The notes beneath the pieces are model-generated. The model was not told the origin of the DNA. It searched no databases and saw only the letters and a program-made list of their open reading frames with translations. A stretch of 30,393 nucleotides of DNA from a virus. The DNA lies in the IMG/VR virus record IMGVR_UViG_3300025161_000003, positions 1 to 30,393 of that record. One strand, written 5' to 3'. This document shows positions 1 through 30,393 of this stretch, one piece after another. The position numbers and the translations under genes are program-made. Each line of letters begins with the position of its first letter. The first letter of the stretch is position 1.

Positions 1-452
1 TCATCGCCACAGTCGGCAGCGTCGCGATGATGAGTCGCAGCATCGGCAAGCAGGTCATCGCCACAGTCGGCAGCGTCGCGATGATGAGTGCGATTCGTGT
101 CTTTCTGTTGAGCCTTATCGCTACGGCCAGCAGTTCCGCGACGATGAGTCGTAGCATTGGCAAGCAAATCGTCGTCACAGTCGGCAGCGTCGCGACGATG
201 AGTCGCAACATCGGCAAGCAGGTCATCGCCACAGTCGGCGGCGCTGCGACGATGAGTCGCAACATCGGCAAGCAGGTCATTGTCACAGTCGGCGGCGCTG
301 CGACGATGAGTCGCAGCATCGGCAAGATCATGACGGCAAGTGCATCGAGCCTTTCATCGCTTATTACAAGTATCGTTGTGCAGATCGTTGCGCGACGGTT
401 TGATATGCCAGAGCGTGTCATTGAATTTGACATGCCGGAGGTGAATGTATGA
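1..452 (+). CDS. 18-residue-repeat protein, C-terminal part (continues from 30030)
   Basis: The frame is open from base 3 and ends at the stop at 450-452. It matches the frame leaving the right end of the window, and joining the ends keeps it open (last C plus first TC gives CTC). The protein is a series of 18-residue units of the type MSRSIGKQVIATVGSVAT, starting at bases 30, 144, 198, 252 and 306. One divergent 20-residue unit lies at 84-143. After the last unit comes a unique tail rich in Ser, Val and Ile, ending in an acidic stretch (FDMPERVIEF, then DMPEVNV). On a helical wheel each unit separates into a hydrophobic half (M, I, V, V, V, A, I) and a polar half (R, K, T, S, S, Q). The position between virion surface genes and terminase suggests a structural or host-interaction role. 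The true function is unknown. Confidence 0.75.
   Translation, partial: IATVGSVAMMSRSIGKQVIATVGSVAMMSAIRVFLLSLIATASSSATMSRSIGKQIVVTVGSVATMSRNIGKQVIATVGGAATMSRNIGKQVIVTVGGAATMSRSIGKIMTASASSLSSLITSIVVQIVARRFDMPERVIEFDMPEVNV
30..323 (+). repeat. 54-bp tandem repeat, left-end copies
   Basis: The 54-bp unit begins ATGAGTCGCAGCATCGGCAA and occurs at 30-83, 144-197, 198-251 and 252-305, with a partial copy from 306. A diverged 60-bp unit lies at 84-143. The same unit occurs four times plus a partial copy at 30156-30393. Unit length is a multiple of three and the repeats are translated, so gain or loss of a unit would keep the frame. Confidence 0.95.
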
Positions 453-667
453 GCGGAATGCATGTGGCATCCAACGTAAGGGAAGCCAGCGTCGAGGTGA
501 CTGTGTTCCGATGCGGTCAGTATTCATTGTGCGGTTTACCGGGCCACGTTCGGCCATGCGTGCGTTGTCGCGTTGAGCGACTTGGCATAGTCAGCTATTA
601 CCACCGCAGTCCAATCAAGCGGCTGTTGTGGCAGATTAGGAGATTGATCAAATGGCAACAGTCTTAA
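449..667 (+). CDS. Small Cys-containing protein, unknown function
   Basis: This 72-residue frame starts at an ATG that overlaps the stop of the repeat protein (ATGA). It is preceded by a strong ribosome site, GGAGGTG at 437-443, five bases from the ATG. The middle carries a cysteine cluster (CGQYSLCGLPGHVRPCVRC, with a His), which could bind a metal. The C-terminus is basic (RRLIKWQQS). Its last 16 bases overlap the start of the next gene. I do not recognise the family. The coupled start and clear ribosome site are the main reasons to accept it. Confidence 0.55.
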   Translation: MSGMHVASNVREASVEVTVFRCGQYSLCGLPGHVRPCVRCRVERLGIVSYYHRSPIKRLLWQIRRLIKWQQS

Positions 668-1041
668 CAAATTCTGGCCGAGACATCATCACGAACCGAC
701 TAAAAGGTAGTGGCACTGAGCCGTTGTATGTAGGGTGGGGCACCGGTTCGGGCACTGCATCTGCAACCGATACGACATTGTTTACTGAGCGTGACACAGA
801 CCTGTCGAGCGCTGGCCCCAACCGCACTGTCGGCACATCCACGCGTGTGACGACTAGCGTCACAAACGACACATATCAGGTTGTAGCGACTCGAACGGCA
901 ACCGGTGCAGGCACAGTGACCAACGCAGGTACGTTTGATGCAGCAAGCGGCGGCAACTTGTTCGTGAAAGGCGATTTCACCGGTATTGGCTTGTCGTCCG
1001 GCGACAGCATCCAGTTCACAATCAAGCTGCAATTCACATAA
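652..1041 (+). CDS. Conserved virion-associated protein (tail-fibre/appendage-like)
   Basis: The 129-residue protein begins MATVLTNSGRDIITNRLKG and is rich in Thr, Ser, Gly and Val, as expected for a beta-structured virion protein. Motifs such as EPLYVGWGTG, a Thr-rich centre, NAGTFDAASGGNLFVKGDF and a final IQFTIKLQF strand resemble a small protein often found next to structural genes of tailed phages. Its exact place in the particle is not established here. AGGAG lies just upstream of the ATG. The stop codon is followed directly by the next ATG, so the genes are probably co-translated. I infer a tail or appendage component. Confidence 0.6.
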   Translation: MATVLTNSGRDIITNRLKGSGTEPLYVGWGTGSGTASATDTTLFTERDTDLSSAGPNRTVGTSTRVTTSVTNDTYQVVATRTATGAGTVTNAGTFDAASGGNLFVKGDFTGIGLSSGDSIQFTIKLQFT

Positions 1042-1356
1042 ATGCAGCCTGCTTCACTTGAATGCAAAAAGTCGCCAACGCGACAACGGGTTGGCGAGGC
1101 AATCGCATATAGCGTGCGTGTGCCATCGTCACTTGGCACGCCTAGCTCGCCGCTTGTCAAAGTGTGGAATGAGACGACCGGTACAGACGTGACGGCAGTC
1201 GTCATGCCGGTGAACTCGCCAAGTGTGAGTGGCCAGCGTATCACCACGTCCAAATTGCAATCGCTGACGGCGGGGCACGTGTATCGCATTGATGTGCAAT
1301 TCGACGCAGGCGGCAACACGTTTATTCCCTACATTCGGGTTTTTGCTGATGGATGA
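1042..1356 (+). CDS. Hypothetical beta-rich virion protein
   Basis: The 104-residue frame starts at the base after the previous stop. The central and C-terminal parts alternate hydrophobic and polar residues (VKVWNETTGTDVTAVV, HVYRIDVQFDAGGNTFIPYI), the pattern of an immunoglobulin-like beta sandwich. It has no signal peptide or membrane segment. The gene sits between a probable virion protein and the small terminase and overlaps the terminase start by eight bases. A minor structural or accessory protein is likely. The function is not recognised. Confidence 0.55.
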   Translation: MQPASLECKKSPTRQRVGEAIAYSVRVPSSLGTPSSPLVKVWNETTGTDVTAVVMPVNSPSVSGQRITTSKLQSLTAGHVYRIDVQFDAGGNTFIPYIRVFADG

Positions 1357-1780
1357 GCGCGATTACAAAAGCGGGCGTGACGAGCGCGGCCACTTCGTCA
1401 AAGGCGTGTGGAAAGGCGGGCCAGGCCGGCCGTCGCGCAAGCGCGAAACGGCGCGGCTCGAAATCCTTGCGCAAATCGCCAACGAAGAAAGGTGGCGCGC
1501 GATCTGCGAAGCGGCGGTCAACGACGCGATCAATGGCGCAGACGGCGCAACGCGCGACCGTGGCCGGCGATGGATTGCCGAATACCTTATCGGCAAACCA
1601 CAGCAAACAATCAATTTGCGAGCCGTCGAGGGGGACGCCTGGGACGAATATTCAGAGCTCAGCGACGACGAACTCCGCGCGATTGCCAACAGCGAAGATC
1701 GCGAAGGCGATCTTGGCAGCGCGCGAATGGAAGAGGCAACATCGAGCAAGGCAGGAGCTGGCACGTCGCCATCTGATTGA
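1349..1780 (+). CDS. terS: Terminase small subunit (probable)
   Basis: This 143-residue protein lies immediately before the large terminase, the normal place for the DNA-recognition subunit of the packaging motor. The N-terminus is basic, with a KGVWKGGPGRPSRKRE segment like the Gly-Arg-Pro tract common in phage small terminases. A helical, charged middle follows (ILAQIANEERWRAICEAAVNDAI, then RDRGRRWIAEYLIGKPQQTI). The C-terminus is acidic and then flexible (SELSDDELRAIANSEDRE). I chose ATG 1349, which gives an eight-base overlap with the previous gene. Its end overlaps the start of the large subunit by about 68 bases. The assignment rests on context and general character. Confidence 0.65.
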   Translation: MDERDYKSGRDERGHFVKGVWKGGPGRPSRKRETARLEILAQIANEERWRAICEAAVNDAINGADGATRDRGRRWIAEYLIGKPQQTINLRAVEGDAWDEYSELSDDELRAIANSEDREGDLGSARMEEATSSKAGAGTSPSD

Positions 1781-3092
1781 CTTTGCTTTGTTCGTTGATC
1801 GAACCTATCGCGCTGCGCCCCACTTGGCAGAGATAGCTGGATGGCTGGAGCGAGTGGAGTGCGGCGAAATCAAGCGTCTGATGATTTTTGCGCCACCAAG
1901 GCATGGCAAAAGCAGGTTAGTAAGCGAGTTATTCCCTGCGTGGTGGCTGGGGCGTGATCCGTCTCAGCAATTCATTGTTGCCAGTCACACGGCTGAGTTA
2001 GCTGAGACATTTAGTCGCAACGTGCGCAACATGATTGATACCGAGATGTATGCAGACGCCTTCCCTGGTGTTGTCTTGAGCAGCGACAGCAAAGCTGTTC
2101 AGCAGTGGACGCTTGAAGGCTTCACGCGGCCGTCGTTCATCGCGGTTGGCGTTGGCGGTTCGCCGACTGGCAAAGGTGCTACGTGCATGATCGTTGATGA
2201 TCCGATCGGAAAGGCTGAAGAGGCGGACAGTCAATTGCAACGTGAGCATTTGTATACCTGGTATACGCAGACTATGCGCCCCCGTCTTGAGCCATCCGGC
2301 GCGATCATCCTCATGATGCAGCGTTGGCATGAGGACGATCTAGCCGGGCGACTATTGCGCGACGCCCAACGCGACGGTGAGCAGTGGCACGTCGTCAGCA
2401 TGCCAGCGATCAACAATGCAGGTAAGGCACTTTGGCCTGAGCGCTGGCCGCTCAGTGAACTTGAGGCGATTCGTAGCGTGTCTGTGCGCAGCTTCGAGGC
2501 TAAATACATGCAGCGGCCACGACCGGCAGAAGGTGCGTTATTCAAGCGCATTTGGTTGCGCACGATTGACGCAGGTAGCGTGCCGCAGGGATTGCGGTGG
2601 GTGCGTTACTGGGACTTAGCTTACAGCGTCAAACAAAGCGCTCACAACAGCGCCACTATCAGCGGCGCGATGGATGCCAACGGAACGATCTATCTTCGGC
2701 GCGGGTGGGCTGGGCGTGAAGAGACGCCCGACTTGCGCCGGCGCATCAAGATGATTATGTTGTCCGAACGGCGCGACCGGCATGGGATTGAAAAGGCGAT
2801 GCACGGGGGGAGTATTGTGCAAGACCTGCGGCGCGAGCCGGAATTGCTCAGTATCGCGTTCGAAGCTGTCGACATTGACAGCGATAAAGTCGTGCGTGCT
2901 ACGCCAGTAGCTGATCGAGCGGAAGCGGGCAAAGTATGCTTTGTGCGCGAGAGTGTCAGCGATGATGCTTGGATCGCCGATTGGATTGATGAACTATGCG
3001 CGTTCCCATTTGGCGCGCACGACGACCGCGTTGACGCTGTTTCCGGTGTGTTTGTTATGCTGAGCACAGCAAGCAAAGGCGTGTATTTATGA
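1713..3092 (+). CDS. terL: Terminase large subunit
   Basis: This is the ATPase/nuclease of the DNA packaging motor. The ATPase domain has a Walker-A-like APPRHGKS at about residues 60-67 and a Walker-B-like CMIVDDP near 158. The C-terminal RNase-H-like nuclease has an aspartate in YWDLA near 300 and a final acidic cluster in HDDRVDAVSGVF near 440. The frame stays open upstream to 1353, but that part is low-complexity and only shadows the small terminase. I therefore chose TTG 1713, preceded by AAGGCG, which gives 459 residues, the usual length. No in-frame ATG occurs before the ATPase motif, so the start is uncertain. The stop overlaps the portal ATG (ATGA). Confidence 0.9.
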   Translation: MAAREWKRQHRARQELARRHLIDFALFVDRTYRAAPHLAEIAGWLERVECGEIKRLMIFAPPRHGKSRLVSELFPAWWLGRDPSQQFIVASHTAELAETFSRNVRNMIDTEMYADAFPGVVLSSDSKAVQQWTLEGFTRPSFIAVGVGGSPTGKGATCMIVDDPIGKAEEADSQLQREHLYTWYTQTMRPRLEPSGAIILMMQRWHEDDLAGRLLRDAQRDGEQWHVVSMPAINNAGKALWPERWPLSELEAIRSVSVRSFEAKYMQRPRPAEGALFKRIWLRTIDAGSVPQGLRWVRYWDLAYSVKQSAHNSATISGAMDANGTIYLRRGWAGREETPDLRRRIKMIMLSERRDRHGIEKAMHGGSIVQDLRREPELLSIAFEAVDIDSDKVVRATPVADRAEAGKVCFVRESVSDDAWIADWIDELCAFPFGAHDDRVDAVSGVFVMLSTASKGVYL

Positions 3093-5137
3093 ATATCATT
3101 CAACGCATTGTTTCACGCTGGTTCGGCGATGCGCAATTGTCACAAGCAAAGGCTGCCTACAACGTCGTTCCGGTGGGTGTGCAGGGCAGGCCTTTTAGGC
3201 GCACTTATGATGCGGCCAAGCTCATCAGCGCTGCAAGAACCAACGAAGTTGTCTACGCTTGCATCAGCACCAAGCAGCGCACTGCGGTTGATCCACGCCT
3301 GTTTGTCGAACGACGCCAGAGTGATGGCCGATGGATAGAGATAGACGGTCATCCATTGCGCCGTCTTATCATGCGACCTAATGTTGATATGGACGAGATT
3401 GGCTTTTGGCAATGGTTTATTGCCAGCCGTGAAATCTGTGGCGAGTTTTACGCTGAGATCGTCCGATCGTCGAAGAATGGCCCGCCCGTCGCGTTGTATC
3501 CTCTCAATCCCGCGCTGGTTGATCCAATTCCTGCTAGCGATGGCACGATCAGCGGTTATCGCTGGCAGCTTGGTTATTTGAAGCAGGACATCCCAGCCAC
3601 CGACATGTTGGTTTGGCGCAATGTAGACATCGGCAACCGGTGGCGCGGGTTAAGCCCGCTTGCCGTTGCGCTGGGTGCCGTGGCTGGTGATACCGCGCAG
3701 ACTGATTATGTCAATGAGTTCTTCAAAGTAGGCGGCGTGCCGTCTGGCATTCTGACCATTAAAGGGCGCACGGTGACGCAAACAGAAGCCGATGAAATCC
3801 GAGAGCGATGGCGCGCAAAATTTTCACCGTCACTCTCCGGCAACATGAGTGATATTGCTGTGCTCGACGAGAATGCGGATTTCCAAGTGCTCGGCAGCCG
3901 TATGAGTGAGCTACAGTCTGAGGAGCTTCGCGGCGTTGCTGAGTCGCGCATCTGCATGGTTTTCGGCGTACCGCCGCTCGTGATCTATGCTTACATCGGT
4001 ATGCTGCGCGCGATTCAATCCAACTTACGTGAGGCGTGGCAGCAGTTTTGGGATAGCACACTTACGCCCGAATACAAGGCTATGCGTGCTTGGATGACGA
4101 CGGCGCTGTTGCCTGAGTTTGAAGATGATGATTTGGTTATGAGTGAACGCGTGCGGTGCCAGTGGGATATGTCGCAGGTTGCTGCGTTACAAGATGACGT
4201 AGATGGCATCCAAAAACGAGCGCGCGAGAATTGGAGAGCGGGCGGGATCACGCGCAACGAGTTTCGCTCTGTGATTGGTGCACAGCCTATCAGCGATGGC
4301 GACGTGTTCATAGATCAGATCAGCCGATCATTTGGAAGTGGATGGGGTAGGGGTAGCGATGAAACGCAACCAGAGGTAGAACAACGCGCTGTTCGCACGT
4401 CGCCGCTAGGTAAAAGTGCTAGTACTGCGTTTGCTCAGCGCAAAGCTGATGATGAGGTACGGCGCATTGACCGCAGCCGCGAGAAAATCATTGGCAAGGC
4501 GCGTCTCAAGATTGAGTCTTACTTGCTTGACGAATATGAAGGCGCCAGCGATCGAATAAAGCGCGATGGCATTGATGCAGCTACGGTTGGCGCTGACGAT
4601 GGAACAAAGCTCCAGAACATAATGCGTTCGTTCTATCGTCTTGCTCTGCGTGCCGCTTACGACGATACAAACGTTCTACTTGCCGATCAAGATGTCAGTG
4701 TGAGCTTTGATCTCGAGAACCCGCGCGTTCGTGATACTATCAATCAACTACTTGAGCAACTCAAGAACGACATCCCCAATACGACAAAAGAGGAAATCAG
4801 AGAATTCATAGCCGAAGGTCTGCGCGAGGGCTGGAGCACGGACAAGATTGGCGACGAGCTGCGCGCTGCTGCGCCTGACCTAACGGCGCGACGTGCTGAT
4901 ACCATTGCTCGGACGGAAGTTGCGCGCGCCCACTCCCGTGGCGCGTTGCTGAGTTATGAAGAGTCCGGCGTAGTGAGTGGTGTGGAATGGAACGCGACGC
5001 TCGACAATAAGACCAGTGAGATTTGTCAACGTTTGAACGGGCGTCGTGTGGCGCTTGGTGCGGCGTTTGAAGATGGCATCACTGAGCCACCTGCGCATCC
5101 AAATTGCCGTAGCGTCCTTTTGCCGGTAGTGGATTGA
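3089..5137 (+). CDS. Portal protein fused to MuF-type head morphogenesis domain
   Basis: The 682-residue protein has two parts. Residues 1 to about 410 are an HK97/SPP1-type portal, the dodecameric ring through which DNA enters the head. Supporting segments include RTNEVVYACISTKQRTA, FYAEIVRSSKNGPPVALYPL, WRGLSPLAVALG, EFFKVGGVPSGIL and RICMVFGVPPLVIY. After a charged linker (about 420-470) comes a helical region and then a MuF domain: ADTIARTEVARAHSRGAL, the TLDNKTSEICQRLNGR segment, and a final PPAHPNCRSVLLP near residues 603-682. In many phages portal and MuF are separate adjacent genes. The start overlaps the terminase stop. A promoter-like sequence overlaps the stop codon. Confidence 0.92.
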   Translation: MNIIQRIVSRWFGDAQLSQAKAAYNVVPVGVQGRPFRRTYDAAKLISAARTNEVVYACISTKQRTAVDPRLFVERRQSDGRWIEIDGHPLRRLIMRPNVDMDEIGFWQWFIASREICGEFYAEIVRSSKNGPPVALYPLNPALVDPIPASDGTISGYRWQLGYLKQDIPATDMLVWRNVDIGNRWRGLSPLAVALGAVAGDTAQTDYVNEFFKVGGVPSGILTIKGRTVTQTEADEIRERWRAKFSPSLSGNMSDIAVLDENADFQVLGSRMSELQSEELRGVAESRICMVFGVPPLVIYAYIGMLRAIQSNLREAWQQFWDSTLTPEYKAMRAWMTTALLPEFEDDDLVMSERVRCQWDMSQVAALQDDVDGIQKRARENWRAGGITRNEFRSVIGAQPISDGDVFIDQISRSFGSGWGRGSDETQPEVEQRAVRTSPLGKSASTAFAQRKADDEVRRIDRSREKIIGKARLKIESYLLDEYEGASDRIKRDGIDAATVGADDGTKLQNIMRSFYRLALRAAYDDTNVLLADQDVSVSFDLENPRVRDTINQLLEQLKNDIPNTTKEEIREFIAEGLREGWSTDKIGDELRAAAPDLTARRADTIARTEVARAHSRGALLSYEESGVVSGVEWNATLDNKTSEICQRLNGRRVALGAAFEDGITEPPAHPNCRSVLLPVVD

Positions 5138-5161
5138 CGGCGAAGGCAGATAGGCTAGAAT
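5134..5161 (+). promoter_or_regulatory. Sigma70-like promoter, copy 1
   Basis: TTGACG (5134-5139) and TAGAAT (5156-5161) are separated by 16 bases. The -35 box overlaps the portal stop codon. A start of transcription near 5168 would place the structured leader at the 5' end of the protease-capsid-tail message. A sister promoter with the same layout lies at 27839-27867. Confidence 0.6.
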
Positions 5162-5181
5162 CACCCACAATTCAATATAGA

Positions 5182-5243
5182 CGGCCAGAGCGATTACCGC
5201 GCGGCCATGTGCATAACCTGCACATGGCCGCGTGTTCTTTTCC
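5182..5243 (+). ncRNA. Structured leader element, copy 1 (attenuator or antitermination-like RNA)
   Basis: Bases 5182-5209 are identical to 27884-27911. A 14-bp perfect stem (5200-5213 with 5219-5232, loop TAACC) follows, and then a U-rich TGTTCTTTTCC. In the other copy the tip of the stem has a different sequence but still pairs, which argues for selection on RNA structure. It could be a terminator/attenuator, an mRNA-stabilising leader, or an antitermination RNA like the put sites of phage HK022. The sequence alone does not decide between these. Confidence 0.6.
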
Positions 5244-5252
5244 GGTTTACAC

Positions 5253-5978
5253 ATGGAGATCAAGACAACAACGCATCAGATTAAGTCTATTGATGGGCGC
5301 ACTGTTACTGGCATCTTTGCTGTGCATGGCAACGTAGACGATGGCGGTGACCGGTCGTGGCCTGGCGCGTTTGCCAAGACATTTGCTGAGCGCGCCGGCA
5401 AGGTGCGCTTTCTCTGGGGGCATGACTTTCTCAGTCCACCAATTGCGCGCATCATCAGTCTGCGCGAGGTTGGTCGTGATGAATTGCCTGAGTCTGTTTT
5501 AGCCGTTGCGCCTGATGCAATGGGCGGTGCAGAGGTGACGCGCGAATACCTCGACACGCCGCGCGGGAATGAAGTTTTGGACGGCATTAAAGCAGGTGCA
5601 ATCACTGAGATGAGTTATGCATACGACGCCGTGAAATTTGATTTTGAGGAGTTGGACGGCCGACGTGTGCGCAATCTACGTGAAGTGCGACTGTACGAGG
5701 TTAGTGACGTGAATTGGGGCATGAACCCAGCCACACAAGGCAGCAAGACTAGCTGGCTTATTGAACAGATCGCCTACTACATGACTGCACTCAAAAGTGG
5801 TGCTCGACATAGTGCCAGCGATATTGAACTCATCAATCAGATTGCAGCCAACGCTTTCGCGCTGGGTGCGACAAATATCAAGCTTATCAGTGACCAGGAC
5901 GATGACAAGAGCCGAGCCGAGCTAGTCTCACTCACTCGTACACGTCGACGTCTTGCATTGCTTCAGCTTTCTTTGTGA
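5253..5978 (+). CDS. HK97-family prohead protease (S78-type)
   Basis: The 241-residue serine protease would cleave the scaffold part of the capsid protein during head maturation. The family pattern is clear: FLWGHDFLSPPIARI contains the catalytic histidine (about His57), GAITEMSYAYDAVKF contains the catalytic serine (about Ser121), and the closing motif VRLYEVSDVNWGMNPAT is typical. ATG 5253 starts right after the leader hairpin and has no obvious Shine-Dalgarno sequence. GTG 5232 is an in-frame alternative inside the hairpin arm, so translation may be controlled by the fold. Capsid protein follows after 11 bases. Confidence 0.92.
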   Translation: MEIKTTTHQIKSIDGRTVTGIFAVHGNVDDGGDRSWPGAFAKTFAERAGKVRFLWGHDFLSPPIARIISLREVGRDELPESVLAVAPDAMGGAEVTREYLDTPRGNEVLDGIKAGAITEMSYAYDAVKFDFEELDGRRVRNLREVRLYEVSDVNWGMNPATQGSKTSWLIEQIAYYMTALKSGARHSASDIELINQIAANAFALGATNIKLISDQDDDKSRAELVSLTRTRRRLALLQLSL

Positions 5979-5989
5979 GGTAAATCAAC

Positions 5990-7195
5990 ATGAATCCACG
6001 AATTAAAACCCTCCGCACTGAGCTTGCAACGTTGACCAATCAGGCAAAAGCGTTGTATGCGGAGATAGAATCCACGCCAGCCGACAAGCGTCGTGCGGAG
6101 GATGTACAGAAACTCGACAACCTGATCGCAGAAGGTGAAGCCAAGCGCAAAGAGTTACAGCGTTTGGAGGCTTTGGAGGCCAACGACGAAGCTGTGACTG
6201 GCGGCGAATCAGGTGAGCGCAAGACACGCGATAGCGGTGAGCCGCGCCAAAAGACGTGGGGACAGACGGTCATCGAGTCCGATCAGTTCAAGAGCCGCAT
6301 GAGCCGCAATGATGGTTTTGGGCCTGTCGAGGTCAAGAACATCATTGTGGGCGTGTCGGGCGTGTCGGGTGGCAATCAATACTTCGTGCAGGCGCAGCGT
6401 GACGGCGTCTACGCTGCGCCGCGCCAGGAGATTACCGTTCTCGATCTTCTGACTATCCGGCGGACGTCCAGCAACGCGGTTGAATATGTGCAAAACACCA
6501 CGCGCACCAACAACGCTGCTGAAACTGAGGAGGCAGCCGCCAAGCCGCAATCTGATCTGGTGTTTGCTCTCGTAACGGAGCCGGTGCGTACTATCGCGAC
6601 GTACCTGACTGCCTCGCGCCAGGTGCTCGACGACGAGCCGCAATTGATGGCAATGATTGACGAGGATTTGCCGTTTATGCTCAATCAGCGCTTGCAGACG
6701 CAGATCATCAATGGCAACGGCGCGGCGCCTAACCTGCGCGGCATTCTGAACGTATCCGGCATCGCGACGCGTGTCCACGCTACCAGCGGCGCACGTTTTA
6801 GCGCGACGGACACTCGCGCTGACACCATCAAGCGCATGTTGACTGACATTCAGCTAGCGTTTTTTGCACCGGACGGCATTCTTTTGCATCCTGCTGATGC
6901 TGAGAAGTTGGAACTGGAGAAGGACACTACAGGACAATACATCAAGGCTTACGACGCTGTTACGCTCCGGATCTGGCGTGTACCTGTCGTGGTCAACACG
7001 GTGATTCCAGCGGGCACAGCCTTAGCAGGGGCCTGGCGTGCAGGTGCACGGTTGTGGGTGCGTGACGAAGGTTCAATCCGTACAGGTGAACCGAACGATC
7101 ACTTCCGGCGTAACCTGGTTGACTTGCTGCTGGAGATTCGTGCTGCGTTTGGTGTGCCGTATCCTGGCGCGTTTGCTCGTGCGACCGGTCTGTGA
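5990..7195 (+). CDS. HK97-fold major capsid protein
   Basis: The 401-residue protein sits just behind the protease, as in HK97-type phages. Residues 1 to about 95 form a charged coiled coil (the delta/scaffold region, with RTELATLTNQAKALYAEIES and EAKRKELQRLEALEAN) that the protease should remove. The rest is the HK97 capsid domain: TVLDLLTIRRTSSNAVEYVQ, the central RTIATYLTASRQVLDDEPQL, NQRLQTQIINGNGAAPNLRG (the usual 'GNG' loop), PDGILLHPADAEKLEL, and the final DLLLEIRAAFGVPYPGAF. A GAGG ribosome site precedes the ATG. A strong hairpin follows the stop. Confidence 0.95.
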   Translation: MNPRIKTLRTELATLTNQAKALYAEIESTPADKRRAEDVQKLDNLIAEGEAKRKELQRLEALEANDEAVTGGESGERKTRDSGEPRQKTWGQTVIESDQFKSRMSRNDGFGPVEVKNIIVGVSGVSGGNQYFVQAQRDGVYAAPRQEITVLDLLTIRRTSSNAVEYVQNTTRTNNAAETEEAAAKPQSDLVFALVTEPVRTIATYLTASRQVLDDEPQLMAMIDEDLPFMLNQRLQTQIINGNGAAPNLRGILNVSGIATRVHATSGARFSATDTRADTIKRMLTDIQLAFFAPDGILLHPADAEKLELEKDTTGQYIKAYDAVTLRIWRVPVVVNTVIPAGTALAGAWRAGARLWVRDEGSIRTGEPNDHFRRNLVDLLLEIRAAFGVPYPGAFARATGL

Positions 7196-7203
7196 TTTTT
7201 TGG

Positions 7204-7241
7204 GCGACGCTCTGCGTAGTCAATCTTACGCAGAGCGTCGC
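7204..7241. other. Perfect intergenic hairpin after the capsid gene
   Basis: A 15-bp perfect stem pairs 7204-7218 with 7227-7241 around an eight-base loop. There is no U-run after it on either strand (T6 lies upstream on the plus strand), so it does not look like an ordinary terminator. Its position right behind the capsid gene suggests RNA protection or processing that raises capsid output over the genes downstream. Confidence 0.65.
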
Positions 7242-7255
7242 GAAAGAACAAATAC

Positions 7256-7576
7256 GTGATTACCGACGATTTCTTCATTCCCGAAACCGACATCACTGAG
7301 ACATTGGCCGACGGTCGGGTGATTTTGGTTGAGCCGGCTGGGATTCCGATTCCGCTTCATCTGGCGCGTGAGCGCGGTTATCTCAAAGATCATCAACGAG
7401 CAGGCCCCAGCGAGACAAAAGGGGAGGCGACCGAGGCGACCGAGGCGACCGAGGCGACCGAGGCGACCGAGGCGACCGAGGCGACCGAGGCGACCGAGGC
7501 GACCGAGGCGACCGAGGCTGCTAGCAACGTGAGTGTTCGCATCAACGACAAGCGATCAAAAGCCGAGCGCAAATAA
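7256..7576 (+). CDS. Small head-region protein with Glu-Ala-Thr repeat
   Basis: The 106-residue protein starts at GTG 7256 (VITDDFFIPETDITETL). The N-terminal 45 residues look folded (GRVILVEPAGIPIPLHLARERGYL). Ten exact Glu-Ala-Thr tripeptides follow, encoded by a 9-bp tandem repeat, and then a short basic tail (INDKRSKAERK). The position between major capsid and head-tail connector fits a head-decoration, linker or connector accessory protein. I do not recognise a family. The repeat is acidic and flexible and probably acts as a spacer; its length should vary between relatives. Confidence 0.7.
   Translation: MITDDFFIPETDITETLADGRVILVEPAGIPIPLHLARERGYLKDHQRAGPSETKGEATEATEATEATEATEATEATEATEATEATEAASNVSVRINDKRSKAERK
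7424..7513 (+). repeat. 9-bp tandem repeat (GAGGCGACC), ten copies
   Basis: Ten perfect, uninterrupted copies of GAGGCGACC run in frame and encode Glu-Ala-Thr. Perfect identity between copies suggests recent expansion or continuing slippage. Confidence 0.97.
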
Positions 7577-7579
7577 GAC

Positions 7580-8173
7580 ATGGCCTACGCTAACGTCGCG
7601 CAATTGCGGGCATACCTGAAGCAGTTGCCCACGTTGCAATCGTCGCCGAATGCCACTCAGCAGCGCGTTACGGATGACGACGCATTGCTAAGTGACATTC
7701 TGGAACGCGCGACCAGCGCTATTGATGCAGTGCTTGAGTTCAGTTTCGCACCGTATGGACCGGCCACGGTGAGGACGATTGCAAGTGCAGGCGGTCGTAT
7801 GCTGGCGTTGCCTGCGCACGAGGATGGCAGCGTAACCAGCGTGACCAACAGCGGCAGCGTAATCACTGGCTACACCTACATTCGTGAAGGCAAGTACGGT
7901 TTTCTGCATTTGTCGTCGGGTTGGCCATGTGCGCTGCTGAGTGTCACAGCGAAATGGGGCGTTGGCCCTGCGCCTACTGCAATTGTCGAGGTATGCCTTG
8001 AGCTAGCCGTGAACATCTGGCGCAGTCGTGATCGCGGCATGTTCTCCGACGTGATTGGCATCGAGGCATCCGTCGTTGGCGGTGGCGGCGTGGCCTACAG
8101 CGGTGCATTGACGAAACATCAGCAGATGGTGCTAGCGAAGATTAAACGCAGTTATGAAGTGATGGCGATTTAG
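7580..8173 (+). CDS. Head-tail connector (gp6/adaptor-like)
   Basis: The 197-residue protein follows the capsid region in the position of the adaptor that forms a ring below the portal. Its start, MAYANVAQLRAYLKQLP, and a helical segment (LLSDILERATSAIDAVLEFSF) match connector proteins. A beta-rich middle follows, then a WPCALLSVTAKWGVGPAPTAIVEVCLELAVNIWRSRD segment like the 'tWGwpavPaaVkqAalllaaellr' region of gp6-type adaptors. It is followed within four bases by the gp10-like gene. The assignment rests on motif character and strict gene order. Confidence 0.75.
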   Translation: MAYANVAQLRAYLKQLPTLQSSPNATQQRVTDDDALLSDILERATSAIDAVLEFSFAPYGPATVRTIASAGGRMLALPAHEDGSVTSVTNSGSVITGYTYIREGKYGFLHLSSGWPCALLSVTAKWGVGPAPTAIVEVCLELAVNIWRSRDRGMFSDVIGIEASVVGGGGVAYSGALTKHQQMVLAKIKRSYEVMAI

Positions 8174-8176
8174 GTC

Positions 8177-8527
8177 ATGGCTGACCTAAATGAATTCCTT
8201 GCGCGGTTAAAGGGCGCTGGCGATCAGGTTGACAAGATCAAACAGCGCACGATGTCGCGCATCGTCATCACCGTGGAGGCAGAATCAAAGCGAAAAACGC
8301 CTGTGCGCACCGGAACTTTGCGTCGAAGCATTACCCATCGCGTTGAGCGAAGCGGGGATCGTGGCGTGGTTGGGACAAACATCAAATATGCCAAATACGT
8401 GCACGAGGGAACGTCACGTATGCGAGCGCGGCCTTTTTTGGATCAGGGATTGGCAGCGTCGCGCGATTCGATCAAGCGTTTCACGGACAAAATGGGTGCT
8501 GAGATTTTGGCATTGTTGGCAGATTAG
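8177..8527 (+). CDS. HK97 gp10-family head-tail joining/tail completion protein
   Basis: The 116-residue protein carries the family hallmark KTPVRTGTLRRSITHRV, followed by NIKYAKYVHEGTSRMRARPF and a C-terminal helix (LDQGLAASRDSIKRFTDKMG). Proteins of this family assemble at the head-tail interface or complete the tail end. AGG in the previous stop region precedes the ATG by a few bases. The order connector, gp10, tail terminator, tail tube is the standard siphovirus order. Confidence 0.9.
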   Translation: MADLNEFLARLKGAGDQVDKIKQRTMSRIVITVEAESKRKTPVRTGTLRRSITHRVERSGDRGVVGTNIKYAKYVHEGTSRMRARPFLDQGLAASRDSIKRFTDKMGAEILALLAD

Positions 8528-8529
8528 CA

Positions 8530-8949
8530 ATGGCATACCCGGACGTGGTGCGCAATCTGGTTGAGACCCTTGAGCAAGTGCAAGGCGTCGCAAGTGTGCT
8601 GGCCTACGAACCGACTGCTATTGTTGCGACGCCGGCCTTTTACCTTTTGCTCGACCGCGCTGAGCGCATCAGCAAAGGTGGTGTGAGTGGCTATACGTAT
8701 TCGATTTTGTGTCGTTTATGTTTCAACTGGGTTGACAACGAACAGGCAGAACTTGAGGTGATGCAATTTTTGAACCGGGTTGCGGTTGCCATTGAATCGA
8801 GCGGGCAAGTTCAAACGGAATCGTCGCATGGCCTAATGGCGTTGAATCGCGTCGAAGGTGTGTTTGTGATCATTGGTGGTGTGTTGTATCGCGCGCTCGA
8901 CTTCTATGTTGAAGTAACTGAGAAAGGCATGCGCAGAGGTGAGGTATGA
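8530..8949 (+). CDS. Tail terminator/completion protein (probable)
   Basis: The 139-residue protein lies between gp10 and the tail tube gene, where the terminator that caps the tail tube is normally encoded. It has an N-terminal helix (VVRNLVETLEQVQGVASVLAYEP), then beta strands (TPAFYLLLDRAERISKG, YTYSILCRLCFNWVDNEQAELEV), a helix and more strands (GVFVIIGGVLYRALDFYVEVTE). This alpha-beta layout is usual for tail terminators. The stop overlaps the next ATG. Function is inferred mainly from order and size. Confidence 0.6.
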   Translation: MAYPDVVRNLVETLEQVQGVASVLAYEPTAIVATPAFYLLLDRAERISKGGVSGYTYSILCRLCFNWVDNEQAELEVMQFLNRVAVAIESSGQVQTESSHGLMALNRVEGVFVIIGGVLYRALDFYVEVTEKGMRRGEV

Positions 8950-9182
8950 ATGACGTTGATGAGGCCGAAGCGCTGGTTGATGCGCAACGTGCAGAGATCA
9001 CGGAACGGTTGGCAACTAAGGCCGATCACGAAATTTTGATTCGTTACATTGCGGACGAGAATCATTATGGAGCATCGCTGCCGGGCGTACCCGGGCGTGA
9101 CCTGACGAAAGCTGAATTTATGGCTTACCCTGACTGGCTGCAGCGCAGCATCGTCGTGGTCAAGTTTTACGAATGGAGCTGA
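8946..9182 (+). CDS. Small protein of the head-tail region, unknown function
   Basis: The 78-residue frame starts at an ATG overlapping the previous stop (ATGA), with AGAGGTGAGGT just upstream. It is acidic at its N-terminus (MNDVDEAEALVDAQRAEITERL) and has a C-terminal part (YPDWLQRSIVVVKFYEWS) with exposed aromatics. It is followed within four bases by the tail tube gene. No family is recognised. The coupling to both neighbours supports it as a real gene, perhaps a tail assembly helper. Confidence 0.65.
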   Translation: MNDVDEAEALVDAQRAEITERLATKADHEILIRYIADENHYGASLPGVPGRDLTKAEFMAYPDWLQRSIVVVKFYEWS

Positions 9183-9185
9183 TAC

Positions 9186-10208
9186 ATGGCACCTGCTGAA
9201 ATCCCTTTCGAATACTTGCTGGCTGCAATAGAAACGACACGCGGCACGGCGATTGCTACGCCGACACGCAACGTAGCGGCGCCTGGCACGCTTATACCGA
9301 AAGGCGAAGTCTACTTTCCGCCTGAGGCGCGTGGCACACTTGTAGAGTATTACCGGTCGCAGTCTGTCCGGCGATGGGTTGAGTTTGAGACTGATGACAC
9401 TGACCTCGACTTGAACGCTATGCAGTTTTGGCTAGCGATGGCTGTTAAGGGTGGCGTCAGTGCGACGCTTGTTGAGGCGGGCGTCTACAAGTGGATTTAC
9501 ACGCCATCAGTCACGAGCGACGATTTGAAGAGCGCCACAATGTGGTGGGGCGATCCAAACATGCAAGTATGGCGTGCAGCCTACTGCATGCTTAATGAAT
9601 TCACTATTAGTGCAGATGGCAAAGATACAGAAGGCACGAAGTTTGCTTTGAGTGGTCAAGGTCAGAAAGAGGCCAAAGTAACTGCGCCAGCTGCACCAGC
9701 CTATGCAACTCCGCTATCCATCTCGCCCGCTTATATGGATGTGTGGCTTGAGCCAAATACAACGAATGCTTACGGCACGACGTTGATTACGTCGCGGGTG
9801 TTGATGGTTGAGCATTCGATACCGGTTGGCATGCGATACAAGTTCGGCCCGGGTGGCGTGGTGTCTCCACCTGCCGACGCGCGCACCTTCCGGCGCACTG
9901 GTCGTACCAAGCGGCACATGACAACGACCATCGAGCTTGAGTTGCTCGACACGGCGCAATACGACATCTTCGACGCGTTGCACGGCCAGCCGGTGCGCAT
10001 GCGCACTAAGCACTGGACACAGAACTTGATTGGTGCAACACAGCGCGGCTACTTGCAGGTGGATCACTACGGGCCGCTGCTCGATCTTGAATGGGGCGAA
10101 TACGAAGAGTCTAACCGCACTGTCAAATTCACGATTCCTTCAATGTATGACTCGGTTCTGGGCGCAGATTTCTCGATTGAGCTTCAGAACGCGACAAATG
10201 TTGTATAG
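9186..10208 (+). CDS. Major tail tube protein
   Basis: The 340-residue protein starts MAPAEIPFEYLLAAIETTRG, the N-terminal pattern of many siphovirus tail tube proteins (an opening beta strand followed by 'Tt.GTA'). The remainder is beta-rich with many Thr and Gly residues. The position directly before the frameshifted chaperone and the tape measure gene is where the tube protein belongs. It is longer than the roughly 200-residue minimum, so it may carry an extra surface domain in the middle (YMDVWLEPNTTNAYGTTLIT region). A related alternative would be a tube-capsid-like decoration, which I consider less likely. Confidence 0.8.
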   Translation: MAPAEIPFEYLLAAIETTRGTAIATPTRNVAAPGTLIPKGEVYFPPEARGTLVEYYRSQSVRRWVEFETDDTDLDLNAMQFWLAMAVKGGVSATLVEAGVYKWIYTPSVTSDDLKSATMWWGDPNMQVWRAAYCMLNEFTISADGKDTEGTKFALSGQGQKEAKVTAPAAPAYATPLSISPAYMDVWLEPNTTNAYGTTLITSRVLMVEHSIPVGMRYKFGPGGVVSPPADARTFRRTGRTKRHMTTTIELELLDTAQYDIFDALHGQPVRMRTKHWTQNLIGATQRGYLQVDHYGPLLDLEWGEYEESNRTVKFTIPSMYDSVLGADFSIELQNATNVV

Positions 10209-10211
10209 GCT

Positions 10212-10804
10212 ATGTTCGTCAAAGAAGAGCGCATCCCGATCTCGCTTGACAGCGAAGATAAGCCGTATGAAGAGCGCAACGTAATTTACATCAAGCCGAA
10301 GATGGACTACGGAACAGTGGCGCGAGTCCAAGATGCAGCGGCACGCGTGGAAGTGGACAGTAAAGGTGACGCGAAAGCAACGATGGAGATGCTTGTTGGC
10401 TCATACAACGTGGCACTGCTGACCGAAAACATCGTTGGGTGGTCTGGGCCGGCGTTTGAGGGCGTGCCATGCACCGCTGACAACATCAAGCGCCTTGATC
10501 CTGATGACCCTTTGGTAAATCGGGTGCTGGCCGAAATCAACGTGCGCAATACCAGGCGGAAAGTCGACCCAAAAGGCTTGTAGCGCGCTGGCAAAAGAAA
10601 CTAGATGGCAAGCTCAACAAACCTGCAGGTCGCTTCGACTTTTACTTGCTGCTTGCCGATCGGTATCAATGGACACCGCAGCAAATAGACGTGCTCGACG
10701 TGGACTACGTTGATGAGATGCTAGCGAAGTTTCAGGCTGAGCAACTTAACTACGAACGTGACAAACGCAAGGCCGAACGTGACGCGCGGAATAAAAAACG
10801 GTAA
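10212..10804 (+). CDS. Tail assembly chaperones, G and GT forms by -1 frameshift
   Basis: The zero-frame product (10212-10583, 123 residues) is the short chaperone. Its last codons contain C CCA AAA at 10568-10574, a canonical X XXY YYZ slippery heptamer in the correct phase. After a -1 shift the frame reads on from AGG 10574 to TAA 10802-10804 and adds 76 residues with a globular part (KPAGRFDFYLLLADRYQWTP, then DVDYVDEMLAKF) and a highly charged helix (NYERDKRKAERDARNKKR). This is the layout of lambda gpG/gpGT: both forms bind the tape measure protein and recruit tube subunits. The long form's stop overlaps the tape measure ATG (TAATG). The short form's downstream 220 bases would otherwise be empty. 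Confidence 0.88.
10568..10574 (+). promoter_or_regulatory. Programmed -1 frameshift site CCCAAAA
   Basis: The heptamer is read as C CCA AAA in the zero frame, seven bases before the zero-frame TAG. The -1 frame is open from here to the tape measure start. Confidence 0.85.
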
Positions 10805-12732
10805 TGGCAGTTTCAACCGCAGCGCTTGAACTCATCATCAAATTGCGCGACGAGGCAAGTAAAGGCCTCAGCGCAATTGGCGGCACGCTGCAAACTGCGC
10901 TTGGCGTCGTAGGTGGTGGCTTGATCACGAAAGGTCTCGATGCCATCACCGGCAGCATCGGTAACTTGGTAGACAGCATGGTGAGTGGCAATGCAGAGTT
11001 TGAACGCTATCAAACTCAGTTTGGCGTTCTGCTTGGCTCGGCCGAGAAAGCAAAGGAACGGCTCGACGAACTGGCAAAGTTTGGCGCATCAACGCCGTTC
11101 GAACTTCCCGGGGTAGTCAGAGCTGACAAGATTTTGCAAAGCTTTGGTTTGCACAGTGAAGAGTCGGCCCAGAAATTCAAGTTTAGTGGTGAGCAAATCC
11201 GCACAATCGCTGGCGACGTGGCCGCTGGCACTGGTGCATCGTTCGAGGAAATGAGCTTGCTGCTCGGCAAATTCTCAACAGGTGCAACAGGTGAAGCCAT
11301 CGCGCGCATGGCTGAGCTTGGTATTGCATCAAGAGCTGAACTGGCTGCGCTGGGATTGGAATTCAGCAAAAGCGGTGAGTTGCTCAGCCCACTTCCTGAA
11401 TCAATGGAAGTCGTTCTAAAGCTCATGCAAAAGAAATTTGGTGGCATGATGGAAGCGCAGTCCAGGACGTTTGAAGGCATGATGAGCAACCTTCAAGATT
11501 GGGTGTCGGGCACACTGCGCATCATCGGCCAGCCTATTTTTGAGGTGCTGAAAGACAAGCTCGGCGTACTATTGCAATTCCTGTCATCACCTAGCGTGCA
11601 GAACGCAATCACCAACGTTGCCAATCTGATAGCGAATGGAATCGGCCAGGCAATTTCACTCATTACGGGTCTCATTGATTCATTTGGTGCGTCAGGGGGC
11701 CTAGAGTCAGCATTCCCCCCTGAATTGATTGCAATCGTGCAAGACCTCGGCACGGCGATACAGAGCATGGTTGCCTTCGTTGTTACAAATCTGCCGACGT
11801 TCCAGGCTGTGTTTCAGAACGTGTTTGACGTAGTTACGAGTATCGTTCAAGCACTCGTGCCCGTTGTCAGCACGGTGTTAGATCAAATCGCCAAGTTCTG
11901 GAAGGAGAACGGCGACGAAATCATGCAGTTTGTCAGTGAGGCATGGACGACAATCAGTGAGATTATCGCCATTGCGCTTGAACTGATTCGTGCCATCGTG
12001 ATCCCGATTCTGACGGGCATTGCCCAATTCATCAGCACGCACGGGGATGAGATTCGAGGTGTATTCAGTATTGTCTGGGACGCAATCAAAACGATTGTTG
12101 ATACAGCACTCAAGGCAATCAAGCTAATCTTGACTGTAGCGCTCAATCTTGTGAAGGGCGATACGCAGTCGGCACTTAACTTGGTGAGGGCCTATTGGGA
12201 GAATCTGAAGGGCGCTCTCGAAATCATCGTTAGCAACATGGCAACAGCAATTGCGAACGGCTTCGACCAAATCAAAAATTCAATCGTTAACGCCATATCT
12301 AGCGCGTACAACAGCGTGGTTGCGACGCTGAACAACTGGAGAGCTGTGGGTGAGGGTATTGTCCAGGGAATCATCGGCGGAATCAATTCCATAGGCAGTC
12401 AGATCACCACAGCTATCGCTAACTACGTTCTTAACGCAATCAGATCGGCGATGGATTCCATCAACAAATTTCTGGCACTTTTTGGTATTGGCCCGCTCCC
12501 AATTCCTGGCTTTAGCAAGTCGAGCTTTGGAAGGTCAAGCTTCGGCAATGCTGGTAGTGCAACCGACAAGGTTTCTGTCGGATCGTCATTATCTTTGGCT
12601 GGCGCTGGTGCACAGACGATCTACATTGACGCACGCGGTGCTAGCCTAACTGAGTCAGAAATCGAGGCGGCGTTCATGCGCGCACTGAACAAGGTGGCGC
12701 GCACGACGGACGTGCGTATTAGGACACGATAA
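10804..12732 (+). CDS. Tape measure protein
   Basis: The 642-residue protein is the longest tail gene and sits behind the frameshifted chaperones, as the length-determining protein of siphovirus tails does. The N-terminus has the usual opening (LELIIKLRDEASKGLSAIGG), then a Gly-rich hydrophobic segment and the well-known FGVLLGSAEKAKERLDELAKFGASTPF motif. The centre (about 250-480) holds amphipathic and hydrophobic helices (IIAIALELIRAIVIPILTGI, IKLILTVALNLV). Toward the C-terminus is a helical NSIVNAISSAYNSVVATLNNW segment and then a Gly/Ser-rich stretch. By the usual 1.5 Angstrom per residue, the tail should be near 95 nm. The stop overlaps the next ATG. Confidence 0.92.
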   Translation: MAVSTAALELIIKLRDEASKGLSAIGGTLQTALGVVGGGLITKGLDAITGSIGNLVDSMVSGNAEFERYQTQFGVLLGSAEKAKERLDELAKFGASTPFELPGVVRADKILQSFGLHSEESAQKFKFSGEQIRTIAGDVAAGTGASFEEMSLLLGKFSTGATGEAIARMAELGIASRAELAALGLEFSKSGELLSPLPESMEVVLKLMQKKFGGMMEAQSRTFEGMMSNLQDWVSGTLRIIGQPIFEVLKDKLGVLLQFLSSPSVQNAITNVANLIANGIGQAISLITGLIDSFGASGGLESAFPPELIAIVQDLGTAIQSMVAFVVTNLPTFQAVFQNVFDVVTSIVQALVPVVSTVLDQIAKFWKENGDEIMQFVSEAWTTISEIIAIALELIRAIVIPILTGIAQFISTHGDEIRGVFSIVWDAIKTIVDTALKAIKLILTVALNLVKGDTQSALNLVRAYWENLKGALEIIVSNMATAIANGFDQIKNSIVNAISSAYNSVVATLNNWRAVGEGIVQGIIGGINSIGSQITTAIANYVLNAIRSAMDSINKFLALFGIGPLPIPGFSKSSFGRSSFGNAGSATDKVSVGSSLSLAGAGAQTIYIDARGASLTESEIEAAFMRALNKVARTTDVRIRTR

Positions 12733-14084
12733 TGGCACTCGATCACACAGTTGTCACACTGACTGACAACAATACCTATTTCATCAACCTGCACGACGAA
12801 ATCAACTATGCACTCGTTGAAAAGGGCTGGAGTCCAGCGATTGCAAAGCGACGACAAGCAAGCGTAGGTGGTCAATGCCCTTTCGAAGATGTTGTCGAAG
12901 AAATCAAGATTGACATCTTCGCTACGTCGTATGCGGTGCTCAACAACAAGCTCTCTGATCTCGCGGCGTTGTTCGACCTCGCCATGCTGTGGCAACAAGG
13001 TCTGGCAAGCCATTCTGTGTACATGTATGTCGAGCCGCAAGGCACGCCAGATGGTCAGGGATGGTATAGCTTGATTCGTAGCGGGGAAGTGATCCTGCCA
13101 CAAGACTACGTTGATGGCATCGTGACGCGATCAATTGATAACGTCACGCTACTAATCAAGCGCATGGGCATCTGGACTAAAAATCTTGAAGTGCATAGCA
13201 ACACAGCATCAGGAACGCCGGCTACTAAGCGCAGCGTAACGATTGGCAGTGCTGTGCAGCCATACAGTCCAATGCGTGTCAGGCTTTCAGGTGTCACGTA
13301 TGACAACAATTTGTATAACGTATGGAAGACCGGCATATGGGTTATTACTGACGCCGACGCCAATATTGCTATGTGCGATGCCGCTAACTTCATTAACGGC
13401 GTGAACGCAACGAATTTCACAAACTCAACCGCATTAGGTGGCAGCTACACGCGTTTGCAAAACGCCGCGCGCATTGACATTCCGGTGCCTGCAACATTTA
13501 ACAAATCTGGCTTAGTCGCCGTGTTCGCTGCAATCAAACCTACAACGCCGCAAAGTCTCAAGTTGCGCTTTCAACAAACCAACGGAAATATCTCATTTCA
13601 GCAAGCAGAGTTTTACGCAAACAGTAACAACAAAGTCACATTCATCGGCGTTTTTGAGTGGAACATATCTACAACACACGTGCGGATCAGCATTCCCGTT
13701 TCATTTGGTGGTGAGGTATGCGATATTGACTACGTGTGTCTAGTAAATGTGAGTGACGCAAATACACACATCGTTGAAATTGAAGAACCGGCAATCAGCT
13801 ACCTCAATCCGCTTCCAACGACTACGTCTGTCATATACCTATACAACAATCCCCTACTAAACCGCACGCCCGTCTTTCATTTGGATGTGAATAACACTGG
13901 CAATGAAATCACGTTGGCCCATTACGGAGATGCGTGGCTAACCACAAACGGTACTGTGTGGTTCGTCAATTTGGCGATGAGCAACGGTTCGCTGTATTGG
14001 CAACCTTGGAACGCAGCAACCACATCTGTGCAAAACTTGACACTTCAAATCAGTGTTTTGCCAGCGCAGGTTACTTTGAGATGA
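12732..14084 (+). CDS. Tail tip protein (distal tail-like) with carbohydrate-binding-like C-terminal part
   Basis: The 450-residue protein follows the tape measure gene by a TAATG overlap, the place of the distal tail protein. The N-terminal half (HTVVTLTDNNTYFINLHDEI to about 150) resembles tail-tip base domains. The C-terminal half is Asn/Thr-rich and beta-stranded, with jelly-roll character (LRLQNAARIDIPVPATF pattern, KLRFQQTNGNISFQQAEFY, TTSVIYLYNNPLLNRTPVF). This suggests a module on the outside of the tail tip that touches the host surface. Exact domain names cannot be assigned by eye. Its stop overlaps the next gene's ATG. Confidence 0.65.
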   Translation: MALDHTVVTLTDNNTYFINLHDEINYALVEKGWSPAIAKRRQASVGGQCPFEDVVEEIKIDIFATSYAVLNNKLSDLAALFDLAMLWQQGLASHSVYMYVEPQGTPDGQGWYSLIRSGEVILPQDYVDGIVTRSIDNVTLLIKRMGIWTKNLEVHSNTASGTPATKRSVTIGSAVQPYSPMRVRLSGVTYDNNLYNVWKTGIWVITDADANIAMCDAANFINGVNATNFTNSTALGGSYTRLQNAARIDIPVPATFNKSGLVAVFAAIKPTTPQSLKLRFQQTNGNISFQQAEFYANSNNKVTFIGVFEWNISTTHVRISIPVSFGGEVCDIDYVCLVNVSDANTHIVEIEEPAISYLNPLPTTTSVIYLYNNPLLNRTPVFHLDVNNTGNEITLAHYGDAWLTTNGTVWFVNLAMSNGSLYWQPWNAATTSVQNLTLQISVLPAQVTLR

Positions 14085-15601
14085 CACGACCAGCATTGAT
14101 GATCACTGAACGAATAGGCGGCGCACCGATGTTAGATGGCGCACGGGTGTCGTCGCTCAAATTCAGCACCGGCGCGCACGGTTGCGAATCAATGCAAGCT
14201 ACCTTTCCTATGTCACAAGCCGAGGCAATGCCTATTTATAACGCTGCAGGCATGCCACATGCAGTCATCAGCGCAAACGGTGACATCATTTGGAGCGGGA
14301 GAGTTGAAGACATCGAGATTGTGCCGGAAGGATTAGCAGTGACTGCATTCGGTTACTGGAATGCGCTTAGTGACAAGCCTTATACACAATTGTGGAGTGA
14401 CGTAGATTTGAATCGTTGGCAAATCACTGCCAAACAACAAATCCCAGCACGACAGCCAGATTTGTATGTGAACAATCAACTTGCAAATCAACTCTATACG
14501 AGTCTAACCAAAAACGCCACCTATGGCAACATGACACAATCAAATGAATGGCATTACTTGAGACCTCATCTTAGTACGCGTGGCATTGTTACACTCTCGT
14601 TCGACTACCAGATGTTTTTGCCTTTCAATTGGAGATTACAAATACTGAGGTACACAACACGATTTTCTGTGTTTGCGTCAGTAATGGAGGTAACTTCGTT
14701 TGGCACATTGCTAACCGACACAATTGACGCAGTATTTCCTGGTCACCCGTCTGATATGGTAGGCATTGTGATCTACAACGCAACCGGCGCGAGCTACACT
14801 AACACAGCCGAAAGCGGCACATTTTTCTTTCGGGCTACGAATGTGCGAGTCAAGACTACTATAGAGCCATCAATTACGTCGTACACAATCGCCCAAGATT
14901 TGCTTTACCATGCAGGTGATCAGTTGGTTGCAGATACATCAATGCTGGGTGAAACAGGGACTGATTACTTTAATGCGCTATATGAAGACGTGCTACCGAG
15001 TGACATTCTGACAAATATTGCCAATCTGGGCGACCCAGGCCGTCTAGCTACTCAGTGGGAGGTAGGCGTCAATGCACAGCGCAAGCTTTATTTGAGACCA
15101 TATGGCTCAGCATCGCGTGAATGGTTTGTTGATGTTGAAGACGCCAAAATTACACGTAGCCTGTCCACGCTTTACAACAGCGCTTACGCCACATATTTAT
15201 CCCCGAGCGGTAACCAAAAGCTACGCACGCCTACATGGACAAACGACAAAAGTGTCGGTCAATATGGTGTTGAACGTCGCGCAGCGCTCGAATACAACTC
15301 GTCATCGTTCATCAACGCAATACAACTAAGAGATGTGTTCGTCAACGACAAAAAAGATATCAAGCCGCGGGCCTCATTTCGTGTAACAAATTTGGATCAG
15401 AAATGGCTTGTGAAAGCGGGCGATTACCTCAATATTCGCAATGTGATGATCGATGGTGGAAGGTTATCAAATGTGCGACGCTGTCGCATCGCGCGAACCG
15501 AATACGATGTGATGACGGACACGTTGACCATTGAAACAGAAGCACCACTCAGTGCACTTGACTTCTACATCGCTCGTGCTGAGGCACCAATGCTGATCTG
15601 A
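14081..15601 (+). CDS. Tail tip/tail-associated protein (Tal-like)
   Basis: The 506-residue protein is the last of the tail operon. It starts at ATG 14081, coupled to the previous stop (ATGA). The N-terminal part (MTRPALMITERIGGAPMLDG, then ISANGDIIWSGRVEDIEIVPEGLAVTAFGY) is the pattern of the tail-tip hub proteins that carry a 'W.GrV.di' strand. A middle insert (about 150-290) is aromatic and beta-rich and may bind the host surface. The C-terminal part returns to hub-like strands (ARTEYDVMTDTLTIETEAPL). I see no peptidase or muramidase motif. A terminator hairpin follows the stop at once. Confidence 0.65.
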   Translation: MTRPALMITERIGGAPMLDGARVSSLKFSTGAHGCESMQATFPMSQAEAMPIYNAAGMPHAVISANGDIIWSGRVEDIEIVPEGLAVTAFGYWNALSDKPYTQLWSDVDLNRWQITAKQQIPARQPDLYVNNQLANQLYTSLTKNATYGNMTQSNEWHYLRPHLSTRGIVTLSFDYQMFLPFNWRLQILRYTTRFSVFASVMEVTSFGTLLTDTIDAVFPGHPSDMVGIVIYNATGASYTNTAESGTFFFRATNVRVKTTIEPSITSYTIAQDLLYHAGDQLVADTSMLGETGTDYFNALYEDVLPSDILTNIANLGDPGRLATQWEVGVNAQRKLYLRPYGSASREWFVDVEDAKITRSLSTLYNSAYATYLSPSGNQKLRTPTWTNDKSVGQYGVERRAALEYNSSSFINAIQLRDVFVNDKKDIKPRASFRVTNLDQKWLVKAGDYLNIRNVMIDGGRLSNVRRCRIARTEYDVMTDTLTIETEAPLSALDFYIARAEAPMLI

Positions 15602-15630
15602 AAAGCTACCAAACAAGGCAGTAGCTTTTA
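15601..15630. terminator. Bidirectional intrinsic terminator between convergent arms
   Basis: The arms AAAAGCTAC (15601-15609) and GTAGCTTTT (15621-15629) pair around an 11-base loop. The T-run on one side and A-run on the other fit termination in both directions. It lies between the tail operon (plus) and the integrase gene (minus), where the two transcription units meet. The short stretch up to 15662 is also a natural place to look for attP, but I see no core that I can defend. Confidence 0.7.
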
Positions 15631-15662
15631 GCGGAAGCGACGGGCGTTGCATTAGTCAATAC

Positions 15663-17111
15663 CTACTTTGCCAACAACGCCCGAAACAACGGGGCCAGCA
15701 CCGGCTTGGGTTCAAACCGCACTATCCGAGCTGCATCCACATCCACGACGACCTTGTCAAATAGCGTTCGTAAGATTGTATTGCGTTGTGCAGCCGAAGC
15801 GCCGCGCCACATAGCTGCCTGATCATTGATGAGATCAATTGCACGTTGAGTGTCATTCGCCTGCGGCACAACCAACAATTCTAGGCGTGCATTCAAATCG
15901 GCCTTGCGCGCCTGGTATTTCTCAAACGTGTAATCGCCTAACTCATATAGCTCTTTGGCACGCTCTAATTGCGCTTGAAGTTTGCGCCGCTCGGCAATTA
16001 CGTCGCGTGCAATATCTGCTTGCGTGACCATCTCGACCACGCGTTGTTTGATTTCATTAGGTAACACCAACAGCGCCATTTGCTTATCAATTTGTTCTAC
16101 CAACTTTGATTCAGCAACATAGGCATGAGATGATGAACATGGCAAAGCACGATCACGCGACGCGCAGCGATACTTTGGCTTCTCGTATTTGCTTGAATGT
16201 GCACGCATAGGTTGACCGCAACCAGCACATACCGCTAAGCCACGCAGTAAGTAAGCGCGGTGCGGTTTCACTGAGCGGCCGGCGCGTTTGCCGCTTCGTT
16301 GCAATCTGATACGCTCACACTCAAGCCAAACCGATTCATCAACTATCGGCTTGTGATCGCCCGGCATCCACTCTGTTTGATTTTTGCTGCGCCTTGGGCG
16401 CAACGCATCGGTATAGATTGGAACCAAACCGCGATACGACACGTAACCGCAATACCACTTGTTACGCAAGATCGCTAGCACAGTATCAGCAGTAAACGGC
16501 TTGCCTTTATTGGTACGCCAGCCGGACGCAGTGACCAATTCGGCAACTTCACGTGCGCTGTAAATACCCAGTCGAAATTTGTCGAAGATCATCCGCACAC
16601 CATCGGCGTTGGGGGCCGGTTCGCCGTCCACGTTGTAGCCGGTTGGCGGGATTGACCAGTTGCGCTTGCCATGTCGGGCTCGGCGCTGTTTGCCATGCGA
16701 CGTGAACTCGCGAAGCTTGTCAAGTTGATACGCGCCAAGACCCACGCGAATACCAATTGATAATTTGTCTTCAGCCTTACGCAGCGTGATTTGGCGACCG
16801 TCCTCAATGATGATCTTGTCGTAAGCCTCAATCGCACGCAGGTGCTTGATATCATCCGGGTCACGAGTAAATCGGGTGATGTCCCGAATCCAAATTGCAT
16901 CCCACTTGTCTGCGCGAGCGTCATCAACGATCTGAAGAAGCTCAGCGCGGTCAGCTTCACCGGCACTTACACCGGGCTGACCGTAACGCGTCGTGACTTC
17001 ATGACCTTCGCGTGCTGCCCATTGTTCACCGCGCTCTAGTTGATCTTCATACGACCAGCCGCGCTCGGCCTGCATGTCGCTTGATACGCGCGGCGCAATG
17101 GCGACTCTCAT
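15663..17111 (-). CDS. int: Large serine recombinase (phage integrase)
   Basis: The 482-residue protein should catalyse phage integration (attP x attB). The N-terminal resolvase domain contains the RVSSDMQ motif with the nucleophilic serine at about position 10, a YEDQLERGEQWAAREGHEV segment, and the IWIRDITRFTRDPDD motif. The recombinase domain follows (PPTGYNVDGEPAPNADGVRM, then AREVAELVTASGWRTNKGKP). Next come a zinc ribbon near residues 290-325 (CAGCGQ, then YRCASRDRALPC) and a coiled coil (ERRKLQAQLERAKELYELGD) typical of large serine integrases. It is the last gene of the minus-strand operon, with its ATG overlapping the previous stop. Excision would need a directionality factor, for which the 60-residue neighbour is a candidate. 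Confidence 0.93.
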   Translation of the reverse strand: MRVAIAPRVSSDMQAERGWSYEDQLERGEQWAAREGHEVTTRYGQPGVSAGEADRAELLQIVDDARADKWDAIWIRDITRFTRDPDDIKHLRAIEAYDKIIIEDGRQITLRKAEDKLSIGIRVGLGAYQLDKLREFTSHGKQRRARHGKRNWSIPPTGYNVDGEPAPNADGVRMIFDKFRLGIYSAREVAELVTASGWRTNKGKPFTADTVLAILRNKWYCGYVSYRGLVPIYTDALRPRRSKNQTEWMPGDHKPIVDESVWLECERIRLQRSGKRAGRSVKPHRAYLLRGLAVCAGCGQPMRAHSSKYEKPKYRCASRDRALPCSSSHAYVAESKLVEQIDKQMALLVLPNEIKQRVVEMVTQADIARDVIAERRKLQAQLERAKELYELGDYTFEKYQARKADLNARLELLVVPQANDTQRAIDLINDQAAMWRGASAAQRNTILRTLFDKVVVDVDAARIVRFEPKPVLAPLFRALLAK

Positions 17112-17290
17112 AAACGACGCATAGGTGCGCCAAGAATGGCACGAACGGTATCAGCCAAAGCCGCAACAAGCGCATCGCATTCTGGAGAACGCAGCAATAT
17201 CTGAAGCTGCTCAGGCGCTACGTGCAATGTAGGCCGTTTCGGCTCGACGTGGATTGCTGTTTTGTGCTTGTGTTTGTGCTTGCGTTTCAT
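17108..17290 (-). CDS. Small basic protein (possible recombination directionality factor)
   Basis: The 60-residue protein begins with a Lys/His tract (MKRKHKHKHKTAIHVEPKRP) that could bind nucleic acid, and continues into a helix (EQLQILLRSPECDALVAALADTVRAIL). GGAGGG precedes its ATG, and both ends overlap neighbouring genes by four bases (ATGA). It is coupled directly to the integrase start. Small basic proteins next to serine integrases can act as directionality factors, but no sequence match supports this. Function unknown. Confidence 0.6.
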   Translation of the reverse strand: MKRKHKHKHKTAIHVEPKRPTLHVAPEQLQILLRSPECDALVAALADTVRAILGAPMRRL

Positions 17291-17940
17291 CTACCCTCCG
17301 GCTGGCCTACAATAGGCGCGATAGCACACTCAATCAAAAACGGATTACGCTTCGCTCGAATCAGCAAGACACCTCCACGGACAAACTCGTAAGCAATGCA
17401 ATACTGATGTGGGCATCTACCAATGATCTGTCTAGCAAGTTGAAAATACACTTTGCTTACTGTGGTTTCCCGACTCGAGACAACGATTCGCATCTTGCTT
17501 TTCTTTGGCCCAATTCTTTCAACCTTAACCTCTTCGCTTTTGAGATCACACGCAAACTTTTCGTCCCAAACTTCAATCGTCACATCAAGCAAACGGCTCA
17601 ATTGTGCACTGTAAGTCAACTCCTCGCGCAAACGTGCGATCTTGCGCTCTTTGCACACCTCCCCTTTCCTCAACAAGACTGTTTTCTCAGCAGTGCTGAC
17701 ATTCAGAAAGTCACAAACAGCTTTACCGCTGACAACAACTCTTTCTCGGTCATATGTATGCCACACACTCCCATCGCTGACCGAAACAACGATTGCAAAA
17801 AGGGAATCCGTCGCTGCAACATACAAACGACCATTCCTTGACTCAACTACAACGAATCTATACAGATCGTTGGCTTTCTCACATGCAGGGAGCACATATT
17901 GAAACATCTGTTTCAAAAGAGCAGATTCAACCTTGATCAT
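17287..17940 (-). CDS. Sliding-clamp-like protein (DnaN-type, short)
   Basis: The 217-residue protein has features of DNA polymerase clamps: an opening helix (VESALLKQMFQYVLPACEKA), the strand-rich RFVVVESRNGRLYVAATDSL region that resembles the 'L.A.dg.L.l.atDle' signature of DnaN, a VVVSGKAVCDFLNV segment, and a C-terminus (GVLLIRAKRNPFLIECAIAP) like the 'P.li....y.y.i.P' ending of DnaN. It is much shorter than the roughly 370-residue bacterial clamp and close in length to phage T4 gp45, so it may have two domains. If correct, it would tether the polymerase or other partners during phage replication. The identification is by pattern only. Confidence 0.45.
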   Translation of the reverse strand: MIKVESALLKQMFQYVLPACEKANDLYRFVVVESRNGRLYVAATDSLFAIVVSVSDGSVWHTYDRERVVVSGKAVCDFLNVSTAEKTVLLRKGEVCKERKIARLREELTYSAQLSRLLDVTIEVWDEKFACDLKSEEVKVERIGPKKSKMRIVVSSRETTVSKVYFQLARQIIGRCPHQYCIAYEFVRGGVLLIRAKRNPFLIECAIAPIVGQPEGR

Positions 17941-18427
17941 CTTCTGATGTCCTCCAAACGTATTCGCGGCCTACCCGCTCAATCTCCCCACTCCGCGTAA
18001 GCGTCTTGATACATCGGTTGTGCAGAGAAGCACTTCGGTTGGCCCACGGACACGCCTCAAAAAACGCCGCGCGGTTGGTAATCTGGTTCGCGCGCATCCA
18101 TGCCAATGCACGCTCGAAACGCTCGGCAGACGACATGCCTCGCACCGTAAATACGTAGCGGGTCAGGCCTCCCTTTGTGACCTTCTGTCCGTGGACAGAT
18201 TCAGATGACTTGAGCAGCGCGCCCAGCTCCGCTACGAGCTTCTGCAATAGCAATCTGTCCGTGGACACATTCAATCTGTCCGTGGACACATTCACGTCCG
18301 TCCGTCCGTCCGTCCTGTCCGTCCTGGACATTTGAGACACGGACGACAGCGTATCGCGCGTGAGTGGGGGAGTAGAAACACGTCCAATCTCTCGCGTGGG
18401 TGTGCGGGCGCCGATTACCTGTTTCAC
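17927..18427 (-). CDS. Putative replication initiator/winged-helix protein with internal origin-like repeats
   Basis: I chose GTG 18427, which overlaps the stop of the upstream gene by four bases (GTGA); ATG 18487 is an alternative. The N-terminal third is low-complexity (MSRTDRTDGRTDVNVSTDRL) because the DNA here is packed with TGTCCGTGGACA palindromes and TCCG repeats. The C-terminal half is helical and looks like a winged-helix DNA-binding domain (RFERALAWMRANQITNRAAF, then CIKTLTRSGEIERVGREYVW). Several phage initiators, with lambda O as the model, carry the origin repeats inside their own gene. The location among replication genes fits. I infer an initiator; a transcription factor remains possible. 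Confidence 0.5.
   Translation of the reverse strand: MKQVIGARTPTREIGRVSTPPLTRDTLSSVSQMSRTDRTDGRTDVNVSTDRLNVSTDRLLLQKLVAELGALLKSSESVHGQKVTKGGLTRYVFTVRGMSSAERFERALAWMRANQITNRAAFFEACPWANRSASLHNRCIKTLTRSGEIERVGREYVWRTSEDDQG
18184..18330. repeat. Palindromic repeat cluster, TGTCCGTGGACA (origin or operator candidate)
   Basis: TGTCC-N2-GGACA palindromes lie at 18186-18197, 18256-18267 and 18277-18288; the last two are 21 bp apart within a direct repeat. A TGTCC-N5-GGACA version lies at 18316-18330. The run of TCCG repeats at 18296-18315 separates them. The spacing and the location inside a putative initiator gene resemble in-gene phage origins. Confidence 0.65.
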
Positions 18428-19179
18428 GATTGCCCTTTTATTGCACGCTCCCACCAGGCGATGACCTGGTCGTGAGGCACGCGCCACCGCCAGCTATTCC
18501 CCACCCGCTCAAGCGGCGAGCCGTCGATGGCCTCAATGATGCAAGCCGTCTGACCATACTTTGCATTCTCATGCTGCCAAAGTTCTCGTGACGGTTGCGC
18601 CATACGAATGAAGTCATCAAGCAGCGTGAACGAATGCTCAACTTTTCTGTATTGATTACCCTGCCGAACCCAGACCTCGACGATGTCATCGTCGTCTTTG
18701 CCATCGCCGTCCGTGTCGCTAAACTGGCCCAGTTCGAACCTGCGCAGCTCTTTGGTTGAACCGGTCAGTTGTAACGGCATGGATTGATTGATCTGACGCA
18801 ACATCGCCGAAACAAGCTGATCGTTTTGTTTGCGTGCCTCACGCGTCTCTTGAACAAGTTGCACAAACGCACCGGTCATCTCGCGTTGATTCTGTGCCGA
18901 TTGCTCAGTCAATGCCGAACCCATGCGTCGAACGAAATACACTGCACCGGCGGCGACGCTGAGAGCAGCCAGGATGATGCCCAGGCCCATCATGCACAGC
19001 ACAAGGGTAAGTGTTAATTCATCTTTGATCTTCGACACAATGTAATAAACGATCAAGCCAATGCCACCTGCGCCGATCAACAACACAAGCAAACCAGTTA
19101 GCGTAGCACGCATGATTTCACTTAAATTACCTGGCGTGAGCGTAGTGACGACACCACCGCCATCTGCGTTAGTTTCCAT
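18424..19179 (-). CDS. Two-pass membrane protein with coiled coil and Asp-rich loop
   Basis: ATG 19179 is preferred because AGGTGG stands seven bases upstream and the start overlaps the previous stop by 11 bases; an in-frame ATG at 19200 exists. The 251-residue protein has two membrane segments near residues 20-45 (LLVLLIGAGGIGLIVYYIVS) and 50-75 (VLCMMGLGIILAALSVAAGA). A coiled coil follows (about 80-120, with ALTEQSAQNQREMTGAFVQL). A cytoplasmic domain contains DTDGDGKDDDDIVEVW, an Asp-rich loop like calcium-binding loops. No family is recognised. It lies at the end of a run of three membrane or secreted proteins. Confidence 0.7.
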   Translation of the reverse strand: METNADGGGVVTTLTPGNLSEIMRATLTGLLVLLIGAGGIGLIVYYIVSKIKDELTLTLVLCMMGLGIILAALSVAAGAVYFVRRMGSALTEQSAQNQREMTGAFVQLVQETREARKQNDQLVSAMLRQINQSMPLQLTGSTKELRRFELGQFSDTDGDGKDDDDIVEVWVRQGNQYRKVEHSFTLLDDFIRMAQPSRELWQHENAKYGQTACIIEAIDGSPLERVGNSWRWRVPHDQVIAWWERAIKGQS

Positions 19180-19630
19180 GTCGTAGCCACCTGGGGGCAA
19201 AAATCATAGCAAGTGCAAGCGCAATGACGATCAACACAAAACCTACCAATACCAGTAACGGCGATGCGCCAGTAGTGGCCTTTTGCGTTGTCTCACGTGC
19301 CGGTGTGACTGTCTCGCTAATCATCGCTGCCTCTGGCTCAGGTGTAGTGATTACTGTCGGATCACTCGTCGGCACCGACGTAGGCGTGCTCGTCTGTGTT
19401 GGCGTCCACGTCGGCACCGGCGTAGGCGTACTCGTCTGTGTTGGCGTCCACGTCGGCACCGGCGTAGGCGTACTCGTCTGTGTTGGTGCTTCTCGCGTGA
19501 GCACTGCACGGGCAGTTGCTCTTGCCGCTGCTACAACCGCCGTCGCTTCTTCGCATCCGGGCGCAATGCACTCAGCATGAATAGGGCGATCGGCGACCAG
19601 TAACAGAACAATCAACAACAAAAAACGCAT
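19169..19630 (-). CDS. Secreted/membrane-anchored Pro-Thr-rich protein
   Basis: The 153-residue protein has a signal peptide (MRFLLLIVLLLVADRPIHA, likely cut after HA). Two cysteines follow in ECIAPGCEE, then an Ala-rich helix, three 14-residue repeats of the type TPTQTSTPTPVPTW, and a C-terminal membrane segment (SPLLVLVGFVLIVIALALAM) with a basic end. It should stand on the outer face of the membrane with the Pro-Thr stalk extended and possibly glycosylated. Such stalks are common in surface proteins of several Gram-positive and Chloroflexota bacteria. In a prophage this could alter the surface, for example to exclude other phages. That is inference. Confidence 0.72.
   Translation of the reverse strand: MRFLLLIVLLLVADRPIHAECIAPGCEEATAVVAAARATARAVLTREAPTQTSTPTPVPTWTPTQTSTPTPVPTWTPTQTSTPTSVPTSDPTVITTPEPEAAMISETVTPARETTQKATTGASPLLVLVGFVLIVIALALAMIFAPRWLRHGN
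19361..19486 (-). repeat. 42-bp tandem repeat encoding a Pro-Thr stalk
   Basis: Three in-frame copies with a 42-bp period encode 14-residue units (PTQTSTPTPVPTWT type). The first two are nearly identical and the third has diverged (PTSVPTSD). Confidence 0.9.
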
Positions 19631-19643
19631 GACAGCACTCAGC

Positions 19644-20066
19644 TTATTGCTCTAGCCGCTTAACCTGCACCACACCGGTTTCAATCAAACGACGCGCATC
19701 AAGCGGCGTAATGCGCAGCTGCTCAGCGATAATTTGACGAATGATGTACGGCGGTGTGTCAGGTGCAACAATGAAAATGTTGTTCGTCGTTGACACAGGT
19801 GGTGTAGACTCATTGCGTTGGCTGATGAGGTAGATGATATAACCCCCTGCAACAACGATCGCCAACGCAAACAGCGGCACAAGCACAATCATCAAGACCA
19901 GCAAATCGCTTTGGCGTTCACGCTCAACAACCACCGGCTTCTCAACGGTAACCACGACAGGTCGCTCAATGACAACCGGAGTCGGGATGGCACGCGTATC
20001 AAGTTGTTGAGCGCAAGCGCAATTCATCAACAGCACAACAAGTGATGCAATGATTATGCGGATCAT
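19644..20066 (-). CDS. Signal-peptide-bearing membrane protein, unknown function
   Basis: The 140-residue protein has an N-terminal signal (MIRIIIASLVVLLMNCACAQ; cleavage after ACA is likely, and a lipobox reading LMNC is weak). A Val/Pro-rich extracellular stretch follows (PTPVVIERPVVVTVEKPVVV). A membrane segment near residues 55-78 (LVLMIVLVPLFALAIVVAGG) comes next, then a cytoplasmic part ending in LRITPLDARRLIETGVVQVK. The ATG overlaps the stop of the upstream nuclease gene. With the next two genes it forms a membrane-protein block inside the early operon. No family is recognised. Confidence 0.68.
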   Translation of the reverse strand: MIRIIIASLVVLLMNCACAQQLDTRAIPTPVVIERPVVVTVEKPVVVERERQSDLLVLMIVLVPLFALAIVVAGGYIIYLISQRNESTPPVSTTNNIFIVAPDTPPYIIRQIIAEQLRITPLDARRLIETGVVQVKRLEQ

Positions 20067-20437
20067 TCCTTCTCCTCTATGTCTAACACAGCCTGAATGA
20101 CGCTCACAGCGTCATCATTCAACACCATGTCACTCGTGAACTGTAAAGTTCGCCAGCCATGCAACGTGGCGAGGTTAAGCTTCGCACAATCGCGCGCGAT
20201 GCCCACACCGGTGCTGTGACCAGTGCGCTGAGCCTGCCACGTGCCGCCTTGAACCTCGATCAATAGTCGCTCATCCACGAAAGCAAAGTCCCACGTGAAT
20301 TTACAGCCTGGTATTGCTCGATACTGCCACTTGAAATGACCAAGCCCAACCTGGCGCAAACGCGTTGCCAGATGATCTTCTAGCGTGACGCGCTGGAGTG
20401 CCTTGATATGCCGCTGAGCCGCTGTAAGCTTCGTCAT
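20063..20437 (-). CDS. PD-(D/E)XK-like endonuclease (DUF559/Vsr-like)
   Basis: The 124-residue protein has the core of a Vsr/DUF559-type nuclease: FTWDFAFVDERLLIEVQGGTW carries Asp50 and Glu61 with Gln63 in place of the usual third residue. His74, Asp83 and Lys86 follow in the TGHSTGVGIARDCAKLN stretch, then the usual LHGWRTLQF strand. Enzymes of this fold cut DNA in repair, recombination or Holliday-junction resolution. In a replication operon a junction- or branch-cutting role is plausible but unproven. It overlaps both neighbours by four bases (ATGA). A second, different nuclease of this fold is encoded at 23925-24467. Confidence 0.75.
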   Translation of the reverse strand: MTKLTAAQRHIKALQRVTLEDHLATRLRQVGLGHFKWQYRAIPGCKFTWDFAFVDERLLIEVQGGTWQAQRTGHSTGVGIARDCAKLNLATLHGWRTLQFTSDMVLNDDAVSVIQAVLDIEEKE

Positions 20438-20661
20438 ATGTTCACCCTGTAGATCGTGCCGTTGCCGATCACGCCAACCTCAATCAGTTCGCCGAGTTGC
20501 CACATGCGATTGCACGCAGTCCGGTTGAGACTGGGCACGCCGTAAATGATGCCATTAGCGCGGCAACAAAACCAATTCGGCACATCAGTTGTGTCGTAGC
20601 GAATAACGAATCCAGCACGCTGCGCACGCCTGCGTGTTGTTTTGAGTGTTCCCTTGTTCAT
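20434..20661 (-). CDS. Small basic protein, unknown function
   Basis: ATG 20661 is chosen because it overlaps the stop of the 40-residue gene upstream (ATGA). The 75-residue product is MNKGTLKTTRRRAQRAGFVI and onward, with a basic N-terminus, a small central region containing WFCCRANGIIYGV and RTACNRMWQLGEL, and a closing strand (GNGTIYRVNI). The compact helix-strand layout could be a small winged-helix or DNA-binding fold, but no family is recognised. The coupled position next to the nuclease suggests a helper role in DNA metabolism. Confidence 0.6.
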   Translation of the reverse strand: MNKGTLKTTRRRAQRAGFVIRYDTTDVPNWFCCRANGIIYGVPSLNRTACNRMWQLGELIEVGVIGNGTIYRVNI

Positions 20662-20780
20662 TGTTGCATCACCGTCGCAACGAGCGCTGGTTGGAACCAA
20701 GCCGATAGACATGCCGCAACACACGCTCTAGTTTCTCTGCATGCGGCAGTTGGCAAATCATCGTCATACCAGACGTTCAT
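20658..20780 (-). CDS. 40-residue protein, translationally coupled at both ends
   Basis: This short frame reads MNVWYDDDLPTAACRETRAC and on to TVMQQ. AAGGAG stands a few bases upstream. The ATG overlaps the previous stop (ATGA, 20777-20780), and its own stop overlaps the next start (ATGA, 20658-20661). It fills what would otherwise be a 115-base gap in an operon with no other gaps of this kind. Function unknown. The acidic N-terminus and three cysteines are the only visible features. Confidence 0.55.
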   Translation of the reverse strand: MNVWYDDDLPTAACRETRACVAACLSAWFQPALVATVMQQ

Positions 20781-21139
20781 CGTTGATACTCCTTCATCAC
20801 ATCAACCCATCGCTCACCGGCTGATGTGCATTCCCTGCCAAGTAAGATGTTGTATTCGCAGATAGCAGCGGCAATGCTGTTGTCGTTCGGATCGAGTGGA
20901 TCAGCCATGATGCGTTCCCAAAGTGCCTGACGCGCAGCGACAGTCTGTACGAGATTGCGCTTGGTTAAAAACTCTATTGCTTCATCCTGGCAACGCATGA
21001 GCGCCAAAAGAAGCGGCGCCGCGCCTTGTGTGCTAATGACTGCGTCGGGTCGTCGACGCGCCTCAACTATCTGCAACCCGTCGCGATCAGTCAATACCAC
21101 GTCGTAACCGCTGCGCTCAAGAGTTTGGATCAGCTGCAT
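20777..21139 (-). CDS. Small protein with TubC-like N-terminal region, unknown function
   Basis: I prefer ATG 21139 because AGAGGA lies six bases upstream; ATG 21145 would have the same site directly attached. The 120-residue protein opens with MQLIQTLERSGYDVVLTDRD, then a strand (GLQIVEARR) and helix, resembling the 'L..L...Gv.l...g..L.v' pattern of small TubC-like or phage accessory domains. The remainder (LVQTVAARQALWERIMADPL, AAICEYNILLGRECTSAGER) is helical. Such domains are common in phage replication regions, but I cannot name a function. Confidence 0.6.
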   Translation of the reverse strand: MQLIQTLERSGYDVVLTDRDGLQIVEARRRPDAVISTQGAAPLLLALMRCQDEAIEFLTKRNLVQTVAARQALWERIMADPLDPNDNSIAAAICEYNILLGRECTSAGERWVDVMKEYQR

Positions 21140-21332
21140 CGTCATTCCTCTGGTGTGTTGCCTTCGTCGCCTTCAACGCATCATCGGCAATCTGCGCCGC
21201 TTCAGCAGGTGTCTTTCCGTTTTGAAGCGCGAAGTTATAGGCAGCATCCCAAATCCGGCTTTCGTAGGTTTTGACACTGACGAACAAAAGACCGGTGCGG
21301 CTTAAGCCGAGACGAAATTTACGCTTTCGCAT
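21117..21332 (-). CDS. Small basic protein, unknown function
   Basis: The 71-residue protein starts one base after the helicase stop and has an excellent ribosome site (GGAGG, five bases from ATG). It opens with MRKRKFRLGLSRTGLLFVSV, a basic beta-hairpin-like start, followed by a helix (RIWDAAYNFALQNGKTPAEA AQIADDAL region). The helix pattern 'A...A...G.tp.eAa..A' looks like a small helical adaptor. Function not recognised. Confidence 0.6.
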   Translation of the reverse strand: MRKRKFRLGLSRTGLLFVSVKTYESRIWDAAYNFALQNGKTPAEAAQIADDALKATKATHQRNDDAADPNS

Positions 21333-23552
21333 TTAGTCCTCCATCAGCATCGGCTTGAGGCGCAAGCCGCACCAAAATTTACGGCCGTTGACGATGCGCT
21401 TCTCCAGCCCAAGCCGGCGCCATTCGTCGGCAATCGATGTAGACGACTGCGGCTTGTGGCCGGTGGCCTCGCACCAACTGCGATACGCCTGGTACAGTGC
21501 ATTTGCACCGACCTCGTAGTTGTCACCTCGGTCGCATTGCTCTTCGATAAACGTAGCGGGTATGTCGTTGGTGCGCTCATATCGTTCGTTGGCCGCCTTG
21601 ACTCGATCGGGGATGATGAACCGGCCACGCGTGCGCAGACGCCGCAAACCCTCCAATGCCCAGTTCAAGATGCCCGGGCCTTCGGTCTTGATGACTTCCT
21701 TGATGTCCGGATCGGGCGCAGTAATAGATGGCGGAAACTCGATCACTTGCACACGACGCAGAATGCCATCCGTCGCACCATTGACGCGTGGCAGGTCATT
21801 CATCGCCCACAAAATCTTTGCTCGCGGAACGATGGTAAAGGCATCGCGATACTTGCGCTCAACCATGATTGGTTCCCCGGAGATAATCTTGTTGAGAATG
21901 TGTGAGCTGCTGAGATAACTAGACGGTTGTTCCGTCGAGACCACCAATGTTTTGCCCGGCAAATCCGACAACGCGAAGCGATTCTTCTCGATATCGCTCA
22001 GACCGAGCAAGCCGGCACGCTTGCCAAGCATGACCTGAAACGCTTCGACAATCGTTGACTTCCCACTGCCACGAGGGCCGTGAAACCACAACGCGATCTC
22101 GTAGCGCGTGTCGGTGGTCAGCGCATAGCCCGCAAACTCCTGCACCAGATCGGTCGCGAACGGAATGCGATCTTGCAGCACGTACTTGAACGTGGGACAG
22201 TCGGCGCCTGGATCGTAGTTAAAAGGCAAGCCGCTGGTCTGGTAATCGAGCGCAGAATGCTCACGTAAGGTCATTGTTGGAATGTGCAACGTGCCGTTCG
22301 CACAGACGATCACGTCGAAGTTGGCGTCCCAACAATCGTCGGGGATGATGATCATGACCGATGCAAGCTTGCGCACCGACGCAAGAATGCTGGCAGTCGG
22401 TTTGATCTTGCGCGCCTTCGCATTGCATATGACCGTCAACATTTCACTCTCAGCCTCACCTGCTGGCAGTAGGTGCCACACACCGGACGCGTAGCGATAG
22501 AACTCGCCCATGCCAAATTTGGTATCAGGATGGGCATCAATCCACTGGCGTGCGAGTTCGTCGTGTGTTGGTAGACGATCGGCGCTGGAATCGATGTCAG
22601 AATCAGCTTGTGATTCGGCGTGCGCCTTGTGTGCCTTGCCGTTGGTACTAGCATCGGAATTGGTGTTGATACCGGCGCCAGCACTAGATGCGACGACGCG
22701 ACGACTCCGCGCGATTGCACTGTCGAGCGCGCTACGCAACGTCTTGTCAACCTCACGCTCGTCGAGGCCTGCGGCGCGACCGGCAGCAGATAGCTCACGC
22801 TCGACCATAGCGCGATCCAGTTGACCATCGCGCACGAATGCACCGATCGCGAACGCCTCACGGTTGAGGGTGTCGTTGCGATGGCCTTCAACGGCATGTC
22901 TGATGCGATCGGCGGCACTGGACAGCGCAGCCTCGGCATAGCGACCGGCACTGCCAATCTGGCCGTTAGAGCTGCTCGCCAACGACGGCGTAGGCTCAGC
23001 TGATGCGAGGGGGGAGGCATTGCTTTTGCGCTTGCGATCGCTAACGAGCAGCTCTAACAACCAGATCGGCAGTTCAGCGATCGGCTCATCGTTGAGCCAC
23101 TGATAAACGTTGCCAGATGGATGTACGGACGGCGGAGCGACGATATAGCCGCCGTCACCGCGAATGTGGATACGCTGAAAAGGCGTACGGTTACTAATCT
23201 GAATGCCGGGATGCTGAAAGATTAGGTGCAACCCACCACCGCCTGTCTGGGCAGTGAGCGTCAGCGTAGCGCCGTGTTGAGCCTCGCATGCGCGCCACTC
23301 CGCCAGGGCATCGTCATCGTCAATATCAACAACGACGATGCCGGAGGCCTCGCCGGTTGCTATCCCGATGTTTGGCATGCGATTTGCCGCACGGGTAAAC
23401 CAGGACGCAAGCTTCTCAGGATCGGTTGTCGCATCCTTGAAACCGTGTCGCGTGGCCGGCTTTTTGGTGCGCGGCTTGAGGGGAAACACCAACCAACCAC
23501 GCTGCGCATAACCGACGGCAGCGTCAAGCATTGATGATGACATTGCAGTCAT
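21333..23552 (-). CDS. Primase-polymerase fused to SF3 (D5-like) helicase
   Basis: The 739-residue protein is the replicative core. The N-terminal primase-polymerase domain (residues 1 to about 170) has KPRTKKPATRHGFKDATTDP, a catalytic GIVVVDIDDDDAL with Asp76 and Asp78, a TGGGGLHLIF with a key His109, and RGDGGYIVAPPSVHPSG with Asp133. A linker rich in Ser/Ala (about 170-320) follows. The C-terminal part is a D5_N/SF3 helicase: a Walker A motif HGPRGSGKST near residue 490, a Walker-B-like TLVVSTEQPSSYL, then the KILWAMNDLPRVNGATDGIL sensor and RRVQVIEFP. Such fusions prime and unwind DNA in phages and plasmids. The ATG overlaps the stop of the upstream gene. Confidence 0.93.
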   Translation of the reverse strand: MTAMSSSMLDAAVGYAQRGWLVFPLKPRTKKPATRHGFKDATTDPEKLASWFTRAANRMPNIGIATGEASGIVVVDIDDDDALAEWRACEAQHGATLTLTAQTGGGGLHLIFQHPGIQISNRTPFQRIHIRGDGGYIVAPPSVHPSGNVYQWLNDEPIAELPIWLLELLVSDRKRKSNASPLASAEPTPSLASSSNGQIGSAGRYAEAALSSAADRIRHAVEGHRNDTLNREAFAIGAFVRDGQLDRAMVERELSAAGRAAGLDEREVDKTLRSALDSAIARSRRVVASSAGAGINTNSDASTNGKAHKAHAESQADSDIDSSADRLPTHDELARQWIDAHPDTKFGMGEFYRYASGVWHLLPAGEAESEMLTVICNAKARKIKPTASILASVRKLASVMIIIPDDCWDANFDVIVCANGTLHIPTMTLREHSALDYQTSGLPFNYDPGADCPTFKYVLQDRIPFATDLVQEFAGYALTTDTRYEIALWFHGPRGSGKSTIVEAFQVMLGKRAGLLGLSDIEKNRFALSDLPGKTLVVSTEQPSSYLSSSHILNKIISGEPIMVERKYRDAFTIVPRAKILWAMNDLPRVNGATDGILRRVQVIEFPPSITAPDPDIKEVIKTEGPGILNWALEGLRRLRTRGRFIIPDRVKAANERYERTNDIPATFIEEQCDRGDNYEVGANALYQAYRSWCEATGHKPQSSTSIADEWRRLGLEKRIVNGRKFWCGLRLKPMLMED

Positions 23553-23917
23553 TCGGCGGCGTCGGCAGCAACAAGCAATTTGAGGCGGCTGACCTCATCA
23601 CTCGCAATCTCAAGCTCAAACCGAGCAAAACGTTCGCGCAACTGAGCCTCGCGCAACTGCGTAATCTGCACACGCAGCAAGTCAGCCAGCTTAGCCTCGC
23701 GTTCCTCAGCGTTTTTGCCGATAACGTGTCCACCAAGAATCATGTCGCGCTTGCAATCGTCGTAGGCAGCCTGAGCAATTTGAAGACCTTGCCATTCCAC
23801 TTGCCAAGCCTTGCGCGCGGCTTTGACGCGTTCAAATGCATCATTGATCTGCCTGCCTAGCGAGAAGAGTTTGACAAACTCACAATCCAGCGTGGCTTTT
23901 GTTGGTTCAAGTTGCAT
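23549..23917 (-). CDS. Coiled-coil phage protein of the replication operon
   Basis: ATG 23917 is chosen because AGGAG lies four bases upstream. The 122-residue protein is almost entirely helical: QINDAFERVKAARKAWQVEW, a loop HVIGKNAEEREAKLADLLRV, and QLREAQLRERFARFELEIAS. The GKNAEER-type turn between two helices occurs in small proteins next to recombination or replication genes in many phages. Their role is not settled, and the helical hairpin suggests a partner-binding helper of SSB or helicase. Its end overlaps the primase-polymerase start by four bases. Confidence 0.6.
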   Translation of the reverse strand: MQLEPTKATLDCEFVKLFSLGRQINDAFERVKAARKAWQVEWQGLQIAQAAYDDCKRDMILGGHVIGKNAEEREAKLADLLRVQITQLREAQLRERFARFELEIASDEVSRLKLLVAADAAE

Positions 23918-23924
23918 GGTGCTC

Positions 23925-24467
23925 CTATCGGGTTGCGTGACGCACTGCCTGCAGCGCAGCATCAATCAGGTCTTTGAATGTGCCATCTTTGACGGCAGAT
24001 TCGGGGATGTGGACGACGCACCAACCTGCGCTCTGCAGCGCAGCGTCGCGCTTGCGATCTTGGGCGATGGCGTCGGGCTTCAGCCAGTGGTCGGTGTGCC
24101 AGGTAGTCTCATCAATCTCGAAGGCAATCATCAAGTCCGGCACAGCCAGGTCAATGTAGTAGCGACCGACGCGCTTCTCGCGCTCGTAGACCACGTCAAA
24201 CTCGTCAAGCGCGTCGGCAATACGCTTCTTCCAACCAAGCAGCTCTCTCTTGCGCCGCCATTCGGCTAATCGCTCAGCAAAAAACTCACGCCCATGCTCG
24301 GCAATGATCTTCTGCGCAGTGACCTTGCCGCCACGCGCCTTAACTTCTGGTGAAGCGGCGCGGCTCGTAGCAGATTGATATTCACTCGTGAACTGTTGTG
24401 CGCGTCGCTTGCCGCCTAGTTTGCTGATCTGAATATGCTCTTCCCGTGTAAGGTGTTGAAAGCCCAT
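23925..24467 (-). CDS. DUF559/Vsr-like endonuclease with KGG-type N-terminal motifs
   Basis: The 180-residue protein begins at ATG 24467 (MGFQHLTREEHIQISKLGGK); an ATG at 24506 is in frame but has less support. The N-terminus has GG-K motifs (SKLGGKRRA, ARGGKVTAQK) like the short 'KGG' motif family. The nuclease core is at the C-terminus: RYYIDLAVPDLMIAFEIDETTWH supplies Asp106, Glu117, Asp119 and His124, followed by AIAQDRKRDAALQSAGWCVVH. This matches DUF559-type enzymes. It lies between SSB and the coiled-coil gene, so a role in recombination or host-DNA cutting is plausible. Only the fold assignment is supported. Confidence 0.75.
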   Translation of the reverse strand: MGFQHLTREEHIQISKLGGKRRAQQFTSEYQSATSRAASPEVKARGGKVTAQKIIAEHGREFFAERLAEWRRKRELLGWKKRIADALDEFDVVYEREKRVGRYYIDLAVPDLMIAFEIDETTWHTDHWLKPDAIAQDRKRDAALQSAGWCVVHIPESAVKDGTFKDLIDAALQAVRHATR

Positions 24468-24487
24468 TGTGTTTCGGTGCTGGCTCC

Positions 24488-24518
24488 GGGTGATGCGGTT
24501 GTCCAAGCCGCATCACCC
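24488..24518. other. Perfect 11-bp hairpin between SSB and nuclease genes
   Basis: GGGTGATGCGG (24488-24498) pairs with CCGCATCACCC (24508-24518) around a nine-base loop. There is no U-run after it on the minus strand, so it probably stabilises or processes the SSB message rather than stopping transcription fully. Confidence 0.55.
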
Positions 24519-24557
24519 TTCGCCGAAAGGAGGAGAGGAGAACCCCGTCAGTGAGCG

Positions 24558-25466
24558 TCAGAACGGAATGTCGTCGTCCGGCATGCCGTTGCCGTTACCG
24601 TTGCTGGCTGGCAACGCACGCGGCGCAGGAAGTGCAACAAGCTGTTGGGGGCTAGCGCCGTTGTAGCGACCGGTCGCCAAGTATTCGTCAAGCTGTTTGC
24701 GCAACTCAAGGAAGGTGCAGAAATCGTCGCCAGAGACGAAGAACTTGGACACGTCGGCGTCGGCGGCCAGCTTGAGGACAGGGGGCGTGACAGGTGATTG
24801 TTCGTCCTTGCCAACCATCCGCGACTCGCCTACCCCAAGCGGCAACCACAACATGAATGTGTGCGGCGTGACGATCTTGTTAGTCTTTTCGCGAATGTAC
24901 TTGGCTGCCTGCTGGGCAAAGTACTTCGCCTGGCCGACGACGCGAACGGCGTCCTCGACGTTGAAACCTTTGAAAGTCAGTTCCCACAACTGCCGCTTCT
25001 CTTCGGCCTTGAGCGCAACGAAATAGGACATCGCCGAGCGGCAGCGCCCATTCGCGCCGGGCAACTGGTCGGGCGAGATGTAACGCGACACAATCAGCCT
25101 GACGCGATTGGTCGAATCGGCGGGATCGTCGTATTCGACTGTGAAATAGCGCGGGCTGAAGCCGATCAACGCAATCTCGATTTGCTGCGCACAGCGCATG
25201 ATGCTGCTGTTGCCGCCAAGATGCTTGACTGTCTCGCGCTTACCAATGTCAGGCGCGCTCTCATCCTCGTCTTTTATCCCGTAACCACCCTGAGCGATGA
25301 CCGTGCCGCGATGGTACGGGCTTTCGTTAAAGTGCTGAATGCGGCGAAAGCCGGTTTGCTCAAGCTGTTGCTCCTGTACGTCATTGCCGGCCAGAAAAGC
25401 ATCAACATCAATAATGGTCTCGATCGTATTTGGCGTCTGGTTTGGAGTTTGAGTCTTGGTATTCAT
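24558..25466 (-). CDS. Single-stranded DNA-binding-like protein (DDDIPF tail)
   Basis: The 302-residue protein ends in NGNGMPDDDIPF, the acidic, Phe-terminated tip by which SSB proteins recruit partners. Before it come a Gly/Asn/Ala/Pro-rich flexible linker and a folded domain of about 250 residues (GFSPRYFTVEYDDPADSTNRVRLIVSRYI, then RQLWELTFKGFNVEDAVRVV and KIVTPHTFMLWLPLGVG). The domain does not read as a standard bacterial SSB OB fold, so it may be a phage-type SSB or a recombination protein that copied the tail. AAGGAC precedes the ATG, and a long structured leader lies upstream. It is the first of the replication genes. Confidence 0.6.
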   Translation of the reverse strand: MNTKTQTPNQTPNTIETIIDVDAFLAGNDVQEQQLEQTGFRRIQHFNESPYHRGTVIAQGGYGIKDEDESAPDIGKRETVKHLGGNSSIMRCAQQIEIALIGFSPRYFTVEYDDPADSTNRVRLIVSRYISPDQLPGANGRCRSAMSYFVALKAEEKRQLWELTFKGFNVEDAVRVVGQAKYFAQQAAKYIREKTNKIVTPHTFMLWLPLGVGESRMVGKDEQSPVTPPVLKLAADADVSKFFVSGDDFCTFLELRKQLDEYLATGRYNGASPQQLVALPAPRALPASNGNGNGMPDDDIPF

Positions 25467-25577
25467 CTTGGTTTGTCCTTACTCTCTTTGATTCCCCCGA
25501 TCTACCTTGCACCCCTTTCGGAGTGCGATTGCCGGAGCCAGGTGCGCGGGGGAAACGCACCCACTCCGGCGAATCGC
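25467..25577 (-). promoter_or_regulatory. Structured leader upstream of the SSB-like gene
   Basis: Bases 25526-25537 and 25564-25576 form a long imperfect stem (one bulge), and inside it GGTGCG (25541-25546) pairs with CGCACC (25556-25561). A smaller hairpin lies nearer the gene (GCAC...GTGC at 25509-25525). Single-stranded DNA-binding proteins often regulate their own synthesis, so a fold here could be the control site. It has no U-run to be a good terminator. Confidence 0.45.
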
Positions 25578-25745
25578 CTAGTTGGCAATTGCGATCACAG
25601 CAATGCACAGCGCGAGAAGCAGAGCCAGCAACAATGCGACAATCTGTAACGCGGTCGTGATGCGACGATTGCGGCTATGCCTGGGCGCATCCTGCACAGC
25701 AAGCCATGACGGATAGTGAATACGGTTAGGCTGATGGCGCTTCAT
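25578..25745 (-). CDS. Small single-pass membrane protein
   Basis: From ATG 25745 the product is 55 residues: a basic N-terminus (MKRHQPNRIHYPSWLAVQDA) and then one long hydrophobic segment (ALQIVALLLALLLALCIAVIAIAN) that ends the protein. It should sit in the membrane with the N-terminus inside. The gene ends about 110 bases before the SSB-like start and begins 19 bases after the stop of the gene upstream. No family is recognised. It could be an early-expressed regulator of host membrane functions. Confidence 0.5.
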   Translation of the reverse strand: MKRHQPNRIHYPSWLAVQDAPRHSRNRRITTALQIVALLLALLLALCIAVIAIAN

Positions 25746-25764
25746 GTCTGGATCATCTGCCGAA

Positions 25765-26106
25765 TCAAACCAACATCGCGTCAATCTCGGCCTGGGTGTA
25801 ACGACCAAGCTTGCGCTGGTTTGATCGCACAGCGACAAAATCCCTCACCTCCGGAAGATTCTTGGTCAAGGCATTGATCTCTTCGATCTCCTTCAACATC
25901 TTGGCCGTCTCGAGCAACCGATCAATGATGCGTTTTGCAGCCTCGACGCTGATAGCCGCATTGCCTGTGGTGCTGCCATCGGCATCCAGAACGACATAGC
26001 GCATCGTGCGCTTGCCCCCATGCCAGATCACTTCCCGAGGCTCGATCTGATAGCCGTTGTAGGTGATTCGGCCATCACTTTCGTTGGTGTTGATAATCTC
26101 TTCCAT
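25765..26106 (-). CDS. Small early protein, unknown function
   Basis: The 113-residue protein has a strong ribosome site (GGGAGGG) just before ATG 26106. It opens with a beta-rich domain (MEEIINTNESDGRITYNGYQ, then MRYVVLDADGSTTGNAAISV) followed by a charged helical region (AAKRIIDRLLETAKMLKEIE) and ends YTQAEIDAMLV. No known family is recognised. It is the first gene after the intergenic hairpin, so it may begin a separate early message. Confidence 0.65.
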   Translation of the reverse strand: MEEIINTNESDGRITYNGYQIEPREVIWHGGKRTMRYVVLDADGSTTGNAAISVEAAKRIIDRLLETAKMLKEIEEINALTKNLPEVRDFVAVRSNQRKLGRYTQAEIDAMLV

Positions 26107-26141
26107 TGCATCCCTCCCAGGTGCAACAAGCTTTGATCCCG

Positions 26142-26170
26142 TGCTCGCGTTAGAATCGGGGGTGCGAGCA
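26142..26170. repeat. Inverted repeat TGCTCGC/GCGAGCA
   Basis: The arms 26142-26148 and 26164-26170 are perfect and lie 36-64 bases upstream of the ATG at 26106 on the minus strand. This could be an operator or a leader hairpin for that gene. No convincing promoter boxes were found between 26107 and 26202. Confidence 0.35.
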
Positions 26171-26202
26171 ACCCTTTCATGTCATCCGTTAGGGTGCCTC
26201 GT

Positions 26203-26235
26203 AAGCCCGGCCGCCGCTCACACTGCGCCGGGCTT
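26203..26235 (-). terminator. GC-rich hairpin after the RHH-like gene (terminator or attenuator)
   Basis: AAGCCCGGC (26203-26211) pairs with GCCGGGCTT (26227-26235), nine bases after the stop of the minus-strand gene at 26244. There is no clear U-run after it on the minus strand, so termination may be partial or factor-dependent. It separates the immunity-like gene from the rest of the early operon. Confidence 0.5.
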
Positions 26236-26243
26236 CACTTTGT

Positions 26244-26468
26244 TCATGTAACCTCCTTTGCCAGCACATCGCTGAGCGCATCGGTAAACAAGGCGTAGCG
26301 AAGCAGCTTGTTGACCAACTCTTGCTTCGAAATACCCACCTGCGCCTTGAGCGCGTCGAGCGCCTGGTTCACATCACCGTCAAGTAACACAGTTTTCGTC
26401 GTGGTCTCGGACGGCTTCGCTGCGCGCAGCACCTTGACCAGTCGGGGATTCGGTTGAATGTTGGTCAT
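26244..26468 (-). CDS. Ribbon-helix-helix-like DNA-binding protein
   Basis: The 74-residue protein has the ribbon-helix-helix layout: a strand region (TTTKTVLLDGDVNQAL) and two helices (QALDALKAQVGISKQELVNK, LLRYALFTDALSDVLAKEVT) with the 'GiSk.elvn.ll' turn typical of CopG/Arc-like regulators. It is divergently oriented to the XRE gene across 78 bases that hold a promoter whose boxes lie in the arms of an inverted repeat. A Cro-like or early regulator role is likely. A GC-rich hairpin closes the gene. Confidence 0.65.
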   Translation of the reverse strand: MTNIQPNPRLVKVLRAAKPSETTTKTVLLDGDVNQALDALKAQVGISKQELVNKLLRYALFTDALSDVLAKEVT

Positions 26469-26482
26469 GTCTATGAATGACG

Positions 26483-26517
26483 CCTATTGTATAAATCAAT
26501 TCGTAAAAGTCAATAGG
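26483..26517. promoter_or_regulatory. Operator-like inverted repeat in the divergent immunity region
   Basis: CCTATTG (26483-26489) and CAATAGG (26511-26517) are perfect inverted copies 21 bases apart. Each arm overlaps one box of the minus-strand promoter, so a protein bound to both arms would block it. The binder could be the XRE repressor or the RHH protein. Confidence 0.5.
26486..26513 (-). promoter_or_regulatory. Early minus-strand promoter
   Basis: Reading the minus strand, TTGACT (26513-26508) and TACAAT (26491-26486) are separated by 16 bases. The transcript would start near 26479, leaving only about 11 bases before ATG 26468. This is the most likely promoter for the RHH gene and the early operon. 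Confidence 0.65.
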
Positions 26518-26546
26518 AATTTGTCATAATCTCGGGAATTCATCCA

Positions 26547-27011
26547 ATGAGTTTAAACTTGCTTTTTGTGAGCGGCAGCAATAAATCGTTTGGGGCATGG
26601 GTTAGAGAACTACGCGAAAGCCATCATCCACCGATGACTCAATCAGAATACGCAGAGATGCTAGGCGTAGACCAAACCCTCATCAGCAAGATCGAACTTG
26701 ACCGAATTGAGCAGCCATCAAAGGGCTTTTGTTTTGCCTTAGCATTTGTTGAAGGGCTGCCATTTGAGCTAGTCTTTGAGCGTGCTGGGCTGCCACCTAT
26801 GAAGCGCTTTTGGGACACCAACGACCAAACAACAAACGAAGATGAAGCAATGCTGAAACGTGCCCTAGCGCGCTTCAAAACACCAGAGGCCCGAGCGCGC
26901 GCCATATCTGCCACGTTGGCTATGCTCAATGCTCTAGCGGAGTATGAAAACAAAGCCAACCCCGACATGAGTGGAGTAGGGCAGGGCAAACAACGCAAGC
27001 AGAGACCGTGA
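26547..27011 (+). CDS. XRE-family transcriptional repressor (CI-like)
   Basis: The 154-residue protein has an N-terminal helix-turn-helix of the XRE/Cro type: SFGAWVRELRESHHPPMTQS, then EYAEMLGVDQTLISKIELDR (the 'qs.la..lGv....is.iE' pattern), followed by a helix ALAFVEGLPFELVFERAGLP. The C-terminal part is helical (EDEAMLKRALARFKTPEARA) and lacks a peptidase motif, so it is not a LexA-like self-cleaving repressor. The start at 26547 has weak ribosome support; GTG 26568 is in frame. It is divergent to the RHH gene and is the probable lysogeny repressor. Confidence 0.8.
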   Translation: MSLNLLFVSGSNKSFGAWVRELRESHHPPMTQSEYAEMLGVDQTLISKIELDRIEQPSKGFCFALAFVEGLPFELVFERAGLPPMKRFWDTNDQTTNEDEAMLKRALARFKTPEARARAISATLAMLNALAEYENKANPDMSGVGQGKQRKQRP

Positions 27012-27232
27012 TGCTTCCTGAGCCGGCCCCTACGCTCACCAGAGCCCCTACAAGGCGCCTGATTGCGACCAAAGCCCCCACGATACCTATCGGGCCAGAA
27101 ACAGGGCTAAAAACGCTTCCTGTTGCGATAGAAGCCCAACCGCGGAGTGGCCGGCATTACCGCTGCGCGTCCCTTCGCAACCGGCCTTACCCGCGCCAAG
27201 AACCACGCAACAATCGCAATAGTCCCACCTAG
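27011..27232 (+). CDS. Pro/Arg-rich small frame, uncertain
   Basis: The ATG at 27011 overlaps the stop of the repressor (TGATG), which is the main support. The 73-residue product (MLPEPAPTLTRAPTRRLIAT to RNNRNSPT) is low-complexity, rich in Pro, Arg and Thr, with no recognisable fold. It may be a translated tail of the repressor message or chance. The DNA has 'GCCCCTAC' and 'AGCCCC' type repeats that alone could produce this composition. Confidence 0.3.
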   Translation: MLPEPAPTLTRAPTRRLIATKAPTIPIGPETGLKTLPVAIEAQPRSGRHYRCASLRNRPYPRQEPRNNRNSPT

Positions 27233-27657
27233 TCGTTACCGTGTAAAACCGTTTGCAAGTCGCACCTAACCCGCACCTAAAAAGGCCTAAGTCGCACCAG
27301 AACAATCGTTCTAGTGCGCACTTATGGCATGTATGCTTGCCATAACTGTCGAGAGAACAAAAGTTCTGGTGCGACTTAGGTGCGACTTAGGTGCGACTTG
27401 TTTTGAAAAAATCGGCTTTTTTTGGCTTCGGGTGCGACTGGTGCGACTTGAATCTAAACTGATTTTGTAGAGCGAATTTCTGTATATATATGTAAAGTGA
27501 GGGGTGTAAAAACGTATATATAGAAACGGTTTTCGCCAAGTCGCACCACTATCACCACAACAGCAGTGGTGGCGCGCTTTTCAAGGCGTAAGGATCGCAA
27601 TATTTGCAGGTTGTCGCACAAAGGGCGACTATTGCCATAGGCGCGTAAGCGCAACGG
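27233..27657. other. Non-coding repeat region: iteron-like array with AT-rich stretch
   Basis: This 425-base stretch holds no gene that I accept. It contains at least eight copies of GGTGCGACTT or its reverse (AAGTCGCACC): 27257-27266, 27289-27298, 27368-27377, 27379-27388, 27390-27399, 27440-27449 and 27538-27547, plus shortened copies at 27271-27280 and 27431-27439. Three copies at 27368-27400 stand exactly 11 bp apart. An AT-rich block with two GTATATATA runs lies at 27482-27522. Two inverted repeats, TAAGTCGCACCAGAAC with its mirror (27288-27324) and TATGGCA...TGCCATA (27323-27344), occupy the centre. The layout fits a replication origin, centromere or multi-site operator. Confidence 0.7.
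27368..27400 (+). repeat. 11-bp direct repeats GGTGCGACTTA, three copies
   Basis: Copies at 27368-27378, 27379-27389 and 27390-27400 (the last ends in G). The 11-bp period, close to one helical turn, places each copy on the same face of the DNA. Confidence 0.9.
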
Positions 27658-27864
27658 ATGACATTGCACTCAGAATCGGAACTGACCACGTTGACTTCGT
27701 CGCAGATGCAAGCTCTTGAGAAGTGCATTGCGTTCATTCGTCGCGCACTTGAAGTGACTGGCTCGTCGTATTTGACAATCACCGAGATGCACATTCGGCC
27801 TGATAAATGCGTGGGCAAGGTTGACATGAGCATCGTGATTGACGACAAAAGCAAAAAAGATTAG
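27658..27864 (+). CDS. Small protein before the late promoter, unknown function
   Basis: The 68-residue protein (MTLHSESELTTLTSSQMQAL onward) has an amphipathic helix (QMQALEKCIAFIRRALEVTG), then beta strands (SSYLTITEMHIRPDKCVGKV, DMSIVIDD) and a Lys-rich end. The start has no strong ribosome site. It lies between the repeat array and a promoter-leader module, whose -10 box overlaps the stop codon of this gene. No family is recognised. It could regulate the late module at its end, by position only. Confidence 0.55.
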   Translation: MTLHSESELTTLTSSQMQALEKCIAFIRRALEVTGSSYLTITEMHIRPDKCVGKVDMSIVIDDKSKKD

Positions 27865-27867
27865 GAT
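27839..27867 (+). promoter_or_regulatory. Sigma70-like promoter, copy 2
   Basis: TTGACG (27839-27844) and TAGGAT (27862-27867) are 17 bases apart. The -10 box overlaps the stop codon of the gene ending at 27864. Transcription from about 27874 would make the message for holin through portal across the window ends. The layout copies the promoter at 5134-5161. Confidence 0.6.
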
Positions 27868-27883
27868 ACGTCCAACGAACTAG

Positions 27884-27946
27884 CGGCCAGAGCGATTACC
27901 GCGCGGCCATGAGTTAATGACTCATGGCCGCGCGGTCGCTTTCCGC
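27884..27946 (+). ncRNA. Structured leader element, copy 2
   Basis: Bases 27884-27911 are identical to 5182-5209. A perfect 17-bp stem (27898-27914 with 27920-27936, loop TAATG) forms, and AGCG (27891-27894) can extend it by pairing with CGCT (27937-27940). A short pyrimidine run (TTTCC) follows. Between the copies the stem tip changes from GTGCA/TGCAC to GAGT/ACTC while staying paired. Its role (attenuator, antitermination RNA or mRNA protection) is not proved. Confidence 0.6.
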
Positions 27947-27965
27947 CGATTTAAAGCGATTGCAT

Positions 27966-28277
27966 ATGACATCAACTGAACTTTCTGCTGTGGCCGGCGT
28001 CGCGTTGTCGCTGGCATGTTCGTATGTGCCGGGTCTTTCGACTTGGTTCAACGATCGCTCTCCGACCGCAAAGCGTCTCATCATGGCGATGTTGCTATTG
28101 CTTGTCGCCGTTGGCGCATTTGTGCTTTCGTGTATCAACGTTGACGTGGCCGACGCTGTACGTGTTGTTGAGTGCACTCAGCGCGGTGCGTGGGATCTGG
28201 TAGCTGCTTACATTGCAGCGCTTGTGGCAAATCAAGCAACGTATCAGATCAGCCCACAGCTACGACGCGATTACTGA
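27966..28277 (+). CDS. Holin-like membrane protein
   Basis: The 103-residue protein starts at ATG 27966 (MTSTELSAVAGVALSLACSY). It has three hydrophobic stretches: near residues 5-20, a strong one near 35-55 (KRLIMAMLLLLVAVGAFVLS), and a weaker one near 75-90 (GAWDLVAAYIAALVANQATY). The motif YVPGLSTWFNDRSPTAKRLIMA and the ending VANQATYQISP match a type of holin-like protein seen in many phages. Holins form membrane holes that trigger lysis. It is the first gene behind the second leader module. The lack of an endolysin nearby leaves the lysis pathway incomplete. Confidence 0.65.
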   Translation: MTSTELSAVAGVALSLACSYVPGLSTWFNDRSPTAKRLIMAMLLLLVAVGAFVLSCINVDVADAVRVVECTQRGAWDLVAAYIAALVANQATYQISPQLRRDY

Positions 28278-28331
28278 TTGGCGACGATCGAAAACAGGCG
28301 AGAGGGTAGGGGATGCTGAAGGGATCGCCAA

Positions 28332-28553
28332 ATGTTTGAACTGAAGTTCAATCTGTTCGAGGTCGCGTTGCTGTTGTTCATGGTTGCGCTGGCCTCTGCG
28401 TTCGTCGTCATTGTCGTTGAGCGACGGCGGGTCGAAGAGCGCATAAATTTGCAGCGTGAGATTGATGAACTGCGCGCTGAGATCAAGACGTTGCAGTTCG
28501 TTATCAATCGCCACTTCCCAAACGAGTTGGCGCGACTAGAGGTGGCGGTCTAG
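28332..28553 (+). CDS. Single-pass membrane protein with coiled coil
   Basis: The 73-residue protein has an N-terminal membrane segment (FEVALLLFMVALASAFVVIV) followed by a charged coiled coil (ERRRVEERINLQREIDELRA, EIKTLQFVINRH). It resembles inner-membrane spanin or small lysis-regulator proteins, but spanins usually need a lipoprotein partner and none is next to it. The stop at 28551-28553 is followed in the -1 frame by an effector-associated domain with no normal start codon, so this protein could be the N-terminal part of a frameshifted fusion. Confidence 0.65.
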   Translation: MFELKFNLFEVALLLFMVALASAFVVIVVERRRVEERINLQREIDELRAEIKTLQFVINRHFPNELARLEVAV

Positions 28554-28753
28554 AAATCGCGCTGCGTGACACGCTGACGAGCAAATTTGACATGAGTGAG
28601 CTGCAATTGCTGGTGCATGAAATCGGGGCAAAGTGGGAAGACATACCTGGTGACACGATTACGGAGAAAGCGATAGGCATCATCGAATGGGCCAAGCGAC
28701 GTGGACGCATTCAGCAACTCATTCAGATCGTTGCACGGCTGCGACCGGATTAG
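28550..28753 (+). CDS. Effector-associated (death-like adaptor) domain, start codon unclear
   Basis: The frame reads LEIALRDTLTSKFDMSELQL, then LVHEIGAKWEDIPGDTITEK, AIGIIEWAKRRGRIQQLIQI and VARLRPD. This is the full pattern of the small helical effector-associated domains (EAD type: 'LR..L...F...EL..L....G...e.lPG......KA..li.w..r.GRl..Li..i...RPd') that link NTPases, proteases and TIR-like effectors in bacterial conflict systems. The only standard start in frame is ATG 28592, which would cut off the first helix. No ATG, GTG or TTG precedes it after the in-frame stop near 28470. Options are a -1 shift at the end of the upstream gene (GGTCTAG), a rare start at ATC 28556 with AGAGGTGG ten bases upstream, or a sequencing error. 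Confidence 0.6.
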   Translation, partial: LEIALRDTLTSKFDMSELQLLVHEIGAKWEDIPGDTITEKAIGIIEWAKRRGRIQQLIQIVARLRPD

Positions 28754-28757
28754 CGTC

Positions 28758-28991
28758 ATGGTTGTCTTTAGGCTGTCGGTCGGGGTTGTTGTTGTTGCGT
28801 TAAGTGCCCTAGTCGCATTTGCGATCGCGAGATTCAACATGAGTCCAAGCGAACTTTGGTTAATGAGCTTTTTGAGTACTGCATCGCACATCGTATTGCA
28901 ATGTTCGTTGGCGTGTTTGATGTGGCCGCTCAGTTTTTTGCTATTGACCTTTGCGCTCTCCAAGTGGCGCGAGGTTAATCAGGATTCGTAG
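28758..28991 (+). CDS. Small two-pass membrane protein (second holin-like)
   Basis: ATG 28758 follows the EAD stop by four bases. The 77-residue product has two clear membrane segments (VVFRLSVGVVVVALSALVAFAIA and LACLMWPLSFLLLTFALS) separated by a short loop, and a short charged C-terminus (SKWREVNQDS). The size and topology fit a holin or antiholin. It stands directly before the virion surface protein gene, one base after its own stop. No family is recognised by sequence. Confidence 0.55.
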   Translation: MVVFRLSVGVVVVALSALVAFAIARFNMSPSELWLMSFLSTASHIVLQCSLACLMWPLSFLLLTFALSKWREVNQDS

Positions 28992-29558
28992 ATGGCCATC
29001 GCGACCGACGACTTCAACCGCGCCTCACTCGGTTCCAGCTGGACAAACGCGCTTGGCACGGTTGTTATCAACGCCAGCACGCGTGTCACCGGCAGCGTTT
29101 CCGGTGAGAACGATGCGTTCTACAACGCGCTTGCATTTAGCGCCGATCAGTATTCGCAGGCCGTCATCACACCATCGTCGGTGGATTGGGCAGGCGTGTG
29201 TGTGCGCACGAGCGTGAATAACGGGTACGTGTTTTACGGCTTAACTTCGGATTGGGAAGTAGTCAAATACGTTGCAGGCTCGTTTACGCTGTTGGCAACG
29301 GGATCGTGGACGGCGGCGGGCGGAGATGTGTTGCGGTTGGAGGTTGTGGGAACGACGTTGCGCGCGTTTCGTAACGGCGTGCTCGTTACCACAACGACTG
29401 ATTCGTCGCTGTCGTCCGGTGCGCCAGGCGTTGCATTATGGGGCGACGATGCGTCGTTCAACGCTTACGTCGACGACTGGGAAGGGGGCGATCTATACAA
29501 CGAGCTGGTAGACGTGGATGCGCGATTCATGCGTGCGCATCCTGTCTATCGCATGTAA
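28992..29558 (+). CDS. Virion surface protein with concanavalin-like lectin fold (probable adhesin)
   Basis: The 188-residue protein opens with MAIATDDFNRASLGSSWTNA, the hallmark beginning of LamG/concanavalin-like sugar-binding domains in phages ('DnFnradg.lg..W'). Beta strands follow through the whole length (YVFYGLTSDWEVVKYVAGSF, LRLEVVGTTLRAFRNGVLVT, GAPGVALWGDDASFNAYVDD WEGGDL region), the normal pattern of this fold. A likely role is binding host-surface carbohydrates. The last 25 residues are unique (LVDVDARFMRAHPVYRM). It is followed within 13 bases by another virion protein. Confidence 0.75.
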   Translation: MAIATDDFNRASLGSSWTNALGTVVINASTRVTGSVSGENDAFYNALAFSADQYSQAVITPSSVDWAGVCVRTSVNNGYVFYGLTSDWEVVKYVAGSFTLLATGSWTAAGGDVLRLEVVGTTLRAFRNGVLVTTTTDSSLSSGAPGVALWGDDASFNAYVDDWEGGDLYNELVDVDARFMRAHPVYRM

Positions 29559-29571
29559 CAAGGAGAAACGA

Positions 29572-30015
29572 ATGCCAAGAGGAACATACATTGGACGACT
29601 TGACAACATCAGCGTGAGCACAGCGCGCACGTTGGGACAGCTCAACGTCGCGTCAACGGTTGCCGCGCAGGTGACTGAAATCTACATTGACTTCAACTCA
29701 ACGACGAGCATCAGCATTCGCACGCGCGTGAGCAAACGAACGACAGCGGGAACGGGCACGACGTTTACGCCGGTCAAGCTGTCTGGCGCGGCGTCGGCAT
29801 CGAGCACATTTACCAACAATCACACTGCCGAAGGCACGGTCGGCGATGTGCTGTTCGACCGCTTCGTGAATTACGTGCCAGGTATGAACTACCTTCCCAT
29901 CCCCGAGAACATGATCGAGTTGGCGCCGTCTGAGCGTTTGGCGGTTGACTTTCCGACTGCGCCAGGTGCAGCAGTGATCGTTTCTGCGGGTATCGTTTGG
30001 AAAGAGATTGGGTAA
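29572..30015 (+). CDS. Virion-associated protein, unknown function
   Basis: AAGGAG precedes ATG 29572, which I chose over an in-frame ATG at 29518 inside the previous gene. The 147-residue protein is beta-rich with many Thr and Ser residues (TEIYIDFNSTTSISIRTRVS, then GTTFTPVKLSGAASASSTFT) and ends GAAVIVSAGIVWKEIG. It looks like a small jelly-roll or decoration protein. Its neighbours are the lectin-like protein and the repeat protein, so a surface position on the particle is likely. No named family is recognised. Confidence 0.6.
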   Translation: MPRGTYIGRLDNISVSTARTLGQLNVASTVAAQVTEIYIDFNSTTSISIRTRVSKRTTAGTGTTFTPVKLSGAASASSTFTNNHTAEGTVGDVLFDRFVNYVPGMNYLPIPENMIELAPSERLAVDFPTAPGAAVIVSAGIVWKEIG

Positions 30016-30029
30016 TTCACTGTTGAGCT

Positions 30030-30393
30030 ATGTCGCGCCACGTTTTTCGACGGCCAATTGATCCTCGACGTACGCGCCTACATCCTGCGCTTTATGGCGC
30101 CGGTCTGTCTACATACTTTCAGACTCTCGCGGCTACAGCGTCGAGTTCCGCGACGATGAGTCGCAGCATCGGCAAGCAGGTCATCGCCACAGTCGGCAGC
30201 GTCGCGACGATGAGTCGCAGCATTGGCAAGCAGGTCATCGCCACAGTCGGCAGCGTCGCGACGATGAGTCGCAGCATCGGCAAGCAAGTCATCGCCACAG
30301 TCGGCAGCGTCGCGATGATGAGTCGCAGCATCGGCAAGCAGGTCATCGCCACAGTCGGCAGCGTCGCGATGATGAGTCGCAGCATCGGCAAGC
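30030..30393 (+). CDS. 18-residue-repeat protein, N-terminal part (runs off the window end)
   Basis: ATG 30030 is 14 bases after the previous stop. The N-terminus is basic (MSRHVFRRPIDPRRTRLHPA) and then LYGAGLSTYFQTLAATASSSAT leads into the 18-residue units. Four complete units and a partial one follow before the window ends, with no stop. The frame continues at base 1 and ends at 452, so the whole protein would be at least 271 residues; the real number of units is unknown because both ends of the window sit in the repeat. An Arg-rich N-terminus, amphipathic repeats and a different C-terminus suggest a scaffold, membrane-associated or surface-layer protein of the virion. The function is unknown. 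Confidence 0.75.
   Translation, partial: MSRHVFRRPIDPRRTRLHPALYGAGLSTYFQTLAATASSSATMSRSIGKQVIATVGSVATMSRSIGKQVIATVGSVATMSRSIGKQVIATVGSVAMMSRSIGKQVIATVGSVAMMSRSIGK
30156..30393 (+). repeat. 54-bp tandem repeat, right-end copies
   Basis: Copies start at 30156, 30210, 30264 and 30318, with a partial copy from 30372 to the end. These copies are nearly identical, more so than the left-end ones. The copy number at the junction of the two ends cannot be known from this window. Confidence 0.97.

Follow-up and report, generated by a model that had tools for sequence, protein, structure and literature searches.

A duplicated leader with two competing hairpins as a candidate attenuator of phage late genes

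Results

Two copies of a leader module precede late gene groups

In a 30,393-nt record of a little-studied bacterial virus (IMG/VR IMGVR_UViG_3300025161_000003, positions 1 to 30,393; the whole stretch analysed, here called the window), two gene groups are each preceded by a module of promoter-like boxes, a short leader and a GC-rich, terminator-shaped hairpin, both copies of which had been recognized in a first-pass annotation of the sequence. The leader of each module can also adopt a second fold, a hairpin in competition with the terminator. We put at about 50% the probability that the modules act as promoter-proximal transcription attenuators, each for one late transcription unit. Since a relative carries the module pair at the same two places, both late gene groups are probably held off by this stop signal until transcription is let through, and the attenuator at the two units would probably be set by a trans-acting factor.

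The + strand of the window carries the head and tail genes (terminase, a portal protein with a Mu F-like domain, an S78 protease, an HK97-type capsid protein, connector, and tape measure) and a further gene group at 27.7-30.0 kb, while a serine integrase and a primase lie on the − strand. An identical 54-nt tandem repeat is present at both ends of the record, and in the relative L007 (IMGVR_UViG_3300036046_000367) the order from lysis-type genes to terminase to portal is uninterrupted; the late region therefore most likely starts at ~27.9 kb and runs across the record ends to 15.6 kb. The terminal repeats (1-380 and 30075-30392) encode an 18-aa repeat (MSRSIGKQVIATVGSVAM), such that the record probably closes within one repeat gene, and L007 has a long repeat protein at the matching position.

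Other features of the window lie outside the modules. A 53-aa protein in the lysis-type cluster (28592-28750, + strand) matches EAD7 (Effector-associated domain 7; E = 1.4e-12, above the Pfam cut-off), a domain that here stands alone in a phage, and a similar small protein occupies the equivalent position in L007 (4945-5148). Direct and inverted repeats around AAGTCGCACC/GGTGCGACTT are clustered in the gap between an HTH gene and a 68-aa gene (27256-27556), which could be an origin, operator, or attachment region. On the − strand, TTGACT-N16-TACAAT (26486-26513) lies directly upstream of the leftward gene 26244-26468, likely the start of a leftward early operon. An inverted repeat without a T-run in gene direction (7197-7248; 15-bp perfect core at 7204-7241) separates the capsid gene from the next gene, and a tandem 9-nt repeat, GAGGCGACC (7424-7531), encodes a Thr-Glu-Ala repeat within a small gene that follows the capsid gene.

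Module 1 (W1) occupies the portal-protease junction, with all its parts on the + strand. The stop codon of the portal gene (3089..5137) overlaps the −35 box of the promoter-like pair (5134..5161), which consists of TTGACG (5134-5139), a 16-nt spacer, and TAGAAT (5156-5161); the stem follows 37 nt after the end of the −10 box. A 28-nt block (5182..5209), correctly noted by the first-pass annotation as an exact match to 27884-27911, spans the antiterminator-like hairpin AT1 (5183..5206; GGCCAGAGCG-AUUAC-CGCGCGGCC, −10.3 kcal/mol). The 3′ side of AT1 is at the same time the base of the 5′ arm of T1, a terminator-type hairpin (5199..5233) of 15 pairs with the loop UAACC and −29.9 kcal/mol, after which comes the U-rich tail GUUCUUUUCC (5234..5243). 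The first gene behind the module encodes the prohead protease (Peptidase_S78; 5253..5978), whose ATG lies 20 nt past the CGCG end of the T1 stem.

Module 2 (W2), likewise on the + strand, stands at the head of the late region behind the conserved 68-aa gene (27658..27864), which is 49% identical in L007. Its boxes (27839..27867) are TTGACG (27839-27844) and TAGGAT (27862-27867) with a 17-nt spacer, and 33 nt separate the end of the −10 box from the stem. Within the second copy of the block (27884..27911, exact match to 5182-5209), the hairpin AT2 (27885..27908) is identical to AT1; the terminator-type hairpin T2 (27898..27936) reaches −36.4 kcal/mol and is followed by CGCUUUCC, a tail that is pyrimidine-rich, as in module 1, but a poor U-tract. 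The first late gene behind the module (27966..28277) encodes a hydrophobic protein with a homologue in L007 (4414-4701).

For comparison, we used the two copies in L007 (L71 and L72) and a single copy in the relative L008 (L8). When the 75 nt before the stem were scored against random 75-nt stretches of the same strand, four modules appeared promoter-like (p = 0.0037 for W1, 0.0063 for W2, 0.0020 for L71, and 0.0087 for L72), to be read with caution for copy 2, where the −35 box lies inside the 3′ end of a coding region at conserved Ile-Asp-Asp codons; at the same site, the stop codon is contained in the −10 boxes. L8 showed no consensus promoter at the usual place in these 75 nt (p = 0.66), and in 4/5 modules the boxes sit at a fixed 33-39 nt from the stem. 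The combination TTGAC...TANNAT...GCGCGGCC occurs twice per genome on the gene strand of the window and L007, with no occurrence on their opposite strands or in the reversed control. Both module promoters are presumably used. As a separate observation, L008 (1880-1897) and the sequences upstream of the protease in L014 and L054 show TTGACA/C, 7 nt, and then TACAAT, TATACT, or TATTAT, an unusual box spacing seen three times before these leaders.

The terminator-shaped hairpin covaries

The stems of all five modules are GC-rich, comprise 14-18 pairs, and reach about −30 to −36 kcal/mol; the leader folds of the window have z-scores of −5.5 (copy 1) and −8.8 (copy 2). The U-tract is reasonable in W1, L71, L72, and L8 (tail score, 2.0-3.9) and poor in W2 (0.3-0.5), so copy 1 is the better terminator and termination at T2 may be weak. 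All five copies have the same 9-nt stem base GCGCGGCCA and the same partner arm except for the outermost pair (G-U or G-C), and the tips vary with compensation (TGTGCA/TGCACA, TGAGT/ACTCA, TGTCTG/CAGACA, CGAGTC/GACTCG, and TTCCGA/TCGGAG).

The compensated tip change first seen between the two copies of the window thus extends across relatives. In the five hairpins, 25/25 tip pairs form between own arms and 52/100 between swapped arms, and among 120 permutations the true arm pairing alone reached the own-arm score. All 12 modelled stem pairs form in all five sequences (60 cells, 100% paired); 3 of the 12 pairs are changed on both sides, and the covariation score was matched by only 1 of 500 shuffles. 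Conserved coding across the hairpin was considered and ruled out, as the reading frames differ between copies.

By their form, these hairpins would terminate transcription. Only 13-33 nt lie between stem and start codon, which leaves no room for another promoter, so that the downstream genes must be transcribed through the hairpin. A scan of the window and L007 for stems of at least 8 with a T-rich tail in gene direction, whose T threshold W2 itself falls below, returned no other hairpin. An additional pairing of the leader is possible with the tail beyond the terminator, in the window and L007 and, weakly, in L008.

A second hairpin captures the terminator arm

Folded only up to the 5′ arm, the leader forms a second hairpin in the same register in 5/5 modules: GGCC(A)G-A-GCG / CGC-G-C-GGCC in W1, W2, and L8; GGC(A)CG-G-GCGA / UCGC-G-CG-GCC in L71; and GGCUG-A-GCAA / UUGC-G-CGGCC in L72. 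Its 3′ side is the base of the terminator 5′ arm, and the two hairpins are therefore mutually exclusive. In prefix folding of W1, the antiterminator and the terminator tip stand side by side until 5228, and the terminator replaces this state from 5231.

Random 24-mers placed before the same arm paired in register in 2.7-3.6% of cases under strict and 15-18% under relaxed rules; the window, L72, and L8 pair under the strict and all modules under the relaxed rules, in a comparison that was framed after the structure had been seen and that covers five modules from three phages, with two antiterminators identical. The energy of the antiterminator is modest (dinucleotide-shuffle p = 0.0025-0.054; genomic p = 0.06-0.38). 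One paired change falls outside the terminator, GCG/CGC (window and L71) becoming GCA/UGC (L72), that is, G-C to A-U; in this pair L72 departs from L71, the window, and L8. The window and L8 have the same 5′ arm GGCCAGAGCG, a sequence not required by the terminator, despite 41% identity at fourfold sites of the protease. A peptide-controlled attenuator was ruled out, as the leader lacks an ATG start codon ahead of the stem.

Within a genome, the antiterminator is common to both copies, over 24/24 nt in the window and over the loop and top helix region AGAATCAATYGCGCGGCC in L007, and its sequence differs between the two phages. Sharing within and difference between genomes is what a common recognizing factor would produce; local gene conversion is an alternative explanation of the sharing. 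The competing hairpin as a whole is the least certain step of our reading.

Both copies are kept in a relative

L007 carries two copies at the same two places as the window, one at the portal-protease junction and the other behind the 68-aa gene homologue and ahead of the late genes. This synteny supports, by inference, the shared control of the two late transcription units that had been suggested from the window. L008 carries one copy, at the portal-protease junction; there, the portal match starts only at residue 50, at the contig end, and the second site is therefore not visible. The portal proteins of the window and L007 are 80% identical, with 47% identity at fourfold sites (silent sites are saturated), and the proteases of the window and L011 are 76% identical, with 41% at fourfold sites.

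Among 62 protease relatives, seven more distant ones (protease 41-48% identical where aligned) have a GC hairpin and T-run of different sequence directly before the protease. Such terminator-like hairpins before the protease start were seen in L014, L054, L059, L064, L071, L040, and L012; several distant relatives seem to have another hairpin just upstream, for which GUGC/GCAC in L014 versus GUUC/GAAC in L059 looks compensated.

Broader searches yielded little. A covariance model, proposed earlier as a way to search for the leader, found no additional copy over 81 loci (1.0 Mb). The exact core pattern hit 61 IMG/VR contigs, which apart from the known ones have neither the T-rich tail nor the rest of the module; with a looser pattern, the best-paired among the matches listed were different hairpins. 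The element is absent from TerL relatives at 56-66% identity. The 400 Chloroflexota genomes searched gave two weak matches, one of them an ordinary chromosomal terminator-like hairpin, and the sole match in phage records (24 nt, E = 0.4) is a chance one. The first-pass annotation knew of no such module in this kind of phage; the window has no Rfam match up to E = 1 and we found no comparable module in the literature, which does not prove its absence.

A capsid query returned a near-identical contig only, and a portal query returned nothing in named genomes. As to the host, protease relatives in named genomes were found in a Chloroflexi bacterium, an Anaerolineales MAG, and a Pyrinomonadaceae MAG (46-55% identity), with a weak match in a Firestonebacteria MAG; 7 of the 400 Chloroflexota genomes had a protease match, six of them much weaker. 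With matches spread over Chloroflexota, Pyrinomonadaceae, and Firestonebacteria MAGs, the host is uncertain.

A small gene beside module 2

The 68-aa gene before module 2 lies at the position of Q in lambda. Its model, of moderate quality (pLDDT 74), consists of a helix and two strands and has no fold match at E <= 0.001, and a sequence search with the protein retrieved L007 only. For a Q-type protein, no Pfam or PHROG match was found in the window, and the 68-aa gene belongs to no family. Among the scanned window proteins, none has a known antiterminator domain, CAT and ANTAR included; a protein of the host could act instead.

Discussion

A proposed mechanism and its alternatives

In the mechanism that we propose, RNA polymerase would start ~30 nt upstream of the stem, and the nascent leader would fold first into the antiterminator hairpin, with a GGCC/GGCC base, a purine mismatch, a short GCR/YGC top, and a 5-7 nt loop. 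This hairpin would hold the bottom 8 nt of the terminator 5′ arm. Without a factor, the terminator (−30 to −36 kcal/mol) would displace the antiterminator (−10 to −14 kcal/mol) once its 3′ arm is made, and transcription would stop at the U-rich tail, ahead of the first codon. If a phage (or host) factor stabilized the antiterminator, only the terminator tip could pair, far from the U-tract; in LicT and ANTAR systems, it is established that stabilizing the antiterminator leaves a shorter terminator stem at a distance from the U-tract (PMC3369936). Read-through would then reach the lysis-type, terminase, and portal genes at module 2, and the protease, capsid, and tail genes at module 1. One factor would serve both sites, from which it would follow that the antiterminator is shared within a genome and that the terminator tips drift but stay paired. 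The sequence itself shows the module, its duplication and synteny, the covariation of the terminator, and the overlap of the two hairpins; promoter use, termination at the hairpin, the stabilizing factor, and the timing of the control are predictions. More tentatively, we suggest a phage-specific form of late antitermination, in which a single trans-acting factor might recognize one small RNA hairpin present at both late promoters and might block the local terminator instead of modifying polymerase; as with N and boxB, factor and hairpin would coevolve in each phage.

Several other readings account for part of these data. The hairpin could be an ordinary terminator like tR′, with a phage protein loading onto polymerase at the promoter DNA and enabling it to pass this and later terminators. 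The order of small gene, promoter, terminator, membrane-protein genes, terminase, portal, and protease is lambda-like, and Q and AlpA do act at a promoter closely followed by an intrinsic terminator; yet the −35/−10 spacers, where Q and AlpA bind, are unlike in the two copies, no −10-like pause element is common to the modules (by inspection, CAATAT/TATAGA occurs only in W1), the shared block lies in the leader, and the small gene has no recognizable fold match. We consider this reading unlikely. We regard it as distinctly unlikely that the modules are plain partial terminators or insulators that end upstream or stray transcripts with a fixed, unregulated fraction of read-through. The hairpin and U-tail are good, distant phages have a terminator-like hairpin right before the protease, and behind a gene in the chromosome of a Chloroflexota genome the GCGCGGCCAC stem recurs in a terminator-like hairpin; left unexplained, however, are the upstream promoters, the conservation of the antiterminator 5′ arm, and the 28-nt identity within the genome.

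A hairpin 13-33 nt before start codons that lack a clear Shine-Dalgarno sequence would also suit an mRNA 5′ stabilizer or processing signal, or a short, stable transcript of the promoter. This we consider very improbable, as neither the U-rich tails nor the alternative hairpin would be needed, and many genes of this phage are without a Shine-Dalgarno sequence anyway. The first-pass annotation had likened the leaders to HK022 put sites, with attenuators as the other option. Two copies behind promoters and a transient two-hairpin state in prefix folding are indeed reminiscent of a leader RNA that itself binds polymerase and confers resistance to later terminators, but the final fold before these late genes is one stem with a U-rich tail and not the two bulged stem-loops that putRNAs form at early promoters, and the late region yielded no further strong hairpin terminators; we rate this the most improbable of the readings. 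The attenuator option fits better, because the leader can form another hairpin in competition with the terminator.

Comparison with known systems

Late-gene control is known mostly from enterobacterial phages. If our reading is right, the module would represent a late-gene switch that is built from an RNA attenuator and occurs at two sites of one genome. Two Chloroflexota MAGs are among the nearest relatives of these phages in named genomes, the host being uncertain. The module offers an RNA that can be tested directly and, next to it, a small candidate gene, and the paired arrangement separates a constant part, the antiterminator, from a part that only needs to pair, the terminator tip.

The closest known layout is pR′-tR′ of lambda and 21 under Q, together with AlpA of Pseudomonas, where promoter, short leader, intrinsic terminator, and late or lysis genes follow one another with a small gene just upstream. 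The window differs from these in having a second module and in placing the shared block within the transcribed leader. The spacers of four modules share no evident element between −35 and −10, though they may contain an unrecognized motif, and no −10-like pause element is conserved in the initial transcribed region. Lambda-type nut sites (boxA/boxB with N) likewise come as two sites whose hairpin sequence is common within a phage and differs between phages, as seen here, but no boxA precedes our hairpin, which moreover overlaps a terminator. As in RAT/LicT and ANTAR attenuators, the antiterminator overlaps the terminator 5′ arm and the two are mutually exclusive; unlike there, the scanned window proteins yielded neither a CAT nor an ANTAR domain, no dual hexaloop is present, and the genes concerned are phage late genes and not metabolic ones.

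HK022, too, has a pair of related leader RNAs, putL and putR, each behind a promoter, but putRNAs are about 70 nt long with two stem-loops and lie behind early promoters (PMC9378689), as opposed to one stem with a terminator tail before late, structural operons. The start-associated sequences (SAS/ESAS) of Cluster K mycobacteriophages are likewise inverted repeats that recur ahead of gene starts and are conserved from phage to phage; they differ in their many copies, a 13-bp motif with 17-bp imperfect repeats, and a proposed role in translation initiation (PMC3203893). In kind, the arrangement described here would be a variant of promoter-proximal attenuation or antitermination of phage late genes; what appears to be new is a second hairpin, which the leader ahead of the stem can form and which captures the terminator 5′ arm.
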